From NCBI RefSeq assembly GCF_020687685.1, contig NZ_JAJEWM010000004.1, forward strand, positions 1 through 64,000: a stretch of 64,000 nucleotides of DNA, given 5' to 3'. Positions 1-64,000 of this stretch are shown piece after piece. The notes beneath the pieces were generated by a model. That model was not told the DNA's origin, did no database searches, and saw only the letters and a list, made by a program, of their open reading frames with translations. The position numbers were made by a program, and so were the translations under genes. Source of the DNA: Tessaracoccus sp. OS52. GTDB taxonomy: Bacteria; Actinomycetota; Actinomycetes; Propionibacteriales; Propionibacteriaceae. Positions within the stretch are counted from its first letter, which is position 1. Every line of letters starts with the position of its first letter.

Positions 1-139
1 CATCAGGCACGTCGAGGTCTTCCAGATGGGCAGTGTGAGAACTTCCATCATCGGGAGGCCTCGACCCCTACCCCCTCAACGACGCGCCGAACCCACTACA
101 CCCTGCTTTGTGAAGAGCCGTCAATGTTCCACTTGGGAA

Positions 140-1504
140 TCACACCTCGTCGAGAGTCTCCCCCTGATATTCAGGTAGGAATATTGCGGCGATCATTGCC
201 ATGATGAACATTCCACCGAAAATGATGAACAGAACAGGAAGCCCACCGACCCCGAACAGCGCCGGGACCAGTAGTGGGGCCAGCATTGCAGCGATCCGGC
301 CGAATGCCGTGGCGGCTCCCGCACCGGACGCACGCACCGTGGTCGGATATACCTCCGGAGTGACCGCATAAAGCGCCCCCCAAGCCCCCAGGTTGAAGAA
401 GGAAAGGGTGCATCCGAAAGCCAGCGTAAGCGCATAGGCAGCGCCTTCGTCACCCGGTGCGAGAGCATCGGAGATCTGCGGCGCCAGCCCGAACAGGACC
501 GCGCCCAGAGCAGAGCCCGCGAGGAAGGTGGCCAGGGTCGCTCGTCGGCCCCAGACCTCCACCAGGACCGCTGCTGCGAAGTAACCGGGCAACTGGGCGA
601 GGGTCATGAAGAGGGTGAACTCGAAGCTCTTGACCAGGGTCATCCCGTTCTGGTTCAGCAGCGTGGGCAGCCAGATGAAGGCGCCGTAGTAGGCGAAGTT
701 GACTCCGAACCAGGTCAGCCAGAGCGCGACGGTGGAGCGGCGGAACCTGGAACTCCACAAGTCCCGATACGGCACCTTGCGTGCCTTCTCGAAGACCTCG
801 GGTGCCTGCTCGTCCGCCGGTGTAATCGCGCCCGCCGACTTCTCGAACTCGAGCACGGCTGCCTCAGCCTCGGCGTGCCTGTCCTTCGACTCGAGGAAGC
901 GCACGGACTCCGGCAGCCCGTAACGCACCACCAGTGCCCAGACGGCGGGCACCGCGCCGAGCACCAGTGCCCAGCGCCACCCGTTGTCCACGTTCGGGAC
1001 CATGAAGTAGCCGATGCACGCGGCTGCCAGCCAACCGACGGCCCAGAAGGACTCGAGCGCCACGACGATGCGACCCCGGATCTTCTTCGGTGCGTACTCG
1101 CTGACGAGGGTGGAGGCGATCGGCAGTTCCGCACCGAGGCCGAGGCCCACGATGAAGCGGAAGATGATGAGTACCGCCAGGCCAGTGCTGAGGGCTGAGA
1201 GCCCGGTGGCAATGCCGTAGATCAACATCGTCAGCGCGAAGACCTGTCGGCGACCGATCCTGTCGGCGAGCAACCCGCCGAGGCTCGCCCCGATGGCCAT
1301 GCCGACGAAGCCGATCGACCCGATCCAGGACAACTGGGTGTTGTCCAGGCTCCACTCGCTGGCCAGCGCGGCCATGATGAACGAGATCAGGCCGATGTCC
1401 ATCGCATCGAGTGCCCACCCGACGCCGGAGCCGAAGAGCAGTTGGTTGTGCTTCTTCGTGTAGGGCAGGCGGTCCAGCCGCTGGGTGCGCGTGAGTTGTG
1501 CCAT
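140..1504 (-). CDS. MFS transporter, NiaP/aromatic-acid or sugar-porter type
   Basis: A 454-residue, twelve-helix major facilitator protein that should sit in the cytoplasmic membrane and move a small organic solute with protons. The N-terminal half shows WALDAMD (residues 30-36, acidic pair in TM1) and the loop 2-3 signature LADRIGRR (about 79-86). PESVRFLE in the central loop is typical of the AAHS/NiaP/sugar-porter branches. The ATG at 1504 was chosen because it begins just before the first helix; the reading frame stays open upstream but that part is not protein-like. It is divergent from the aldolase-fold gene at 1619, so the two may share a 114-bp promoter region. The substrate cannot be read from sequence; nicotinate, benzoate-type acids or a sugar are all possible. 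Confidence 0.85.
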   Translation of the reverse strand: MAQLTRTQRLDRLPYTKKHNQLLFGSGVGWALDAMDIGLISFIMAALASEWSLDNTQLSWIGSIGFVGMAIGASLGGLLADRIGRRQVFALTMLIYGIATGLSALSTGLAVLIIFRFIVGLGLGAELPIASTLVSEYAPKKIRGRIVVALESFWAVGWLAAACIGYFMVPNVDNGWRWALVLGAVPAVWALVVRYGLPESVRFLESKDRHAEAEAAVLEFEKSAGAITPADEQAPEVFEKARKVPYRDLWSSRFRRSTVALWLTWFGVNFAYYGAFIWLPTLLNQNGMTLVKSFEFTLFMTLAQLPGYFAAAVLVEVWGRRATLATFLAGSALGAVLFGLAPQISDALAPGDEGAAYALTLAFGCTLSFFNLGAWGALYAVTPEVYPTTVRASGAGAATAFGRIAAMLAPLLVPALFGVGGLPVLFIIFGGMFIMAMIAAIFLPEYQGETLDEV

Positions 1505-1618
1505 GCGGGAAGGATATGGGCCGAGCGCCGGGTTTCGTGGCCGTTGGGTACGGGTCCGGTCGCTGACCGTCGGCGGCCGAAGATGTGCTTGCGGCGCCGG
1601 GGCGGCATTATTGGGCAC

Positions 1619-2341
1619 ATGTCCAGCGAAACAGCCTTGAAGGGCCTGGTTGTCTGCCTCGACGACGTCGACGTGGATGAGCACGTCGGAGCCGTCGAGG
1701 TGCTGATCCAGGAGGGGTTCAGGAACTTCGCCCTCCCGGCTGCCGGCGCGGACCTGGAGGAGGTCGTCGAGATCTTCTCCGCGCGCGCCCGATTCGGGGC
1801 GCACGGCGTTCGCGGTCCGGAACACGTTGGTCGGTTGGTGGCCGCTGGTGGCAGCTTCGCCCTGTTCGACCTGCCGCACCCCGAGGGTGCTCGCGCGGCC
1901 GTCGACGCAGGCGTCACCGCCTACGCGCAGGCGATGACCCCCAGCGAGATCCGTCGCGTTCTCGACCTCGGTTTCGCGGGTGCCATGCTGTTTCCCGCTG
2001 ACGTCGTGGGTCACGTCATGGCCAAGCACCTGGCCACCATGGGGCTTGCGGACAAAGTGGTCCCGCGGGGCGGGGTGGGGGCGTTCGCCGCGGGCGAGTG
2101 GCTCAAGGTGGGTGCGCCAGCGGTCTGCGTCGATGCGACGTTGCTGGGCGACGCGCTCAGCGGTGGTGACCTCGGTGCGCTTCGTGACCGGAGCGCCTCG
2201 TTCATTCAGGTGCAGAAGCGCGAGGAGAAGGCGGCGGAACAGCGCGTCGCCAGGGCCACCCGGGAGGCGGAGCGCAAAGCGCGACTGGCGGCGCGCCAGG
2301 CGGAGCAGGCAGAGGCCTCCGAGCAGCACCCGGCCGACTAG
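1619..2341 (+). CDS. KDPG/KHG aldolase-fold protein lacking the Schiff-base lysine
   Basis: A 240-residue protein whose first 195 residues follow the Eda (2-keto-3-deoxy-6-phosphogluconate / 4-hydroxy-2-oxoglutarate aldolase) TIM barrel. Cues are GFRNFALPA near 33-41, GAMLFPADVVG near 121-131 and VPRGGVGA near 148-155. In active class I enzymes the residue before LFPA/FFPA is the Schiff-base lysine; here it is Met123. The glutamate strand (LEVTLRTP in active enzymes) is also altered. The last 40 residues form a charged Lys/Arg/Glu/Ala helix that Eda does not have. The ATG at 1619 was preferred over upstream in-frame codons because it matches the family start. It is probably not a standard aldolase; a binding or different lyase role is inference. 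Confidence 0.7.
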   Translation: MSSETALKGLVVCLDDVDVDEHVGAVEVLIQEGFRNFALPAAGADLEEVVEIFSARARFGAHGVRGPEHVGRLVAAGGSFALFDLPHPEGARAAVDAGVTAYAQAMTPSEIRRVLDLGFAGAMLFPADVVGHVMAKHLATMGLADKVVPRGGVGAFAAGEWLKVGAPAVCVDATLLGDALSGGDLGALRDRSASFIQVQKREEKAAEQRVARATREAERKARLAARQAEQAEASEQHPAD

Positions 2342-2356
2342 GCCGGTGCTCGGGAG

Positions 2357-3709
2357 TCAGTCCTCACCGCTCCAGGAGCGCCGGGGCTGATGCTCCACGG
2401 GTGGGGGACCGTCCCGGTAGATCGACAGCGTCGGGCCAGCCGATGCGGTGCGTCCGGAGACTGTCTCCGCCGGGCCGGCGGTTGCGGTGTCGTCGGCGTC
2501 CCAGTCGCCCTGATCTGTGAAGAACTCCTCGGTCGGGTCGTTGTCGTCCCAGCCGTCGCCATCGCCGAGGTCGTCGGGGTCGTCGTCGAGGAAGGTGAGC
2601 GGACCGACGCCGTCCTCAACGTCTCGCTGCTCCCCGCGGGCGGTGTTGCGTCGCATCAGGAGCGCGATCGTCACCAGGATGGCCGATCCGCCAACCACTA
2701 CCGCCGCGAGCCAGAACCAGGCCATCGGGGCCGACGGCTGATCGGCAGGCGTGCCCGCGTCGGAATCCTCCTGGACCTGGTCGGAATCAGCCGGCTCGTC
2801 GCCGGCCTCTCCAACTGCTGTGGCGACTTCAGCAGATGCCTGGGTCGTGGGTGCCTCGCTGACGCTGGGCTCGGGTTCCGCAGTCGGCTCGGGTGCGGGA
2901 GCCTCGATGGTGAGCGTCACGGTCGACTCGCTGCCCAGGTGGCTGTCCCCGCCCGGGAACCTCACGACCGCTTCGGTCTCACCGGGGGACTGCTCGAGGG
3001 GCACCTCGAGGAAGGTTGAGAAGGAGCCGTCGTCGCCGGTGAACGTCAGGGAGTCGGTGTGTTCCTGCCCGCCCAGCCAGACCTGGACCTCGCTTGCGGG
3101 CAGGGGCGCACCGTCGGCGGTGAGGGACCCGGTGAGAGTCAGGACTTCGCCCGGTTCCAGGGACGTGCGGCTCGCCGTCGCCTCGATGGCCGAGGCTGCG
3201 CGCGAGTCGGCCATCGGTTCGGGGGACGCGGTGGCGGCGGGTTTGCCGGCCGTCGCGGCCTGGGGTGGCGGCGCGGCCTTCGCCGCCATCGGAACCGCTT
3301 CCGGGGAGAGATCGGCTGGCGTCCCGGGCAGCACGAGCTCGACGCTGGCGGGCGCCAGGTTGCCCCGCCCCCCGAACGTCACCTGGATACGGTGGCTGAG
3401 CGTGGGGTCCGGAAGGGGCAGTGCGGTGATGAACAGGCCGTCGTTGTCCGTGCGTGCCGCGGAGGACACGGCGCCGACGGCGATGCCGACGTCTGCGTTC
3501 TTGACACCCTTGCCGCGGCTGGTCACTTGCCCCGATACCACCAAGAGGTCGCCGTCGGGCTCCGCAGCTGCGGTGACCGTGGTGGGTTCAGCTGCGCCCG
3601 CGGACGCGCTCGCAACGGCCAGCTGGCCGACGATGGCCAGGCACAGGACCAGGGCGCGCACCAGTGCGTTCAACAACTCTGTCTCCGTCCTCGGATTACC
3701 GGAGAACAT
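2357..3709 (-). CDS. Secreted membrane-anchored protein with Ig-like/carboxypeptidase-regulatory-like domains
   Basis: A 450-residue surface protein of unknown function. A signal peptide (ALVLCLAIVGQLAVASASAGA, cleavage near residue 39) is followed by two beta-rich segments (about 45-120 and 170-265) in which phrases such as SGQVTSRGKGVKNADV and TLTGSLTADGAPLPAS suggest repeated Ig-like or carboxypeptidase-regulatory-like domains. A Pro/Glu/Ala-rich stalk follows, then one membrane helix (MAWFWLAAVVVGGSAILV, about 330-353) and a 96-residue, strongly acidic cytoplasmic tail (DDDPDDLGDGDGWDDNDP). The start at 3709 gives a normal signal peptide. It is convergent with the aldolase-fold gene (15 bp apart) and divergent from the SH3/M15 gene at 3813. 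A cell-envelope role is inferred only from topology. Confidence 0.65.
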   Translation of the reverse strand: MFSGNPRTETELLNALVRALVLCLAIVGQLAVASASAGAAEPTTVTAAAEPDGDLLVVSGQVTSRGKGVKNADVGIAVGAVSSAARTDNDGLFITALPLPDPTLSHRIQVTFGGRGNLAPASVELVLPGTPADLSPEAVPMAAKAAPPPQAATAGKPAATASPEPMADSRAASAIEATASRTSLEPGEVLTLTGSLTADGAPLPASEVQVWLGGQEHTDSLTFTGDDGSFSTFLEVPLEQSPGETEAVVRFPGGDSHLGSESTVTLTIEAPAPEPTAEPEPSVSEAPTTQASAEVATAVGEAGDEPADSDQVQEDSDAGTPADQPSAPMAWFWLAAVVVGGSAILVTIALLMRRNTARGEQRDVEDGVGPLTFLDDDPDDLGDGDGWDDNDPTEEFFTDQGDWDADDTATAGPAETVSGRTASAGPTLSIYRDGPPPVEHQPRRSWSGED

Positions 3710-3812
3710 TAACGCAAGGAGCCAGGGTTTTGGGAGGGGGGTCAGGTTGTCTCTCCCCGTTTCTGGGAGTAACCTGAGAGTTCCTTGGTAATTTCTCAGA
3801 AAGGGAGCGCTT
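3710..3812. promoter_or_regulatory. Divergent promoter region with a small inverted repeat
   Basis: The 103 bp lie between two divergent envelope genes. A perfect 6-bp inverted repeat CTGAGA (3774-3779) / TCTCAG (3794-3799) sits just before the ribosome-binding site AAGGGAG (3801-3807) of the rightward gene. GTAAC at 3769-3773 and GTAAT at 3787-3791 recall the spaced GTAAC words bound by MtrA in actinobacteria, but the spacing is not the usual one, so that link is weak. No riboswitch was recognised. Confidence 0.3.
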
Positions 3813-4931
3813 GTGACAGGCCCCCGCCGTGCATCCGCTGAACCCGCCGTTGAGGTGACGCACGAGGACGTCGCGCCTCGGCACCTCGACGAGCGTGCTG
3901 GCCTGCGGCCCTTCGTCCGCAAGACCGTGGCGCCGGTCGCCGTCGTCGGGGTGCTGGTCGCTTCGGCGCTCATGACGTTCCTGCCCACGCAGGGTTCCGG
4001 GACCAGCGTGACTGACCCCATGCACCAGGCCCAGGTGGACCTCGGCGTGAGTCGGGAACGCACGCGGGAGCCCGTCGTCGACGTGCCCACCGCCGGTCCG
4101 TCGCCCGCGCCGTCGGCGAGTGCTTCGAGCGTTCCCTCCCCATCCGTGGTGCCCAGCACCACCCCCCCAGCCGCGACGGCGTCACCCACCCCATCCCCCG
4201 ACACGGTGGCGCCGTCGCCCACTCCCACGCCCGAGCCGACGCCCACCGTCAGCGTCGCCCCCACCCCGGCGCCAGCGCCGGCGGAGGATTTCAGTGTGCT
4301 CGGTGAGAGCATCGGATCGCTTTGGACAACGGCGGGCGTGAACGTCAGGACCGGGCCGGATACCAGCCACGAGGCGTTCACCAGCCTCGCCGCGGGCGCT
4401 GAAGTGACGGCCACCGACGAGACCGTCGACGGCTGGCAGCAGGTGCGCCTCTCCGGCGAGGCCGGTTGGATCAAGGCCGCCTACCTCTCCGATGAGGAAC
4501 CTGAACCCGTCGTCGAACCCGAGCGTGCGAGCGAGTCTGAATCAGGTTCCAGCGGTGCGAACTCCGGAATCGACACCTCCGCCTGCAGTCGCGCCAGCGG
4601 TGCCGAATCCGGTCTCACCGACAACGCCACCCAGACCTTGCGCGCGGTCTGCAACGCCTTCCCGAGCCTGACCAGCTTCGGCGGCTACCGCTCGGGCGGG
4701 GGAAGCTACCACTCCTCCGGTCGTGCGATCGACGTGATGGTGTCCGGCGAGGCCGGCTGGGATGTGGCCAACTGGGTCCGTGCCAACGCTGGCCAGCTGG
4801 GAGTGATCGAGGTCATCTACGCGCAGAAGATCTGGACCACCCAGCGCTCCGGTGATGGCTGGCGAGGGATGTCGGACCGCGGATCCGCCACCGCCAACCA
4901 CTACGACCACGTGCACATCAGCGTCCGCTGA
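3813..4931 (+). CDS. Membrane-anchored SH3 and M15/extensin-like peptidoglycan protein
   Basis: A 372-residue envelope protein. A single N-terminal membrane segment (about 38-57, KTVAPVAVVGVLVASALMTF) is followed by a long Pro/Thr/Ser linker, a bacterial SH3 domain (about 168-228, GVNVRTGPDTSHEAF ... AGWIKAAYL), and a C-terminal domain related to M15 D-Ala-D-Ala peptidases. The zinc-site pattern is visible: HSSGRAID (His300, Asp307) and HYDHVH (His363-His368). It probably cuts or binds peptidoglycan outside the membrane. The GTG at 3813 follows AAGGGAG at the right distance. Its divergent neighbour is another surface protein, so both may respond to envelope state. Many relatives of this C-terminal domain are uncharacterised, so catalysis is inferred. 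Confidence 0.75.
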   Translation: MTGPRRASAEPAVEVTHEDVAPRHLDERAGLRPFVRKTVAPVAVVGVLVASALMTFLPTQGSGTSVTDPMHQAQVDLGVSRERTREPVVDVPTAGPSPAPSASASSVPSPSVVPSTTPPAATASPTPSPDTVAPSPTPTPEPTPTVSVAPTPAPAPAEDFSVLGESIGSLWTTAGVNVRTGPDTSHEAFTSLAAGAEVTATDETVDGWQQVRLSGEAGWIKAAYLSDEEPEPVVEPERASESESGSSGANSGIDTSACSRASGAESGLTDNATQTLRAVCNAFPSLTSFGGYRSGGGSYHSSGRAIDVMVSGEAGWDVANWVRANAGQLGVIEVIYAQKIWTTQRSGDGWRGMSDRGSATANHYDHVHISVR

Positions 4932-4940
4932 CCCTTCGCG

Positions 4941-5120
4941 TTGACCAGCGCTCTCGGCGGTTGACCAGCGTTGTTGGCGGTTGACCAGCGTTGTTGGCGG
5001 TTGACCAGCCCTCCGGGCGGTTGACCAGCCCTCCGGGCGGTTGACCAGCGCTCCGGGCGGTTGACCAGCGCTCCGGGCGGTTGACCAGCCCTCCGGGCGG
5101 TTGACCAGCGTTGTTGCTCG
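4941..5120 (+). repeat. Tandem array of nine 20-bp units (TTGACCAGC family)
   Basis: The word TTGACCAGCG/C recurs at exactly 4941, 4961, 4981, 5001, 5021, 5041, 5061, 5081 and 5101, a strict 20-bp period. The second half of each unit varies between CTCTCGGCGG, TTGTTGGCGG and CTCCGGGCGG. The array begins 10 bp after the stop of the SH3/M15 gene and runs into hairpin element 1. There are no unique spacers, so it is not CRISPR. Reading frames through it are repeat artefacts. Confidence 0.95.
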
Positions 5121-5166
5121 GCACCAGCCATAGAAGGCTGGTGGCGACGGATATCGCTGGTCAACC
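5099..5166. repeat. Hairpin element 1, nested inverted repeat at the end of the 20-bp array
   Basis: The outer arms GGTTGACCAGCG (5099-5110) and CGCTGGTCAACC (5155-5166) pair perfectly over 12 bp. The inner arms CACCAGCC (5122-5129) and GGCTGGTG (5136-5143) pair perfectly over 8 bp. Linkers TTGTTGCTCG and GCGACGGATAT join them. The same structure recurs at 6373 and 6565 in the same orientation, but there the tandem array lies on the right instead of the left. Confidence 0.9.
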
Positions 5167-5368
5167 ACTCGGCTATGTGCCGAGATCGTCATCGGGGTGG
5201 CTCCAGTGAAGTGGGGCTTGTCGCGATCGGACCCGGTTGCTCTACAACCGTCCCTTCAATGCACGGGAGCAGAGTCCTCGGCGACGCCAGAACCATGGAA
5301 GCCAGAGTTATCCACAGATATGCAGGGTGCCGTTGTGGTTGGCCCAGATGCTGGGTTGTAGTTCTTTC

Positions 5369-6295
5369 ATGGACCTCACTACGGAAGCGCACCTTCGCTA
5401 CGCAGAACTGATGGCCGGCGGCCTGACCTACTCCGACGTCGTGTCCCGGATGAGACAGGGACAACTCACACGCATCCGACGAGGCATCTACGGAACAGCC
5501 CCGGATCTCACGCCGGAGGAGAGCCACCTCCGGTTGATCCTCGCCACCATGCCCGACGTCCACCCCGGAAACGTGCTCAGTCATGAGTCGGCTGCGCTGT
5601 TGCATGGATTGCCCGTCTCTCGGGATGGGTTGACGCGCGTCACCATGATCCGCCGGACCGCTGGACATACCGACACCTCAGCCACGCTGCGCGTTCGCAA
5701 TACCAGGATTACTGACGAGGAAGTGACCACGATCGACGAATTGCCGGTCACGACTGCCGCAAGGACTGCCATCGACTTGTCCAGGACGCAGCACTACGCA
5801 TGGGGGGTTGCAGCCTGCGACGCCGCCCTGCGGCTTGGTGTTTCCCGCGACGCGCTCAGAGACTCGGTGAAGATGCACCCGCGCCTCAAGGGTCTGCCCA
5901 AGGCTCGGTTGGCGGTCGCATTCGCCGACGGCTTGGCCGAATCGCCCGCAGAATCCATCAGTCGTGTGCAGTTCGCGCGCTATGGCGTTCCGAAACCTGT
6001 GTCGCAGTTCGAGGTGTACGACCAGGGCGGCGAGTGGGTGGCTCGATGCGACTTCGGTTGGCCGGCACTGGGCATCGTGGGCGAATGCGACGGCATGGGC
6101 AAGTACGCACAACTGCTCAGGCCCGGCCAGACGCCCGAGATGGCGATGAAGCAGGAGAAGCGTCGAGAGGAAGCAATCCGTGAGGCGGGATACTGGGTGG
6201 TGCGGTGGGATTGGGATCTCATGTGGAACGGCGACGCACTGGCCCAGCGAATCCTTCGGACCATGCGGAAGCAGGGCGTTCGCGCCTCCGCCTGA
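5369..6295 (+). CDS. AbiEi-like N-terminal plus DUF559/Vsr-like nuclease-fold protein
   Basis: A 308-residue protein of a common actinobacterial type. The N-terminal 90 residues (YSDVVSRMRQGQLTRIRRGIY ... SHESAALLHGLP) match the winged-helix-like domain of AbiEi, the type IV antitoxin. The C-terminal third has RCDFGWPALGIVGECDGMG followed by a Lys/Arg helix and GYWVVRWDWDLMW, the pattern of DUF559/Vsr-like restriction-endonuclease folds (D...ExD). The ATG at 5369 gives a family-typical start. No AbiEii toxin partner lies beside it, so classical toxin-antitoxin function is doubtful. It stands alone between hairpin elements whose tandem arrays point outward, which suggests, without proof, a link between the nuclease and the repeats. 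Confidence 0.7.
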   Translation: MDLTTEAHLRYAELMAGGLTYSDVVSRMRQGQLTRIRRGIYGTAPDLTPEESHLRLILATMPDVHPGNVLSHESAALLHGLPVSRDGLTRVTMIRRTAGHTDTSATLRVRNTRITDEEVTTIDELPVTTAARTAIDLSRTQHYAWGVAACDAALRLGVSRDALRDSVKMHPRLKGLPKARLAVAFADGLAESPAESISRVQFARYGVPKPVSQFEVYDQGGEWVARCDFGWPALGIVGECDGMGKYAQLLRPGQTPEMAMKQEKRREEAIREAGYWVVRWDWDLMWNGDALAQRILRTMRKQGVRASA

Positions 6296-6372
6296 CCCTC
6301 CTCGGTGAGCGGGCGGTGAAACGACGGGTCGCGCTCTGCGAGAAGACCTCTAGGTGAGGTGCTCCCTCCGTT

Positions 6373-6500
6373 TACCAGCGTTGTTGCTGGCGACCAGCCG
6401 TGTACGGCTGGTGTCGACGGATATCGCTGGTCGACGCGCGGGAGGGCTGGTGGACCGACGGGAGGGCTGGTCAACCGGGGGGAGGGCTGGTCGACGCGCG
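6373..6500. repeat. Hairpin element 2 with three 20-bp units
   Basis: The outer arms ACCAGCG (6374-6380) / CGCTGGT (6425-6431) and inner arms ACCAGCC (6393-6399) / GGCTGGT (6406-6412) reproduce element 1. GGAGGGCTGG then repeats at 6441, 6461 and 6481 with a 20-bp period, in the reverse orientation of the array at 4941. It starts about 75 bp after the stop of the AbiEi-like gene. Confidence 0.9.
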
Positions 6501-6564
6501 TGGAGGTTCGGGCGAGGTGGGTGCGGTTGCTTCGTCGGGCGTTCTGGCGTGGGTTTCTCTGGGC

Positions 6565-6776
6565 GTTGACCAGCGTTGTTGCTTGCCACCAGCCTTGTAC
6601 GGCTGGTGTCGACGGTTATCGCTGGTCGACGCGAGGAAGGGCTGGTGAACCGACGGGAGGGCTGGTCGACGCGCGGGAGGGCTGGTCAACCGACGCGATG
6701 GCTGGTCGACGCGCGGGAGGGCTGGTCAACCGACGGGAGGGCTGGTCAACGCGCGGGAGGGCTGGTGAACCGAGGG
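6565..6776. repeat. Hairpin element 3 with seven 20-bp units
   Basis: The outer arms GTTGACCAGCG (6565-6575) / CGCTGGTCGAC (6620-6630) and inner arms CACCAGCC (6587-6594) / GGCTGGTG (6601-6608) form the third copy. GCTGGT then recurs at 6641, 6661, 6681, 6701, 6721, 6741 and 6761. The alternating linkers are CGACGCGCGGGAGG, CAACCGACGGGAGG and variants. The array ends about 110 bp before pgi and may lie in its leader. Confidence 0.92.
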
Positions 6777-6884
6777 AGGCGGCGACGCTCGACGCCCGGC
6801 CAGGGCCGAGCGAGCGGCTGCGCGGAGGCAAGGCTCGTGCCGGTTGGGGGGCCAGGCTGCCCGCAGCCCGGATAGGCTGGCGTC

Positions 6885-8561
6885 ATGACCAAGTCGCCGG
6901 TAGACGCCACCACCACCCCCGCCTGGGAAGAGCTCACCCAGCTCAAGCAGGACCTCAAGCCCGACCTGCGCGCGTGGTTCGCCGCAGAACCGAAGCGGGC
7001 CTCCGAGTTCTCGTTCCAACTGGCGGACCTCCACGTCGACCTCTCGAAGAACCTCATCAACCACGACGTCGTGGCCGCGCTCCTGCGCCTGGCCGAGCAG
7101 GTCGACGTCCCGGGCCGGCGCGACGCCATGTTCGCCGGTGAGCACATCAACGTCACCGAGGACCGCGCCGTGCTGCACACCGCGCTGCGGCTGCCCAGCG
7201 ATGCCCAGCTGGAGGTGGACGGCCAGGACGTCGTCGCCGACGTGCACGAGGTGCTCGATCGAATGTTCGCCTTCGCCGACAAGGTGCGTTCCGGCGAGTG
7301 GGTGGGTGTGACCGGCAAGCGCATCGAGACGGTGGTCAACATCGGCATCGGTGGCTCGGACCTCGGCCCCGTGATGGTCTACGAGGCGCTGCTGCCCTAC
7401 AGGCAGGAGGGCCTGGAGTGCCGGTTCATCTCCAACATCGACCCCGCCGACGTGTTCGAGACGACGGCCGATCTCGACCCGGAGACGACCCTGTTCATCG
7501 TCGCCTCCAAGACGTTCACGACGCTGGAGACGCTCACCAACGCCCGCATGGCCCGTGAGTGGCTGTTGCGACGACTTGCCGACGCCGGCGCCATCGACGT
7601 CGGTGAGGCCAGTTCGTCCGACGCCGTGGCCAAGCACTTCGTCGCGGTCTCGACGGCGCTGGACAAGGTCGCCGAGTTCGGGATCGACCCGGCCAACGCC
7701 TTCGGCTTCTGGAACTGGGTGGGCGGCAGATACTCCGTCGACTCCGCGGTTGGCCTGCCGGTTGCGATCGCTATCGGCCCCGACGGCTTCCGCGACTTCC
7801 TCGCCGGCTTCCACGCCGTCGACGAGCACTTCCGCACCGCGGAGCCGGCCTCCAACGTACCGCTGTTGATGGGCCTGCTCAACGTCTGGTACGTCAACTT
7901 CTTCGACGCCCACAGCCACGCCGTGCTCCCGTACGCGCAGTACCTGCACCGCTTCGCGGCCTACCTGCAGCAGCTGACCATGGAGTCCAACGGCAAATCG
8001 GTCCGCTCCGACGGCACCCCCGTCACCAGCCACACCGGCGAGATCTTCTGGGGCGAGCCCGGCACCAACGGCCAGCACGCGTTCTACCAGCTGATCCACC
8101 AGGGCACGCGACTCATCCCCGCGGACTTCATCGCCGTCGCCAACCCGGCTCACCCCATCCTCGACGGCGAGACCGACGTCCACGGGCTCTTCCTGGCCAA
8201 CTTCTTTGCGCAGACCGCCGCCCTCGCCTTCGGCAAGACCGAGGCCGAGGTCCGCGCGGAGGGCACGCCCGAGGAGATCGTGTCCGCGCGCGTCTTCGAG
8301 GGGAACCGGCCGACGACGTCGATCATGGCCCCCGCGCTCACGCCGTCGGTGGTGGGGCAACTCATCGCGCTCTACGAACACATCACCTTCGTGCAGGGGG
8401 TGGTCTGGGGCATCGACTCCTTCGACCAGTGGGGCGTCGAACTGGGCAAGAAGCTCGCGCTCGAGATCGCACCGGCGGTCTTCGGTGACGCCGAGGCGCT
8501 GGCGGACCAGGACTCCTCCACCCAGTCACTCGTCAGTTGGTACCTGGCAAACCGCGCCTGA
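6885..8561 (+). CDS. pgi: Glucose-6-phosphate isomerase
   Basis: A 558-residue cytosolic enzyme that interconverts glucose-6-phosphate and fructose-6-phosphate. It has the full bacterial PGI length. [10 protein letters not shown] binds phosphate, the family signature appears as [18 protein letters not shown], and GVELGKKLA carries the C-terminal active-site lysine. The ATG at 6885 follows a repeat-rich leader containing hairpin element 3. Its stop overlaps the next start (TGATG), so it is coupled to the YdcF-like gene. With the polyphosphate-type glucokinase at 15241 it supplies upper glycolysis. Confidence 0.97.
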
Positions 8562-9265
8562 TGCGCGACGGCAGAGCAAAGGCCCAGCCCCGACGCCGTT
8601 GGCGCTGGGTGCGGGTGCTGGCCATCGCGGGCCTCGTCGCGGGCACGGCGCTGGCGGGGATGGTCGTCCACGGCAGCCGGCACACCGCAGCCGGCGCCCA
8701 GGGCCGCGTCCACACCGTCGCCGACGTGCCCGCAACTCCTGTGGCCATGGTTCTGGGAGCACTGGCCCACCCCGACGGCCGGCCTTCGTCCTTCCTGGCC
8801 GCGCGGCTGGACCTCGCCGTCGAGCTGTGGGAGCGGGACACGATCCGGGCGGTCCTGGTGAGCGGCGACGGTTCGGCCGCAGGCAACCACCAGACCGACG
8901 TCATGCGCGACTACCTCACCCGTCGTGGCGTGCCGGCGGACCGGATCGTGACCGACCCGGCCGGCTTCGACACCTACGACTCCTGCGTGCGCGCCCGCGA
9001 CGTCTACGGGGTGGAGCAACTGGTCATCGTCTCGCAGGAGTACCACCTGGCAAGGGCGCTCACCATCTGCCGCGAGATCGGGATCGACGCCGTGGGCGTC
9101 GGCGACGTCTCGGTCAGCGAGCGCCACCCGGTGGCCTACAGCCGTGGCCAGGTGAGGGAGCAGTTCGCCAACCTCAAGATGGAATGGGACCTGTTCACCA
9201 ACCGCCGGCCGCAGCAGGATCCGGTGGATCCCGCTCTGCGGGCGGCGGCAGGCCTCGAGGGCTGA
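8561..9265 (+). CDS. SanA/YdcF/ElyC-type (DUF218) membrane protein
   Basis: A 234-residue protein with an N-terminal signal anchor (RVLAIAGLVAGTALAGMVV, about 17-36) and a single DUF218 Rossmann-like domain outside the membrane. Typical phrases are AMVLGA, AVLVSGDG, TYDSCVRARDVYGV and IVSQEYHLARAL. Relatives SanA and ElyC affect envelope barrier function and vancomycin sensitivity in enterobacteria, but their chemistry is not settled. It starts within the pgi stop (TGATG at 8559-8563), so it is probably translated from the pgi message, and it ends just before a strong hairpin terminator. Confidence 0.8.
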   Translation: MRDGRAKAQPRRRWRWVRVLAIAGLVAGTALAGMVVHGSRHTAAGAQGRVHTVADVPATPVAMVLGALAHPDGRPSSFLAARLDLAVELWERDTIRAVLVSGDGSAAGNHQTDVMRDYLTRRGVPADRIVTDPAGFDTYDSCVRARDVYGVEQLVIVSQEYHLARALTICREIGIDAVGVGDVSVSERHPVAYSRGQVREQFANLKMEWDLFTNRRPQQDPVDPALRAAAGLEG

Positions 9266-9284
9266 CCCGCCCGGAAGCGTGACG

Positions 9285-9318
9285 AAGGGGCCGCCGCACA
9301 GGAGTGCGACGGCCCCTT
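9285..9318. terminator. Bidirectional terminator between the pgi operon and metQ
   Basis: AAGGGGCCGCCGCAC (9285-9299) pairs with GTGCGACGGCCCCTT (9304-9318) across an AGGA loop with one mismatch. It lies between two convergent transcription units and can serve both. Confidence 0.8.
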
Positions 9319-9353
9319 CCGATTGGGCGTGGGCCAGTGCCCGCCAGCTGGGA

Positions 9354-10217
9354 TCAGTTGCTCTCGCCGGGGATCACGTCACCGGAGGGCCACTCCTGCT
9401 TGATGAAGTCGGCCACCTCAGGCGAGTGCAGCAGTTCGTCGAGGATCTCGACGCCGGGGTTCTCGTTGTCGGTGCGCCAGGCCAGGAGGTTGGCGTACGG
9501 GTTGCCCTCGACAGCCTCCACCGCGATGGCCTCGTCGGTGCTCAGACCGGCGGTGAGGATGAAGTTGCCGTTGATCAGGGCCAGGTCGATGGCCGGGTCG
9601 CTGAGCTGCTGCACGACGATCTCGGGGTTGCTCTCCTCGAACTCGAGACCCTTCGGGTTCTGCTCGTCGGTCAGCGTCAGGACGGCGTCCTCCTCGTTGA
9701 TGCCGGTCAGCAGGCCGGCCTCCTCGAGGAGCTTGAGGCCGCGGTACTGGTTGGACGGGTCGTTGGTGATGGCGACGGTGGCGCCGTCGGGCACCGCGTC
9801 GGCGGACTCGTGCTTCTCGGAGAACAGCGCGAACGGCTCGATGTGGATGCCCTCGCCGTGCTCGAACTCGAAGCCCTTCTCCGCGATCTGGTTCTCCAGG
9901 TACGGCAGGTGCTGGAAGTAGTTGGCGTCGAGGTCTCCGGCGGCGAGCGCCTCGTTGGGCAGGACGTAGTCGTCGAACTCGCGGATCTCGAGTTCGATGC
10001 CGGCGTCCGCGGCGAGTTCGTTCTGCACGAACTCGAGGATCTTGGCGTGGGGGAGAGGGCTTGCGCCGACGACGACCTTCGAGACCTCGCCCTCGGCCTG
10101 CGTGGTGAGGGTGCCCTCGGGCTGGGTGGTGGACTCGGGTTCCGCGTCCGCGCCGCAGGCCGTCAGCGCGAGTGCGGCTGCGGCGGAGACTGCGATCAGG
10201 GTGCTGAGCTTGCGCAC
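9354..10217 (-). CDS. metQ: Methionine ABC transporter substrate-binding lipoprotein (MetQ/NlpA)
   Basis: A 287-residue NlpA-family lipoprotein that binds methionine outside the membrane and delivers it to MetI. It has a signal peptide with lipobox LTAC, then the family core: VVGASPLPHAKILEF, NYFQHLPYLE, PFALFSEKH, VAITNDPSN, ALINGNF. The start is taken as the GTG at 10217, because AAGGAAG lies seven bases upstream and the signal peptide begins RKLSTLIAV; an ATG nine codons upstream is also in frame. It is the last gene of metN-metI-metQ, separated from metI by hairpins that may tune its level. Confidence 0.92.
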   Translation of the reverse strand: MRKLSTLIAVSAAAALALTACGADAEPESTTQPEGTLTTQAEGEVSKVVVGASPLPHAKILEFVQNELAADAGIELEIREFDDYVLPNEALAAGDLDANYFQHLPYLENQIAEKGFEFEHGEGIHIEPFALFSEKHESADAVPDGATVAITNDPSNQYRGLKLLEEAGLLTGINEEDAVLTLTDEQNPKGLEFEESNPEIVVQQLSDPAIDLALINGNFILTAGLSTDEAIAVEAVEGNPYANLLAWRTDNENPGVEILDELLHSPEVADFIKQEWPSGDVIPGESN

Positions 10218-10267
10218 AGGTTCTTCCTTACTTCTTGGGGCCAACGACGAGTTGACCGAATTTCTGT

Positions 10268-10303
10268 GGCCACGGGGTGTGGCCGCTCCCGGACGTCCCG
10301 GGA
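10268..10303 (-). promoter_or_regulatory. Intercistronic hairpins between metI and metQ
   Basis: Two short perfect stems lie in the 90-bp gap: GGCCAC (10268-10273) / GTGGCC (10279-10284), and TCCCGG (10287-10292) / CCGGGA (10298-10303). No T-run follows, so mRNA processing or partial attenuation is more likely than full termination. Confidence 0.45.
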
Positions 10304-10307
10304 AGTC

Positions 10308-10991
10308 CTAGCGGTGGTCGACGGCGCGGCTGACCCGGTCGCCGACGAACTGGATCAGCTGCACCATGACGATCAGGACGATGACCGTGATCACCATCAC
10401 GTCCACCTGGTAGCGCTGGAAGCCGTAGTTGTAGGCGAGCCGGCCAAGGCCGCCACCGCCGATGAGCCCCGCCATTGCGGAGTAGCCGACGATGGTGACC
10501 ACCGTCGTCGTGATCCCGGCCACCAGCGTGGGCATGGCTTCGGGGATCAGCACCTTGGTGATGGTCTGCAGCCGCGTCGAACCCATGGCGTGGGCGGCGT
10601 CGATCTTGCCGACGTGGATGTCGCGCAGGGCGGTTTCCACGAGACGGGCGAAAAACGGCACAGCGGCGATGGTCAGGGAGACGCAGGCCGCCAGCGGGCC
10701 GACGGCGGTGCCCACCAGCCAGCGCGTGAACGGGATCAGGGACACCATCAAGATGGCGTAGGGGAAGGACCGGGTGATGTTGACCACGACGGCGGACAGG
10801 ATGAAGTTCGCCGTCCGGTTCTCGGCCATCCCGCCGGGCTGCACCACGTAGAGGATCACACCGAGCGGGAGGCCGAGGGCCACCGTCGCCAGCGACGAGA
10901 TCACCACCATCTGCAGCGTCTCCACCAGTGCGGGGACAAGGGCGTTCTGGATGGCGGGGCTGCCGAAGAGCTGGTTGAGGAAGTCGATCAC
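10308..10991 (-). CDS. metI: Methionine ABC transporter permease (MetI)
   Basis: A 227-residue inner-membrane permease with five or six helices. It matches MetI closely: QMVVISSLATVALGLPLGVIL, SFPYAILMVSLIPFTRWLVGT, the EAA-loop region LRDIHVGKIDAAHAMGST, and GGGGLGRLAYNYGFQRY near the end. Its start overlaps the metN stop by four bases (10988-10991), so the two are translationally coupled. Together with metN and metQ it forms a D/L-methionine importer. Confidence 0.95.
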   Translation of the reverse strand: MIDFLNQLFGSPAIQNALVPALVETLQMVVISSLATVALGLPLGVILYVVQPGGMAENRTANFILSAVVVNITRSFPYAILMVSLIPFTRWLVGTAVGPLAACVSLTIAAVPFFARLVETALRDIHVGKIDAAHAMGSTRLQTITKVLIPEAMPTLVAGITTTVVTIVGYSAMAGLIGGGGLGRLAYNYGFQRYQVDVMVITVIVLIVMVQLIQFVGDRVSRAVDHR

Positions 10992-12010
10992 TCCAGTCCC
11001 TCCGTTCCGGTGGGGAACGCCAGGGAACTGGTGAGCCGCGCGTCGGCGCCCTGCGAGATGAGGGAGTCGATGACGCGCTGCGGGTCGGTGCCGGTGGGCA
11101 CCGCGATCCGCAGGTGCGAGAACGTGGTGCCGGCGAGGTGCTCGACGGACCCGGCGAGGATGTTCAGCTCCGCGCCCACCTCGTTCGACGTGTGCGCCAC
11201 CACCGGCCGGGTGGCGTGCTCGCCGGTGGACAGGACGTCGACCAGCACGCCGTCGACGTTGGACTCAGCCGTGTGCGGTGGGATACCGAGCAGCGCCTGG
11301 CTGAGGCGGCCGTCGAGGCGGCGCACGACGTCGGTCAGTTCCCCGGACTCGACGATGCGGCCCGCATCCAGCAGCGAGACGGATTCGCAGATGGACTTGA
11401 CCACGTGCATCTCGTGGGTGATCACCAGAACGGCGAGACCGTCGCGGCCGCGCAGGGACCGGATCAGCTCCAGGATCTCGTCCGTGGTTCGGGGGTCGAG
11501 GGCTGACGTGGGCTCGTCGCAGAGGAGCACGTCCGGGTCGCTCGCGAGGGCCCGGGCGATGCCGACGCGCTGGCGCATCCCGCCGGAGAGCTGCGCCGGG
11601 TAGGCGCTGCCGGAGTCCCCCAGCCCGACCAGCCCGAGCAGTTCGTCGACCTTCCGCTTGCGGTCCTTGGCCCCGACGCCGATCAGCTCGAGGGGGTATC
11701 CGACGTTGTCGGCGATGGTCCGCGAGTCGAAGAGGTTGGCCTGCTGGAACACCAGGCCGATGCGACGACGAGCCTTGCGCAGGGCGTCGGCGCGGGCGGC
11801 GGTGAGGTCGATGCCGTTGATCTCGATGGTGCCGGAGGTGGGGCGGTCGAGCATCGTCAGGCAGCGCACCAGCGTCGACTTGCCCGCTCCGGAATGGCCA
11901 ATGATGCCGTGGACGGACCCGGACGGCACGGTCAGCGAGACACCGTCGAGCGCGCGGATCTCCCGCTTGCCCTGACGGTAGACCTTGTACAGGTCCTCAA
12001 CCGTGATCAA
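10988..12010 (-). CDS. metN: Methionine ABC transporter ATPase (MetN)
   Basis: A 340-residue ATPase that drives methionine import. Walker A is GHSGAGKST (about 38-46), the signature is LSGGMRQRV and Walker B is VLLCDEPTSAL. The C-terminal NIL/ACT-like regulatory domain (from about 265, with LAGTTFSHLRIAVPTG) binds methionine and inhibits uptake in E. coli MetN. The TTG at 12010 is chosen because AGGAGG precedes it by a few bases and MITVEDLYKVYR is the usual N-terminus; an ATG 16 codons upstream is in frame but less likely. No SAM riboswitch was found in the 118-bp upstream region. Confidence 0.93.
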   Translation of the reverse strand: MITVEDLYKVYRQGKREIRALDGVSLTVPSGSVHGIIGHSGAGKSTLVRCLTMLDRPTSGTIEINGIDLTAARADALRKARRRIGLVFQQANLFDSRTIADNVGYPLELIGVGAKDRKRKVDELLGLVGLGDSGSAYPAQLSGGMRQRVGIARALASDPDVLLCDEPTSALDPRTTDEILELIRSLRGRDGLAVLVITHEMHVVKSICESVSLLDAGRIVESGELTDVVRRLDGRLSQALLGIPPHTAESNVDGVLVDVLSTGEHATRPVVAHTSNEVGAELNILAGSVEHLAGTTFSHLRIAVPTGTDPQRVIDSLISQGADARLTSSLAFPTGTEGLE

Positions 12011-12084
12011 CGTGCCTCCTGGCGGCCAGTGCGAAAAGGCCGCTACGGACCCATTCAATCAACGCCCGGGGGCCTGATCCAATT

Positions 12085-12121
12085 CCTGTCGGCGCAATTC
12101 GCCGTCGGCGCAACCGGCAGG
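12085..12121 (-). terminator. Weak hairpin downstream of the aldo/keto reductase gene
   Basis: CCTGTCGG (12085-12092) can pair with CCGGCAGG (12114-12121) with one mismatch. It lies between the stop of the aldo/keto reductase and the start of metN. Its long loop and missing T-run make it only a candidate. Confidence 0.3.
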
Positions 12122-12128
12122 ACCCCGA

Positions 12129-12959
12129 TCAGGACGGTTCGATCAGGGCCGGGTCGCCGCCGATGCGCACCCCGGTGTCCAGCCCGTCAATGGCCTCCAG
12201 GTGCTCGGAGGTGAGCTTGAGGTCGACGGCGGCGAAGTTGCTCACGATGCGCTCCGGCGTCTTCGACTTCGGGATCGTCACGAAACTGCGGTGCAGGTGC
12301 CACGCGATGATGACCTGCGCCGGGGTGGCGTCGAGCTGCTCGGCGATCTCGACGATGCGCGGGTGCGTCAGGTCCTGCGCCGACCCGAGCGGGCTCCAGC
12401 TCTCGATTCGGACGTCGAGGTCCGAGGTGTGGTTGATCAGGTCGTTGGGCTGGAAGGTGGGGTGCAGCTCGATCTGGTTGATGACCGGGACGATCCCCGT
12501 CTCGTCGACGATGGCGTCCAGGTGCTCGGCGAGGAAGTTGGACACGCCGATGCTGGTGGCCAGACCCTCGGAACGGAAGTCGATCAGCGCCTCCCAGGAC
12601 TCGACGTACTTGTTCTGCTTGGGGCAGGGCCAGTGGATCAGGAACAGGTCCACGTGGTCGAGTCCCAGCTTCTCCAGGCTCCGGGAGATGCCGACGCGTG
12701 CGTTCTCGCGCCCCTGCGCCTTGTTCCACAGCTTCGTGGTGACGAACACCTCGTCGCGGCTCAGCCCCGACTCCGCGATGGCCTGGCCCACGCCCTGCTC
12801 GTTGCGGTAAATGGCAGCCGTGTCGATGTGCCGGTAGCCCGCCTCGAGCGCCGTCAGCGTGGCCGCCTTGGCCTCGTCGTTTGTCATCTGGAACACCCCC
12901 AGCCCGATCTGGGGGATGGTGTGGCCGTCGTTGAACGTCTTGAGCTCAGGGGTGGGCAT
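12129..12959 (-). CDS. Aldo/keto reductase (2,5-diketo-D-gluconate reductase type, AKR5)
   Basis: A 276-residue NADPH-dependent reductase of the AKR barrel. The catalytic tetrad is visible in HIDTAAIYRNE (Asp and Tyr), TTKLWNKAQG (Lys) and FLIHWPCP (His). IPKSKTPERI near the C-terminus is the usual cofactor-phosphate binding segment. The length and N-terminus (TFNDGHTIPQIGLGVFQM) match the 2,5-diketogluconate reductase/DkgA branch, but these enzymes reduce many aldehydes and ketones, so the substrate is open. The ATG at 12959 starts a normal AKR; the frame continues upstream without protein character. Confidence 0.9.
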   Translation of the reverse strand: MPTPELKTFNDGHTIPQIGLGVFQMTNDEAKAATLTALEAGYRHIDTAAIYRNEQGVGQAIAESGLSRDEVFVTTKLWNKAQGRENARVGISRSLEKLGLDHVDLFLIHWPCPKQNKYVESWEALIDFRSEGLATSIGVSNFLAEHLDAIVDETGIVPVINQIELHPTFQPNDLINHTSDLDVRIESWSPLGSAQDLTHPRIVEIAEQLDATPAQVIIAWHLHRSFVTIPKSKTPERIVSNFAAVDLKLTSEHLEAIDGLDTGVRIGGDPALIEPS

Positions 12960-13121
12960 GTCTTCGGGTGGCTCCTTCTTGCGGGGTCGGAGCCCATTCA
13001 ACACCCCCTGCAAAGTTCCCGCAGCCGCAACGGAGCGCGCCAGCCGTCCCGCCGGTGGCAGATTCTCGGGTCCGCGGAGGGCATGCCGCCATAGGATTGG
13101 GGTGGAGGGAACGGTGATTGC

Positions 13122-13538
13122 ATGTCGGAGCAGGTGATCGCCACCAAGTTGGCGGACGCCCTGATCGTCGAGGCGGAGCTGGCGCTCTCGCCTGCAATGG
13201 CACTGCCCTTGGGGAGACGGGTACCCGCCGGGCAGGGAGCGGTGGACTGGGACTGGTTCCGCCGGTTCTACGGCGGCCTCTGGGTGGGAGGGCAGGTCAC
13301 GTTGACTTCCAACCGCATCCGGTTCGCGGCCAACTCGCTCAACAAGATCGTGCGCAGCGGGCCGATGGAGTTCGACGTCGAGTTGCGCCACGTCATCGAG
13401 GTGACGGTCCGGCGTGGCCTGTTTGGCAACGTCATCCACGTCGTGCTCCCCGGCGCGGTGCTGCAGTTGCGCTGCCTGGGCGCGAGGGCCTTCGCGGAGC
13501 AGATCCGCGACGCCATCCGCGATCTCCACCGCCCCTGA
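13122..13538 (+). CDS. Small PH/GRAM-like domain protein
   Basis: A 138-residue soluble protein of unknown function. The middle (GGLWVGGQVTLTSNRIRFAANSLNKIV ... ELRHVIEVTVRRGLFGNVIHVVLPGAVLQLRC) has the alternating beta pattern and VTLTSNRIRF phrase of bacterial PH/GRAM-like domains, followed by a C-terminal helix. No signal peptide or membrane segment is present. The ATG at 13122 has GGAGGG about 13 bases upstream. It sits 49 bp ahead of argS in the same direction and may share its transcript. Confidence 0.6.
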   Translation: MSEQVIATKLADALIVEAELALSPAMALPLGRRVPAGQGAVDWDWFRRFYGGLWVGGQVTLTSNRIRFAANSLNKIVRSGPMEFDVELRHVIEVTVRRGLFGNVIHVVLPGAVLQLRCLGARAFAEQIRDAIRDLHRP

Positions 13539-13586
13539 GCGCCCGTCCGGACCAGCCGTTCAGGCAAACAGATCGGGCGTGGAAGA

Positions 13587-15230
13587 ATGACGCGCATGCA
13601 ATCCTTGCCTGCCCTGCTGGACGATCGCGTCCGAGAAGTCACCGGCGTCGATCCCGAGATGCGTCCGGCCACGAAGCCCCAGTTCGGGCACTTCCAGTCG
13701 AACGTGGCGCTGCGGCTGGCCAAGCAGGAGGGTCGGCCGCCGCGCGAGGTGGCGGCCGAGATCGTCGGGCGCCTGGACGTCTCCGACCTCTGCGAACCCC
13801 TGGAGATCGCAGGGCCGGGCTTCATCAACTTCCGCATCCGCGTCGACGTCCTGGCGCAGGCGGTCACGGCCCTGCTGGAGGACCCGGATGCCGGGCTGAA
13901 CCGCACGTCGCACCCGCAGCGCGTCGTCATCGACTACTCGGCGCCCAACGTCGCCAAGCAGATGCACGTCGGCCACCTGCGCACCACCATCATCGGCGAC
14001 TGCTTCAACCGGGTGCTGTCCGCGCTGGGCAACACCGTCATCCCGCAGAACCACATCGGGGACTGGGGCACGCAGTTCGGCATGCTGATCGAGCAGGTCC
14101 TCGACGAAGGGATCGACGCCGGCTCCCTCACGCTCGCGGAGGCCGACGCCCTCTACAAGCGAGCGGCGGGGCGCTTCCGGGAGGACGACGAGTTCGCCAT
14201 CCGCGCACGGGCCCGCGTGGCGGTGTTCCAGAGCGGCGACGAGCAGTCCCTGGCCATCTGGCAGCAGCTCGTGGACATCTCCAAGCCCGCCTTCAACGAG
14301 GCCTACGAGCGTCTCGGTGTGAAGCTGACCGACGACGACCTCGCCGGCGAGTCCACCTACAACGACGACCTCCCCGTCCTGGTGCGCGAACTGGAGGAGT
14401 CCGGCGTGGCCGTCGTCGACGACGGGGCACTGTGCGTGTTCGTCGACGGGTTCGAGGCCCCCCTGATCGTCCGCAAGAGCGACGGTGGCTACGGCTACGC
14501 CACCACTGACCTGGCCGCGATCCGCCGTCGCGTCCGGGACCTGGGGGCCGACCGCATCATCTACGTCACCGACGCTCGCCAGGCCGGCCACTTCGCGCAG
14601 GTCTTCGCCGCCGCCCGGAAGGCCGGCTTCCTGCCCGACCACGTCACGGCCCAGCACGTCGGCTACGGGATGGTGCTCGGCAGCGACGGCAGGCCGTTCA
14701 AGACGCGCGACGGCTCGGCCGCGACCCTGTCGTCGCTGTTGGACGCTGCGGAGGAGGTGGCGGCCCCGCCGATCGCCCTGGCCGCGATCAAGTACGCCGA
14801 CCTGTCCAGCGGGCTGCAGAAGGACTACGTCTTCGACGTCGACCGCATGGTCCAGACCACCGGCAACACCGGGCCCTATCTGCAGTACGCCCACGCGCGC
14901 ATCTGCCAGATCATGCGCAAGGCGGAGGCCGAGGACATCGGCTACGGGGCCGTCGTCGTGCTGGAGGAGCCTGCCGAGCAGCAACTCGCGCTGCTGCTGA
15001 GCCGCTTCGGTGAGATCGTCGACGAGGTGGCCGTCAGCCTGCAACCGCACAAGCTGTGCGGTTACCTCTACGAACTGGCCGGGGCGTTCTCGGCGTTCTA
15101 CGAGCAGTGTCCCGTGCTCAGGTCGGAGGGCGACGTCCGCTCGTCGCGCCTGGCGATGTGCGCTGCCACCAAGGTGGTCCTGGCCGACGGCCTCGGTCTG
15201 CTGGGGATCGAGGCGCCCGACCGGATGTGA
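13587..15230 (+). CDS. argS: Arginyl-tRNA synthetase
   Basis: A 547-residue class I synthetase that charges tRNA-Arg. It has the N-terminal Add1 domain (to about 100), the HIGH-type motif within PNVAKQMHVGHLRTTIIGD, GDWGTQFGML in the Rossmann core, a KMSK-loop equivalent in LGSDGRPFKTRDG and the C-terminal DALR helix bundle (YLYELAGAFSAFYEQCPVL). The first ATG at 13587 is used; a second in-frame ATG at 13596 is possible. The gene is convergent with ppgK, with only 10 bp between the stops. Confidence 0.97.
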   Translation: MTRMQSLPALLDDRVREVTGVDPEMRPATKPQFGHFQSNVALRLAKQEGRPPREVAAEIVGRLDVSDLCEPLEIAGPGFINFRIRVDVLAQAVTALLEDPDAGLNRTSHPQRVVIDYSAPNVAKQMHVGHLRTTIIGDCFNRVLSALGNTVIPQNHIGDWGTQFGMLIEQVLDEGIDAGSLTLAEADALYKRAAGRFREDDEFAIRARARVAVFQSGDEQSLAIWQQLVDISKPAFNEAYERLGVKLTDDDLAGESTYNDDLPVLVRELEESGVAVVDDGALCVFVDGFEAPLIVRKSDGGYGYATTDLAAIRRRVRDLGADRIIYVTDARQAGHFAQVFAAARKAGFLPDHVTAQHVGYGMVLGSDGRPFKTRDGSAATLSSLLDAAEEVAAPPIALAAIKYADLSSGLQKDYVFDVDRMVQTTGNTGPYLQYAHARICQIMRKAEAEDIGYGAVVVLEEPAEQQLALLLSRFGEIVDEVAVSLQPHKLCGYLYELAGAFSAFYEQCPVLRSEGDVRSSRLAMCAATKVVLADGLGLLGIEAPDRM

Positions 15231-15240
15231 GTGGCTGCGC

Positions 15241-16077
15241 TCAGCTGAGCTTCTCGGGGTCCGGCTGGGTTCGGGAGGCCATTGAGGGCGTCTGCTCGAC
15301 GTCCTCGGTGTGGATCGGGTCGGGGTGCACGATGGCTTCGCGCGCAGCCAGGGCGGCGCCGATGATCCCCGCCCGGTTGCGCATCTTCGCGGGCACGATG
15401 GGGGTGCGCAGCTTCAGCAGCGGCAGGAACTGGTCGCTGTCGCGGGAGACCCCGCCGCCGACGACGAACAGGTCGGGTGAGAACAACATCTCGACGTGGC
15501 TGTAGTAGCGCTGCAGTCGCTTGGCCCATTTCTCGTAGGACAGGCCCTCCTTGTCCTTCACCGACGACGCCGCCCGCTTCTCGGCGTCGTAGCCGTCGAT
15601 CTCGAGGTGGCCCAGTTCCGCGTTGGGGATCAGCACGCCCCGGTAGATCATGGCCGACCCGATCCCGGTGCCCAAGGTGGTCATGATGACCAGGCCCGGG
15701 TGACCCTTGGCCGCGCCGAAGTGCACCTCGGCGAGGCCGGCGGCGTCGGCGTCGTTCACCAGCGTGACGTGGCGTCCGAGGGTGTCGCTGAAGAACTTCT
15801 CCGCCTCCAGTCCTGCCCAGGACTTGTGCAGGTTGGCGATGAACAGCACCTTGCCGTGCACCACCGGGGCGGGGATGGTGAGGCCGATCGGTGAGTCCCC
15901 GAGCGTGTCGGAGAAGTGGTCGATGATCTCGGCGATCACCTTCGCCACGTTTTGGGGCGTCGACTTCTCCGGCGTCGGGATCCTGAACCTGTCGGCCGCG
16001 AAGTCGCCCGCGTCCAGATTCACCGGGGCGCCCTTGATCCCCGAACCGCCGACATCGATGCCAAGAATGTTGCTCAT
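15241..16077 (-). CDS. ppgK: Polyphosphate/ATP glucokinase (ROK family)
   Basis: A 278-residue ROK kinase that phosphorylates glucose, in actinobacteria typically with polyphosphate as well as ATP. Features are GIDVGGSGIKGAPVNLDAGD at the N-terminus, LVNDADAAGLAE with the catalytic Asp, TLGTGIGSAMI for phosphate, and AELGHLEIDG. The zinc CxCGxxGC motif of other ROK kinases is absent, as expected for PpgK. YDAEKRAASSVKDKEGLSYE is characteristic of the PpgK branch. The ATG at 16077 gives a standard start. It feeds glucose-6-phosphate to pgi. Confidence 0.93.
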   Translation of the reverse strand: MSNILGIDVGGSGIKGAPVNLDAGDFAADRFRIPTPEKSTPQNVAKVIAEIIDHFSDTLGDSPIGLTIPAPVVHGKVLFIANLHKSWAGLEAEKFFSDTLGRHVTLVNDADAAGLAEVHFGAAKGHPGLVIMTTLGTGIGSAMIYRGVLIPNAELGHLEIDGYDAEKRAASSVKDKEGLSYEKWAKRLQRYYSHVEMLFSPDLFVVGGGVSRDSDQFLPLLKLRTPIVPAKMRNRAGIIGAALAAREAIVHPDPIHTEDVEQTPSMASRTQPDPEKLS

Positions 16078-16123
16078 GGCCCAAAGCGTAGCGGGACGGC
16101 ACCGTCGGCCACGTGACCCCTGT

Positions 16124-16173
16124 CAAGGGTGGCGCTTGCGGGTCTGAGTTCGGACCCGCAAGCGCCACTCTTG
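16124..16173. repeat. Dispersed palindrome, family A copy 1
   Basis: GTGGCGCTTGCGGGTC (16129-16144) pairs perfectly with GACCCGCAAGCGCCAC (16153-16168). Flanking CAAG (16124-16127) and CTTG (16170-16173) extend the stem. A diverged copy is at 28350-28389. It lies downstream of the PH-domain operon and upstream of ppgK, so it could also act as a terminator, although no T-run follows. Confidence 0.8.
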
Positions 16174-16230
16174 CCGGCGGTTGGTGCACTCAGGCCGCGG
16201 GGGCGCGGCGTAGCTCACCGGTTGGTGCGC

Positions 16231-17919
16231 TCAGGACGCGCGGGTCGCGGCGTCGGGGGCGGGCAGGGCCGTCAGGTAGTCGGGCTCACCGGGTTGTTCG
16301 CGGGCCAGGCGGGCTCTCTCCACCTGGGAGTCGAACAGCTCGCGGGCGTCGACGGGGTCCAGGTGGTAGATCTGCATGCCGACGGGGCCGTCGGTGGTGT
16401 GGATGGCGACGGTGGCCAGCCGCAGTTTGCGCTGCAGCGGCCCCTGCCGGATCCCGATCGACTGCATGCGACGGTGCGGCACCAGGCTGATCGTGTGGTC
16501 CAGCCAGCCGTGGTGGGACACCAGCGTGTGCTGGTCGAAGCCCCACTGGTGGCGCTTGAACCCCAGCGGCGTCAGCCAGCGGGCGCGGTCCGGCTGACCG
16601 TTCAGGGGAATGGAGTCGATGTTGATGCCCGGCCAGAACGCGCCCAGCACCCGGCGCACGTCGTCCCAGTTCCCGTAGGGCAGGACGATGTCGCTCTTCT
16701 CGCCGCCCTCCTCCATCCCGCCGAACCCGAGCACGGTGACCCGGACCCGGTACAGCCCGGTCAGGCGCTGCAGGTAGTCCTGGTGGATGGAGACGGCCTG
16801 GATCCGGTCCGCCTTCAGGCTCCTGGAGACCTTGGTGAACAACCCGCGCCGGATGTGCAGCCCCTCGGGGACACGCGTCAGCGTGAAGTCCCAGTTGTTG
16901 ACCAGCTGGGACCACAGGTAGCCACCCACACCGAAGATGACGCCACCCACGGCCGCGATGCTGAACCCCTGGCCGACCACGAGCATGACCACGAGGAACG
17001 CCACGCCGCCGAGCAGCCACGGCAGGAACGACGAGACCAGGACGCCGAGCAGAAGCGTGGTGGGCAGCATCGTGACCACCTGCTCCACCGGCGTCGGGGG
17101 CGTGCCGACGGCGGGCTGCGCCGTCGCGGGCACATCGGGGAAGCGGAAGTCGGGGCCGGTCAGGTTCCCGTCCGTACCGACTGGCGCGGCACCCGGCGGG
17201 GGCGGTGCAGCGTGGGAGGCGGGCGCCTCCGCGGCCACGGCCGGGATCGCGACGCCCGTCGTCTGCGCGAGGCTGCGCATCCGCGCCAGGAGTTGGTCGC
17301 GCAGCGCCTCGGCGCGTTCCCTGCCCAGGTACTCCAGCTTCTTGCCGCCGGCGCCGCCGACGTCGATCTGGACGCTGGCCAGGCCCAGGAGTCGGGCGAC
17401 GAGTGAGCGCTCGATGTCGACCGACTGGATCTTGGCGTAGCTGATGCGGCTCGACTCGCGCGACAGGAAGTTGCGCTCGATCCGGAACTCATCGTCGTCG
17501 GCCACGAAGGTGGTCGTGCGCCACTCGATCACGCCCCAGGCGCCCGACAGGACCACGCCGATGAGCGCCAGGCTCCCGAAGAACCACACGAACGGACCGA
17601 ACTGGGTAACGGACTCGACGCCGTTCTCCGCCACCTCTCGACCGACGACGAACACCAGTCCGAACAGCGCGATCCAGCTCTTGGCGAGTCCGGTGAGCGG
17701 GTGGGGCCGCTCGACGGCCTTCCCGAGTGGGGGCACTTGACCTGGAGCGGGGTGGCGCGGCGCCGGGTACGGCGGGCCGGACGTCGGGTGGTGGAGTGCG
17801 GGGGCCCCGGGCGGGTACCGGGGTGCCGGGACCTGGGGTGCCGGGTGGGAAGGGTCGGGAGCCGGGGGACCGGGCGGCGGGTACTGGGGCGGGGGCCAGT
17901 TGCGGGGGTCCGAGGTCAT
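16231..17919 (-). CDS. YdbT-like membrane protein with repeated bacterial PH domains
   Basis: A 562-residue protein. A proline-rich cytoplasmic N-terminus (about 1-75) leads to paired membrane helices (about 85-145), a bacterial PH (bPH2) domain (TTFVADDDEFRIERNFLSRESSRISYAKIQSVDIERSL), another helix pair (about 285-345), and two more PH-like segments (FTLTRVPEGLHIRRGLFTKVSRSL and GFDQHTLVSHHGWLDHTISLVPHRRMQSI). This order matches YdbT-type proteins paired with YdbS. Its start overlaps the stop of the previous gene (ATGA at 17919), so it belongs to a coupled three-gene operon. The function is unproven; related proteins in Bacillus affect antimicrobial resistance. Confidence 0.8.
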   Translation of the reverse strand: MTSDPRNWPPPQYPPPGPPAPDPSHPAPQVPAPRYPPGAPALHHPTSGPPYPAPRHPAPGQVPPLGKAVERPHPLTGLAKSWIALFGLVFVVGREVAENGVESVTQFGPFVWFFGSLALIGVVLSGAWGVIEWRTTTFVADDDEFRIERNFLSRESSRISYAKIQSVDIERSLVARLLGLASVQIDVGGAGGKKLEYLGRERAEALRDQLLARMRSLAQTTGVAIPAVAAEAPASHAAPPPPGAAPVGTDGNLTGPDFRFPDVPATAQPAVGTPPTPVEQVVTMLPTTLLLGVLVSSFLPWLLGGVAFLVVMLVVGQGFSIAAVGGVIFGVGGYLWSQLVNNWDFTLTRVPEGLHIRRGLFTKVSRSLKADRIQAVSIHQDYLQRLTGLYRVRVTVLGFGGMEEGGEKSDIVLPYGNWDDVRRVLGAFWPGINIDSIPLNGQPDRARWLTPLGFKRHQWGFDQHTLVSHHGWLDHTISLVPHRRMQSIGIRQGPLQRKLRLATVAIHTTDGPVGMQIYHLDPVDARELFDSQVERARLAREQPGEPDYLTALPAPDAATRAS

Positions 17920-18416
17920 CAGATCCCGGCCTGCAGGAGTTCTCCACGCTCCATGAGGCGGTCGCGGAGGGCCGCGGCGTCGTCGCGGCTCAATCCGGGA
18001 ATGGTGATGGTTCCGCTCGTGGAGGAGGTGACCATCTCGACGCTGGCGAGGTCGAACGCGCGTTCCAGTGGCCCGGACTGCACGTTCACCAGCTGCATCC
18101 GACCGTAGGGCACGCCTGTGAGCTGCCGCCAGGCGAGTCCGTGGGTGATGTAGACGTCGGTGTCGGTCTCGGCATAGCCCCAGCGACGCACGGCCTTGGG
18201 CTGCCGCAGGATCCGCCAGAGCCAGACCAGGCCAAGGACGACCAGCAGGATCCACCAGGACGGCCCAGGAAGCAGAAAGGCCACCGGGGTGACGACGATG
18301 GCGATGAGGATCGGCCAGACCGTCAGGATGAGGATCATCTTCATCTTGAGGTAGTTCGGCGACAACGGCTGCCATTGCGCGCCCGGTGGTCGGAACAGCT
18401 CGTCCATGGAGGTCAT
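17919..18416 (-). CDS. YdbS-like PH-domain membrane protein
   Basis: A 165-residue partner of the gene downstream. It has two membrane helices (about 26-75: MILILTVWPILIAIVVTPVA, WWILLVVLGLVWLWRIL) followed by one bPH2 domain (TDTDVYITHGLAWRQLTGVPYGRMQLVNVQSGPLERAFDLASVEM). The single-domain protein next to the multi-domain one is the conserved YdbS/YdbT order. It starts inside the stop of the DUF1707 gene (ATGA at 18416); a second ATG nine bases downstream is possible. The two PH proteins probably form a membrane complex. Confidence 0.82.
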   Translation of the reverse strand: MTSMDELFRPPGAQWQPLSPNYLKMKMILILTVWPILIAIVVTPVAFLLPGPSWWILLVVLGLVWLWRILRQPKAVRRWGYAETDTDVYITHGLAWRQLTGVPYGRMQLVNVQSGPLERAFDLASVEMVTSSTSGTITIPGLSRDDAAALRDRLMERGELLQAGI

Positions 18417-19084
18417 CAGACGAACTTCTCGTACTTGCGTGCCCGGTTCGTCCCGGGGCCGAGCACCTTGACCTCGCCCATGAAGGAGGTGCCCTCGATC
18501 CGCAGCACGACGCCGTCGGCCCGTGGGACCGCCCCGTCGACCTTGTAGTCGCTCAGCACCTGGGTTAGGTTGCTCACCACCTGGACGCCCTCGGGGATGC
18601 GGATGCGCACCTCGCCCAGCATCGCCACTACCTTGATGGTGGTCTCCCGGGCGGTGAAGGTGGCGTCGATGAGGTCGATGCGCACGTCCCCGAGGATCGC
18701 CATCAGTTCGGCGTAGGCGGGCATCACCAGACCGCGGTCCGGGCGGTAGGTCGACAGGATGGCCTTGCCGCCGGCGAACATGTGCGGCGCCGCCGGAACA
18801 GAGCTCATCCGCGGGGAGGGGGACCCGTAGTGCTGCGGCTGGAGGGGGGAGCGCGGGGGCTCGGGCAGCGACGGCGCGGGCTGGGCCCCGCCGGGGATCA
18901 GGTCCTCGGTGAGGCCGTCGAGTTCGCCGAAGGTCTTGGCGTTGTAGGCCTTGCTGATGCGCTCGTCGTGCTCCTCGAAGGTGAGCCGGCCGTCCGCGTA
19001 GGCGTTGTTCAGCACGCGCGCGACCAGTTCCCGGTCCTCGTCGGCGCACCGCAGGTTGGAGATCCCATGGCCGCTCTGCATCAT
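18416..19084 (-). CDS. DUF1707/SHOCT-like protein with LiaF-like C-terminal domain
   Basis: A 222-residue protein that leads the PH operon. The first 50 residues (LRCADEDRELVARVLNNAYADGRLTFEEHDERI) are the DUF1707 domain common in actinobacteria. After a proline-rich linker, the C-terminal half (AILGDVRIDLIDATFTARETTIKVVAMLGEVRIRIPEGVQV) is the beta-helical domain found in LiaF and cell-wall-antibiotic response proteins. No membrane helix is visible, so it probably acts on the cytoplasmic face. The start is uncertain between ATG 19084 and GTG 19090. The context suggests envelope-stress sensing with the two PH proteins; this is inference. Confidence 0.75.
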   Translation of the reverse strand: MMQSGHGISNLRCADEDRELVARVLNNAYADGRLTFEEHDERISKAYNAKTFGELDGLTEDLIPGGAQPAPSLPEPPRSPLQPQHYGSPSPRMSSVPAAPHMFAGGKAILSTYRPDRGLVMPAYAELMAILGDVRIDLIDATFTARETTIKVVAMLGEVRIRIPEGVQVVSNLTQVLSDYKVDGAVPRADGVVLRIEGTSFMGEVKVLGPGTNRARKYEKFV

Positions 19085-19151
19085 GTCCACCCGCCCAGTG
19101 TAGGCGTGGCCGCCGTCCACGAGCGCTGGGCCACGGCTTGTCAGGGAGGGA

Positions 19152-21923
19152 TCAGGGTTGGTCCGGAGCCGGGCGGGTGGCCTGTGCCAGGAGTTCGACC
19201 ACATGGACGTATTCCCGGCCCGTGGCCCTGGACATCCCGATCTCGCAGGTGCGGTTCGACGACGCGTACGCGGCGAACTCGCGGCGGCCGATCTCCTCGG
19301 CCTCGGCCGCCGTCGCCGACGCCGTCAGCTCGGGGTGCAGCAGGCCCCGGTCGCCGGCGAAACCGCAGCAGTTCCACGCGGTCGGGACGACGACGTCGGG
19401 GCTGATGAACTCAGCGATCGCCACCAGGTGCTGGTCCAGGCCCAGTTGGTTGGTCGAGCAGGTGGGGTGCAGCGCGATCGACTCGATGGGTGCCGTCACC
19501 GTCAGCTGCGGCAGGAGCTGCACGCGGGTGAACTCGAGGATGTCGATGACGTGGATGTCCTTGTTGAGCGAGGCCATGTGGCGCAGCCCGTCGGTGCAGC
19601 TGGACGCGTCGCACACGATCGTCGCGGGCGCCTCGTCGATCAGGCGGCGACGCACCTTCTGCCGCATCACCTCGTGCCCGGCGCTCAGCCCCTTGGACTT
19701 CCACGGCGTGCCGCAGCACAGGCCCTCGGCGTCCATCAGCCGCACGGGCACCCCGGCCCGCGTGCACAGCTCCTCGAAGGCCCGGTAGACGCTCTGGCCA
19801 GTAGCGCCGAACATCGTCTGGATGCAGGCGGGGAAGTAGGCGGCGACGGCGACGTCGCGGCCCACCTCCTTGCGCGCGGGCCGACGGCGGATGCGTCGGC
19901 CCCCAGCGGGCAGGTCAGGGTCGTACTCGGGAACGGTGTCCTCGCCCAGCAGCCTGCGCCCGAGCCTGGTGGCGATCCCCGCCAGGGGGCCGGTGCGCTT
20001 CGCCGCCGTGAGTGCTGTTGACCCCATCTTCGCCACCTGTTCCCAGGAGCGGGCGGCGGCCTTCCAGGCCAGTTGCTCGACGGGGCCCACCTGTTCGGCG
20101 CGGAGGTGCCGGACGAGGTCGCCGGTGTTGATCCCCAGCGGGCATGCCACCGAGCACATGCCGTCGACGGCGCAGGTCTCGTTGTTCGCGTAGTCGTAGG
20201 ACTCCTCGACGGCCGCGGCGAGCTCCGCGTCGTCGGGGTGGGCGGCCAGCTCCCGGCGCAGCACGATCCGCTGCCGCGGCGTCAGCGTGAGGTCGCGGGA
20301 GGGGCAGACGGGCTCGCAGTAGCCGCACTCGACGCAGGAGTCCACCTCCGGCTCGACGGTGGGTTGCAGTTTCAGGTTTCGGGTGTGGGTATTGGGGTCG
20401 TTGGTGAGCACGACGCCGGGGTTGAGCATGCCCGTCGGGTCGAACAGGCTCTTGATCTCGCGCATGATCTCGTAGAGCTCGTCGCCGTACTGGTCGCGGA
20501 CGAACGGCGCCATGACGCGGCCGGTGCCGTGCTCGGCCTTGAGGGTCCCGCCCACCGCGAGCACCAGCCGCACCAGCTCGCGGGTGAAACGACGGTAGCG
20601 GCGCAGCGACGCCGGGTCGTCGAAGTGCTCGCTCAGCATGAAGTGGATGTTGCCGTCGCGGGCGTGGCCGAAGATCACCGACGACTCGTAGCCGTGCTTG
20701 GCGAAGAGGGCGGTCAGCTTGCGGCAGGTCTCGGCGAGCCTGTCCACCGGGACCGCGATGTCCTCCAGCAGGGCGGCGGACCCGGCCGGGCGGTTGGCGG
20801 CGACGGTGGTGTAGAGGCCCTTGCGGATCTTCCACAGCGCGGCGCGGGTGGCGCCGTCGGTGGTGAGCGCCACCGGCTCGGTGAGGGGGAGGGCGTCGAG
20901 GACGGCGGTGGTGGCTGTAACCCGTTCGGCCAGGCCCCCGGTGGTCTCGTCCTGGAGTTCGAGCAGGAGGGCGGTGTGGTCCTCGACGGCGAGCGCTCGC
21001 AGCCCCGGCGTCGCCTCCGGCAGCCCCTGGGCGACGCGCAGCGACGTCACGTCCATCAGCTCGATGGCGTCGAAGCCGGCCGCCACCAGGGACGGCAGCG
21101 CCGTAGTCGCGTCCTCGAGGCTGGCGAAGATGGCCAGGCCCGTGGCCGCGTGCCGCTTCAGCGGCAGCGTGCGGAAGGTGGCCTCCGCGATGAACGCCAG
21201 CGTGCCCTCGCTGCCGATCAGCAGATGGCGGGCGATGTCGACGGGGCGGTGGAAGTCGAGCAGGGCGTTGACGCCGTAGCCCATCGTGTTCTTGATGGCG
21301 AACAGGCGGCGGACCTCGGCCTCGGTCTCCGGGTTGCCGCGGATGCGCCGTCGCAGCATGAGCAGGCCGTTGACCAGGGTGGGTTCGTGCAGGCGCAGGA
21401 TGATGTCGGAGTCCGGGTCCGCGGTGTCGATGACGCGGCCGCTCGGGAGGACGAAGACCATCGACTCCAGCGTCGCGTAGGTGTTGTCGCGGGTGCCGCA
21501 GAGCATGCCGCTCGAGTTGTTGGCGACGACGCCGCCGACGGTGGCCGCGATCTCGCTCGCGGGGTCCGGCCCGAGCTTGCGGCCATGCCGCGCGAGGACG
21601 GTGTTGACGTGGCGCAGGGTGGCGCCCGGCCCGACGCGGACGCGGTCGCCGCCGTCGAGCACCTCGATGTGGCGGAAGGACTTGCGGGTGTCCACGAGCA
21701 GGTCGTCGGTGAGGCCCTGGCCGGAGAGGCTGGTGCCGCCCGAGCGGAAGGTGAGGTGGCGGCGGTTGTGGCGGGCCTCGGCGAACAGGACGGCGACGTC
21801 GTTCGCGTCGGCCGGGGTGGCGACTTCGGAGGGGACCAGGAGGAAATGGGAGGCATCGTGGGCCTGGGCGCGGCGCATCAGCGGACTCGTGGTCCGGACC
21901 AGGCTGCGCGACTTTGCGTTCAC
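19152..21923 (-). CDS. D-lactate dehydrogenase-type FAD/Fe-S oxidoreductase
   Basis: A 923-residue fusion. The N-terminal half is a PCMH-type FAD domain (RSGGTSLSGQGLTDD, GPGATLRHVNTVLARHGRKL, ATVGGVVANNSSGM) plus an FAD-oxidase C domain (LLEDIAVPVDRL, FGHARDGNIHF). The C-terminal half has two 4Fe-4S motifs (CVECGYCEPVCPS and CAVDGMCSVACPLG) and two CCG motifs (GLCCGTPWKSKG, WNCCGFAGDRG). This is the Dld-II/GlcD-GlcF fused architecture that oxidises D-lactate or 2-hydroxyacids and passes electrons to quinone. The GTG at 21923 was chosen because protein-like sequence begins there. It fits lactate use in propionic fermentation, although the substrate could be another 2-hydroxyacid. Confidence 0.9.
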   Translation of the reverse strand: MNAKSRSLVRTTSPLMRRAQAHDASHFLLVPSEVATPADANDVAVLFAEARHNRRHLTFRSGGTSLSGQGLTDDLLVDTRKSFRHIEVLDGGDRVRVGPGATLRHVNTVLARHGRKLGPDPASEIAATVGGVVANNSSGMLCGTRDNTYATLESMVFVLPSGRVIDTADPDSDIILRLHEPTLVNGLLMLRRRIRGNPETEAEVRRLFAIKNTMGYGVNALLDFHRPVDIARHLLIGSEGTLAFIAEATFRTLPLKRHAATGLAIFASLEDATTALPSLVAAGFDAIELMDVTSLRVAQGLPEATPGLRALAVEDHTALLLELQDETTGGLAERVTATTAVLDALPLTEPVALTTDGATRAALWKIRKGLYTTVAANRPAGSAALLEDIAVPVDRLAETCRKLTALFAKHGYESSVIFGHARDGNIHFMLSEHFDDPASLRRYRRFTRELVRLVLAVGGTLKAEHGTGRVMAPFVRDQYGDELYEIMREIKSLFDPTGMLNPGVVLTNDPNTHTRNLKLQPTVEPEVDSCVECGYCEPVCPSRDLTLTPRQRIVLRRELAAHPDDAELAAAVEESYDYANNETCAVDGMCSVACPLGINTGDLVRHLRAEQVGPVEQLAWKAAARSWEQVAKMGSTALTAAKRTGPLAGIATRLGRRLLGEDTVPEYDPDLPAGGRRIRRRPARKEVGRDVAVAAYFPACIQTMFGATGQSVYRAFEELCTRAGVPVRLMDAEGLCCGTPWKSKGLSAGHEVMRQKVRRRLIDEAPATIVCDASSCTDGLRHMASLNKDIHVIDILEFTRVQLLPQLTVTAPIESIALHPTCSTNQLGLDQHLVAIAEFISPDVVVPTAWNCCGFAGDRGLLHPELTASATAAEAEEIGRREFAAYASSNRTCEIGMSRATGREYVHVVELLAQATRPAPDQP

Positions 21924-22054
21924 CGCTGAAAGGTTACAGATGATCTGGGCCGGACAAGGGACGCGACCGGTTCTCGGGACGATTCGCCGACGGCGGTCAA
22001 GGCGCGGGGCCGGATCGCGCGAGTTGCCGCGTTCCGCTAAGCTGTGTGCACATT

Positions 22055-22128
22055 GCGGGCGTAGCTCAATGGTAGAGCGCCAGCTTCCCAAGCTGGACAC
22101 GCGGGTTCGATTCCCGTCGCCCGCTCCA
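22055..22128 (+). tRNA. tRNA-Gly (anticodon CCC)
   Basis: A full cloverleaf can be drawn. The acceptor arms are GCGGGCG (22055-22061) and CGCCCGC, the D-arm is GCTC/GAGC, the anticodon stem CCAGC/GCTGG encloses the loop TTCCCAA, and the T-arm GCGGG/CCCGT encloses TTCGATT. The 3' CCA is encoded. The anticodon CCC reads GGG glycine codons. A strong hairpin follows 10 bp downstream. Confidence 0.97.
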
Positions 22129-22137
22129 ATGTGAAAC

Positions 22138-22173
22138 AGCCCCCGACAAAGCGCGATGCCGAGTCGGGGGCTG
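22138..22173 (+). terminator. Terminator after tRNA-Gly
   Basis: CAGCCCCCGAC (22138-22148) pairs perfectly with GTCGGGGGCTG (22163-22173). It follows the tRNA 3' end at a suitable distance. Confidence 0.75.
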
Positions 22174-22229
22174 CTGCGTGCTTGGGGTGTTCTGCTGTTG
22201 GAGTGTTCTTGTCCTCCACTGGACCGAAA

Positions 22230-22258
22230 GGCCCCCGAGCCGCGTGCGGTCGGGGGCC
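22230..22258. terminator. Second GC hairpin in the gap after tRNA-Gly
   Basis: GGCCCCCGA (22230-22238) pairs with TCGGGGGCC (22250-22258). Its stem resembles that of the previous hairpin (CCCCCGA/TCGGGGG), which suggests a duplicated terminator unit. No T-run follows. Confidence 0.5.
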
Positions 22259-22606
22259 CTCGCCGTCGTGGGATTGCCCGCCCTTGACGGACCTGGCTTG
22301 TGTCGCGCAAAGGAGCCACCAGAGCGCACCAGACGGGGTGAACGCTATCGGACGTCGGCAACAGTTGCCACCTCTGAGTGACCGTCCTGCCCTGGGCTCG
22401 CCTGACACGCGCGGCTTTCCCCTCAGTTGCGGATCTGGATGAGTGAAAGAACCCGTCCCCGTCCCGGATTGGGCGGGCGCTCTGCCGCGCTAAGAGGACC
22501 CCGACCTAGCGGACCGAATAGCGCTTCGCTAATGTAAGCGTCGCAGTTCCCCCCGGGCTGCTCCTTCTGCGGCTTCCCCCGGCACGCAGCTGGATGCAAG
22601 GCCAGC
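22259..22606. other. Gap with no recognisable gene
   Basis: These 348 bp hold no reading frame with protein character on either strand and no tRNA-like fold I could complete. The plus-strand terminator that closes the interval at 22607 hints at a rightward transcript, possibly a small RNA, but no known RNA family was recognised. Confidence 0.4.
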
Positions 22607-22645
22607 GCCCCCACCGCGGAAACGCGAGTGGGGGCAGCTTTATTT
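22607..22645 (+). terminator. Strong plus-strand intrinsic terminator
   Basis: GCCCCCACCGCG (22607-22618), tetraloop GAAA (22619-22622), then CGCG, a bulged A and GTGGGGGC (to 22635), followed by AGCTTTATTT. This is a textbook terminator for rightward transcription, yet no rightward protein gene ends nearby; the adjacent gene at 22693 points left. Confidence 0.8.
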
Positions 22646-22692
22646 GGGGGCCGGAGCGGTCCGTCTGGGGTGCCGGCCTGGCGCCCAGTCGA

Positions 22693-23718
22693 TCACTCCA
22701 CAGTGACGACCACCTTGCCGACGGTGTGACCTGCGTCGACGTGGGCTAGGGCCTCGGATGCCTCGGCGAGCGGCCAGGTGCGCTCGATCTGCGGGCGCAG
22801 CCGACCCTCCACCGTCAGTTCCAGGAGTTCCCGCGTGATTGCGGGTTTCGCCGTCGCCGCCAACAGGCGCAGGCGGGGTCCGGGAACGAGGGAGAGCAGT
22901 GCGGCGCGGGCGAGGCGGCCGATCGGTCCGAGGACCGGCCCACCGTGGCCGGAGATCATGACCAGGGTGCCGCCGGGTCGCAGCAATCTGCGCAGCACGC
23001 GCAGCGGTGCGGTGCCCGCGATGTCGATGATGGCGTCGAAGGACGAAGGATCCAGTGCGGCGGCCGCCACCTTGCGGTAGTCGAAGGTCCGTACCGCCCC
23101 CAGACCAGCCACCAGTTCCTCGTTGCGTTCCCCGCACAGCGCCCACACCTCGGCGCCCCGCGACGTCGCCAGTTGCACGCAGTAGGTGCCCACGCCCCCG
23201 GAGGCGCCGATCACCAGCACGCGCCGGCCCGCGACGTCGCCGATCATCTCGAGCGCCTGCGCGGCCGTCCCGCCGGCCAGTGGCAGCGCGGCCGCCGTTG
23301 CGGGGTCGAGCGATTGGGGGCGGCTGACCAGGCGCTGCACCGGGCCCGCAACGTACTCGGCCAGTCCGCCGCCGGGGAGTTCGCCGACCACCTCGTCACC
23401 GACGTTGAACCCCGCGGCACCCGGGCCGACGGCGACCACAGTGCCCGCGACGTCCATCCCGCGGCCAGCGATCCGGGGCCGGAGCAGTCCGAGGAAGGGC
23501 CGCACGAGCATCGGGGTACCGCGCATCAGCACGACGTCGGCGGCGTTCAGGGCAGTCGAGCGCACCTTGATGAGCACCTGGCCCTCGCCCGGTGCGGGTA
23601 CGGGCACCTCCTCGAGTTCCAGGACCTCCGGACCGCCGTAGCGGTGCTGGCGCCACGCGCGCATCGCGGCGGGCGGGGACGGGGTTGTCGCGGTCACTGC
23701 TGCTGTTTCTTGCTTCAT
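22693..23718 (-). CDS. Zinc-free MDR alcohol dehydrogenase/quinone oxidoreductase-like protein
   Basis: A 341-residue NAD(P)-dependent medium-chain reductase. The N-terminal GroES-like domain has RSTALNAADVVLMRGTP and GRGMDVAGTVVAVGPG. The Rossmann domain has VLVIGASGGVGTYCVQLA and IIDIAGTAPLRVLRRLLRPG. The zinc-ligand cysteines of true alcohol dehydrogenases are absent, which places it with quinone oxidoreductase-like members; the substrate is unknown. Its start overlaps the stop of the HTH gene (ATGA), making it the last gene of a three-gene coupled operon under the operator at 24386-24447. Redox- or stress-responsive use is only inferred. Confidence 0.85.
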   Translation of the reverse strand: MKQETAAVTATTPSPPAAMRAWRQHRYGGPEVLELEEVPVPAPGEGQVLIKVRSTALNAADVVLMRGTPMLVRPFLGLLRPRIAGRGMDVAGTVVAVGPGAAGFNVGDEVVGELPGGGLAEYVAGPVQRLVSRPQSLDPATAAALPLAGGTAAQALEMIGDVAGRRVLVIGASGGVGTYCVQLATSRGAEVWALCGERNEELVAGLGAVRTFDYRKVAAAALDPSSFDAIIDIAGTAPLRVLRRLLRPGGTLVMISGHGGPVLGPIGRLARAALLSLVPGPRLRLLAATAKPAITRELLELTVEGRLRPQIERTWPLAEASEALAHVDAGHTVGKVVVTVE

Positions 23719-23939
23719 GGTTTGCTCTCCTGTGGGTACTGGAAGACGTCGTCGAGTGAGACGTCGAAGACGCGAGTGATCTGGAAGGCGAGTTCGAGCG
23801 TCGGGGAGTACTTGCCCTGCTCGATGGCGATGATGGTCTGGCGCGTGACGCCGACGCGGGTCGCGAGTTCGGCCTGGGTCAGCCCCGCCGATTCGCGCAG
23901 TTGGCGGATTGAGTTGGTGACCTTTGTGGGCTTGACCAT
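23715..23939 (-). CDS. Small XRE-type helix-turn-helix regulator
   Basis: A 74-residue DNA-binding protein of the compact Cro/XRE kind. SIRQLRESAGLTQAELATRVGVTRQTIIAIEQGKYSPTLELAFQI gives the five-helix fold, with the recognition helix at VTRQTIIAIEQ. Proteins of this length and ending (VFDVSLDDVFQY) are commonly found with small membrane proteins, as here. It is coupled by ATGA overlaps to the upstream membrane gene and to the downstream reductase. A 21-bp-arm inverted repeat over the operon promoter is its probable autoregulatory site. Confidence 0.9.
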   Translation of the reverse strand: MVKPTKVTNSIRQLRESAGLTQAELATRVGVTRQTIIAIEQGKYSPTLELAFQITRVFDVSLDDVFQYPQESKP

Positions 23940-24373
23940 CACGGCATGCCCACGCGGTAGACGATGAGGCGCGCGACGCTCCCGACCAGCGCGGAAAGCG
24001 CGAAGCCCAGGAACAGCGTGTTGGCAATCCAGAACCAGTCCGCCTCGACGGCGCAAAGGACGATCCCAGCGAGACCGGCGAGGACGAGGAAGGCCTGGCC
24101 GATCCGATCCCCGAGCTGCGAGATGTCGCGGTCCCGCTGGTCGGTCCTGCTGGCCCCCTCGGGATCCCGCAGGCCGACGGCCAGACCCCACGCGATGCTG
24201 ATGACGATGGAGGCGACGATGCTCGCCCCGATGGTCCACAGCATGATCGGCGCCCAGTCGACGTCGGTGAGCGGCCCGCCGGCCGCCTGCCGGAGCACGA
24301 TCACCACATACGCCGCAATGGCGACCACCGTGACGATCATCCCGACCCAGGTGTTGCGTTCCTGATAGACCAT
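23939..24373 (-). CDS. Four-helix small membrane protein of an HTH operon
   Basis: A 144-residue inner-membrane protein with four predicted helices (about 9-27, 40-64, 91-110 and 114-137) and an Arg/Asp-rich cytoplasmic loop (GLRDPEGASRTDQRDRDISQLGDR) in the middle. Such proteins often precede XRE regulators of about 70 residues in actinobacteria and firmicutes; their role is unknown. ATG 24373 is preferred to ATG 24385 because GGGAGG lies at the right distance. It is the first gene after the promoter at 24408-24436, and its stop overlaps the regulator start. Confidence 0.75.
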   Translation of the reverse strand: MVYQERNTWVGMIVTVVAIAAYVVIVLRQAAGGPLTDVDWAPIMLWTIGASIVASIVISIAWGLAVGLRDPEGASRTDQRDRDISQLGDRIGQAFLVLAGLAGIVLCAVEADWFWIANTLFLGFALSALVGSVARLIVYRVGMP

Positions 24374-24385
24374 CTGGCCTCCCAT

Positions 24386-24447
24386 GTAAGAAATTCTTGA
24401 CACCACGACTGTAGAAGGCTCCACCTGTGATGTCAAGGATTCTTTAC
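24386..24447 (-). promoter_or_regulatory. Promoter with long inverted-repeat operator for the HTH operon
   Basis: Reading leftward, a -35 TTGACA (24431-24436, minus strand) and -10 TACAGT (24408-24413) are separated by 17 bp. Two 21-bp arms flank the -10: plus-strand 24386-24406 and 24427-24447 are inverted copies matching at 17 of 21 positions, sharing the core AAGAATTCTTGACA-like words. One arm covers the -35 and the other the transcription start, an ideal layout for autorepression by the operon's own regulator. Confidence 0.7.
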
Positions 24448-24567
24448 TTCGGGTCGCGGCGAAGCAGCCGTCCCGCTGTTCCACATGGACCCGCGTGGCG
24501 TCGCCGTGCAGCCTCTGGCTAGGCTGACAAGGACTTACCCCACGGAACCCAAGGAAGGGACCAAATC

Positions 24568-25011
24568 ATGGGTCTGCTGAACCACATCGGCATCACAGTT
24601 TCCAACCTCGAACGCTCGATCGAGTTCTACACCTTGCTCGGCATCACCCCGCCCCCCGCGGAATGGGTCTTCGGCATCTCCGGCGAGTGGCTGTCCAAGA
24701 TGGTCGAGGAGGACGGCGCGGAGGTCCGCGTCGCGTTCCTGCCCATCGAGGGTGATGTCGTGCTCGAACTGCTGGAGTACCAGGTCCCCGAGGGCGAGAA
24801 GCGCAACACCAAGCCCAACCGCGACGCAGGGGCCATGCACATCGCGCTCAACGTCGACGACGTCGAGGAGGTCTACGCCCGCCTCAAGGACCAGGTGCAG
24901 TTCAACTGCGAGCCGCAGACCGTGGCGATGGGCCCCTGGGCCGGCAACCGCGTCGTCTACCTCAAGGACCCCGACGGCACCCCCGTGGAACTGGTCCAGA
25001 ACGTCGTCTGA
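24568..25011 (+). CDS. VOC (glyoxalase/bleomycin-resistance fold) family protein
   Basis: A 147-residue cytosolic protein of the vicinal oxygen chelate superfamily with two beta-alpha-beta-beta-beta modules: LNHIGITVSNLERSIEFYTLLGI and MHIALNVDDVEEVYARLK. Candidate metal ligands are His6, Glu near LELLEY, His in AMHIALNV and Glu in PVELVQNVV. Methylmalonyl-CoA epimerase belongs to this fold and would fit propionate metabolism, but the signature residues are not close enough to assign it. It stands alone with a good ribosome-binding site (AAGGAAGGGA). Confidence 0.75.
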   Translation: MGLLNHIGITVSNLERSIEFYTLLGITPPPAEWVFGISGEWLSKMVEEDGAEVRVAFLPIEGDVVLELLEYQVPEGEKRNTKPNRDAGAMHIALNVDDVEEVYARLKDQVQFNCEPQTVAMGPWAGNRVVYLKDPDGTPVELVQNVV

Positions 25012-25100
25012 GGCACTTGGCGGGTCCGGGTCGGCGAGTCGGCCCGGACCCCGGCGCTGGCGCGGCGCGGATGCGTGCCCGGTCCAATACCCTTTGACGC

Positions 25101-25706
25101 GTGACCACCACCACCGAGCACGCGCTGCCGACGGGGGAGCCCTCGCGGCCCCGTGGGAGCGCACGTCGGCAGGCGCTGATCTGGCTCGCCGTGGTGCTGG
25201 CGGTCGCCGTCGTGGTGGGCGGGATCTGGGCGTTCGGCGGTTTCGACCGGCGCGCAACCCCTTACATGGGAACCCGCACGGAGTTCGGCCAGACCATCGA
25301 GACGCGCTTCTGGGACTTCGTCGTTCTCGGTGATGCCGTGGTGGAGGCGGAACGGCGCTCCATCGACGTCCCCCTGACCGTGACCAGCAAGCTGGAGGAC
25401 AGCACTCGTGAGATCACCTACAGTGCGCTGATCCTCCGGCTCCCCGACGGTGAGGTGCTCACCTCGAACTACTGCCAGCTCGGAGACCGGAGCCACTTCG
25501 GACCCTTCGTCGCCACGGACGCGCTGTGCGAGTTCGACTTCCAGAGCAACGAGATCGAGGCCCCTCCCGAGGGGAACTACGCCGCCACCCTCGTCGTGCT
25601 CGACCAAATCCTCTACAAGGAGTTGCTGACCGGCGAGCGCCCACGCGCCAACAACGCCGTCGCCCACGTCGAACTCGGCGTGGTCCAGCTGGAGGAGGAG
25701 CTGTGA
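25101..25706 (+). CDS. Single-TM exported beta-rich protein, first of three
   Basis: A 201-residue protein of no known family. It has an Arg-rich cytoplasmic N-terminus (about 1-24), one membrane helix (about 25-46: ALIWLAVVLAVAVVVGGIWA) and an extracellular beta-rich domain with two cysteines (SNYCQLGDR and DALCEFDF) that could form a disulfide. The GTG at 25101 is the first plausible start. Its stop overlaps the GTG of the next gene, so the three small membrane genes at 25101-26832 are a coupled operon. Repeated beta-strand phrases recall DUF4352-type telokin-like domains, but this is not secure. Confidence 0.6.
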   Translation: MTTTTEHALPTGEPSRPRGSARRQALIWLAVVLAVAVVVGGIWAFGGFDRRATPYMGTRTEFGQTIETRFWDFVVLGDAVVEAERRSIDVPLTVTSKLEDSTREITYSALILRLPDGEVLTSNYCQLGDRSHFGPFVATDALCEFDFQSNEIEAPPEGNYAATLVVLDQILYKELLTGERPRANNAVAHVELGVVQLEEEL

Positions 25707-26257
25707 AGAGACTGTCCGCGGTCCTGACGGCTGTCGTCAGCCTGTTGCTGGTGGGGTTCATCCGCAGCGCCGTCCCGCCCTACACCCCGGACGAGTACGA
25801 CGTGCGCCCCGATGAGGCAGGCGTCGGACGCCATGAGCAGTACACCGTCGAACTGCTCGGATTCCACCAGGCCGTCCGGCTCGTCCACGAACGCTCCTAC
25901 GAGACCATCGAGCTGGAGACCGACCACGTCTTCGTCCTGATGGAGGTGCGGGTGACGCCACACCGCCAGACCCTGCTCCCCGCGGTCGAACTCAGGACAC
26001 CCGACGGCTACTCCTACGACTACCTGGACCCCATGGGGTTCCCCGTGCTGAGCACCGCCTTCGTCGGCCAGACCACGACGGCCACCTACATCTTCGAAGT
26101 GCCGGAGGCCAAGGTGGAGGGTTCCTGGGTGGGCTTCCACGGCTCGCGCGCCGACGGCCTCCAGCCCGTCTGGCCGGTGCTGCGCTTCGACGTCGTCGAT
26201 CCGGAGGTGCACGACGAGTACAACGTGTCGCCCCTGCTCGTGGAGCCGTCGCGATGA
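25703..26257 (+). CDS. Exported beta-rich protein, second of three
   Basis: A 184-residue protein starting with a hydrophobic signal or anchor (LSAVLTAVVSLLLVGFI, about 4-20). The external part (EQYTVELLGFHQAVRLVHERSYETIELETDHVFVLMEVRVTPHRQ ... in shorter strands) resembles DUF4352-like immunoglobulin folds that modify cell-surface complexes. The GTG at 25703 overlaps the previous TGA by one codon frame, and its own stop overlaps the next ATG (ATGA). No cysteine pair or catalytic motif is seen. The function is unknown. Confidence 0.6.
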   Translation: MKRLSAVLTAVVSLLLVGFIRSAVPPYTPDEYDVRPDEAGVGRHEQYTVELLGFHQAVRLVHERSYETIELETDHVFVLMEVRVTPHRQTLLPAVELRTPDGYSYDYLDPMGFPVLSTAFVGQTTTATYIFEVPEAKVEGSWVGFHGSRADGLQPVWPVLRFDVVDPEVHDEYNVSPLLVEPSR

Positions 26258-26832
26258 CCGGCCCGGCGGGCGTGTTGGTGGAGGGCGTGCGACGCGACCC
26301 GAAATGGTGGGTGGCCTTCGGGATCATCGCCGCCCTCGTCGTCGGCTACTCGGTGGCGGTGGGCCAGTACCTGTCCACGCTGCGCCAGCCGGAGGTGATC
26401 GGGCACAGCGTGGTTGGGGAGTGGGCGGACCTGTCCGACTACGGATTCCGCATCCGCGTGGACAGCATGGAGTACTTCGACGCCCTCCCCGGGTCCTGGG
26501 ACCCCAGCCAGCTCAACGAGCCGCCGGAGGGCATGAAATACCTGCGAGTCCTGTACACCGTCGAGGCGCTGGTTCCGCCGGAGGGAGACCTGGGCTGCAT
26601 CGTCGACCTGCGAAACGGCGACGGCGAGGAGCTCGACCTCACCGAGATCGGTCTGGCCGGGCCCGAGGGGGAAGGTTGCACCCGCTACGACGGCCGCGAC
26701 GGGATCGCAGTCGGCGACACCTACGAGACGCAGTCGGTCTTCGTGGTCCAGCCGGTTCCCATCGAGGACTACACCATCGTCATCACCCCGATGTTCGCCG
26801 ACGAGCGCGTCCACTGGGAGATCACAGCCTGA
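26254..26832 (+). CDS. Single-TM exported beta-rich protein, third of three
   Basis: A 192-residue protein with one N-terminal membrane helix (about 19-40: WWVAFGIIAALVVGYSVAVG) and an external domain with two cysteines (DLGCIVDL and GEGCTRYD). GMKYLRVLYTVEALVPPEG and GDTYETQSVFVVQPVPIEDYTIVITP follow the strand order of DUF4352-like domains. It starts in the stop of the previous gene. Together the three proteins look like subunits of one envelope assembly. The downstream convergent gene at 26921 is a multi-TM protein that may or may not be related. Confidence 0.6.
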   Translation: MTGPAGVLVEGVRRDPKWWVAFGIIAALVVGYSVAVGQYLSTLRQPEVIGHSVVGEWADLSDYGFRIRVDSMEYFDALPGSWDPSQLNEPPEGMKYLRVLYTVEALVPPEGDLGCIVDLRNGDGEELDLTEIGLAGPEGEGCTRYDGRDGIAVGDTYETQSVFVVQPVPIEDYTIVITPMFADERVHWEITA

Positions 26833-26920
26833 TCGGCGCGCGGCAGGATTGGGAGGCATGGAAAATCGGACAGGGTAAGCGCTCTCTCTGCACTGGAGTG
26901 CACAGCAAGCGGTTACTGCG

Positions 26921-28306
26921 TCAGATTTTCACTCCCGCCGGGGACGGGCCTTCTTTCAGCTCGCTCTGGGGCGCCGCCGAAAGCTGCGGCTCCGGCTCGT
27001 GTGGGTCGGTGTCCCTGCCCGCGTCCACCAGCCCCGACGCGTCGGCCAGACCCCGGTCGAAGGCCGCCGCGTAGAGGCAGACCGAAAGCGAGACGAAGAC
27101 GAACTCGCGCCAGGCCTCGATCCCGTTGAAGGCGCGCAGAGCGTTCTCGGCCGTGTCTGCTGCGAAGACCCGGAACAGCGCGCCCTGGATGGCCACCGTG
27201 ATGGCGCTGACCAGCGCGGACAGGATCAGGTAGGCGCCCAGCACGTAGGGTCCTGACTTCCAGATCAGCCGGAAGGCGTGGAGCAGGGGCAGGTACTTGT
27301 CCCTCAGGTCGGCGAACAGCAGGTTGAACAGCCGCCCGAGGGTGGCCGCGACGTCGTCGTCGGCGTTGTCGACGAGGCGGGACCGGATTCGCGCGTTCTT
27401 GCCGAGCAGGTCGCGGGCCCGGAACTCCCGCCAGCCGAACACGATGGCCACCACCGACAGCCACATCAGCGGGAGAGCGACGCCCTCCCACAGGCCGGGA
27501 AGCACGGATTCGGCGAGCCAGATGCCCGCCCGGTTGAGTGCCTCCGGGAGGGTCAGGTCGAACGGGAGCCTGAGGTCGGGGAGCCACTCCAGGAACTGGT
27601 GCCAGGCCGTTTCCGAGTCGCGCCAGATCCGGCGTTGCTGCAGCCAGACCAGCACCGATTCCGCACCCAGCAGGATGATGAAGAACGTGGCGAAGGCCCA
27701 AAGTCCTTCCAGGAAGATCAGCGGCACCCGCCACCACGACGACGCCCGGCGCCGCACGAGCCAGCCGTAGAGGCTCTTGCCCGCCAGGGCGGCGACGCCG
27801 AGTGCGAGGTAGGTGGGCAACCTGTCCGGGTGCCGGTTGATGGACCATTCGGAGGCGTTCCAGACGGTCTGGATCACGGTGTTCCACAGGAAGCCGTCGC
27901 GGATCATGTCGTCGATGAGACCCCAGACCGCGTACACGCCCAGCACCGGGCCGATCGTCAGGACCGCGACGTCGACCCGCCGCTCCCGCGCCCAGACGGC
28001 CTCCGGGATGTGGTTCAGGTCGGAGTGGCCGCGAGCGCGGATCCGCTCCGCGCTGGTCAGGCCCGGTTTGAGTTCGTGGATGGCGAAGACCACACCGACG
28101 ACGTTGAAGGTGACACCGACGACGAACAGGAGCGGGCCGACGACCCCGAACCGGTTGCCAAGCAACGCCGATCCCATCAGGCACAGGCCGTAGAGCAACC
28201 AGCTCAACAGCAACCAGGTGCCCACGCGTGGCAGGAAGCGCAACCAGAGCTGGAACATCCGCCTGGCCAGCGCGACGAACTCTCGGATCAGGGACACACG
28301 GAGCAT
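26921..28306 (-). CDS. Multi-spanning membrane protein of unknown function
   Basis: A 461-residue integral membrane protein with about nine or ten hydrophobic segments, including TWLLLSWLLYGLCLMGSALL, VVGPLLFVVGVTFNVVGVVF, VLGVYAVWGLI, WAFATFFIILLGAESVLVWL, LMWLSVVAIVFGW and GAYLILSALVSAITVAI. The C-terminal 45 residues are polar and proline-rich. No transporter or enzyme motif was recognised. The ATG at 28306 opens directly into an amphipathic N-terminus. It converges on the three small membrane genes, 88 bp apart. Confidence 0.55.
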   Translation of the reverse strand: MLRVSLIREFVALARRMFQLWLRFLPRVGTWLLLSWLLYGLCLMGSALLGNRFGVVGPLLFVVGVTFNVVGVVFAIHELKPGLTSAERIRARGHSDLNHIPEAVWARERRVDVAVLTIGPVLGVYAVWGLIDDMIRDGFLWNTVIQTVWNASEWSINRHPDRLPTYLALGVAALAGKSLYGWLVRRRASSWWRVPLIFLEGLWAFATFFIILLGAESVLVWLQQRRIWRDSETAWHQFLEWLPDLRLPFDLTLPEALNRAGIWLAESVLPGLWEGVALPLMWLSVVAIVFGWREFRARDLLGKNARIRSRLVDNADDDVAATLGRLFNLLFADLRDKYLPLLHAFRLIWKSGPYVLGAYLILSALVSAITVAIQGALFRVFAADTAENALRAFNGIEAWREFVFVSLSVCLYAAAFDRGLADASGLVDAGRDTDPHEPEPQLSAAPQSELKEGPSPAGVKI

Positions 28307-28349
28307 CCTAGGGACCCCGCGGCCACTCGTGCCCGGACAGCCCGGAAGT

Positions 28350-28389
28350 GTGGCGCTTGAGGGTCCGAACTCCGACCCGCATGCGCCAC
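28350..28389. repeat. Dispersed palindrome, family A copy 2
   Basis: GTGGCGCTTGAGGGTC (28350-28365) faces GACCCGCATGCGCCAC (28374-28389), an imperfect version of the element at 16129-16168. The following GCTTGTCGG also matches the flank of copy 1. It lies between a multi-TM gene and the PemK-type gene. Confidence 0.75.
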
Positions 28390-28399
28390 GCTTGTCGGG

Positions 28400-28981
28400 T
28401 CAGTAGTGCTCAAGCACAGCCTGCGCGACGAGGTTGAAGCGCTCCTCGTCGAGGATGGCGCCGATCCGGCGCACCTTGTCCGGGTCGATCCGGATGATCC
28501 GGTTCACCCGGACCTCGCTGGGGCGCCCCTCGCGGTCCCACTCGCCCGGGCCGATGTCCAGCCAGTACCTGCCCTGGCTCTCCTCCCAGGCGGCATCCCG
28601 GGTGTTGTCCTTGGAAGTGACCTGCAGCACCAGCAGCCACTCGCCGTCGAGTCCGATGATCAGCGCGGGCCGGTCCTTGCCGCGGGTGGGGTCCTCCTCG
28701 TAGGGGACCCAGGTCCACACGATTTCACCCGGGTCGGGCAGGTCGTCCCGCAGCGGTGCGTAGGTGATGCGGGGCCGCCCGGTGAAGTCGCCGGGATACG
28801 CGCCGGTGCTCGTCCCGACCGTCTCGCGACGCCCGCCAGTGCGCTCGCCGGTGCGCCCCCCGCGATCCTCGTCGCGACGGTCCGGGACGCGGCGACGCTT
28901 TCGCTCCTGCGTGCGGATCGCCTGCTTGACCACCTGCTGCACCAGCCGCAGCCCCGCGTTGATCAGCTTGTTGCCTGCCAT
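28400..28981 (-). CDS. PemK/MazF-type domain protein with charged N-terminal extension
   Basis: A 193-residue protein. The first 75 residues are basic and low complexity (RKRRRVPDRRDEDRGGRTG). The rest follows the MazF/PemK beta-barrel: GEIVWTWVPYEEDPTRGKDR, RPALIIGLDGEWLLVLQVTSKD and a C-terminal helix (DKVRRIGAILDEERFNLVAQ). MazF proteins cut mRNA, but this extended actinobacterial form has no antitoxin gene beside it, and the N-terminal arm is unusual, so toxin activity is uncertain. The ATG at 28981 starts a helix that is conserved-looking (NKLINAGLRLVQQVVKQA). Confidence 0.7.
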   Translation of the reverse strand: MAGNKLINAGLRLVQQVVKQAIRTQERKRRRVPDRRDEDRGGRTGERTGGRRETVGTSTGAYPGDFTGRPRITYAPLRDDLPDPGEIVWTWVPYEEDPTRGKDRPALIIGLDGEWLLVLQVTSKDNTRDAAWEESQGRYWLDIGPGEWDREGRPSEVRVNRIIRIDPDKVRRIGAILDEERFNLVAQAVLEHY

Positions 28982-29002
28982 GTGCCGGGAGTCTATCCGC
29001 GC

Positions 29003-29605
29003 TCAGCGGTACCGGGGCAGCCGCCCGTAGAACACCTTCTCGGGCCTCCGGTACGCGGGCGGCCGCTTGCCGCGATGCACCTCGAACCGCCGGAAGAACT
29101 CCGTGACCGGAGGCAGCAGCAGCAGGAGCGCGCCCACCACGGCCAGCCCCAGCGCGACCAGCCCCCACCAGCTGAAGAGAGCGACGACGGCACCGTTCAG
29201 TGCGATCGCCACCAGACCCGCCCAGCGGCTCCAGCGCCACCCGTTCCACGCCTGGAACCCGACGGCGCCGGTGAACCCGCCGACGAGGGCGGCAACGATG
29301 GCCAGGGCGCCCTCAAGGGTCAGCGAGAGCCACTTGCCCGGCTGCGGTTCCACCCACTCCACCAACCGCGCCGACGACGCGTAGGACTCGGGATGGGCGG
29401 CCAGCCACCAGTGGATGCCGTAGGTGACGGCGGTGGCCGCCGTAGCCAGGAGGAACGCGATCATGGCGACCAGCACCAGGGCCGGCCTGCGCGGTTCCCC
29501 GGTGCGCGGGCTGGGCGGTGCCTCGTCGGTGAGCTGGGGGAGCGGGGGAAGGGTCGCGATCTCCTTGGGACGCGTCGTGCGCGCCTGTGGCGTCTCCTGG
29601 GTCAT
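29003..29605 (-). CDS. Four-TM membrane protein of unknown function
   Basis: A 200-residue inner-membrane protein. The N-terminal 40 residues are proline-rich and cytoplasmic. Four helices follow: ALVLVAMIAFLLATAATAV, LTLEGALAIVAALVGGFTGA, WAGLVAIALNGAVVALFSWW and LVALGLAVVGALLLLLPPV. The C-terminus is basic (KRPPAYRRPEKVFYGRLP). ATG 29605 has a good GGAGGTGAC ribosome-binding site. It lies 21 bp upstream of the PemK-type gene and probably shares its transcript. Confidence 0.65.
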   Translation of the reverse strand: MTQETPQARTTRPKEIATLPPLPQLTDEAPPSPRTGEPRRPALVLVAMIAFLLATAATAVTYGIHWWLAAHPESYASSARLVEWVEPQPGKWLSLTLEGALAIVAALVGGFTGAVGFQAWNGWRWSRWAGLVAIALNGAVVALFSWWGLVALGLAVVGALLLLLPPVTEFFRRFEVHRGKRPPAYRRPEKVFYGRLPRYR

Positions 29606-29660
29606 GTCACCTCCGGATCGCAAGCTTATCGCTCGGCGGAACACATCCTAGGGTGGTGCC

Positions 29661-30368
29661 ATGAGCCGCAGCATCGTCCTGGTCCACGGCAGCCGCACCT
29701 CGGGCAGCCAGTGGGACCCGCAGGTGCAGCGCCTCGCCGCGCGCGGCTGGCGCTGCGTCGCGCCGGACCTGCCCGGGCACGGCGACCGGCGTGACGAGGA
29801 GTTCACCGCCGTCGCCGCAGTCGACGCCATCCGGGCGGCGCTCGAGGCCTCGGGAGAACCTGCCCATCTCGTGGGCCACTCGCTGGGCGGGATGCTGGCG
29901 ATCCACGCGGCGGCCACCCACCCGGGGCTGGTGCGCACCCTGACCGCCGCCTGCTGCTCGGTCCAGCCCAGCGCCCACACCGCAGGGTTCTACGGCGGTC
30001 TCATCAGGGCGGCGGACCGGCTGGGTGAGCGCCCGGTGCGGCGCCTGCTGGGGGCCGACGGCGCGGCCTGGTACCTGCGCAAGGGCCGGGCAGGACTCGA
30101 CGTCGTCGCAGCGTCCATGCGCGCCGTCGCCGCGTTCGACCTCCTGGCCGACCTCGCCCGGATCCCCGCGCCGGTGACCATCCTCAACGCCCGGGTGGAC
30201 CAGCTGCGGCTGCAGGAGCGACGCTTCGCGACGGTGCCCGCGCGCGGCCGGCTCGTGGTGCTCGGGTACGGCACCCACATGGTGAACCTGACTCACCCGG
30301 AGCGCTTCACCACCGACCTCGAGCGGGTCCTGTCGGAGGCCGACGCCGTCGCCGCCACCCGGGGCTGA
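29661..30368 (+). CDS. Alpha/beta hydrolase
   Basis: A 235-residue cytosolic hydrolase. The oxyanion region is LVHGSRTSGSQWDPQ and the nucleophile elbow is GHSLGG (Ser near residue 74). The acid is probably the Asp in LNARVDQLRL and the His lies in GYGTHMVNLTHPE. The cap region is short. The substrate cannot be predicted. It is divergent from the membrane-protein gene at 29605 and converges on the M20 gene with 2 bp between the stops. Confidence 0.85.
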   Translation: MSRSIVLVHGSRTSGSQWDPQVQRLAARGWRCVAPDLPGHGDRRDEEFTAVAAVDAIRAALEASGEPAHLVGHSLGGMLAIHAAATHPGLVRTLTAACCSVQPSAHTAGFYGGLIRAADRLGERPVRRLLGADGAAWYLRKGRAGLDVVAASMRAVAAFDLLADLARIPAPVTILNARVDQLRLQERRFATVPARGRLVVLGYGTHMVNLTHPERFTTDLERVLSEADAVAATRG

Positions 30369-30370
30369 GG

Positions 30371-31567
30371 TCAGCTCAGGCGGTCGTAGGCGAGTTGCGC
30401 CAGGAGGGTGGCGCCGTCGGCGAGCACACCGTCGTCGAAGCGGGCGTAGGCGGAGTGGTTGAACGGTGCGGTCTCGGGGTCGGCGTCTGGCGGGGTTGCC
30501 GCCAGGCCGATGAAGCAGCCGCTGGTCGCCTGCAGGATGCGGGAGAAGTCCTCGGCCCCGGCCAGGGGGTCCACCCAGCGGTTGTGCCGGTCGGCGCCGA
30601 AGAGCCTGGCGACGGTGGCCGCGACGTGGTCGGCCTCGCCCGGGTCGTTGACGGTGACCGGGTACTGCCGCACCAGTTCGTACTCGGCCTCCAGCCCGTG
30701 CGCGTCGGCGATGCCGGCGAACAGCTTGGGTAGCCGGTCCAGCAGCTTGGTGTGGGCCTCGTCGGAGAAGGTGCGCAGCGTCGCCTCCAGCCTGCCGTCC
30801 TCGGGGATGACGTTGGCGATCGTGCCGGCCTGCAGCAGCCCGACGGTGATGACCACCGGGTCGTGGATGCTGAACTCCCGCGTGACCAGGGAGTGGGAGG
30901 CGGTCACCATCTCCGCCAGCGCCGGCACCGGGTCCTTGCCCAGGTGCGGGGTGGAGCCGTGGGTGCCGCTCCCGACCACCCGGACGCGCGCGACGTCGGA
31001 GGACGCCATCACCGTGCCCGGCTTGGTGGAGAAGGTCCCGTGGGGCTCCAGCGCGCTCCAGACGTGGATCGCGTAGGCGTGGTCGGGACGCGAGCCCGCG
31101 ACGTCGAGCAGCCCCTCCTCCAGCATGTAGCGGGCGCCGTCGACGCCCTCCTCACCGGGCTGGAACATGAAAATCACGTCGCCCGCGAGCTGGTCCTGCA
31201 CCTCGCAGAGGGCTCGTGCGGCGCCGACGAGCATCGTCATGTGCAGGTCATGGCCGCAGGCGTGCATGTTGCCGTTGGTGGAGGCCCACTCCAGCCCCGT
31301 CTCCTCGACCACGGGGAGGGCGTCCATGTCTCCGCGCAGCAGTACTACCGGGCGCTTGCCGTCGGTGGGGATGGCGCCGCGCAGCACGGCGACGACGCTG
31401 GTGACGGATTTGCCGAGCGTGATCTCGAGGGGCAGGTCCTTGATGGCCTCCAGGACGCGGGCCTGGGTCTGCGGCAGTTGCAGCCCAACCTCGGGGATCT
31501 GGTGCAGGTCGCGGCGCAGGGCCACGAGTTCGGCGTCGATGCTGTTCAGGAAGTCCTTGATGCTCAC
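30371..31567 (-). CDS. M20 family amidohydrolase (hippurate hydrolase/IAA-amino-acid hydrolase type)
   Basis: A 398-residue metal-dependent deacylase that cleaves N-acyl amino acids. Metal-site motifs are RGDMDALPV, MHACGHDLHMTMLVG, FQPGEEGVDGARYML and the C-terminal PLAGAEDFSRIL. The dimerisation lid starts near GSGTHGSTPHLGKDPV. The length and motif set match the M20D branch. It is preceded by a hairpin at 31611-31640 and is the sole gene of its unit. Confidence 0.9.
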   Translation of the reverse strand: MSIKDFLNSIDAELVALRRDLHQIPEVGLQLPQTQARVLEAIKDLPLEITLGKSVTSVVAVLRGAIPTDGKRPVVLLRGDMDALPVVEETGLEWASTNGNMHACGHDLHMTMLVGAARALCEVQDQLAGDVIFMFQPGEEGVDGARYMLEEGLLDVAGSRPDHAYAIHVWSALEPHGTFSTKPGTVMASSDVARVRVVGSGTHGSTPHLGKDPVPALAEMVTASHSLVTREFSIHDPVVITVGLLQAGTIANVIPEDGRLEATLRTFSDEAHTKLLDRLPKLFAGIADAHGLEAEYELVRQYPVTVNDPGEADHVAATVARLFGADRHNRWVDPLAGAEDFSRILQATSGCFIGLAATPPDADPETAPFNHSAYARFDDGVLADGATLLAQLAYDRLS

Positions 31568-31610
31568 GGGTGCCAGTCTTTCACGACCGGTGAAGCGTCG
31601 TGAGCGCGAC

Positions 31611-31640
31611 GGAGGGCCGCCGCTGAAGCGACGGCCCTCC
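31611..31640. terminator. Terminator downstream of the CoA-transferase gene
   Basis: GGAGGGCCGCCGC (31611-31623) pairs with GCGACGGCCCTCC (31628-31640) with one mismatch and a four-base loop. It is 22 bp past the stop of the leftward CoA-transferase gene. Confidence 0.75.
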
Positions 31641-31662
31641 GAGAGCTTTGAGAGATTCGTGG

Positions 31663-33180
31663 TCAGTGCTGGACCATCGTGCCCGTCTCGAGGAAGCGCA
31701 CGTGCCAGCCGAGCGCCGTGGCCAGGTCGTGGGGAGTGTGCTGGCCGTTGGCCTTCTTGGCCGCCAGCTTCACGTACTCGCGCAGTGGCTCCTTGAAGTC
31801 GGGGTGCGCGCAGTTGTCGATGATCTTCTGCGCACGCTGGCGGGGTGCCAGACCACGGAGGTCGGCGAGGCCCTGCTCGGTGATGAGGACCGAAACGTCG
31901 TGCTCGGTGTGGTCGACGTGGTTCACCATGGGCACGATGCAGGAGATGGCGCCGCCCTTCGCCGTCGACGGCGTCACGAAGCTCGAGAAGTAGGCGTTGC
32001 GGGTGAAGTCACCTGAGCCGCCGATCCCGTTCTGCATGCGCGAGCCCATCACGTGCGTGGAGTTCACGTTGCCGTAGAGGTCGGCCTCGATCATCCCGTT
32101 GCAGGAGATGACTCCCATGCGGCGGATGGCCTCGGGGTGGTTCGACACGTCCTGTGGGCGCAGGATGATCTTGTCCCGGAAGAAGGCCGCGCGACGGTTC
32201 ATCTCCTCGGCGCCCGTGGGGCTGAGCGAGAACGCCGTGGCGGAGGCGACGGTGAGCTTGCCGGAGTCCAGCAGGTCCATCATCCCGTCCTGGATCACCT
32301 CGGTGTAGGAGGTGAGCTGCTCGAACGGACCCTCGAGCAGGCCCATGAGCACCGCGTTGGCGATGTTGCCGACGCCCGACTGCAGCGGCAGCAGGTTCTT
32401 GGGGAGCCTGCCGGCCTTGACCTCCAGCTCGAAGAAGTCCAGCAGGTGGTTCGCAATGGCCTTGGAGTCGTCGTCGAGCGGCTTGAACGGCGTGTTGCGG
32501 TCGGCCGAGTTCGTCTCGATGATCGCGATGATCTTGTCCGGGTCCACCTTCATCGTCTTGGATCCGATGCGGTCCGACGGCGTGGTGATGGGCAGGGGCA
32601 CCCGGTTCGGCGGGAGGTCGCCGATGGGGTAGTAGATGTCGTGCATCCCGTAGAGGTCCTCGGACTGCCACGAGTTGACCTCGAGGATCACCGCGTCGGC
32701 GTAGTCGAGGTAGGTGCGGTTCATGCCCACCGACGACGAGGGGATCAGTTCGCCCTCGGCCGTGATGGCGGTGACCTCGATGACGGCCAGGTTCATCTTC
32801 CCGTGGAAGCCCTGGGAGACCTGCGGGCCGACGTGGGAGAGGTGGACGTCGGTGTAGAAGCTGGTGCCGTTGTTGATGGCGGCGCGCATCTCCGGGTCCG
32901 ACTGGTAGGGCATGCGCATGTTGATGCCGCCGGTGCGGGCCAGGACGCCGTCGAGTTCAGGGGCGGTCGAGGCGCCTGTGAACACGTTGATCTTGAAGTC
33001 CTGGCCGTGGCGGGTTTCGGCCTCGATGTGGGCGGCGAGCGCCTCCGGGAAGTCCTTGGGGTAGCCGGCTCCGGTGAAGCCGGAGAAGCCGATGGTCCAG
33101 CCGTTCTCTACGAGTGCCGCAGCGTCCGGTGCGGACATGACTTTAGAGCGCAACTTTTCACTGTGGATGCGACCCGACAT
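31663..33180 (-). CDS. Acetyl/propionyl-CoA:succinate-type CoA-transferase (acetyl-CoA hydrolase family)
   Basis: A 505-residue class I CoA-transferase. GFTGAGYPKDFPEALAAH lies at the N-terminus. The catalytic glutamate is in IIAIIETNSADRNTPF, with the oxyanion motif GGSGDFTRNA and the CoA-binding GLADLRGLAPRQRAQ downstream. The branch matches succinyl-CoA:acetate transferases and the propionyl-CoA:succinate transferase that closes the Wood-Werkman cycle in propionibacteria. That role fits the apparent host but is inferred from family and lineage, not shown here. A promoter-proximal ribosome-binding site (AAGGAGGAAAG) precedes ATG 33180. Confidence 0.88.
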   Translation of the reverse strand: MSGRIHSEKLRSKVMSAPDAAALVENGWTIGFSGFTGAGYPKDFPEALAAHIEAETRHGQDFKINVFTGASTAPELDGVLARTGGINMRMPYQSDPEMRAAINNGTSFYTDVHLSHVGPQVSQGFHGKMNLAVIEVTAITAEGELIPSSSVGMNRTYLDYADAVILEVNSWQSEDLYGMHDIYYPIGDLPPNRVPLPITTPSDRIGSKTMKVDPDKIIAIIETNSADRNTPFKPLDDDSKAIANHLLDFFELEVKAGRLPKNLLPLQSGVGNIANAVLMGLLEGPFEQLTSYTEVIQDGMMDLLDSGKLTVASATAFSLSPTGAEEMNRRAAFFRDKIILRPQDVSNHPEAIRRMGVISCNGMIEADLYGNVNSTHVMGSRMQNGIGGSGDFTRNAYFSSFVTPSTAKGGAISCIVPMVNHVDHTEHDVSVLITEQGLADLRGLAPRQRAQKIIDNCAHPDFKEPLREYVKLAAKKANGQHTPHDLATALGWHVRFLETGTMVQH

Positions 33181-33254
33181 CTTTCCTCCTTGAAGATTTG
33201 CAGTGCCTCGACCCTAGCCGGTTGACGTCGCAGGCGGGGTGGCACCCCGGCAAA

Positions 33255-34118
33255 TCATCGATCCAGGGCGATCGGTATGATCGCGTCCAGCCTCGGGAAG
33301 CCGACGGCGACGTCGGCGGCTTCAGCCGTGACCGGCTTGGCGCAGTACGCGATCCCCAGCCCGGCCGCCGCCAGCATGTCCAGGTCATTGGCGCCGTCGC
33401 CGACCGCGACGGTGAGCGCCGCCTCGACGTCGTGCTCGGCAGCGAACCGCTGCAGGTCGAGCGCTTTCTGTTGCCGGTCCACGATGGGACCGACCACCTT
33501 GCCTGTCAGGGTCTCCACGCCGTCGGCCACCACGGTGCCCAGTTCGTTGGCGTTGAAGAAGTCCATCGAGTGTCGCGCCGCCAGCGGCGCCACGAGCTGG
33601 GTGAAACCGCCCGACGTCAGGCCCACCCGGGCGCCGACGCTGTGGGCCGCGCATACCAGTGCCTCGGCGCCGGGGGACAGTGTCATCGCGTCGCCCACCT
33701 GCTCGAACACGCTGGTGGGAAGGCCTTCCACGAGTGAGACCCGCTGCCGGAGGGACTCGGCGAAGTCGATCTCGCCGCGCATGGCGCTCTCCGTGATGGC
33801 CGCCACCTCTGCGCCCTTGCCGATGAGTTCCGCCATCAGGTCGATGGCTTCGGTGGTGGTGAAGGTGGAGTCCACGTCACACAGGATCAACCGGGCGGGT
33901 TGGGTGGCGAGGGGACCGGTGATGACAGCGACGGTGACCCCGCCGCTGGCCTGGCGCAGTTCGTCGCGGAGGGCGTCGGGATCCGGATGGTCACACATGA
34001 CGGAGATGGAGTGCCCGTAGGACGCCTCCTGCATCGTCCTCTCGCCCGGGTCGGGCACGAGGGCGACGAGCTCTCCCAATATGGGCGTGGGTGAGACGAA
34101 AACGACACGGGTCTCCAT
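33255..34118 (-). CDS. serB: Phosphoserine phosphatase
   Basis: A 287-residue HAD phosphatase that makes serine from phosphoserine. The HAD motifs are LCDVDSTFT (I), GLTSGGFTQ (II), KALDLQRF with the lysine (III) and VAVGDGANDLDML (IV). The N-terminal 75 residues form an ACT-like domain (ISVMCDHPDPDALRDELRQ), as in longer SerB proteins. ATG 34118 is preferred; an upstream in-frame ATG adds 23 residues with no family match. The serine pathway link to its neighbours is not obvious. Confidence 0.92.
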   Translation of the reverse strand: METRVVFVSPTPILGELVALVPDPGERTMQEASYGHSISVMCDHPDPDALRDELRQASGGVTVAVITGPLATQPARLILCDVDSTFTTTEAIDLMAELIGKGAEVAAITESAMRGEIDFAESLRQRVSLVEGLPTSVFEQVGDAMTLSPGAEALVCAAHSVGARVGLTSGGFTQLVAPLAARHSMDFFNANELGTVVADGVETLTGKVVGPIVDRQQKALDLQRFAAEHDVEAALTVAVGDGANDLDMLAAAGLGIAYCAKPVTAEAADVAVGFPRLDAIIPIALDR

Positions 34119-34192
34119 GTGCTCGAGCCTAGTGGCTCGGGCGCCGATACTCCTCGGGGAACTGCTTGAAGGTGAACCTCCGTACATTCTAG

Positions 34193-34207
34193 GTTTAGCG
34201 CTAACAC
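34193..34207. promoter_or_regulatory. LacI-type operator upstream of the GH95-like gene
   Basis: GTTTAGCGCTAACAC contains the perfect palindrome TTAGCGCTAA (34195-34204), the common core of LacI-family operators, with a central CpG. It lies 29 bp before the start codon of the fucosidase-like gene. It differs from the operator at 42667, so another regulator outside the window may act here. Confidence 0.6.
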
Positions 34208-34235
34208 GCGGCGTCGAGGGAGACCCGTCACAACA

Positions 34236-35777
34236 ATGAAAGACCGGCCAATGACCTCAGAGACGTACTTCCAGCGGCGGATCCTCCCGAATGCCGACGC
34301 CGCCGCCGGGGGCGTCCTGGTCTCCACCAGACCGGCCACGGACTGGCCGTCGGGGGCCTTTCCGATCGGCAACGGACGGCTCGGGGCGCTGTTGTCGGGC
34401 GGCGTGGGGCAGGACCGGGTGCAACTCCACGAGCAGTGCGGATCGGCTGACGCCGAGGACCCCGGGACGCGGCCGGGGTCAGTCGAGGGCCTGCGTGCTC
34501 TCGACCCCGGCACCACGGGCACCCACCGCAACTTCGGGGGTCTGCTGGTGACGTTCGAGGGCGTCCCGACGCCGGGGGTCCGGCCGGGTGGCGAGTACCA
34601 GGACGCGTCGTGTGACGAGTGCATCGCGAAGTCCACCGACGACCACGCCGGCACCAAGTGGTGCCTCAGCTCGCCGCCGCCGGAGGTGCTCTGGATCGCA
34701 ACGCTGCCGGAGCCGCAGGTGCTCAAGGGCTACAGCCTCACCAGCGCCAATGATGCGCCCGAGCGGGACCCGCGACGCTGGCGGTTCGAGGGCTCCAATG
34801 ACGGCGAGACCTGGGAGACCCTGGACCAGGTGGATCTCGAGGGACCCTTCCCGCGGCGGTTCATGGCCAAGACCTTCAGGATCGACAACGACGCCGCCTA
34901 CCTCCACTACCGCTTCGTCTTCCTCACCACACCGGGGGTGAGCCATTTCCAGGTCGCGGAGGTGACCCTCCCGGGCGTCGACTTCGGTGTGGGCGCCCCG
35001 GATGACTACCGTCGCGTCCTGGATCCCCAATCGGGGGTCCACACGGTGGAGTACTCAACCGGTCACGGCATGCACCGGCGGGAGGCCTTCGCGTCGAAGG
35101 ACGCCGACCTCCTGGTCCTCCGCTACACCTCCGACGCACCGGAGGGCATGTGCGGCACGATCAATCTGGTCAACGGGCATGGGTTGGGCAATGACCGCGA
35201 CCTTGAACACGTGATCTCCGAGGACGGCTCCAGGATCGAGCTGTCGGCGACCATGGCCGACGGGTCCCACTGGGCTGCCCAGGCGCGCATCGTTGCCTCG
35301 GGCGGCTCGCTGTCCCGCGGCGAAGGCGCCGTGTGTGTCGAAGGGTGCCAGGCCCTGGAGATCCGGCTGGACCTGCGCACTGAGCGGGCCGACGTCGAGG
35401 GCGCGAAGGGTCAGCCCGAGCCGCGGGTGCTCGCCGATGCGACGCTGGACGCTGCCCAGACCTTCACCTACGACGAACTCCGCCAGCAGCACGTGGCCAG
35501 CTTCGGCGCGATCATGTCCAAGACAGCCCCGCAATGGGGTGAGGCGCCGGACGCGCTGGCCGAACTCTCGTTGGGTGAGCGCCTGGTTCGCTACCGCGAC
35601 GGCGAGGAGGACCCCGACCTGGTGGCGCTCATGTTCCAGTTCGGCCGCTACCTTCGGGCCAGCCGCTCCGGGCCGGCGGGGTTGCCGGCCAAGCTCCAGG
35701 GATTGTGGCACGGCGACACCCCGGTCTGGGTCGGGGGTCACCAGCGGCGCGGGGCGGTTGCGCTGCACGTCGTGTGA
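34236..35777 (+). pseudogene. Truncated GH95 alpha-L-fucosidase-like gene with inserted discoidin domain
   Basis: A 513-residue open frame that is the 5' two-thirds of a GH95 glycosidase. WPSGAFPIGNGRLGALLSGGV (split here, residues 37-57) and DDYRRVLDPQSGVHTVEY (256-273) are the two halves of the GH95 N-terminal domain. Between them (about 115-250) lies an F5/8-type (discoidin) carbohydrate-binding domain with WRFEGSNDGETWETL and YLHYRFVFLT. The catalytic barrel begins and stops just after LPAKLQGLWHGD, where intact enzymes continue into their active site; the last residues (VWVGGHQRRGAVALHVV) are out of register. The general acid is therefore missing. It may still make a secretion-less binding protein, but decay is more likely. 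Confidence 0.75.
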
Positions 35778-35815
35778 GAGACGCGGGTCGGGCGTGACCC
35801 GGCCCGGGCCCCGTG

Positions 35816-37126
35816 TCAGTTCGTCGCAGCGGTGAGGGTGGCGGTGACCGTCTCCTGAGAAGGCTCTCCTGAACCGGTGGCGGAACGAACGATGGTGAGC
35901 TCCACCTCCTCGCCCACGGCGGAGGAGCGGATCAGCGCCACCAGCGCCTCCGACGAGACGATCGGGCGGTCGTCCAGTGCGATGATCACGTCGCCCTGAC
36001 GAATGCCGGCCTCCGCGGCTGCGGAACCGGGGACCACATCGGCAACCTGCGCGCCGAGCTGGCTGGAGCCCTCCACGTCGCTGGCGCTGACACCCAGTTG
36101 CGCATGCTGCGCCACCCCGTTGGTGATCAGTTGGTCGACGACGTTGCGCACCTGGTTCACCGGGATGGCGAAGCCGATTCCGATGTTGCCCGACTGGCCC
36201 GACGAGTTGGTGAGGGTCGCGATGGAACTGGTGATCCCCACCAGTTCACCGGAGGCATTCACGAGTGCTCCCCCGGAGTTACCGGGGTTGATGGCTGCGC
36301 TGGTCTGGATGGCGGCGGTCACCACCATGCCGTTTCCGGAGTCCCCCACCATCCCGGAGGAAACCGCGGGCGTCGCAACCGGACGGTCCAGGGCGGAGAC
36401 GATCCCGGTGGTCACGGTGTCGGAGAGTCCGAGCGGGTTGCCCACGGCCATGACCGGATCCCCCACCTCGAGCGTCGACAGGTCGGCGAACGAGATCGTC
36501 TCCAGGTCCTGTGGCGGATCGACGAGTCGTATCACCGCCAGATCCGTGGAGGGGTCCAGCCCGACGATCTCCGCCTCGTGGGCGGTCGTGCCGATCACAA
36601 CGGTGATCCGCCCGCCGGATCCCGCTCCCGCCACCACGTGGTTGTTCGTCACGATGTGGCCCTCGGCGTCGAGAATCACGCCCGAGCCCTGTCCGCTGCC
36701 CCCCGGCCCGGCCACCTGGATGGCCACGACGGCGTCGGAGACCGCTGCGGCGGTGGCGGACCAGTCGGGGTTCGAGGGATCGGCCTGGACCACCTGGGTG
36801 ACGCTGGCGCCGGAGGAGGTGGAGTTGTCGTCGAGCAACGAGCTGGTCGTGACCGCCCCAACCGCTCCACCGCCTGCCACGGCCATGACGGCCAGCGCGA
36901 CGATGCCCGCGAGCGTCCGGCGCTTGCGGGGTCTTGCGGTGAATGCCTGGGCGGGCGCGTACGTGGCGGGTTGCGCGGGCGGGGGAGGGGCGGGGGAGCC
37001 CAGTTCTCGGGGCACGGTGGGCATGGGCTGGGTGCCGGCTCCGCCCTGGTCGCGAAGCCATTGCCCCTGCCACGGCTGGGGCGCGCTGGGCTGGAACTCG
37101 GGCCGATTGTTCGGGGTGGTGGTCAT
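35816..37126 (-). CDS. HtrA/DegP-type S1C serine protease with PDZ domain
   Basis: A 436-residue membrane-anchored protease. A Pro/Gln-rich cytoplasmic N-terminus and one helix (about 78-98: TLAGIVALAVMAVAGGGAVG) lead to an extracytoplasmic trypsin domain. The triad is His in TNNHVVAGA, Asp in DPSTDLAVIRL and Ser in INPGNSGGALVNA. A PDZ domain follows (LGVSASDVEGSSQLGAQVADVVPGS ... GDVIIALDDRPI). It degrades or refolds envelope proteins under stress. ATG 37126 is used because the Pro-rich cytoplasmic arm is typical of actinobacterial HtrA. Confidence 0.93.
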   Translation of the reverse strand: MTTTPNNRPEFQPSAPQPWQGQWLRDQGGAGTQPMPTVPRELGSPAPPPPAQPATYAPAQAFTARPRKRRTLAGIVALAVMAVAGGGAVGAVTTSSLLDDNSTSSGASVTQVVQADPSNPDWSATAAAVSDAVVAIQVAGPGGSGQGSGVILDAEGHIVTNNHVVAGAGSGGRITVVIGTTAHEAEIVGLDPSTDLAVIRLVDPPQDLETISFADLSTLEVGDPVMAVGNPLGLSDTVTTGIVSALDRPVATPAVSSGMVGDSGNGMVVTAAIQTSAAINPGNSGGALVNASGELVGITSSIATLTNSSGQSGNIGIGFAIPVNQVRNVVDQLITNGVAQHAQLGVSASDVEGSSQLGAQVADVVPGSAAAEAGIRQGDVIIALDDRPIVSSEALVALIRSSAVGEEVELTIVRSATGSGEPSQETVTATLTAATN

Positions 37127-37244
37127 TTCAACTCCGGGGTTTTCGTGTTGTCTCTTCGGGTACTGCTCCACTGAAATGCCTGAACCTGTGAGCTTCCTGT
37201 GAGGGAACTTGTTCGATTCTGTGCATCGAGTTCTGGACGATCCC

Positions 37245-37278
37245 TTGAAGTTACGGAACCGTAGGTTACCGTTGAAGT
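37245..37278 (+). promoter_or_regulatory. Promoter with palindromic operator for a leaderless reductase mRNA
   Basis: TTGAAG (37245-37250) and TACCGT (37267-37272) are spaced by 16 bp. The start codon GTG at 37279 falls six to seven bases after the -10, so the transcript is probably leaderless. The palindrome TACGGAACCGTA (37252-37263) fills the spacer and would block RNA polymerase if bound, for example by a TetR-type lipid regulator. No such regulator gene is in the window. Confidence 0.5.
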
Positions 37279-38403
37279 GTGGCTTCCACCGAGCGGACAA
37301 GACCGCCCGCAGAGGGTCTGGGCGGGTTCGCCCGCAAGGCACTCGGCGTGGCAGGCCGTAGCGCCCGGAGCGTCGCGGAAGCCCTCGCCACCCCGCTGCT
37401 GCCCGAGGACTTCCTCGGGCTGATCGACCCCTTGCGCCTCGGCGCGGACCTCCGGGGCCGGGTGGTCGCCGTCGACCACGAGTTCCGCGGAGCCACCACC
37501 CTGACCATCAAACCGGGCCGCGGCTGGCGTCGTCCCACCCCCGGCCAGTACATCCGGATCGGTTTCGAGGTGGACGGTGTCCGGCTCTGGCGGGCCTATT
37601 CGCTCACCGGCCCCGTCGACGGCAAGACGCTAACCATCAGCGTCCGGGCCATTGCCGACGGCAAGGTCAGCAACCACGTCCTCAACAAGGTCCGCCCCGG
37701 CCAGCTGGTCCACCTGGACCAGGCGGCCGGCGACTTCGTCCTGCCCGAGCCCGCGCCGTCGGCCGTCCTGTTCCTCACGGCCGGCAGCGGCATTACGCCG
37801 GTCATGGGAATGCTTCGCAACCATCTCCAGCTCTCCGACGTCGTCGTCGTCCACTCCGCGCCGTCGGAGGAGGAGATGATGTTCCGCGACGAGTTGCGGG
37901 CGCTGCACGCGGGCGGCCGGATCCGGTTCGTGGAGCGGATCACGGGCCGCGACGGCTCTGAGGTGCGCCTGCCCGTCGCGCGGATCGGCGACGTCGTGCC
38001 CGACTGGGCCGAGCGCCACACCTGGGCCTGTGGACCCACCGGGCTGCTCGACGAGGCCGAGGAGTACTGGGACGCCCACGGCATCGCGAGCCAACTCCAC
38101 ACCGAACGCTTCCGGCCGCGGATCACCGCGGTGGGAGAGGGGGGCGAGATCTCGTTCTCGACCTCCGGAGTCACGGTCGCCGCAGATGCCGCGACCACCA
38201 TCCTCGACGCCGGTGAAGACGCCGGCGTCCTGATGCCCTCCGGGTGCCGAATGGGCATCTGCTTCAACTGCGTGGCCCAGCTGCGCGAGGGGAGCGTGCG
38301 TGACCTGCGCACCGGGGAGCTCACCGCTGCAATACCCGAGGACCCGGTCCTCGTGCAGACATGTGTGTCGGCAGCCGCCGGCCCATGCCAGATCGTGCTG
38401 TGA
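37279..38403 (+). CDS. Ferredoxin-NAD(P) reductase with C-terminal 2Fe-2S domain
   Basis: A 374-residue electron-transfer flavoprotein. The FAD/NAD domains show RPTPGQYIRIGF, RAYSLTGPV, FLTAGSGITPVMGMLRN and TWACGPTGLLDEAE. The C-terminal plant-type ferredoxin domain has cysteine spacing SGCRMGICFNC plus LVQTC. This order matches the reductases that serve actinobacterial stearoyl-CoA desaturases (Rv3230c type). The GTG at 37279 lies directly after the promoter, suggesting a leaderless message. The desaturase gene follows 11 bp downstream and is the evident electron acceptor. Confidence 0.9.
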   Translation: MASTERTRPPAEGLGGFARKALGVAGRSARSVAEALATPLLPEDFLGLIDPLRLGADLRGRVVAVDHEFRGATTLTIKPGRGWRRPTPGQYIRIGFEVDGVRLWRAYSLTGPVDGKTLTISVRAIADGKVSNHVLNKVRPGQLVHLDQAAGDFVLPEPAPSAVLFLTAGSGITPVMGMLRNHLQLSDVVVVHSAPSEEEMMFRDELRALHAGGRIRFVERITGRDGSEVRLPVARIGDVVPDWAERHTWACGPTGLLDEAEEYWDAHGIASQLHTERFRPRITAVGEGGEISFSTSGVTVAADAATTILDAGEDAGVLMPSGCRMGICFNCVAQLREGSVRDLRTGELTAAIPEDPVLVQTCVSAAAGPCQIVL

Positions 38404-38414
38404 GGATCACCAAC

Positions 38415-39740
38415 ATGACCACCATGACCACCCGCCACCTTGACGACGTCGATCCCGACGCCCCGCTCAACGGCCCCGTCCGTCCCAACCGCATCACCGG
38501 CTCGCGCCCCGCGGAGCAGCAGGCGACCTTCGCCTCGGGCAAGGCCAACCCCATCGCCCACCTGACCCCCGACGACATCGAGGACATCGGGCGGGAACTC
38601 GACGCCCTGCGTGACGAGGTGATGGGCAGCCGCGGCGAGGCCGACGCCCGCTACATCCGCAAGGTCATCTCCGCCCAGCGGATCCTGGAGATGTCCAGCC
38701 GCGCCGTGCTGCTGTTCAGCAAGTTCCCGCCAGCGTTCATCGTCGGGACCGCCGGGCTCACCGTCGCCAAGATCCTGGAGAACACCGAGATCGGCCACAA
38801 CATCCTCCACGGCCAGTGGGACTGGATGCGGGACCCAAAGATCCACTCGACGACGTGGGAATGGGACTTCGCCTCCCCTGCAGAACTGTGGAAGAAGTCC
38901 CACAACGTCGGGCACCACACCTACACGAACGTCCTCGGCATGGACAACGACCTCGGCTACAACATCCTGCGGGTTGACCAGGACCAGGAGTGGAAGCCGG
39001 TGTTCCTGTTCCAGCCCATCACCAACCTGGTGACTGCGCTGATCTTCGAGTACGGGATCGCCGCCTACGACCTGGACGTCAAGGGCTGGAAGGAGGGCAC
39101 CAAGTCCAACGAGCAGTTCCGCTCCGACCTGGGAAAGGTGCTGAAGAAGATCCGCACCCAGATGGGCAAGGACTACGTCGTCCACCCGCTGCTTTCGGGG
39201 CCGTCGTTCCTCTCAACGCTGCTGGCCAACGCCATCGCCAACACCATCCGCAACCTCTGGACGCACAGCGTGATCTTCTGTGGCCACTTCCCCGAAGGGG
39301 TGGAGACGTTCGAGACCGAGTCCATCGAGAACGAGACCCGCGGCGAGTGGTACCTGCGCCAGATGCTGGGTTCGGCCAACATCTCCGGCAGCAAGTTCCT
39401 CCACCTGATGAGCGGCAACCTGTCCTTCCAGGTGGAGCACCACCTGTTCCCCGACATGCCGAGCAACCGCTACGCGCAGATCGCACCCAGGATCCGCGCG
39501 CTGATGGACCGCTACCACCTGCACTACGTGACCGGCCCGCTGCCCAAGCAGGTCGCCTCCGCGTGGGGCAAGGTGTTCAAGTACTCGCTGCCCAACAAGC
39601 GGCCCGGGCACTCGCGTCTGGCCGAGGTGGCCGGAGCGGTCAGGGACTCCGCTGGTGAGGCCGCGCGCCAGGCAGGCGGCGCGGTACGCCGCGTCCTGCG
39701 TCGCGCCCAGCCGCAGGTGACCGCGGGAGCGACTGCCTGA
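38415..39740 (+). CDS. Membrane fatty-acid desaturase
   Basis: A 441-residue diiron desaturase that puts a double bond in an acyl chain (delta-9 acyl-CoA or acyl-lipid is the usual activity of this branch). The histidine boxes are GHNILHGQWD, HNVGHHTYTN and FQVEHHLFPD. Hydrophobic segments lie around AVLLFSKFPPAFIVGTAGLT and KPVFLFQPITNLVTALIF. ATG 38415 is chosen, with AGGA a short distance upstream; ATG 38424 is an alternative. The C-terminal tail is Arg/Ala-rich. It forms a two-gene unit with the ferredoxin reductase just upstream and would control membrane fluidity. Confidence 0.92.
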   Translation: MTTMTTRHLDDVDPDAPLNGPVRPNRITGSRPAEQQATFASGKANPIAHLTPDDIEDIGRELDALRDEVMGSRGEADARYIRKVISAQRILEMSSRAVLLFSKFPPAFIVGTAGLTVAKILENTEIGHNILHGQWDWMRDPKIHSTTWEWDFASPAELWKKSHNVGHHTYTNVLGMDNDLGYNILRVDQDQEWKPVFLFQPITNLVTALIFEYGIAAYDLDVKGWKEGTKSNEQFRSDLGKVLKKIRTQMGKDYVVHPLLSGPSFLSTLLANAIANTIRNLWTHSVIFCGHFPEGVETFETESIENETRGEWYLRQMLGSANISGSKFLHLMSGNLSFQVEHHLFPDMPSNRYAQIAPRIRALMDRYHLHYVTGPLPKQVASAWGKVFKYSLPNKRPGHSRLAEVAGAVRDSAGEAARQAGGAVRRVLRRAQPQVTAGATA

Positions 39741-39744
39741 CGGG

Positions 39745-40557
39745 CTAACGGGCCGTTTCGGCGAGGGTGTGGGCGAACTCGTGGACGATCTCCCACACCC
39801 CCCGGTCGCGCACCGGCCGGAAGTGCCCGGGGACGTCGAGTGCGAAGTTGGTCGCGCCCTCCAGGTGTGACCCGCCCGGGATCACCTGGTCCCATTCCGG
39901 TGCCAGGGAGACGATGTGGGCGTTCACGGCCTGCTCCCTGGCAAGCGCCGAGAGCTGCGGGCTGCCCGGCAGGAACATGCCCACCGGCGTCCGGTGCACC
40001 AGTGGCAGTCTCTGGAGCAGCCCGCCGAGCGTCGACCCCGAGAACGGCGTCGCGACGGCCACCACGCCGACGACGACCGGCTCCTCGTCCGCCGCGCTCA
40101 GCGCATCGGTCGTCCCGTGCACTTGCGTCTTCCTGGACCTGTCGAAGGACCCCCCGCGCTCCGCCATCACCTCCGTGAGCATCGCCTTGCCGATCAGGCC
40201 GCCCTTGGAGTGCGCGACAACCACCGCCCGTTCGACGTTTCGTTCGCGCAGGGTGGCAAGGCAACTCTCGGCCGATGCGGCCAGGTCGCCCAGGTTCCAA
40301 CCCAGCGTCTCGACGTAGTGGACGGGATGGCCCTGCTGCTGCAGCCAGGTGCCCATGGGGGCGAGGTAGCTCCACGGCTCCAGGATCCCCGGCAACAGCA
40401 CCAGGGGGATTTCGCGGCAGTCGGGGTGTGGCTCGACGTGCAGTGCGCCGACCGGCCTGACCCGTCGCCACATGGCTCCCGCGAGGTCCACGCCGGCCAG
40501 CAGCCAGTCGTGGCCCGCGGCGCGGCCGCGCCTCACCCGGCTTCGGAGGTCAGCCAT
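39745..40557 (-). CDS. Alpha/beta hydrolase, lipase-like
   Basis: A 270-residue hydrolase. The oxyanion strand is LVLLPGILEPWSYLAPM. The nucleophile elbow is VVAHSKGGLIGKAML, AHSKGG instead of the usual GxSxG. A conserved ATPFSGS follows, as in triacylglycerol lipases. His is probably in the C-terminal EIVHEFAHTL or in GGSHLEG. It may be cytoplasmic because no signal peptide is seen. Its start overlaps the stop of the next hydrolase by eight bases, so both come from one transcript. It converges on the desaturase with 4 bp between the stops. Confidence 0.8.
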   Translation of the reverse strand: MADLRSRVRRGRAAGHDWLLAGVDLAGAMWRRVRPVGALHVEPHPDCREIPLVLLPGILEPWSYLAPMGTWLQQQGHPVHYVETLGWNLGDLAASAESCLATLRERNVERAVVVAHSKGGLIGKAMLTEVMAERGGSFDRSRKTQVHGTTDALSAADEEPVVVGVVAVATPFSGSTLGGLLQRLPLVHRTPVGMFLPGSPQLSALAREQAVNAHIVSLAPEWDQVIPGGSHLEGATNFALDVPGHFRPVRDRGVWEIVHEFAHTLAETAR

Positions 40558-41326
40558 GCTGCACCCCTGCGAGCCGCAGGATGTTCGTCGTCACCTGCTC
40601 GGGGTGGGTGACCATGACCTGGTGCGACGCGCCCGCGACCCGCTCCACGACGGTGTGCCCCTCACCGGCGGCTGTTCGCAACTGTTCGAGCCAGCGGGGA
40701 GGCGCCATCTTGTCCCGCTCACCGGCGATCAGCAGGAGCGGGACCCGCACGTCGGCGATCCGCTTCTCGATGGGGTAGTCCAGCATCACCGGGAAAGTGT
40801 CGATCATCATCCTCGGCCCCGTCCGGAGCCAGGCAATCAGTGACGGCGTCACCGACGCGGGGGTCTCCCTCGCGACCGCCTGCAGGAAACGCAGGACCAG
40901 GATCGGGCCACTGCGCTGGGCGGTGTCGACAACCGGTCCCATCAGCACCCCGCTCGTCGCGATCCCGTCCCTCGTCGCGAGGGCCTCCACCACCACCTGG
41001 CACCCCATCGAGTGCCCGGTGAGGACGACGTCGCGCAGACCCAGGTGCTCGACCGCTTCGGCCACGACCATCGCGTAGTGGCCGATCCGGAGGGTGCGGT
41101 CGGGCTTCTCCGTGCCGCCGAAGCCCGGCAGGTCGATCGACACCACGCGTCCGTGCCGGACCAGCGCGTCGGCAAGTTCCCTGAAGTAACGAGACGACAC
41201 CCCCAGCCCGTGGACCAGGACGAAGGTGCGCTCCGCGGGGTCCCGGTCCGGGTCGGAGTCCAGGACGCCCACGGCCAGCCCGCGGATCTCCAGTGTCGAC
41301 TCGGCGTAGCCGGGCAGCTCGGTCAC
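40550..41326 (-). CDS. Alpha/beta hydrolase
   Basis: A 258-residue hydrolase. FVLVHGLGVSSRYFRELAD is the oxyanion strand, LTGHSMGCQVVVEAL holds the nucleophile Ser, LLLIAGERDKMAPP holds the Asp and ASHQVMVTHPEQV holds the His, a complete triad. The start is uncertain; GTG 41326 is used because it begins the conserved region four bases after the preceding methyltransferase stop. The hydrolase pair and the methyltransferase form a leftward three-gene unit. No substrate can be named. Confidence 0.82.
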   Translation of the reverse strand: MTELPGYAESTLEIRGLAVGVLDSDPDRDPAERTFVLVHGLGVSSRYFRELADALVRHGRVVSIDLPGFGGTEKPDRTLRIGHYAMVVAEAVEHLGLRDVVLTGHSMGCQVVVEALATRDGIATSGVLMGPVVDTAQRSGPILVLRFLQAVARETPASVTPSLIAWLRTGPRMMIDTFPVMLDYPIEKRIADVRVPLLLIAGERDKMAPPRWLEQLRTAAGEGHTVVERVAGASHQVMVTHPEQVTTNILRLAGVQHG

Positions 41327-41330
41327 CGGC

Positions 41331-42302
41331 TCAACCGCAGTTCTCGGTGAAGGTGACCGTGTACGCACAGTCCTGGGCGACGACGCGCGTGCGCCCCACA
41401 CGCTCGTTGAGCTCGCGACGGTAGGGCAGGTGGGAGTTGTAGACGCACCACAGCTGGCCGCCGGGGGTCAGGACGCGGCTGGCCTCCGCGAACATCTCCA
41501 GCGTGTCGGTCGAGTCCTTCGTCGTCCCTTGGTGGAAGGGCGGATTGGTGACGATGGCGTCGAGCGAGCCGTCGGGGAGGTCGGCGATGCCGGCGATCCA
41601 GGTGGCCTGGACCTCGAGCTCGTTGGCCTGCGCGGTTTCCAGGGTGGCGCTCACGGCGGACCACGACGAGTCCCGCGCATCCACCCGGTGCCCCTTGCGG
41701 GCCAGGACGGCTGCGATCACCCCGTTGCCGGAACCGAAGTCGAGGACGTGCTCGCCCGCGACGTCGAGGTGCTGCAGGAGCAGCCTGGTGCCTGCGTCGA
41801 CCTTGGTGCCGGCGAACGTCGCTCCGTGGGCCACGATCGTGAGGCCGAGGTCGTCGTGGTGGCGGGCCTTTGGCCACTCGGACTCCAGGTTGGCCGGTCC
41901 CCAGGCGCGCAGCGCCCGGGACTTGCGGTGCCCCAGCGTCGCGTTGACCGCGGCGAAATGCTTGCCGAGGACCTCGTTCATGGTGCGGTTCATGTGCTTC
42001 ATGCGGGCGCCGGTGAGGAACGTGACGTCCGTGGCGCCCTGGATGCTGACGGCCTGCTCGTCCAGGGCGCCGAGCGACTTGGGAAGGTGGCCCCAGGCGA
42101 GGTCGACGCCGTGCAGGTCTGAGGGGTGCTCGACGATGAGCCGCTCCTCGACGAGTTCGGCGTCGCGGATGTCGTCGCACCAGACGCGCACGTCGTCGGT
42201 GATCTTGAGCGCGTGCTCCACCAGTGCCGGTGCGTCGATGACGGCGATCGCCGTCGCCTGCTGCGGGGTCTCGGCCAGGATCAGCTCGTCGATTGGGTCC
42301 AT
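41331..42302 (-). CDS. RsmC/RlmG-type class I methyltransferase
   Basis: A 323-residue SAM-dependent methyltransferase of the rRNA (guanine-N2) family. The N-terminal half is a degenerate methyltransferase-like domain (WCDDIRDAELVEERLIVEHP). The C-terminal half has motif I VLDFGSGNGVIAAVLARKG and the catalytic NPPFHQG, which marks methylation of exocyclic amino groups in RsmC and RlmG. Which rRNA base it modifies cannot be told. ATG 42302 is the only good start. The upstream sequence on its coding strand is an extreme G-rich tract (42341-42470). Confidence 0.88.
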   Translation of the reverse strand: MDPIDELILAETPQQATAIAVIDAPALVEHALKITDDVRVWCDDIRDAELVEERLIVEHPSDLHGVDLAWGHLPKSLGALDEQAVSIQGATDVTFLTGARMKHMNRTMNEVLGKHFAAVNATLGHRKSRALRAWGPANLESEWPKARHHDDLGLTIVAHGATFAGTKVDAGTRLLLQHLDVAGEHVLDFGSGNGVIAAVLARKGHRVDARDSSWSAVSATLETAQANELEVQATWIAGIADLPDGSLDAIVTNPPFHQGTTKDSTDTLEMFAEASRVLTPGGQLWCVYNSHLPYRRELNERVGRTRVVAQDCAYTVTFTENCG

Positions 42303-42340
42303 CCCACGATGGTCTCACGTTCGCTGCCTCGCACGGTTGG

Positions 42341-42470
42341 CCCCCGGCCCCCGGACCGCGGACCCCGGCCCCGGCCCCGGCCCCCGGACCCCGGTCCCGG
42401 CCCCGGCCCCCGGACCCCGGCCCCGGCCCCCGCCCCCGCACCCGGCCCCCCTCCGCCCCGCCTCCGGCGG
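42341..42470. repeat. C-rich/G-rich low-complexity tract with G-quadruplex potential
   Basis: About 130 bp are built almost only of CCCCGG, CCCCCGG and CCGGACC words on the plus strand. The minus strand therefore carries many runs of four or five G separated by two or three bases. It lies just upstream of the leftward methyltransferase start, on its coding strand. Confidence 0.85.
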
Positions 42471-42510
42471 GACCTTCCGGCCGGCGGTCTGAGGGGGCGT
42501 GGGATTCTGC

Positions 42511-42567
42511 GACGCAAACTCGGCGTGTCATGGACGGGACCTGTCCACGACACGCCGAGTTCGCGTC
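42511..42567. repeat. 57-bp palindromic element, family B
   Basis: Left arm 42511-42537 (key part AACTCGGCGTGTC) and right arm 42541-42567 (key part GACACGCCGAGTT) are inverted copies over 27 bp with three mismatches and a three-base loop. It lies in the intergenic region between a leftward methyltransferase and a rightward sugar operon, about 65 bp before that operon's promoter. Confidence 0.85.
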
Positions 42568-42631
42568 CGTCGCCCGCATCGCGCTTGGCACCAGCTTCCA
42601 TGAAGCGCTTCAATTTTCTTCGTGCAAGCCG

Positions 42632-42684
42632 TTGACACCGTCTCGGGACCTCCCTAGAGTCAGTTGTGCGCAAACGATTGCGCA
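42632..42684 (+). promoter_or_regulatory. Promoter and LacI-type operator of the saccharide operon
   Basis: TTGACA (42632-42637), 17 bp, then TAGAGT (42655-42660) is a strong vegetative promoter. Directly downstream, TGCGCAA (42667-42673) and TTGCGCA (42678-42684) flank ACGA as a perfect 7-bp inverted repeat with the central CG typical of LacI-family sites. The repressor gene at 50105 in the same cluster is the likely ligand-responsive binder. Confidence 0.75.
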
Positions 42685-42738
42685 AGGCCGGATAGCGAAG
42701 TCCGGGCCCCGACGAATGATTGTCAAAGGAGATCAGTC

Positions 42739-43908
42739 ATGGACCGAGTCCAGATCCCAGCCCATGAGTACGCCGAGAGAGCCAAGCGCGCCGGGGAGCT
42801 GATGCGGGAACGAGGCCTGGACGCCCTGTTGCTCAACGGCAACGAGGCCGACTACGCCAACACCCGCTACTTCAGCGGATTCTGGCCCGTCTTCGAGCGT
42901 GCGGGAGTGGCAATCAATCCTGACGGCAAGGCTGCCCTGCTCGTGGGCCCTGAGTCCGACCTCTTCGCCAAGGACACCGGCCGGATCGACGACGTCTTCG
43001 TCATGGCGGAGTACCGCGAGTCAGCGGACCCCGACTACCCCCACCTCACGCTGCAGAAGTTCGACGAGGTGTTTCGCCACCTCGGCGTGACGGGCAGCAA
43101 GCTGCGGATCGGCGTCGCGTCAGTGCTGGACACCAACGTCGTGGTCTGGCAGTCGCTGCAGAACACCTTCCCCGACGCGGAACTCGTCGATGCCCGCGAC
43201 ATCATGGTGGCGCTTCGTTCCGTGAAGTCCGACGCCGAGGTGGCATGCCTGAAGGAGGCCGGCCGCATCACGGACCTCGCGATCGCCGACGTCGTCGCCG
43301 CCATCCGCCCGGGCATGACCGAGCTCCAGCTGGTCGGCGTGGCGCAGAAGTCGATGTACGAGAACGGCGCCGAGTACGAAGGCCTGCCGCAGTACTGCTT
43401 CGCCGAGGAGAGCACCAAGCACGCCATCTCGCGTTCCTCCTACCGCGTGCTCAAGCCCGGGGACATCATCCAGCTCAACCTGTCGGCTGCCGTCGACGGC
43501 TACAGCCCCGCGGTGGGCATCCCCGTCTCGCTCGGCCCGCTGAAGGGTGAGAAGAAGGACATCGTCGACTACATCCTCGAGATGCACATGTGGACCGAGG
43601 GTGAGCTGCGAGCCGGTCGGGTTGCGGGGGAGATCGCCCGCGACTACGAGCAGAAGTTCATCGACGCCGGCCGCAAGGACGCCTACGTGTACGGCCCCTG
43701 CCATGGTCTGGGCCTGACCGAGGTCGAGGCTCCCTGGATGGAGACCAGCTCGGACTACACGCTGAAGCCGAACATGACCTTCCAGATCGACACCTTCGGC
43801 ATCGGCTCCAACTTCGGGGTCCGGTGGGAGAAGCCGGTGGTGATCCGTGACGGCGGCGTGGAGTTCCTGGCCAACCAGATCGGCCAGATCCACGAGCTCG
43901 ACGCCTGA
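42739..43908 (+). CDS. M24 (aminopeptidase P/creatinase-fold) protein lacking metal ligands
   Basis: A 389-residue two-domain protein of the pita-bread fold, first gene of the saccharide operon. The creatinase N-terminal domain covers about 1-150 (LDALLLNGNEADYANTRYFS) and the catalytic-fold domain 160-389. The five metal ligands of true aminopeptidases (D, D, H, E, E) align to Asn247, Ala258, His322, Asp351 and Glu364; the usual second His of VHE is Val329. Three of five are therefore changed, as in creatinase, which works without metal. It is probably not a peptidase but a C-N hydrolase or binding protein; the substrate is unknown. ATG 42739 follows AAAGGAG. Confidence 0.8.
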   Translation: MDRVQIPAHEYAERAKRAGELMRERGLDALLLNGNEADYANTRYFSGFWPVFERAGVAINPDGKAALLVGPESDLFAKDTGRIDDVFVMAEYRESADPDYPHLTLQKFDEVFRHLGVTGSKLRIGVASVLDTNVVVWQSLQNTFPDAELVDARDIMVALRSVKSDAEVACLKEAGRITDLAIADVVAAIRPGMTELQLVGVAQKSMYENGAEYEGLPQYCFAEESTKHAISRSSYRVLKPGDIIQLNLSAAVDGYSPAVGIPVSLGPLKGEKKDIVDYILEMHMWTEGELRAGRVAGEIARDYEQKFIDAGRKDAYVYGPCHGLGLTEVEAPWMETSSDYTLKPNMTFQIDTFGIGSNFGVRWEKPVVIRDGGVEFLANQIGQIHELDA

Positions 43909-43916
43909 TCCCGACG

Positions 43917-43942
43917 GGGTGCGGCCCCAGCGGGCCGCACCC
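43917..43942 (+). terminator. Perfect hairpin after the M24 gene
   Basis: GGGTGCGGCCC (43917-43927) pairs perfectly with GGGCCGCACCC (43932-43942) across CAGC. It lies eight bases after the M24 stop and before the substrate-binding gene, so it may terminate or attenuate transcription into the rest of the cluster. Confidence 0.7.
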
Positions 43943-43967
43943 TTCCCAGACCCAAGAGGAAGAACGA

Positions 43968-44266
43968 ATGAAAGCCATGCGCGCAGCAGCGTCGCTGTCG
44001 GCGGGCTCCGGCCAGCCGTTGCGTTGAGTCCGTCGAAGGGCTCGGTGGAAAAGCCCCAGTCCATTGGAGGACCGGGCGGAAGTTGAAGGCGAGCGGTGCG
44101 GGGACCACAGGCGGTCTCCCAGCCGCTGGTCCCGGTGTGATGCGGGCAACTGCCCGGCGCACCCGGCGACCCGTCGGCCGGCTGGTGCCGGGCGCGGCGT
44201 CGTCGCCAGAGTGGGTGGGGTACCGGCCCGACCCTGGTAGATCAATCAACCGAATGGAGAAACCAA
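43968..44266 (+). other. Gene-start remnant and degenerate repeat ahead of the substrate-binding gene
   Basis: A ribosome-binding site (AAGAGGAAG) and ATG at 43968 open a 19-codon frame starting MKAMRAAASLSA, like the signal peptide of a lipoprotein, that stops at 44025-44027. From about 44020 the sequence turns into intergenic-repeat-like text (GTTGAGTCCGTCGAAGG) with a hairpin GGGACCA / TGGTCCC near 44102-44136. The real lipoprotein gene begins at 44267. The arrangement suggests a repeat inserted into an older leader or start region. Confidence 0.45.
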
Positions 44267-45358
44267 ATGCGGATCAGGACAGGAGCAGTCGCACTGCTCT
44301 CGGCAGCATCGTTGCTGCTTGTTGGATGCTCGGGGGCCACGGCCGACCCGCTCGAGGGCGAGACCTCGGCCAGCGGGACCACGGCCACTGGGGAAGGTGA
44401 GACCCAGGGTTCCGGTGATCACGCCTTCGGCGAGGACGAGACGCTCATCGGTGGCAGCATCTTCACGCTGCAGTACGCCTGGTTCCTCGGCGCGCAGGAG
44501 GGCATGGAGAAGTGGGCTGAGGAGAACCCCGACGCCAACGTGAAGTTCCAGTTCGAGGACAGCCAGCAGGACATCCAGACCAACATCGAGAACCTGGAGA
44601 ACCTGGTTTCGGCCGGCGCGAAGGGGATCGTCGTGTTCCCGACCGACTCGAAGGCCATCATCCCCACCATGGTGGACCTCCACAAGCGCACCGGAACGCA
44701 GTTCGTCGTCGGTGACTACCCGCAGCAGCCCGACAACCCCGAGGATGCGGTGTGGAACACCTTCGTCGGCCACGACATGGTCGCCCTGGGGGAGTCCGCC
44801 GGTCAGGTGGCCGTGGACTACTTCGAGACGCTCGGCAAGCCCGACCCGACAGTCGTCTACATCACCGTGCCCACCTCGGGCGAGGTCAGCGCTGACCGGC
44901 TCAAGGGCTTCAGCGACGTCGTGCTCGAGGCCTTCCCCGAAGCCAAGATCATCGAGGAGGGCGACACCGGAGCCGGCGACCGCAACTCCGCCCAGAGCCT
45001 GATGGAGAACGTGCTGCAGCGAGAGGCCACCATCGACCTCGTCGCCGGCCACAACGACGCCGAGGTCATCGGCGCCTACAACGCGGCGGTCGGCGCGGGT
45101 CGCGACGGCGAGATCAAGTTCATCGGCATCGCCGGTGACAAGGAAGTCCTCCAGTACATCCAGGACGGCAACGAGGCCTGGATCGGCGAGGTACTGCAGG
45201 ACCCGGTCGTCCTCGGATACACCGCCATGGACGCCCTGTGGAAGTCGATGGCCGAGGGCGAGGACCTGCCCGAGACCTACGACCTCCCCAAGCCCGAGGC
45301 GATCACCCCGGACAACATCGGCGACTACGACTGGCAGAACTGGACCTGGCTCGGCTGA
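44267..45358 (+). CDS. Sugar-type ABC transporter substrate-binding lipoprotein
   Basis: A 363-residue lipoprotein. The signal peptide ends in lipobox LLVGC. The mature protein is a periplasmic-binding-protein type 1 fold of the ribose/galactose group: [67 protein letters not shown] and [16 protein letters not shown]. It captures the substrate for the permease and ATPase encoded at 47571-50074. A long hairpin follows the stop, as is common where binding protein must outnumber the membrane parts. The ligand is unknown. Confidence 0.9.
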
Positions 45359-45378
45359 GCCGACCCCAAGACCCGGCT

Positions 45379-45405
45379 GGGCGGTCCGGCCCCCACGGAC
45401 CGCCC
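45379..45405 (+). promoter_or_regulatory. Intercistronic stem after the substrate-binding gene
   Basis: GGGCGGTCCG (45379-45388) pairs perfectly with CGGACCGCCC (45396-45405). It lies in the 83-bp gap before the glycosidase-like gene. No T-run follows, so 3'-end protection of the binding-protein mRNA or partial termination is likely. Confidence 0.65.
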
Positions 45406-45441
45406 AACCGGCCCACCCACCCATTCCGGAAGGTTTTGCAA

Positions 45442-47574
45442 ATGATCAGGACCCTGCCCGAACCCAAGCAGCTCGACGACAGGGGCGCGCTCACCCGCCC
45501 CTTCACCCACCTGCAGCTCGACGCCGAGGCCGTCGGAGACGTCGCCGTCGAAGAGGTGCGCGAACTGGCCGCGCTGCGCTTCTGGAACTACCCGGGTATC
45601 TTCAGCGACGCCGATGGCGCCCTCCGCGTCACAATCTCCGCCGCTGTCCCGGCCGATGTGGAGGTGGACAAGCCCGAGCTGTTCGCCGAGCAGGGCTACG
45701 TGCTGGAGGTCGACGACGACGGCGCCCGGATCGCCGCCTCCGCCCGGCCGGGGCTGGTCAATGCGCTGACGACGCTCAAGCAGCTCATCTCCGAGCAGGA
45801 GGTCCTCGACGGCGCCGCCGACGGGTTCCGGCTGCCGGCCTGTCGCATCGTCGACCACCCCTCCATCCCGGTCCGCGCCGTGGCTCCGACCTTCAGCTGG
45901 TACGCCGGCTACGGCCGCATCGGATTCGACATGCAGCTGTGGGGCTTCGAGGAGTGGGAGCAGTTCCTCAACCAGTGCGTGGACCAGAAGGTCAACCAGC
46001 TCAACATGGTGATGTACGGCTACTGGCCCTTCGAGTTCCCCGAGTACCCGGAGACGACCTTCTCCAACATCCCGGTCAAGGTCTGGAACCAGGAGAACGG
46101 CCGCTTCATGGACGTCGGCTACTCCCACCCGAACGTGGTCGACAACTACCTGCCGCGCTTCCTCGACCTGGCCCACAAGCTGGGCGTCAAAGTCCTGGCC
46201 TACGTCGGCCTCAACTCCTACAACGGCGGCTGGACCATCGCCCACCCCGAAAAGCGCATGGTGACCCCTCCCGGCAGCGACTTCCTCAACGACTTCGACT
46301 CGGTCTGCCTCTCCGACGAGGAATCGGTGGACTACGTCGTCGCCTCGATGCGCAGGATCGCCGAACTCGGCTTCGACGGCTACACGCTGGAGGAGAGCGA
46401 GGAGGGCTTCTGGTTCTGCAACTGCGAGCGCTGCACCGAGCGCTGGGGGCGGCACGCGTCGTCGCCCGGGGAGGCCAAGCACAAGGCGAACACCGAACTG
46501 CTGATGCGCATCCGCGAGGAGGTGCGTCAGGTCAATCCCGACGCCATCATCGGCATCCGCGCCTACCGCCAGCCGCCCCTGGAGAAGGACCCGGCGTGGC
46601 TGCGGGAGACCGCCGATGCGCTGCCCGACGATGTGGTCCTGTTCTGGGCGCCGGCCCTCTACGTTCCGCCGACGGAGTTCGAGAAGTGGGTCGAGGCGTT
46701 CGGCAAGGAGCGGATCTGGGGGCGGGACTCGGAGTCCAACTCGATCACCTCGACGATGGGGCGGCTGTACCGGACGTTCGAGTCGAACATGATCCGCTAC
46801 GCCGACGAACCCAACGTGCAGGTCATCGAACGAGACATCGAACAGCACATCACCAGCGTCGAGGCCGACGTGCATGGGATCAACGGCTACATCTTCGAGT
46901 GGTACGGCCTGTTCCTGCACCTGTTCGCGCACGGCAACTACGGCTGGGGCTCGCGGATGGAGCAGGACCGGTTCTTCGAGAGCGTCTGCGCCACCACGTT
47001 CGGCGACGAACTCGGCGCCCGGGTGCTGCAGGTCATGCGTGACATCCTCACCATCCACGAGAGCCAGATCCCGCTGTACACCACGCCCTTCCCGTTCCAG
47101 TCGAACAGGATGACCGACGCCGACATCCCACGCATCGAGCAGGCGATGGCCGACCACGAACCACTGCTGGCCGAGATCCGCGACATCCGGGAGCGGCTGC
47201 AGGCAAACCCGCGGCTGAAGGTCTGGACCAAGCACTTCGACCGTCTCGAGAACGCACAGCGCCGAAACCGCGTCATCTACGACCTCGTGCTGGCAGCCCT
47301 GGCCTACGAGAGCGAGACGGACCCGGCCAGGAAGGACGAGCTCCTCGATGAGGTGCTGCACCACAACGAGCGTGACTTCGACATCGCCAAGGAGATGTTC
47401 TTCGACCTGGTACCGGTCGGCTGGACCGGCGTGAAGAGCTGCATGATGCCCTACCACGAGATGAAGCGCCTCATCCACAACATCCGCCATCCCGAGGACC
47501 CGGACGATGACATCATCTGCTCCGGCATCGAGGCCCTCGGCTGGCTCTGGCTCGCAGACAAGGAAGCCTCATGA
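45442..47574 (+). CDS. Uncharacterised glycosidase-like protein (GH20/GH67-like architecture)
   Basis: A 710-residue protein without signal peptide. The first 130 residues (LRFWNYPGIFSDADGALRVTI ... SARPGLVNALTTLKQLI, in strands) resemble the alpha-beta domain that precedes GH20 and GH67 barrels. From about 135 (CRIVDHPSIPVRAV) a TIM-barrel-like core follows with QKVNQLNMVMYGYWPFE and a striking YTLEESEEGFWFCNCERC segment (314-331) that holds four glutamates and a CxCxxC motif. The C-terminal 200 residues are helical. The usual GH20 Asp-Glu pair is not seen. It probably acts on the imported saccharide in the cytoplasm; the family and reaction are unknown. Its stop overlaps the ATPase start. 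Confidence 0.7.
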   Translation: MIRTLPEPKQLDDRGALTRPFTHLQLDAEAVGDVAVEEVRELAALRFWNYPGIFSDADGALRVTISAAVPADVEVDKPELFAEQGYVLEVDDDGARIAASARPGLVNALTTLKQLISEQEVLDGAADGFRLPACRIVDHPSIPVRAVAPTFSWYAGYGRIGFDMQLWGFEEWEQFLNQCVDQKVNQLNMVMYGYWPFEFPEYPETTFSNIPVKVWNQENGRFMDVGYSHPNVVDNYLPRFLDLAHKLGVKVLAYVGLNSYNGGWTIAHPEKRMVTPPGSDFLNDFDSVCLSDEESVDYVVASMRRIAELGFDGYTLEESEEGFWFCNCERCTERWGRHASSPGEAKHKANTELLMRIREEVRQVNPDAIIGIRAYRQPPLEKDPAWLRETADALPDDVVLFWAPALYVPPTEFEKWVEAFGKERIWGRDSESNSITSTMGRLYRTFESNMIRYADEPNVQVIERDIEQHITSVEADVHGINGYIFEWYGLFLHLFAHGNYGWGSRMEQDRFFESVCATTFGDELGARVLQVMRDILTIHESQIPLYTTPFPFQSNRMTDADIPRIEQAMADHEPLLAEIRDIRERLQANPRLKVWTKHFDRLENAQRRNRVIYDLVLAALAYESETDPARKDELLDEVLHHNERDFDIAKEMFFDLVPVGWTGVKSCMMPYHEMKRLIHNIRHPEDPDDDIICSGIEALGWLWLADKEAS

Positions 47575-49103
47575 GCACCGAGACCCAAGCCGCAACCGAG
47601 AGCACCACCCGCACGACGCCGCTCGTCGAGGTGAGGGACGCCCGCATGGAGTTCCCCGGCGTGGTGGCCCTCGACGGCGTCTCCTTCGACCTGCGCCCCG
47701 GCGAGTGCCATGCGCTCGTCGGCGAGAACGGCGCGGGCAAGTCGACGCTGGCCAAGGCCATCATCGGCGAATACACCCTGACCTCCGGGGAGATCCTGAT
47801 CGGCGGCGAACCCACGCCCCGGCACTACGACGTGCGCGAGTCCCAGCGGCTCGGGATCGCGGTGGTGCACCAGGAGTTCCAGCTGATGGAGGAGCTCACG
47901 GCGCTCGAGAACATCTACATGGGCCACTACGCCAAGCGCGGCCCGTTCATCGACCGTCAGGCCCAGCGCACCCGCGCCCGGGAGCTGCTCGACTACCTCG
48001 GCGTGAACATCCACCTCGACGTCCCGGTGAAGTATCTCCGCACCGCCGAGAAGCAACTGGTCCAGCTCGCCCGCGCGCTGTCCAGGGAGGCGCAGGTCAT
48101 TGTCCTGGATGAACTCACGGCTGTGCTCCCCGAGAACGACATCGAGAACATCTTCCGCATCGTGCGCCTCCTGCGCGACGACGGCAAGGGGATCATCTAC
48201 GTCTCCCACCGGCTCGACGAGATCTTCGAGGTCTGTGACCGGTACACCGTTCTGATGGACGGCCGGCATGTCCAGACCGGCGACGTCTCCGATCTGACCA
48301 AGCCCAAACTGGTGGAGCTGATCGCCGGACGTGAACTGAGCCAGGTCTTCCCACCCATCAACGAGCCTGACGAGGAGATCGTGCTCGAGGTGGAAGGCCT
48401 CACCAGCGACGCATTCTCCGACGTCGACCTCCAGGTCCGACGCGGCGAGGTGGTCGGCATAGCCGGGCTCGTCGGCGCGGGCAAGACCGAACTCCTGCGC
48501 GCGATCTTCGGGGACTACAAGGTGAGGTCCGGATCAATCCGCGTCAACGGCAAGGGCGTGGCGATGTCATCGCCGCGAAAGGCCATCCACCACGGCCTCG
48601 GTTTCGTACCTGACGAGCGCAAACGGCTCGGCCTCAACGGTGCGCTGGACGTGCGCAAGAACACGACTCTGCCGTCGATGAGCAAGTTCAAGAAGTGGGG
48701 CGTCTTCATGGACGACCGTGCCGAGCTCGAGCACTCCTACGAGACCCTGGAGTCGCTTCGGCTGCGGTACTCCTCGTTGTGGCAGTCCACCGCGAAACTC
48801 TCCGGCGGCAACCAGCAGAAGATCGTCATCGCCAAGTGGCTCATCGCGGATACCGACATCTTCCTCATGGACGAGCCGACCCGCGGCATCGACGTCGGCG
48901 CCAAGAGCGAGATCTACAAGCTCATCACGGCGCTGACGGCCCAGGGGAAGTCAGTGGTGATCGTCTCACCCGAGATCGAGGAGCTCCTCGGCCTCGCCAA
49001 CCGCATCTACGTCCTCTACGAGGGCAAGGTCCGCGACGTCTTCGAGGGCGAGCGGAAGAACCAGTCCGAAATCATGACCAGCCTGTTGGGAGTCGAGAAG
49101 TGA
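47571..49103 (+). CDS. Sugar ABC transporter ATPase with two nucleotide-binding domains
   Basis: A 510-residue RbsA/MglA-type double ATPase. Domain 1 has Walker A GENGAGKST, Q-loop VVHQEFQLM and Walker B VIVLDELTAVLP; its signature reads LRTAEKQLVQLARAL in place of LSGGQQQ, and DEPT is DELT. Domain 2 has Walker A-like GLVGAGKTE, a normal LSGGNQQKIVIAKWL and FLMDEPTRGIDVGAK. Degeneracy of one site is common in this family but is on the N-terminal side here. ATGA and GTGA overlaps couple it to the glycosidase-like gene and the permease. Confidence 0.93.
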   Translation: MSTETQAATESTTRTTPLVEVRDARMEFPGVVALDGVSFDLRPGECHALVGENGAGKSTLAKAIIGEYTLTSGEILIGGEPTPRHYDVRESQRLGIAVVHQEFQLMEELTALENIYMGHYAKRGPFIDRQAQRTRARELLDYLGVNIHLDVPVKYLRTAEKQLVQLARALSREAQVIVLDELTAVLPENDIENIFRIVRLLRDDGKGIIYVSHRLDEIFEVCDRYTVLMDGRHVQTGDVSDLTKPKLVELIAGRELSQVFPPINEPDEEIVLEVEGLTSDAFSDVDLQVRRGEVVGIAGLVGAGKTELLRAIFGDYKVRSGSIRVNGKGVAMSSPRKAIHHGLGFVPDERKRLGLNGALDVRKNTTLPSMSKFKKWGVFMDDRAELEHSYETLESLRLRYSSLWQSTAKLSGGNQQKIVIAKWLIADTDIFLMDEPTRGIDVGAKSEIYKLITALTAQGKSVVIVSPEIEELLGLANRIYVLYEGKVRDVFEGERKNQSEIMTSLLGVEK

Positions 49104-50074
49104 CCCAAGCAACCTACGCGGCCAAGAGCACGCGCTACTCGGGAGGCCTGCGCGCCTTCGTCAACGAGTGGATGATCCTGTTCCTGTTCCTCGCGCTGTT
49201 CGCGATCTGCGCGGTGGCGATCGACCGGTTCCTGGAGCTCGGGAACCTGATGAACATCGCCCGCCAGATCTCCTTCCTGGCGATCGTCGCCCTGGGCCAG
49301 TTCTTCGTGATCCTGATCGCGCAGTTGGACCTATCCATCGGCTCGGCCATCGGCCTGCAGTCGGTGTTGCTTGCTGGCCTGGTCGCCAAGAGCGGTCTGA
49401 ACGTCTGGGTCGCGCTGCTGCTGGTCCTGGTCAGCGCGGTGGTCATCGGCCTGGTCAACGGAGCGCTGGTGATCTACGGCAACGTGCCCTCGTTCATCGC
49501 GACCCTGGTGACCATGAACGTCCTGACGGGCATCGCCTTCCTCTACTCCCGCGGCCTGCCGATCAGCGGCCTGCCGACTTGGCTCAACTATCTCGGGATG
49601 GGCTACCTGTTCGCCATCCCCGTACCCGTCTACCTGATGGTCCTGGTCACCACCGTCTGCTACGTGTTCACGATGCACACCGAGCTCGGCCGCAGCTTCT
49701 ACGCCGTCGGCGGCAACGCCGAGGCCGCGCGCCTGTCCGGCATCAACGTCAAGTTCATCGGCATGCTCGCCTTCGTGCTGAGCTCGCTGCTGGCTACGCT
49801 CGGTTCGATCGGTCTGACGGCACGGACCATGTCCGGCTCCGCAACGCTGGGCGACGCGATGCTCTTCGACGTCATGACGGTCGTGGTGCTCGGCGGGACG
49901 TCGCTGTTCGGTGGTCGGGGCAACGTGCTCGGGGTGGTGCTGGCTGCCTTCCTGACCGGAGTCATCTCCAACGCGATGGTGCTGCTGGGGATCGACACGT
50001 ACTTCCAGTGGATCGTCAAGGGTGCCATCCTCATCACGGTGGTCCTGATCGACGTCAACTCCAAGCGGAAGTGA
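49100..50074 (+). CDS. Sugar ABC transporter permease (RbsC type)
   Basis: A 324-residue permease with eight to ten helices, matching RbsC: FLAIVALGQFFVILIAQLDLSIGSAIGL, NGALVIYGNVPSFIATLVTM, YAVGGNAEAARLSGINV (the EAA-like loop) and VVVLGGTSLFGGRGNVLGVV. The GTG at 49100 lies in the stop of the ATPase gene (GTGA), giving translational coupling. Only one permease gene is present, so it probably works as a homodimer. Confidence 0.93.
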   Translation: MTQATYAAKSTRYSGGLRAFVNEWMILFLFLALFAICAVAIDRFLELGNLMNIARQISFLAIVALGQFFVILIAQLDLSIGSAIGLQSVLLAGLVAKSGLNVWVALLLVLVSAVVIGLVNGALVIYGNVPSFIATLVTMNVLTGIAFLYSRGLPISGLPTWLNYLGMGYLFAIPVPVYLMVLVTTVCYVFTMHTELGRSFYAVGGNAEAARLSGINVKFIGMLAFVLSSLLATLGSIGLTARTMSGSATLGDAMLFDVMTVVVLGGTSLFGGRGNVLGVVLAAFLTGVISNAMVLLGIDTYFQWIVKGAILITVVLIDVNSKRK

Positions 50075-50104
50075 CCCAAGGCCCCGGATCCAGGTGGTGG
50101 ACAT

Positions 50105-51091
50105 ATGGCAACCCTTCGTGACATCGCCCAGCAGTTGGGGCTCAGCGAGTCGACGGTGTCGCGCGTGCTCAACAACAAGGGACGGGTCGGGGCTGCGACG
50201 AAGCGCAGGGTGCTCGCCTACGCAGACCAGGTGCAGTACATCCCCAACCAAATGGCCAAGTCGCTGAAGCTGCAGTCCACCAGCACGCTCGGCGTGGTCG
50301 TGCCCGACATCAGCAACGAGTTCTACGCGCTGCTGTTCAAGGAGGTCGACCACCTCGCGAGCGCCAAGGGCTACACGCCGATCCTGTTCAACATCGGCGA
50401 CGACGTGCGCCGCGAGGAGACCTTCGTCGGGCACCTGCGCGCCTCCACCGTCGACGGGTTGGTGGTGGCGACGTCGGGTAGCGCCACCTACGCCTCGCTC
50501 CCGGAACCGTTGATGCGACGGATCGTCTTCGTCGACAACCTGCCGCAGGGCGGGCCCGAATGCAGCTACGTCGGGGCCGACAACGTCGAGTCCTCCTATG
50601 CCCTCACCCAGCACCTCGTCGACCGCGGGCACACCCGGATCGCCACGGTCGTGGGGCCGGCGGGGGAGTCGTCGGCGCTGGAGCGTCTGGAGGGCTTCGA
50701 GCGCTGCCTCGAGGACAACAAACTGACCCTCGAGCGCGGCTGGGTGGCCCGGACGAACTTCCAGTACGCCGACGCCTACGCCAAGGCCGCCGCGCTCATG
50801 AACGGCGACGACCGCCCGACGGCGATCATCGCCCAGAACAACGTGCTCGCCTACGCCACCATCCGGCAGGCGCAGACCCGGGCCATGCGGGTGCCGCGCG
50901 ACCTCGCCGTCGCCTGCTTCGACCACTTGGACGCTTACGGGTTCATGAGGCCCGTGATCACCACCATGGTCCAGCCCGTGGACCGGATCGCAGAGAAGGC
51001 CTGGGAACTTCTGCAGCAGGGGATCGCCGGGCAGTCCCCACACACGCGCCACCGGTTCCCGGCCAGCTTCCGGCTGGGCGAGACCACCTGA
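50105..51091 (+). CDS. LacI-family transcriptional regulator of the saccharide cluster
   Basis: A 328-residue repressor. The N-terminal HTH and hinge are TLRDIAQQLGLSESTVSRVLNNKGRVG and NQMAKSLKLQSTSTLGVVVPD. The ligand domain follows the ribose-binding fold (SYVGADNVESSYALTQHLVDRGHTRIA). It lies inside the operon after the permease, a usual place for a local repressor. The palindrome at 42667-42684 is the obvious target. The inducer is probably the transported sugar or a breakdown product. Confidence 0.93.
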   Translation: MATLRDIAQQLGLSESTVSRVLNNKGRVGAATKRRVLAYADQVQYIPNQMAKSLKLQSTSTLGVVVPDISNEFYALLFKEVDHLASAKGYTPILFNIGDDVRREETFVGHLRASTVDGLVVATSGSATYASLPEPLMRRIVFVDNLPQGGPECSYVGADNVESSYALTQHLVDRGHTRIATVVGPAGESSALERLEGFERCLEDNKLTLERGWVARTNFQYADAYAKAAALMNGDDRPTAIIAQNNVLAYATIRQAQTRAMRVPRDLAVACFDHLDAYGFMRPVITTMVQPVDRIAEKAWELLQQGIAGQSPHTRHRFPASFRLGETT

Positions 51092-51145
51092 TTACCCAGC
51101 GACCCCGCGAGTGCGGCTCGCTGGGCTGAACGAGAAGAGGAAACA

Positions 51146-52066
51146 ATGTCTGACAACCCGATCACGGTCATCATCGGCATCGACATGGAGACCGACGTCG
51201 GCAGCTTCACCCCCTACTACGAGGGCCTGCGCAACGGCACGCCCCTGCTGCTGGACCTGTTCGACGAACTGGACGTGACCACCACCTTCGTGTTCACCGG
51301 CGAGTGCGCCCGCGAGAATCCCGACGTCGCGCGCGAGTGCCTGGACCGGGGCCACGAGGTGGGCTCGCACTCCTACCAGCACGAGACCGTGGGTGACCCA
51401 CTGTTCGACCTGCCGGGGGTGAAGCCGATCCTGCCGCATGAGGTCAAGCCTCGGATCGAGTTGAACACCAGGCTGGTGGAGGAGGCCACGGGCGTGCGCC
51501 CCGTGACGTTCCGCTGCCCGCGCCTTTGGGGTTCGACTGAGGTGGTGCGGGCGCTCGACGAGCTCGGCTACGTCGCCGACATGACCTACCCCATGTACTT
51601 CTACCGCGAGCAGTTCGCGCCCTACTTCCCGAGTCTGGACGACTGGACCAAGCCGGGGGACTCAGCCGTGCTCGAGATCCCGAACTTCGCCGACATGGTG
51701 ATGGAGTCGAACGATCCCGGCCTGGAACGTGACCGGGACCAGTGGCCGCTGTTCCGCACCAAGGGCGGCGCCTACATGCTTGAGCGCTCCATGAAGTTCA
51801 AGGAGTTCTGCGACGGCAAGGGGCTCGACACCTACCTGTGCTTCTACATCCACCCGTGGGAGTTCTGGCCGATGGCCGAAAGCTACAACTTCGGCGAGGC
51901 GACCGTCATCCCCGAGGGCTTCATCACGGAGAACTGCGGCCCGGGCGCGTTGGAGGAGCTGCGGATCCTGATCCAGGGCCTGAAGGACCAGGGGGCGGTG
52001 TTCATGCAGGCCAAGGACGTGCCGGCCCTTGTCCGCGAGCGCGAGTCCAAGAAGGTGGGTGCCTGA
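51146..52066 (+). CDS. Polysaccharide deacetylase (NodB-like) family protein
   Basis: A 306-residue metal-dependent deacylase without signal peptide. Motif 1 is IIGIDMETDVGSF, motif 2 is GHEVGSHSYQHE (metal His pair) and motif 3 is TFRCPRLWGS. The C-terminal His motif is in CFYIHPWEFW. This cytosolic branch resembles the PuuE/allantoinase-like and peptidoglycan deacetylase-like subgroup and removes acetyl or other acyl groups from N. In this operon it probably deacylates the imported saccharide. It ends TGATG, overlapping the repeat-derived frame that follows. Confidence 0.9.
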   Translation: MSDNPITVIIGIDMETDVGSFTPYYEGLRNGTPLLLDLFDELDVTTTFVFTGECARENPDVARECLDRGHEVGSHSYQHETVGDPLFDLPGVKPILPHEVKPRIELNTRLVEEATGVRPVTFRCPRLWGSTEVVRALDELGYVADMTYPMYFYREQFAPYFPSLDDWTKPGDSAVLEIPNFADMVMESNDPGLERDRDQWPLFRTKGGAYMLERSMKFKEFCDGKGLDTYLCFYIHPWEFWPMAESYNFGEATVIPEGFITENCGPGALEELRILIQGLKDQGAVFMQAKDVPALVRERESKKVGA

Positions 52067-52278
52067 TGACCCTGCGTTGGTCGAGTAGGGCGGCGAGTTC
52101 TGCGAGCCTGCAGGCTCTTCGTTGGTCGAGTAGGGCGGCGAGCTCTGCGAGCCCCCGTGTCGAGACCCCGGGCGCCCGCGGCCCAGTTCTTCGTTGGTCG
52201 AGTAGGGCGGCGAGCTCTGCGAGCCCCCGTGTCGAGACCCCCGACACCCTCCAGTCCTTGAAAGTGAGTGAAGCATGA
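52066..52278 (+). repeat. Three dispersed-repeat copies forming an in-frame 70-codon ORF
   Basis: The phrase TTGGTCGAGTAGGGCGGCGA occurs at about 52078, 52122 and 52196, twice followed by GTGTCGAGACCCC, a repeat type widespread in Propionibacteriales. Read from ATG 52066, which overlaps the deacetylase stop (TGATG), it translates as a 70-residue Ser/Ala/Arg-rich peptide with LRWSSRAASSAS three times, and its TGA overlaps the ATG of the ASRT gene (ATGA at 52275). The peptide is probably meaningless, but the frame keeps ribosomes moving between two operon genes. Confidence 0.85.
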
Positions 52279-52634
52279 CAGGCCGCCAGAAGTGGTTCTT
52301 CCCGGACGCCGAACTGCCCCCGCCCGGTGACGGCGAACTCCAGGGGCACGAGTCGATCATCATCCTCAACCCGAACCCCGAGCCAGCGACCGTGGAAGTG
52401 ACCCTGTACTGGACCGAAGGTGCACCGGACAGGTTCACCGTCGATGTCGGTGCCGAGGTGGTGCGGTGTCTGCGTACCAACGTCGCTTCGGACATGGGCG
52501 GGCGTGAGATCCCGCTGGAGGAGCAGTACGCGATCGGGCTGTCATCGAACGTCGGCATCGTCGCGCAGTACGGGCGGCTCGACGTCCGGCAGCCGAACAT
52601 GGCGTTCTACGCCACGCCGGGGTATTTCGAGTAG
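52275..52634 (+). CDS. Anabaena sensory-rhodopsin-transducer (ASRT) family protein
   Basis: A 119-residue protein matching the ASRT superfamily (PF07100) throughout: RQKWFFPDAELPPPGDGEL, HESIIILNPNPEPATVEVTL, RFTVDVGAEVVRCLRTN, EQYAIGLSSNVGIVAQYGRLD and PNMAFYATPGYF. In Anabaena the protein is a cytosolic tetramer coupled to a rhodopsin. No rhodopsin is here, and published analyses propose that most family members bind small molecules linked to sugar metabolism. Being last in a saccharide operon supports that. It is translationally coupled through the repeat-derived frame. Possible role: sugar sensing or a carbohydrate-binding helper. Confidence 0.9.
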   Translation: MTGRQKWFFPDAELPPPGDGELQGHESIIILNPNPEPATVEVTLYWTEGAPDRFTVDVGAEVVRCLRTNVASDMGGREIPLEEQYAIGLSSNVGIVAQYGRLDVRQPNMAFYATPGYFE

Positions 52635-52813
52635 CAGCCGCTGCCAAACACCTCAGGGGGCAAACCCTGCGCGCGACTCAGTAAATGTTCAGGAAAGGCC
52701 TGTCCTCCAATAGCAGCAATGTGTAGGCTCGTGCCCACCGAGCGCCGACCAGTGCTGCTGGCCGCCGGGGGGTTGCGTCAAATCGTCATGCTGCACGTTT
52801 CCTGGGGGAGGCA

Positions 52814-52906
52814 ATGATGCGCTGTCCGGCTGAGTCGCGTGGTCTGGGATCGGTGGCCAGTGGCCCGCCCCGCGGACGCCCACGTCTCTCCACGAGCGCG
52901 GCATGA
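52814..52906 (+). CDS. Possible 30-residue leader peptide coupled to the lipoprotein gene
   Basis: GGGGGAGG lies three bases before ATG 52814, an excellent ribosome-binding site, and the frame runs 30 codons (MMRCPAESRGLGSVASG ...) to a TGA that overlaps the next ATG (ATGA at 52903). The downstream lipoprotein start has a poorer site of its own. The peptide has no known match. It may be a coupling leader rather than a functional product. Confidence 0.35.
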   Translation: MMRCPAESRGLGSVASGPPRGRPRLSTSAA

Positions 52907-53319
52907 GGGTCTCGCGCCGTGCACTTCTTGGTGTGGTGAGTGTGGCCGGTTTGTGGGGGCTGGGCGCCTGCGGCCCCGAGGAGGACCTAGAACCCTTGGA
53001 GGCTCTGACATCCGACCCGATGGCCGACGAGCAGCTCCTGGACCTCGAGCTGGTTTCGTCGGAATCCCGCGGCTACCGCACCACCATGGGCAAGCCCGAG
53101 TATGCAGAACTCACACACCACTTCCAGATCATTGACGACGACGTCCTGACCCGTGCGGTCACGGCGGCCGAGGACGCGGGATGGGTGGGCGAGGCACCAA
53201 TCAACGAAGCCCTCCGAACCTGGCGCGGCGCCAAGGATTCCCCTCGGCGCACCTGTGCGATCACCGTCACCGACGACGGGCTGCTGCTGGTCAAACTCAC
53301 GAACCTGGAGACGCCGTGA
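52903..53319 (+). CDS. Small lipoprotein of unknown function
   Basis: A 138-residue exported protein. RRALLGVVSVAGLWGLGAC forms a signal peptide with a lipobox at LGAC, so it is probably lipid-anchored outside the membrane. The mature part has no recognised family: acidic start (PEEDLEPLEALTSDPM), central HHFQIIDDDVLTRAVTAAED and a C-terminal CAITVTDDGLLLVKL. ATG 52903 overlaps the stop of the leader frame. Its own stop overlaps the GTG of the broken lipase gene, so both were once one transcription unit. Confidence 0.65.
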   Translation: MRVSRRALLGVVSVAGLWGLGACGPEEDLEPLEALTSDPMADEQLLDLELVSSESRGYRTTMGKPEYAELTHHFQIIDDDVLTRAVTAAEDAGWVGEAPINEALRTWRGAKDSPRRTCAITVTDDGLLLVKLTNLETP

Positions 53320-55428
53320 ACCCTCGGATCCGCCTTGCCTTGATGCTCTCGATCGTCGCGGGGTTTGCCCTGTCGGGGCAGCAGCCCGCACACACTGCAC
53401 CGCCCGAGTAGAAGCTCGCCATCGTCCATCTCGGCGATTCCTACTCCGCCGGCAACGGTGCCGGGGATTACTACGGCCCGCAGGGCTGCTTCCGCAGCTC
53501 CAACAACTGGGGAAGCGAGTTCGAGGCCTGGGCGAACTCCGCGGGCATCAGCACCACCTACACCAACCGGGCCTGCTCCGGCGGCGTGACCGACAACCTG
53601 TTCAACCAGCGCACCCTCGCCGCGCAGTCCCGCAAGGGCGTGAGGCGGATTCGGAGGCCGATGCCCTGGCCAAGCTGCAGGCTGCTGACGCCTGCGGCGC
53701 CGGCACGAGCGACGACATCGCCTCGGTGGACTACAACATCGAAAGCGGCGGTGCCTGGTTCTACCCGTACTCCTACGCCTGTCAGTTGACGATGGACGCC
53801 CAGGCCGACGCCGTCGGCGCCCAGACGAACCTGGTGTTGCTGACCATCGGCGGCAACGACGTGAACTTCGCCACCATCGTGGAGGACTGCTTCGCGCCCG
53901 CAGTGCCGTTCGTCACCGACGGTGCCACGCCGCAGGCCTGCCGCGCCGCGGTTGAGGCCGCCGACGCAGACCTCGCTGACGCCATGAATGCGACGGCCAC
54001 CGCGATCGGGCGTTTGCTGGGCGAGAAGATGACGGGCCGTCCGGATTCGAAGGTGGTCCTCATGGGCTACCCGCTTCTTGCCACCGACAGGGCATACGTC
54101 CTCAACAAGGACGGGGACTCCTATGACGCGGCTGCGGCCGTGCGGGCGCTGGGTGTCAAGGCGCGGGGGCTCCAGAAGGCCGTGGTGGATGGGTTGCGCA
54201 GCACGTGGGGGGAGCGTGTGATCTACGTCGGTGAGGTGGGCGACGCGTTCGGCGGGCACGAGCCCGACCCACGCCTCGGGACCGTCAACGACTACCGCTG
54301 GTTGAACGAGTTCACCGAGACCGACGGAGATGCAGCGGACGGCGCCAAGACCTCCGCCCGGTTCTCCATGACCGCAGAGGAGTGGTGGCACCCCAACCTC
54401 ATCGGGCACCGCGAAACCTGACGGCCCTGGTGGAGGCGACCGGCGGGCAGGTGTTGCGCGCAGACGGATCTGTGGAGATCCCCGAGCTGTTCATCGAGGC
54501 GGTGACCGACGTCATCGATCGTCCGTTCGGCTGGCTCAATGGACCGTACGTGGCGAAGGTGGGCTCCGACGTTGTCCTGGACGCTCGCGGCAGCCACGCC
54601 GTCGGCGGCATCACAAGCTACGAGGGGGACTTCGACGGCGACGGCACCTACGACGTGATCACCACGGAACCGACCATCACACACTCCTACGACGAGCTGA
54701 TCACCGGCTTCGCCGGGGTGCGGGTCACCGACGCCGAGGGGCTTCAGTCGGTGGGCAGCACGAGGCTGGCCATCACCCGCGACGGCGACGAGGTGCCCGA
54801 CGAGTTCGACAACTGTCCCGACGTGCCCAACCCGGACCAGCAGGACAGCGACGCCGACGGGGTCGGTGACGAGTGCCAGGACCCAACTGACTTCCCGATC
54901 AGTCTCGCCGACGGCGTGACCATCGGCGAGCCGAGCCCCAGCCCGTCGCCCACTGCCAGCCCAACGCCGCGTCCGACGCCGACGCCGACGCCGACGCCGT
55001 CACCCTCACCGACGCCGTCTGTGAGCACGCCGGAGGACCTCTACATCACGCCCGGCTACCACGAGGTCAACGGCCGGCGCTGGATGACCGCCTGCGAGCC
55101 GTACTCGGCAACCAGCCGGTGCTGGACCTACATCTGGGCGACGCAGGTGTTGCGGGTGGGCAACGGCTACGGGCAGGTGAATCAATGGGCGTTCAACAAC
55201 CTGACCTATGTCGAGGCGCCGAAGTCACTTTGGACCGGAAACCCGCTGGCGACGACCGGGCAGTGGCGGGCCGACGACGGGCGCCTTTGGCGGACCGAGT
55301 GCAACACGCCGGTCACCGGGTGGAACGGTTGCCGCAGCTTCGCGGAGGCCAAGGTGGTTGAGCGGATCGGCGACGGTTACCGCACCGTGACCAAGGTGGT
55401 GTTCAACAACATCGTCAGGTTCAGTTGA
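53316..55428 (+). pseudogene. Secreted SGNH/GDSL lipase gene broken at three places
   Basis: Joined across the breaks, it encodes a secreted esterase: signal peptide (LALMLSIVAGFALSGQ), block I VHLGDSYSAGNG, block III LTIGGNDVNF, block V WWHPNLIGH, a calcium-type thrombospondin-3 repeat (DEFDNCPDVPNPDQQDSDAD), a Pro/Thr linker and a two-repeat cysteine domain (55039-55425). The lesions are an in-frame TAG at 53409-53411, a frame change near 53600-53660 (before ADSEADALAKL), and a frame change near 54413 (LIGHR to NLTALVEATGG). The GTG at 53316 overlaps the previous stop. Decay or sequencing error are both possible; three lesions favour decay. Confidence 0.8.
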
Positions 55429-55531
55429 CGGGTGCAACACGAACCCGGTGAAGGGGCATTCGACAGGGTCGGCCTGGGTGGGACGCGGTTCAACGTCGAG
55501 TTGTCGCCCGGCCAGCGGGATGGTGACGTGG

Positions 55532-56629
55532 TCAGCGGGTGGCGAGGACCTGCTCGATGAGCTTCAGGCGGCGGTCGGTTTCCTCCTTCGGGAGGAAGTC
55601 GATCTCGAAGCTCATGTCCACGCTCTCGTGGCCCTGGATGGTGCGCACCATGCCGTCGCGTTCGGCCGCCACCCGGCCGCGATGGTGTGCGGTGGAGGGC
55701 AGGCAGAAGCCGGCAGCCGACTCGTCGCCCGTGTTGGAGATCCACCGGATGACATGGGGGAGGTGCTCGGTCTCGAAGCTGACCGACGCCGCGCGCCCGT
55801 CGGGGCGGACCTGCAGGAAGTGGGCCCAGCCGTCGTCGTCGGCCTCGGGGGTGAGAATGGCGCAGTACTCGGGCGTGATCGACTGAGCGATGTCGAGTTC
55901 GTTGGAGGCGTCGAGATTCGCGGTGATCCGCTCGGTGTAGGCGGCGGTGACGTCGTCCTGACCGGGGTCGGGTGCCATCTCGAAGTGCTCGGCGTCGAGG
56001 CGCACCGTCTGGGCCAGGCGGCCGCCGTCGAAGATGGGCCAGTTCACGTGGCACAGGTAGGAGTAGCCGAAGGGGTTGTCCCGGTGGTTGGTGATGCGCA
56101 CGTCGAGGTCGAGTGCTGTCCCGCCGGGCCGGAGGGCGAGGAACGGTTCGAACTCGACGTCGATACCGTGGCTGACCCGCAGCCGGAAGCTGCCCGCCAC
56201 CCCGACCCAGGTTCCGTCGGGGCCGTCGCCCACCAGCAGCAACGCCTCGTCGAAGCGGCCATTGGGCAGTTCGCCGTGGTGTGCGTGGGTGTCCTCGGGT
56301 GCGGGGTGCCCGATGCCGGTCAGGCCGCAGTGCAGCAGGAAGCCGCCGTAGGTCTCGCCGAACACGGTCGACGCCGCGGGCTCGTCGAAGTGGGTGACCA
56401 TGGTGAGGGGTTCGCCGTCGACGATGTAGCGCCACACCTGCTGGCCGCGGAACGGCAGCACGACGACCTCCACCCGCTCGGTGGTGATCCGCAGCGCCTC
56501 GACGCCGGAGTCGTAGCGGAAGGTGCTGACCACGGCGTCGTTGGTGCTGACGATGGTGCGCTCCGCGTCGGTGAACATCGACGGGTACAGGTGCACAGCG
56601 GAAGTGGGGACGTACTCGTTCGGGCGCAT
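55532..56629 (-). CDS. DUF4432 / aldose-1-epimerase-like protein
   Basis: A 365-residue cytosolic protein with the galactose-mutarotase-like beta-sandwich. TERVEVVVLPFRGQQVWRY, LHCGLTGIGHPAPEDTHAHHGELPN and PFGYSYLCHVNWPIFDGG match the DUF4432 family. The histidines of HAHHGE and the Glu of DMSFEIDFLP could form the sugar-epimerase site. ATG 56629 follows GAGGAG. It lies alone between the broken lipase and a hydrolase, and may act on the sugars of the nearby saccharide system, but that is only proximity. Confidence 0.8.
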   Translation of the reverse strand: MRPNEYVPTSAVHLYPSMFTDAERTIVSTNDAVVSTFRYDSGVEALRITTERVEVVVLPFRGQQVWRYIVDGEPLTMVTHFDEPAASTVFGETYGGFLLHCGLTGIGHPAPEDTHAHHGELPNGRFDEALLLVGDGPDGTWVGVAGSFRLRVSHGIDVEFEPFLALRPGGTALDLDVRITNHRDNPFGYSYLCHVNWPIFDGGRLAQTVRLDAEHFEMAPDPGQDDVTAAYTERITANLDASNELDIAQSITPEYCAILTPEADDDGWAHFLQVRPDGRAASVSFETEHLPHVIRWISNTGDESAAGFCLPSTAHHRGRVAAERDGMVRTIQGHESVDMSFEIDFLPKEETDRRLKLIEQVLATR

Positions 56630-56700
56630 TTGTGCTCCTCGGGGATCGCGGGTGACCGAATCCAGCCTAGGGGCGCGCCCCTGAGTTGTCCGGTGATCGG

Positions 56701-57441
56701 CTAGTTGCCCCGATGGCGCGTCGCACGGTCCGCGACGAGCGCAGCCACTGCCTCTGGCTGTTCCAGCATGGCCCAGTGACCGCCGTCGAGGATCTGAATG
56801 TCCCAGTCGTCGGCCGCCGCAGAGTGGAGGATGGCTGGGACATCCGCTTCCGACGTCGCAACGAACGTCGCCTCCTGCGAAGTGACGGGCTTGCGCATCT
56901 TGGCTGGGTCGAGCACGGTCCGTCCCGGGTGCGGGGTGAAGCGGGCGGCCAAGAGGCCCCGGTCGTCGGGGGACAACCCCTTCTCCAGGTCCAGTGCCGC
57001 CCTTGGAGGCGGAGCCCAGAGGTGTGCCGCCGCGACGATCTCGGCGCGCTCCTGTGCCCGCGCGGCGTCGTCCGGCCCCCAGTCGTCGAGCAGGCTCCGC
57101 CCGTCCCTCGGGAGGAAGCTCGCGAAGTGCACGGAAGCCACGCTCTGGCCCAGCCGGTCGGCCACCTGGCCAACGACCATGCCTGAGTAGGAGTGACCGA
57201 CGAGGACAACCCGGCGGGAACCCCTCCTCGCGAGGTGGTCCAGCACCTGGATGACGTGGTCTTCCAGACGCACTTGCCCGACCCGTTCCTCTGGTGTTCC
57301 GGGCTCCAGACCGGCGAGGGTGATGGCCTCCGCGTCGATGCCACGACGGCGGAGGGACTCCGCCGTCGGTTCCCAGATCCAGGAGGCCATCCAGGCCCCC
57401 GGGATGAGCAGGACGTAGGGCAGTTCTTCCGTTGTGTTCAT
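56701..57441 (-). CDS. Alpha/beta hydrolase (esterase/salicylate-esterase-like)
   Basis: A 246-residue hydrolase. VLLIPGAWMASWIWEPTAESL is close to plant methylesterase/EstC-like enzymes, the nucleophile elbow is LVGHSYSGMVV, and the His is in LDGGHWAMLEQPEAV. No signal peptide is present. ATG 57441 follows GAAGGGAATGC. It is divergent from the HxlR-type regulator at 57567, with an inverted repeat between them, so the regulator probably controls it. A 14-bp palindrome AGGGGCGCGCCCCT (56669-56682) lies after its stop. Confidence 0.85.
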   Translation of the reverse strand: MNTTEELPYVLLIPGAWMASWIWEPTAESLRRRGIDAEAITLAGLEPGTPEERVGQVRLEDHVIQVLDHLARRGSRRVVLVGHSYSGMVVGQVADRLGQSVASVHFASFLPRDGRSLLDDWGPDDAARAQERAEIVAAAHLWAPPPRAALDLEKGLSPDDRGLLAARFTPHPGRTVLDPAKMRKPVTSQEATFVATSEADVPAILHSAAADDWDIQILDGGHWAMLEQPEAVAALVADRATRHRGN

Positions 57442-57522
57442 TGCATTCCCTTCGTTTCGGAACTCGGCTGCTGGCATGAACTCTGGCCCTCCTGTGACTG
57501 TCGACGGCTGTCGTGCCAGACT

Positions 57523-57539
57523 GGTTGCAAAAGGCAACC
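57523..57539. promoter_or_regulatory. Inverted-repeat operator between the hydrolase and hxlR-type genes
   Basis: GGTTGC (57523-57528) and GCAACC (57534-57539) form a perfect inverted repeat around AAAAG. GCAACC recurs just inside the regulator's start (ATGATGCAACC at 57567-57577). It is a likely binding site for the divergent HxlR-type protein. Confidence 0.6.
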
Positions 57540-57566
57540 GGATTCAGCGTAGGGTAGACTGGGTGC

Positions 57567-58079
57567 ATGATGCAACCAGATTTGCGGGCGGGTTTGTCGG
57601 TTCCTCCGGGACGCTCCGGTTGCCCGATCAACCTCGCCAGTGAATTGCTCGGCAACAGATGGAGTCTCGTGATTCTCCGGGACCTGGTCTTCGGCGGCCC
57701 CCGGCACTACCGGGACCTGCTGGCCGGTTCACTTGAAGGGATCGCGTCCAACATTCTCAGCGCTCGTCTCGAGAAGCTGACAGCGGCCGGTCTCCTGAGC
57801 AAGCACACGGACCCCCGGCACAGTCAGAAAGTGCTCTATCGGCTAACGGAACCGGCGATTCAACTGGTCCCTGTGCTTGTGGCTCTGGGGGACTGGGGTA
57901 ACCGTTGGCTCCCGGCGGATCCGGACATCGGAGCCACTGCGGCAGCGCTGCATGCTGGCGGGGAAGCGTTGCAGCGGCGCTTCATGGACGAATTGCGCTC
58001 TGAACACCTGGACGGGATCGAGCCGGGCCCGGAAAGCCTCCGGACGTCCCTCGTCGGTGCAGGCTCAGGCAGGGACTGA
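57567..58079 (+). CDS. HxlR-family transcriptional regulator
   Basis: A 170-residue winged-helix regulator. CPINLASELLGNRWSLVILRDL opens the HxlR domain, with FGGPRHYRDLLAGSLEGIASNILSARLEKL as recognition region and LYRLTEPAIQLVPVLVALGDWGNRW as the wing and dimer helix. The conserved Cys near residue 19 is the redox-sensitive position in some relatives. The C-terminal 60 residues are variable. It is divergent from the alpha/beta hydrolase, its probable target. Confidence 0.92.
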   Translation: MMQPDLRAGLSVPPGRSGCPINLASELLGNRWSLVILRDLVFGGPRHYRDLLAGSLEGIASNILSARLEKLTAAGLLSKHTDPRHSQKVLYRLTEPAIQLVPVLVALGDWGNRWLPADPDIGATAAALHAGGEALQRRFMDELRSEHLDGIEPGPESLRTSLVGAGSGRD

Positions 58080-58184
58080 GGGCTGGGCCGCGGGTCAATC
58101 GCGGGGGATTTCACCGAGGGGCGGGTGGTCGAGGGTGCTCGTCCACGGCAGGGCCCTGGGCGTCCCGGATTCCTCTTGCCCAGG

Positions 58185-58880
58185 TCAGCGGACGTCGGTC
58201 ATGAAGTCCTCGAAGTCCTCGACGGCCTTGGCCGTGAGGTCGTCGGTGAACAGGTCGTCGAGCACGGAGGGGGAGACGGTGAAGACGCGGACGCCGATGT
58301 CGGTGAGGGTGACCAGGTGCTTCGCAGACTTGATGGAGGCCGCCATGATCATCGGTCCCGAGCCGTCCTGCGGCACGGCCTTGACCATGTGCTTGATCTC
58401 CTCGGTGCCGTCGAGGCCGGCGCGGAACATCCGGTTGAAGTAAGGCGCGATGTACTTCACGCCGAGCGCGGAACCGATCAGCGCCTGCTTGGCCGAGTAG
58501 ACGGCGGTGAGCAGGACTGGGATGTCCTGGTCGCGAAGCTTGGAGATGGTGTGTGCGCCCGTGACGGTGCAGGGCACCTTGATGGTGGCACCGGGCGCGA
58601 TCTCGCGGATCTCCATGGCCGAGCGGTACTGCTCCTCGACGGTGGAGCCCCACACCTGGAAGCACACCTCACGGGCGCCGGCCGCGCGCGCCCACGAGTA
58701 GATGTCCGCGATGTCGGAGATGTGCTGGCCGGCCTCGCGCATGAGCTGCGGGTTCGTCGTGACGCCGGAGAACATGCCGATCTGCAACCACGGTTCGGCG
58801 GCGGTGCGGTCTGCGGAGTCGATGAAGAACCGGACGTCGTTGGCAGCCGCGAGCCGCCCTTCCCAGATGGTGGCGTTCAT
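58185..58880 (-). CDS. Transaldolase/fructose-6-phosphate aldolase-like protein
   Basis: A 231-residue class I aldolase of the small transaldolase (TalC/FSA) group. FFIDSADRTAAEPWLQIGMFSGVTTNP gives the usual start. GATIKVPCT holds the Schiff-base lysine, and LLTAVYSAKQALIG and VKYIAPYFNRM follow the family. It forms or cleaves C-C bonds of sugar phosphates in the cytosol. Members of this branch are often found in sugar-alcohol or sulfosugar pathways, so the exact substrate is open. ATG 58880 is the only plausible start. Confidence 0.88.
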   Translation of the reverse strand: MNATIWEGRLAAANDVRFFIDSADRTAAEPWLQIGMFSGVTTNPQLMREAGQHISDIADIYSWARAAGAREVCFQVWGSTVEEQYRSAMEIREIAPGATIKVPCTVTGAHTISKLRDQDIPVLLTAVYSAKQALIGSALGVKYIAPYFNRMFRAGLDGTEEIKHMVKAVPQDGSGPMIMAASIKSAKHLVTLTDIGVRVFTVSPSVLDDLFTDDLTAKAVEDFEDFMTDVR

Positions 58881-59177
58881 GTTCTCGTTCTACCACCGAA
58901 GCGATGCCGATTCCGGGTGGACTGCGAAGGTTGGGCGCCTGCCCTTCCGGCTGGTCCCCAGTGGGCAGTCCTACTTGGCGTCCTGCTATTTGCCCTGAAC
59001 GTGGATTCATGGGGTAAGCCGCGCCAAATCAACGATAGTGGGCAAAAATCCAAGGTCCGCGGGCAAATACAGCCCTGTATCGTGTGGAGTTCAGCGAAAA
59101 ATGGACCCAAGTTATCGCAGCCGAGCTGACTCATGGCAGGATAGAGGAAGTTTCCTGATTATTCGGGGGACGACGGA

Positions 59178-59217
59178 CGCCGCGCTGACTTTCGGGGGAA
59201 TGGCCAGCGCGGCGTTT
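59178..59217 (+). terminator. Rightward intrinsic terminator
   Basis: CGCCGCGCTG (59178-59187) pairs perfectly with CAGCGCGGCG (59205-59214), then TTTACTT follows. No rightward gene precedes it, so it may close an unannotated transcript from the A/T-rich gap. Confidence 0.6.
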
Positions 59218-59248
59218 ACTTCATTCTGAAGCCCAGCGTTGCAGACAA

Positions 59249-59289
59249 CAGCCCGCATCCTGCCCCTTTGGGGGGCGGGACGCGGGCTG
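59249..59289 (-). terminator. Terminator of the DEAD-box helicase gene
   Basis: CAGCCCGC (59249-59256) pairs with GCGGGCTG (59282-59289), with further inner pairing of CCTGCCCC and GGGGCGGG. It lies 14 bp past the helicase stop on the leftward strand. Confidence 0.7.
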
Positions 59290-59302
59290 CTTCACATCTG
59301 GC

Positions 59303-60745
59303 TCAGCGTGAGCGAAGGCTCCGCGAGAAGTCGGCCGCGCTGCGGCCAGCTCCCGACGATGCGCCGTCCGGGGCTGCCGACCGGCCACGTGATCCACCGC
59401 GGCGCGCACCGCCCGCAGACCGTTGACCGCCACCGTTGCGGGGAGCGCCGCTTCCGGCCTGCGAACCGTCACGACGACCACCGCCACCATTGCCGGGGCG
59501 ACGGTTACCGCCACCCGAGGTCTGCTGCTCGCTGTGAGCCGTGACACCGGCCAGCTTGGCCGCCTCGTCGGCGGACAGGTAGGTGCGGGCGCCGGGCGCG
59601 AGTGAGCTGAGGATCTCGTGGCCGGGGGTCGCGTTGGTGAAGGTGGGGTTGATTTTCGCCTGGCGGAGCAACTGCCGCACGTCGTTGCGCTGCGACGGCA
59701 GTTCCAGCGTCACGACGGTGCCCGAATTGCCGGCGCGGGCCGTGCGACCGGAGCGGTGCAGGTAGGCCTTGTGCTCGGTGGGCGGGTCGGCGTGGACAAC
59801 CAGGGCGACGTCATCGACGTGGATGCCGCGGGCTGCGATGTCAGTCGCCACCAGCGTCTGCACACGACCCGAGTGGAACGCGTCCATGTTGCGGGTGCGG
59901 GCGTTCTGGCTGAGGTTGCCGTGCAGGTCCACCGTCGGGACGCCCAGGCTCAGCAGCTGCTTGGCCAGCTTCTTCGCGCCGTGCTTGGTGCGGGTGAAGA
60001 TGATCGTGTTGCCCGGGGCGGCCGCGAGCTCGGCGAGCACCTGGGTGCGGTCGTCGTTGTCGATGCGCAGGACGTGGTGGTCCATCTCACCGACGGGGGA
60101 GAGCTCGGAGTCGGCCTCGTGGGTGACGGGGTTGTGCAGGAACTGCTTTACGAGCGTGTTGACGCCCGCGTCGAGGGTGGCGGAGAACAGCATGCGCTGC
60201 CCGGTGCCGGGGGTGGCCTGCAGGATGCGGCGAACGCCGGGCAGGAAGCCCATGTCGGCCATGTGGTCGGCCTCGTCGATGACGGTGATCTCGACGGCCG
60301 AGAGGTCGGCGAGGTTCTGGCCCATGAGGTCCAGGAGGCGGCCGGGGCAGGCGATCAGGACATCGACGCCGCGCTGCAGCGCCTTGGCCTGGGGGTTCTG
60401 GCCGACGCCGCCGAACACGACGGTGGAGGTCAGGCCGGCGGGCTTCTCGAGGGTGACGAGGGACTCGTGCAGCTGGGTGGCCAGCTCACGGGTCGGGGCG
60501 AGGATGAGGGCGCGCGGCTTCTTGGCCTGCTTGCGCTTGTTCGACTCGCTCAGGCGGGCGACCATCGGGAGCAGGAACGCGAACGACTTGCCCGAGCCGG
60601 TGCGGCCGCGTCCGAGGACGTCGCGCCCCGCGAGGGAGTCGGGCAACGTCGCTGCCTGGATGGGGGTGGGGGAAGTGATGCCACGCTCCGCCAGGGCGGA
60701 GGCGAGCTGGGCGGGCACGCCGAGGCGTGCGAAATCTGAAGACAA
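59303..60745 (-). CDS. DEAD-box RNA helicase (RhlE type)
   Basis: A 480-residue ATP-dependent RNA helicase. Motifs in order: Q-motif GITSPTPIQAATLP, I GRGRTGSGKS, Ia APTRELA, Ib CPGRLLDL, II IDEADHM, III FSATLD, IV TIIFTRTKHG, V VATDIAARGI and VI HRSGRTARAG. The last 90 residues are Gly/Arg/Ser-rich (GGGNRRPGNGGGGRRDG), an RNA-binding tail. The start is a TTG at 60745 giving MSSDFARLGVPAQLA; its ribosome-binding site is weak. Such helicases act in rRNA assembly and mRNA decay. Confidence 0.93.
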   Translation of the reverse strand: MSSDFARLGVPAQLASALAERGITSPTPIQAATLPDSLAGRDVLGRGRTGSGKSFAFLLPMVARLSESNKRKQAKKPRALILAPTRELATQLHESLVTLEKPAGLTSTVVFGGVGQNPQAKALQRGVDVLIACPGRLLDLMGQNLADLSAVEITVIDEADHMADMGFLPGVRRILQATPGTGQRMLFSATLDAGVNTLVKQFLHNPVTHEADSELSPVGEMDHHVLRIDNDDRTQVLAELAAAPGNTIIFTRTKHGAKKLAKQLLSLGVPTVDLHGNLSQNARTRNMDAFHSGRVQTLVATDIAARGIHVDDVALVVHADPPTEHKAYLHRSGRTARAGNSGTVVTLELPSQRNDVRQLLRQAKINPTFTNATPGHEILSSLAPGARTYLSADEAAKLAGVTAHSEQQTSGGGNRRPGNGGGGRRDGSQAGSGAPRNGGGQRSAGGARRGGSRGRSAAPDGASSGAGRSAADFSRSLRSR

Positions 60746-60958
60746 AGGGGGTACCTATCGGGAGTTGTCTCACCGGGTGCAAAAGCTGTGAAGCGAAAGC
60801 GGCGTCCTGCAGGATTTGGATTGACCTGCGCGCCAGCGGTCCGAGGTAAGACTGGGCGGACCGACTTGATGAGACTACCAGCCGCGCAACCGAAGCGGAG
60901 AATCGTCGCCCGCCGGTCTCAACCCGAAGGGCTACTCGGGGAGGCGTGAGGATCTGCC

Positions 60959-61010
60959 AGAAACTCCGTTTTCTTTGCACTCGAGCGCAAAGTAAACGGA
61001 GTTTCTGGCC
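60959..61010. repeat. 52-bp near-perfect palindrome, family C
   Basis: CCAGAAACTCCGTTT (60959-60973) and AAACGGAGTTTCTGG (60996-61010) match perfectly over 15 bp. Inner arms CTTTGC (60975-60980) and GCAAAG (60989-60994) extend the stem around ACTCGAGC. It lies between the helicase promoter region and the stop of the YbaK gene. No T-run follows, so a repeat element is more likely than a terminator. Confidence 0.85.
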
Positions 61011-61027
61011 GTGGTTCCCGGGGTGGC

Positions 61028-61561
61028 TCAGAGGGCGAGCGGCATTACCTCGACGCCGGGTAGCCGCGCCAGGTCCGTGCCGCGGATGGCGACCTTGCTG
61101 CCGCGGATCCCGGAGCCGATGACCAGCCACCCGGAGGCCGCGACCTTCTCGTCCACGAGGATCGGCCAGTCCTCGGGCAGTCCGATGGGCGTGATTCCGC
61201 CGTATTCCATGCCGCTGAGCGAGGTGGCGGTGTCCATCGGTGCGAACGAGATCTTCCGGACGTCGAGGTGCTTCTTGATGGTCTTGTTGACGTCGGCGCG
61301 GTCCGTGGCAAGAACCATCACCGCGGCGCGCGACGTGCGCTCACCCCGGCGCCCCTCCACGACCACGCAGTTGGACGACTCGGCCAGTTCGACCTCGTAG
61401 GCCTCGCAGAACGCGGCGGTGTCGGCCAGTTCCGGGTCGATGGGGGCCACGCGGGCCCCGAGACCGCGGATGGCTGCGGCCGTCGGGGCAGCTAGGAGGT
61501 GGGCGGCGTCGTCGGCCGGCCTCCAGTCCAGGTTTCCGGGGAGAGCGCCAGGCGAGGTCAT
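61028..61561 (-). CDS. YbaK/EbsC-type aminoacyl-tRNA deacylase
   Basis: A 177-residue cytosolic protein of the YbaK/ProXp fold. AYEVELAESSNCVVVEGRRG, MVLATDRADVNKTIKKHLDVRKISF, SLSGMEYGGITPIGLPEDWPI and GWLVIGSGIRGSKVAI follow the family. The catalytic lysine is expected in the NKTIKKHL segment. It removes wrongly attached amino acids from tRNA (Cys-tRNA-Pro in classical YbaK). ATG 61561 is used. It is 43 bp downstream of nnrE in the same direction. Confidence 0.88.
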   Translation of the reverse strand: MTSPGALPGNLDWRPADDAAHLLAAPTAAAIRGLGARVAPIDPELADTAAFCEAYEVELAESSNCVVVEGRRGERTSRAAVMVLATDRADVNKTIKKHLDVRKISFAPMDTATSLSGMEYGGITPIGLPEDWPILVDEKVAASGWLVIGSGIRGSKVAIRGTDLARLPGVEVMPLAL

Positions 61562-61604
61562 CCCGCCAGCCTAATCGGGCCGCGCCAACGTTCCCCGGCA
61601 GGGC

Positions 61605-62303
61605 TCAGGGGAGGGGAATCCCGATGTCGGCCACGACGACGCGGCCGCAGCGGTCACTGGCCGGCGGCGTGATGTGGCAGGGCTTGAGAGCGGCGAAGGT
61701 GACGGTTCGTCGGGCGCGGAAGGTGACGCCCCGGACGTCACCGGAGTCCGCGTCTAGTCCGCTGGGCAGGTCCACGCTGATCACCGTCACGTGGGCGGAC
61801 TCACAGGCGCGCGCGAACTCCGCGACCTCCCCCGTCAGCCCCGGCCGCCCCCCGATCCCGAGCACCGCGTCGATCACCAGGTGGGTCTCCTCGAGTTCCT
61901 CCAGGGCGGTGGCGGCATCCACCTCCCGCACGCCGGCGTCCCTGGCGGCGTCCAGACCGCCGGGGTGGGCGCGGTTGGAGGTCAGCCAGACGGCGACGTC
62001 GTGGTGCTCGGCAAGGATGGCTGCGGCGAACAGCCCGTCGCCGCCGTTGTTGCCCGGGCCTACGGCAACCAGGACCCGGCCCCTCGGCGCGTCCGCTGGT
62101 CGTCGGTCGAGGTCGGGCGGCCGTGACTCGAGCGGTGTCGCAGGGAAGCGGTGGTCGGCTCGCGCAAGGTTCGGGGACAGGAACGCAGTGGCGGCATCGG
62201 CGACGGCGCGGGCGGCTCGGCCCATCAGGTCCACGTCGGGGTCGGCGTCGAGAACCTGCTGCTCGGCCAACCGCATCTGCTCGGAGGTGATCACGCGCGG
62301 CAT
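61605..62303 (-). CDS. nnrE: NAD(P)H-hydrate epimerase domain protein
   Basis: A 232-residue YjeF N-terminal domain protein that interconverts the R and S forms of damaged hydrated NAD(P)H. VITSEQMRLAEQQVLDADPDVDLMGRAA opens the fold, and VAVGPGNNGGDGLFAA, VIDAVLGIGGRPGLTGEVAEF and VISVDLPSGLDADSG are the binding motifs. The dehydratase half (NnrD) usually fused or adjacent is not in the window on this side. ATG 62303 is the natural start. It probably shares a transcript with the YbaK gene. Confidence 0.92.
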   Translation of the reverse strand: MPRVITSEQMRLAEQQVLDADPDVDLMGRAARAVADAATAFLSPNLARADHRFPATPLESRPPDLDRRPADAPRGRVLVAVGPGNNGGDGLFAAAILAEHHDVAVWLTSNRAHPGGLDAARDAGVREVDAATALEELEETHLVIDAVLGIGGRPGLTGEVAEFARACESAHVTVISVDLPSGLDADSGDVRGVTFRARRTVTFAALKPCHITPPASDRCGRVVVADIGIPLP

Positions 62304-62376
62304 GGGTCAACCCTCCCATCACGCCTCGGTCGCCACAAGGACCCGCGCGCACACGAGCGGCACCGCATCCTGCCGT

Positions 62377-62493
62377 CGCCACCGATCGCCTCACTCGCCA
62401 CCGTTATCGGGGTTCGCCACCGCTGTAGCGGTGGCGCGGGCGCCGACCGGTGGCGCGGGCGCCGACCGGTGGCGAGGGCGCCAACCGGTGGCG
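62377..62493. repeat. Hairpin plus 19-bp tandem repeat cluster, CGCCACCG family
   Basis: The word CGCCACCG occurs at 62377, 62396 and 62415, then a hairpin CGCCACCGC (62415-62423) / GCGGTGGCG (62428-62436) with loop TGTA, then the reverse word CGGTGGCG at 62448, 62467 and 62486. The period is 19 bp on both sides. Linkers are GCGGGCGCCGAC and AGGGCGCCAAC. The architecture mirrors the 20-bp hairpin arrays at 4941-6776 although the word is different. Confidence 0.9.
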
Positions 62494-62555
62494 AGGACAA
62501 GCGAAGGGGCCGGGCTTACGCCCGACCCCGTAGCCCCGCTCGAGCTTCCAGGAGC

Positions 62556-64000
62556 TCAGCGGAACCGGACGATGTTGTTGAACACCATCTTCCTGACAGT
62601 CCGGTACCCGGTGGCTGTCTGCTCGATCACCGAGGCCTCGGCATAGCTGCGACAACCATTTCCGCCGGTGGCGGGGGTATTGCACTCGGTGCGCCACGCA
62701 CGCCCATCCGCGCCGGTCCAGCTGCCCGGCGTCGCCAGGGGATTGCCCACCCACAGTGACTTCGGCGCATCCACGTAGGTGAGATTGTTGAACACCCACT
62801 GGTTGAGTTTCACGTAGTCGTCGCCGCTGCGGAGGATCGTGGTGGCCCAGATGTAGGTCCAGCACCTCACCGTAGCCGAATAGGGTTCGCACACGGTCAT
62901 CCAGCGCCGGCCGTTGACGTTGTGGAATCCGGGCGTGGTGTACAGCGCCACCGCAGGGTCCACGGGTTTGGCCGTGGCTGACGGCGATGGCGTCGGGGAC
63001 ACGGTCGGCGTCGGGGACACGGTCGGCGACGGCGACGGCGAAGGCGACGGCGACGTCGGCGGCTCGGAATCGCTCGTGGCCACGAGGTTGATGTTGTCGC
63101 CCTGCACCCAGCGGTCGGCGGTCATGGTCGAGCCGGCGTAGACCTCGAGTTGTGAATGGGTGCCGGAGTCGAACTCGACGACGAACATGTGCCAGCCGTC
63201 GAGGTCCCCGAAGGTCTCCTCGGCCACCACGACCCCACCCGGGCCGCTCTGCCTGACGCCCAGGAAGCCCTCTCCCGCGCCGCCTCCTGACGAGTCGCCC
63301 GTCCGCAGCCAGCCGGTCAGCCGGTACTGCGTGTGCGGGGTCACGTCGACCAGCTGCACGACGGCGTGGCTTCCGGCGTTGCTCCTCACCCAGAACTGGC
63401 GCCGGCCCATCTTGGCCCAGGCCTGGTTGGTGTCGATCCCGCCGTTGCCCTGCAGCGTCCAGCCGCCCGGGACGTTCAGCGCGTCGCTCTGCTCGAAGGA
63501 GGAGTCCCGGATCAGGTTCGGCCGGATGACCTGGCCGTCCTCATCCAGGGTGACGTGCATGAGTGCGACGTTGTACTGGTTCCAGATGGACAGGGCGAAG
63601 TAGAGCTCACCGCTGGCCGACCACGGGTGGATGTAGCCGCCGTAGAGCCCTGGGTGCTCAAGCTGGGAGGCGAGCAGCTGCTCCTCGCCCCACGAGGTCG
63701 GTGAGTCGCCGACGCGCAGCACCAGGTCCGCGTTGGTGTTGAGGTAGACCATCTGCCACTGGCCGGTGACCGGGTCGTGGCGGACGGACAGCTCTGCGAC
63801 GGCGGGGCCGATGATCGGCTCGACGGCGGCGTAGTCGTCGGTCCAGGCGCTGCCGTCCCAGTACTCGTAAGCTGCCTTGTCCAGCATCGAGTCCGCCTGT
63901 ACGCGGGCCGCCGACGCCGCACCGAGGCGGCCGTTCGGGGTTCCGAACATGTAGACGAAGTCCTCATGGCGGGTGAATGCGACCATCTGGAACGGGTCGT
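62556..64000 (-). CDS. Secreted DUF4185-like protein, partial at the window edge
   Basis: The 3' end of a gene whose 5' part lies beyond 64000. The visible 481 residues hold the end of a DUF4185-like beta-propeller (FVYMFGTPNGRLGAASAARV, LSVRHDPVTGQWQMVYLN, LYGGYIHPW), a CBM4/9-like carbohydrate-binding domain (LIRDSSFEQSDALNVPGGWT ... YRLTGWLRTGDS), a Pro/Thr/Ser linker (PSPSPTVSPTPTVSPTP) and the C-terminal two-repeat cysteine domain (62559-62945) shared with the broken lipase at 53316. It is probably exported and acts on or binds polysaccharide. The signal peptide is outside the window. Confidence 0.8.
   Translation of the reverse strand, partial: DPFQMVAFTRHEDFVYMFGTPNGRLGAASAARVQADSMLDKAAYEYWDGSAWTDDYAAVEPIIGPAVAELSVRHDPVTGQWQMVYLNTNADLVLRVGDSPTSWGEEQLLASQLEHPGLYGGYIHPWSASGELYFALSIWNQYNVALMHVTLDEDGQVIRPNLIRDSSFEQSDALNVPGGWTLQGNGGIDTNQAWAKMGRRQFWVRSNAGSHAVVQLVDVTPHTQYRLTGWLRTGDSSGGGAGEGFLGVRQSGPGGVVVAEETFGDLDGWHMFVVEFDSGTHSQLEVYAGSTMTADRWVQGDNINLVATSDSEPPTSPSPSPSPSPTVSPTPTVSPTPSPSATAKPVDPAVALYTTPGFHNVNGRRWMTVCEPYSATVRCWTYIWATTILRSGDDYVKLNQWVFNNLTYVDAPKSLWVGNPLATPGSWTGADGRAWRTECNTPATGGNGCRSYAEASVIEQTATGYRTVRKMVFNNIVRFR

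Follow-up and report, generated by a model that had tools for sequence, protein, structure and literature searches.

Dispersed palindromes of the REP type are explained, in those sections of the literature available to us, by a single class of enzymes, the RAYT proteins. Inverted repeats also underlie the regulation of AbiE toxin-antitoxin systems, where AbiEi and Rv2827c bind 23-bp inverted repeats in their own promoters and thereby repress themselves (PMC7319586). The locus investigated in this study, which is part of a window of 64,000 nucleotides from Tessaracoccus sp. OS52 (the whole stretch of DNA that was analysed), touches on both systems, as it contains a single gene for a protein with a predicted AbiEi-like half that is located between palindromes with dispersed relatives. 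In searches of the open-access literature, no listed entry connected dispersed palindromes with AbiEi/DUF559 proteins.

Results

A single gene between nested palindromes

The gene (5369–6295, plus strand; ATG at 5369, stop codon ending at 6295) encodes 308 amino acids and is the only one between the first two of three nested palindromes, which are found at 5100–5165 (nested core 5103–5162), 6370–6435 (6373–6432) and 6565–6630 (6568–6627) and to which no strand is assigned. In palindrome 1, ACCAGC half-sites follow each other at 19 bp and are then inverted, with arms that reach out to GTTGACC/GGTCAAC. The foot of the palindromes in the window reads GTTG or GTTT, and copy 2 has lost one outer pair since its first letter is a T instead of a G. 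Each palindrome is bordered on its outer side by an array of 20-bp units, with eight ACCAGC units on the minus strand at 4940–5099 (TRF extent 4940–5110) preceding palindrome 1, three on the plus strand at 6436–6495 (6426–6506) following palindrome 2 and seven on the plus strand at 6631–6770 (6621–6779) following palindrome 3. An array thus lies to the left of copy 1 and to the right of both copy 2 and copy 3, so that all of them point outward, and palindrome 1 is inverted relative to the other two. The half-site spacing of 19 bp within the palindrome compares to 20 bp within the arrays, and the locus begins with an outward array and a palindrome, continues with the DnaA-box-like motif and the gene, and closes with a palindrome and an outward array. 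Applied to the whole window, the palindrome detector returned these three copies and one further hit at 62421, with no hits in three shuffles, which together with TRF confirms the three nested palindromes with outward-pointing arrays around one gene described in the original prediction. As single strands, the three 66-nt stretches each fold better than all of 200 shuffles (z of −7.5, −4.7 and −4.1), the best predicted fold of copy 2 differing from the nested one. An RNA family search of the window found a tRNA alone. A likeness of the arrays to the Chi site of E. coli (GCTGGTGG) was regarded as coincidental, since the array sequence mostly continues in another way. TRF also located further tandem arrays at 42339–42450 and 52125–52236 of the window (GGCCCCC-type units; 34-bp units).

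The encoded protein is predicted to combine an AbiEi-type DNA-binding N-terminal half with a homing-endonuclease/Vsr-like C-terminal nuclease. The N-terminal half of the structure model shows the fold of AbiEi antitoxins (6y8q, 1zel), for the nuclease domain the nearest match is the homing endonuclease I-Bth0305I, and the residues of the nuclease are conserved, with model and sequence together indicating a catalytic fold and residues of the EDxHD/Vsr-like type. The restriction fold initially guessed for the protein is hence borne out by the model; a profile search of PDB sequences gave no significant match. No known transposase fold is present in this protein, the only one encoded between the repeats, and no HUH or DDE transposase is found among the 50 VIA entries listed, which by itself excludes nothing. 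The gene is intergenic between an SH3-domain protein on the left and phosphoglucose isomerase (pgi) on the right and, with these neighbours, there is no adjacent AbiEii toxin, in agreement with the proposal of a lone gene without toxin partner. Its family is present at E ≤ 1e-20 in 106 of 148 sampled genomes of the class, the best labels being orphan AbiEi antitoxin or DUF559, and the dN/dS ratios of two intact gene pairs are 0.136 (from seven differences only) and 0.125.

The ACCAGC repeat in its own genome and in the genus

A BLAST search of the genome of the window (G000) with the repeat gave 122 matches, which we grouped into 26 clusters, disregarding three short ones whose E value was at least 0.03. 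The pattern ACCAGC N12-14 ACCAGC N6-10 GCTGGT occurs 57 times, mostly far from the gene. The 24 clusters beyond the two of the locus consist of a palindrome and a 20-bp array, which is mostly one-sided, and are often repeated in tandem with a locus-specific spacer. As judged by ORF heuristics, the clusters are mostly intergenic, though spurious frames cross several of them, and many of the dispersed ones are located directly behind stop codons; a clear excess of arrays facing the 3' ends of genes, judged by eye and uncounted, was not seen.

When 40 chosen copies out of the 57 were aligned, the four half-sites showed a single deviating base in one copy, and the linkers vary. Covariation of the stems is not supported, with pairing at 83.4% compared to 85.8% in shuffled controls, and since it stays below these controls, the substrate does not have to be an extruded hairpin. 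What is conserved is the spacing of half-sites and not base pairing as such.

Across 39 Tessaracoccus genomes, ACCAGC palindromes were detected in G000 (57), in T. bendigoensis (G011; 25) and in G017 (one). In T. bendigoensis, a query with the protein of the window returned no matches, and a weak homologue carries a different palindrome instead of ACCAGC. At 29 homologue loci (L038–L066), ACCAGC/GCTGGT words number at most two per 80 bp, and this letter search of the genus revealed no ACCAGC copies beside homologues. It had suggested that the link between gene and repeat fails, which was overturned by the finding that homologues share the architecture with other letters, as described below. 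A flanking gene common to the clusters was rejected as a source of the repeat enzyme, since in G000 and T. bendigoensis only widespread families recur (ABC, LacI-type, oxidoreductases) and, beyond these, only one orthologous pair and one family of secreted proteins. The members of the pair (L094 in G000 and L142 in T. bendigoensis, 53% identical) lie near clusters in both species, perhaps at a shared site, and the secreted-looking proteins, with the signature VYTTPGxHxVNGRQWxT, recur near palindrome clusters at L090 and L093 (G000) and at L136, L138, L142 and L147 (T. bendigoensis). The latter genome also contains a second array of GCTGGT words with TGAGCCGGGCTGG units, without a palindrome (L140:2544–2663).

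Most close homologues reside between matching palindromes

We scored the best local match between the upstream and downstream 350 nt of the same gene and compared it with matches between the flanks of different genes. In a first set, comprising the gene of the window, 29 other homologue loci and two further paralogues of G000 (n = 32), 25 genes are above 21.0, the 99th percentile of 992 cross pairs, with a median of 38 compared to a cross mean of 11.3. A score of 21 was reached by none of 27 pgi loci (highest 13; three of 30 loci were dropped for length) and by none of 56 random windows (highest 19). A second set was fetched after the hypothesis was formed, some of its flanks being cut by contig ends; here, 27 of 31 close homologues reach at least 21 (5/6 strong homologues from the genus, 22/25 at order level), as do 10 of 29 weak homologues from the genus, leaving 19 without matching flanks. 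The 99th percentile of 886 sampled cross pairs is 16.6 in this case and their highest score 21. At class level, 30 loci were returned, of which seven had already been tested and 23 were taken; one of these was omitted because of a truncated flank, and 20 of the remaining 22 reach at least 21. The threshold of the first set was applied because near relatives push the 99th percentile of cross pairs in this third set to 127. The genes without matching flanks are L038, L041 and L061 (15.5 to 17) and L044, L052, L057 and L058 (10 to 11) in the first set (7/32), L224, L240, L251 and L253 in the second (4/31) and L329 and L330 in the third (2/22). These scores leave the relative orientation of the two flanking palindromes aside.

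The arrangement is found in three gene sets across the class and is thus broader than the locus where it was first noted. The test suggested in the original prediction, whether hairpins accompany this protein family more often than chance, has a strongly positive outcome (25/32, 27/31 and 20/22, compared to 0/27 and 0/56 in controls), with the association residing in architecture and not in letters. Homologues lacking nearby hairpins or arrays spread independently of the family, which had been named as evidence against a link, were observed in part, as seven of 32 genes in the first set are without matching flanks and T. bendigoensis contains 25 ACCAGC palindromes and no close homologue.

A motif-free detector identified nested palindromes at 11 of 19 loci from the genus and one of 10 at order level, and none in the two other paralogues of G000, in five shuffles of 112 kb or at 28 pgi loci. 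With other settings, the union for the genus increases to 13/19, and hits outside homologue loci appear at L156 (1.3 kb from pgi), L178 (inside the pgi coding sequence) and L181 (a copy of the family of G026).

A second feature shared by most homologues is the DnaA-box-like motif upstream of the gene, which in the window reads TTATCCACAG (5308–5317, plus strand). The sequences TTATCCACA and TTGTCCACA are DnaA boxes. The word TCCACAG, mostly inside TTNTCCACAG, is present in 28 of 32 upstream and none of 32 downstream flanks of the first set (within 230 nt), by eye between palindrome and start codon. Within 350 nt upstream, it is found in 6/6 strong genus, 20/25 order-level and 10/29 weak homologues of the second set, and it is present in 13/23 loci of the third.

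Gene-specific motifs and their dispersal

The three paralogues in G000 carry three different motifs. The family of the third paralogue (C1:1510463, L082) is represented in the window by an intergenic palindrome with GCCACC half-sites and no assigned strand at 62381–62497, which scores 38.5 compared to at most 13.5 in 60 random stretches; the window thus holds two families. In G026, the orthologous locus (with the SH3 gene, a homologue at roughly 59% and pgi at roughly 91%) contains a different nested palindrome with 19-nt spacing in the right gap and, by eye, likewise in the left gap, and no ACCAGC cluster; two more copies of this palindrome are found elsewhere in G026. The unit is placed between the SH3 gene and pgi in both genomes, and the SH3 gene directly precedes pgi, by eye, in nine other readable loci (L153, L157, L158, L159, L166, L169, L170, L174 and L178), whose sequences suggest that they represent the empty site for the whole unit. 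At L168 (G024), upstream of pgi at the position that the gene occupies in G000 and G026, an array of GGTTCGCCTGCC words flips to GGCAGGCGAACC, and since G024 has only weak homologues, this array may be a relic.

The dispersal of other motifs was assessed with one query of eight joined palindromes that was run against eight genomes, yielding 52 matches in G034, 47 in G021, 41 in G052, 39 in G023, 36 in G053, 30 in G004, 11 for the second paralogue of G000 and 7 in G025. Among the matches listed, 107 of 108 lie to at least 80% in the segment from the genome's own gene, the exception being the own flank of G052 (71%). As lower bounds, distinct places number at least 18 in G034, 22 in G021, 18 in G052, 10 in G023, 18 in G053 and 16 in G004, with at least 5 for the second paralogue of G000 and at least 1 in G025 at the low end. 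Eight motif families are dispersed in their own genomes: ACCAGC, six at no fewer than ten places and one at five. The similarity of the proteins is only weakly correlated with that of their palindromes (for 19 genes of the genus, rho 0.143 with p 0.048, or 0.124 with p 0.118 when two are left out; for nine order-level genes, 0.223 with p 0.14). In the class-level homologue loci L316 and L323, the element gene has the same neighbour, which follows it in the former and precedes it in the latter, and the unit therefore occupies one intergenic slot in opposite orientation in these two genomes from a single genus. The outer ends of the unit, AATGATCACGT and ACGTGATCATT, resemble terminal inverted repeats.

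Turnover between sister species

We compared eight of 14 fetched sites of G004 with two relatives, G002 and G005, whose gene loci are 96.6% and 90.9% identical to that of G004, with both flanks recovered in both relatives at seven and a single flank at the eighth. The presence of the palindrome varies at five of the seven sites: it is found in all three genomes at S3 and S6, in G004 and G002 at S1 and S2, in G004 and G005 at S7 and S8 and in G004 alone at S5. By eye, G004 and G002 carry the palindrome of S2 in different orientations, and G002 has retained array units at S8 with the palindrome gone and contains about 800 bp of other sequence at S7. In the alignments read, which include S1 in part and do not extend to S3 and S5, no target-site duplication was clearly seen, and with the divergence of intergenic flanks short ones could escape notice.

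Discussion

Our data lean towards a REP/RAYT-like repeat system that is run by a restriction-fold nuclease, which likely binds and would cut and spread its palindromes, a reading that we regard as somewhat more probable than its converse. An action of the protein on its own repeats is likely because most close homologues reside between a matching repeat, usually with its own letters. The likeness to REP/RAYT noted in the original prediction gains support from the matching flanks, the dispersed cognate copies and the presence and absence of palindromes between sister species. A RAYT as the responsible enzyme was rejected, since Y1 HUH (IS200/IS605-like) transposases (PF01797) are detected in none of the 39 genomes of the genus, with a positive control in five of 14 named genomes including E. 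coli, and since the predicted fold of the protein differs. The winged helix would be the natural candidate for binding the half-sites, because AbiEi proteins bind inverted repeats in their promoters (PMC7319586). Successive protein molecules could read half-sites on one face of the DNA helix via this domain, and the inverted centre would join two nuclease domains, on either duplex or extruded cruciform DNA. Cutting followed by repair or replication might then lead to the copying, inversion or deletion of palindromes, and the DnaA-box-like motif may couple expression to replication.

Among the alternatives, the palindromes might serve as operators by which an AbiEi-like protein represses itself and other genes, the scattered copies constituting a regulon or decoys and the nuclease having another job. 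The described self-repression of AbiEi and Rv2827c via 23-bp promoter inverted repeats (PMC7319586) fits such a role, as does conservation in half-sites instead of pairing. We nevertheless consider it unlikely, as matching palindromes are also placed downstream of the gene, nuclease residues are conserved, and many clusters lie behind stop codons, in tandem, and are gained and lost between sister species, unlike conserved operators. Still less probable appears a free-standing homing endonuclease gene that cuts gene-less alleles at palindrome-flanked sites and is copied in by repair, with the dispersed palindromes as remnants. In this case, the presence of palindromes at ten or more gene-less places exceeds what gene loss would leave behind, and homing requires a cut empty site, with the palindromes themselves being retained next to the gene. 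In favour of homing are the proximity of the modelled nuclease domain to I-Bth0305I and the location of the unit, which separates the SH3 gene from pgi in G000 and G026, the two genes being directly adjacent, by eye, in nine other readable pgi loci. A passive association, in which recombination and slippage would spread the repeats through intergenic DNA and the gene would merely lie among them, would agree with mostly intergenic clusters, often in tandem with spacers, and with the orphan ACCAGC family in T. bendigoensis, but is very improbable, as it leaves unexplained the gene-specific motifs, three of them within one genome, and the lack of matching flanks at pgi genes and random windows.

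The REP/RAYT-like reading can be extended to a class-wide, so far unrecorded system of mobile repeats in Actinobacteria, in which AbiEi-Vsr/homing-endonuclease-like fusions would act as REP-type transposases, independent of an HUH origin, each reading its own fast-changing half-site code and copying palindromic arrays in step with replication via the DnaA box. We propose this generalization tentatively, at a confidence that falls slightly short of even. If true, a second, unrelated enzyme would follow the same genetic logic as the RAYTs, implying convergent evolution of palindrome-spreading systems. It would account for intergenic repeats in Actinobacteria, assign a role to this widespread protein family with its present labels, and provide numerous natural pairs of proteins and half-sites for the study of changing DNA-binding specificity.

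The distinct character of the system becomes apparent in comparison with its closest described counterparts. Insertion sequences and MITEs share the matching repeats around one gene and the small gene-less copies; no known transposase fold is present here and a target-site duplication was not seen at the sites read. Unlike in case of Vsr and the EDxHD homing endonuclease I-Bth0305I, the gene of the window is located outside of any intron, intein or conserved gene, and its product contains an additional AbiEi half and is tied to dispersed palindromes by putative binding. With the AbiE type IV toxin-antitoxin system (AbiEi, Rv2827c), the protein shares the predicted antitoxin fold of its N-terminal half (6y8q, 1zel) and the property of AbiEi proteins to bind inverted repeats (PMC7319586), but it lacks an adjacent AbiEii (DUF1814) toxin and differs by the extra nuclease domain and by palindromes that are found on both sides and dispersed. 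The correspondence is closest with REP/RAYT (PMC2817692), where a single enzyme gene is likewise enclosed by two cognate palindromes in inverted orientation, cognate copies without a gene are dispersed through the genome and the motif is peculiar to gene and species. In contrast to the Y1 HUH transposase of that system, the protein described here is predicted to consist of an AbiEi-type half and a nuclease domain of the restriction type, its half-sites are arranged in 20-bp arrays, the GTAG/GTGG head is absent and copies are fewer (57 compared to more than 100 per genome). The system would thus work like REP/RAYT, yet it is not a member.
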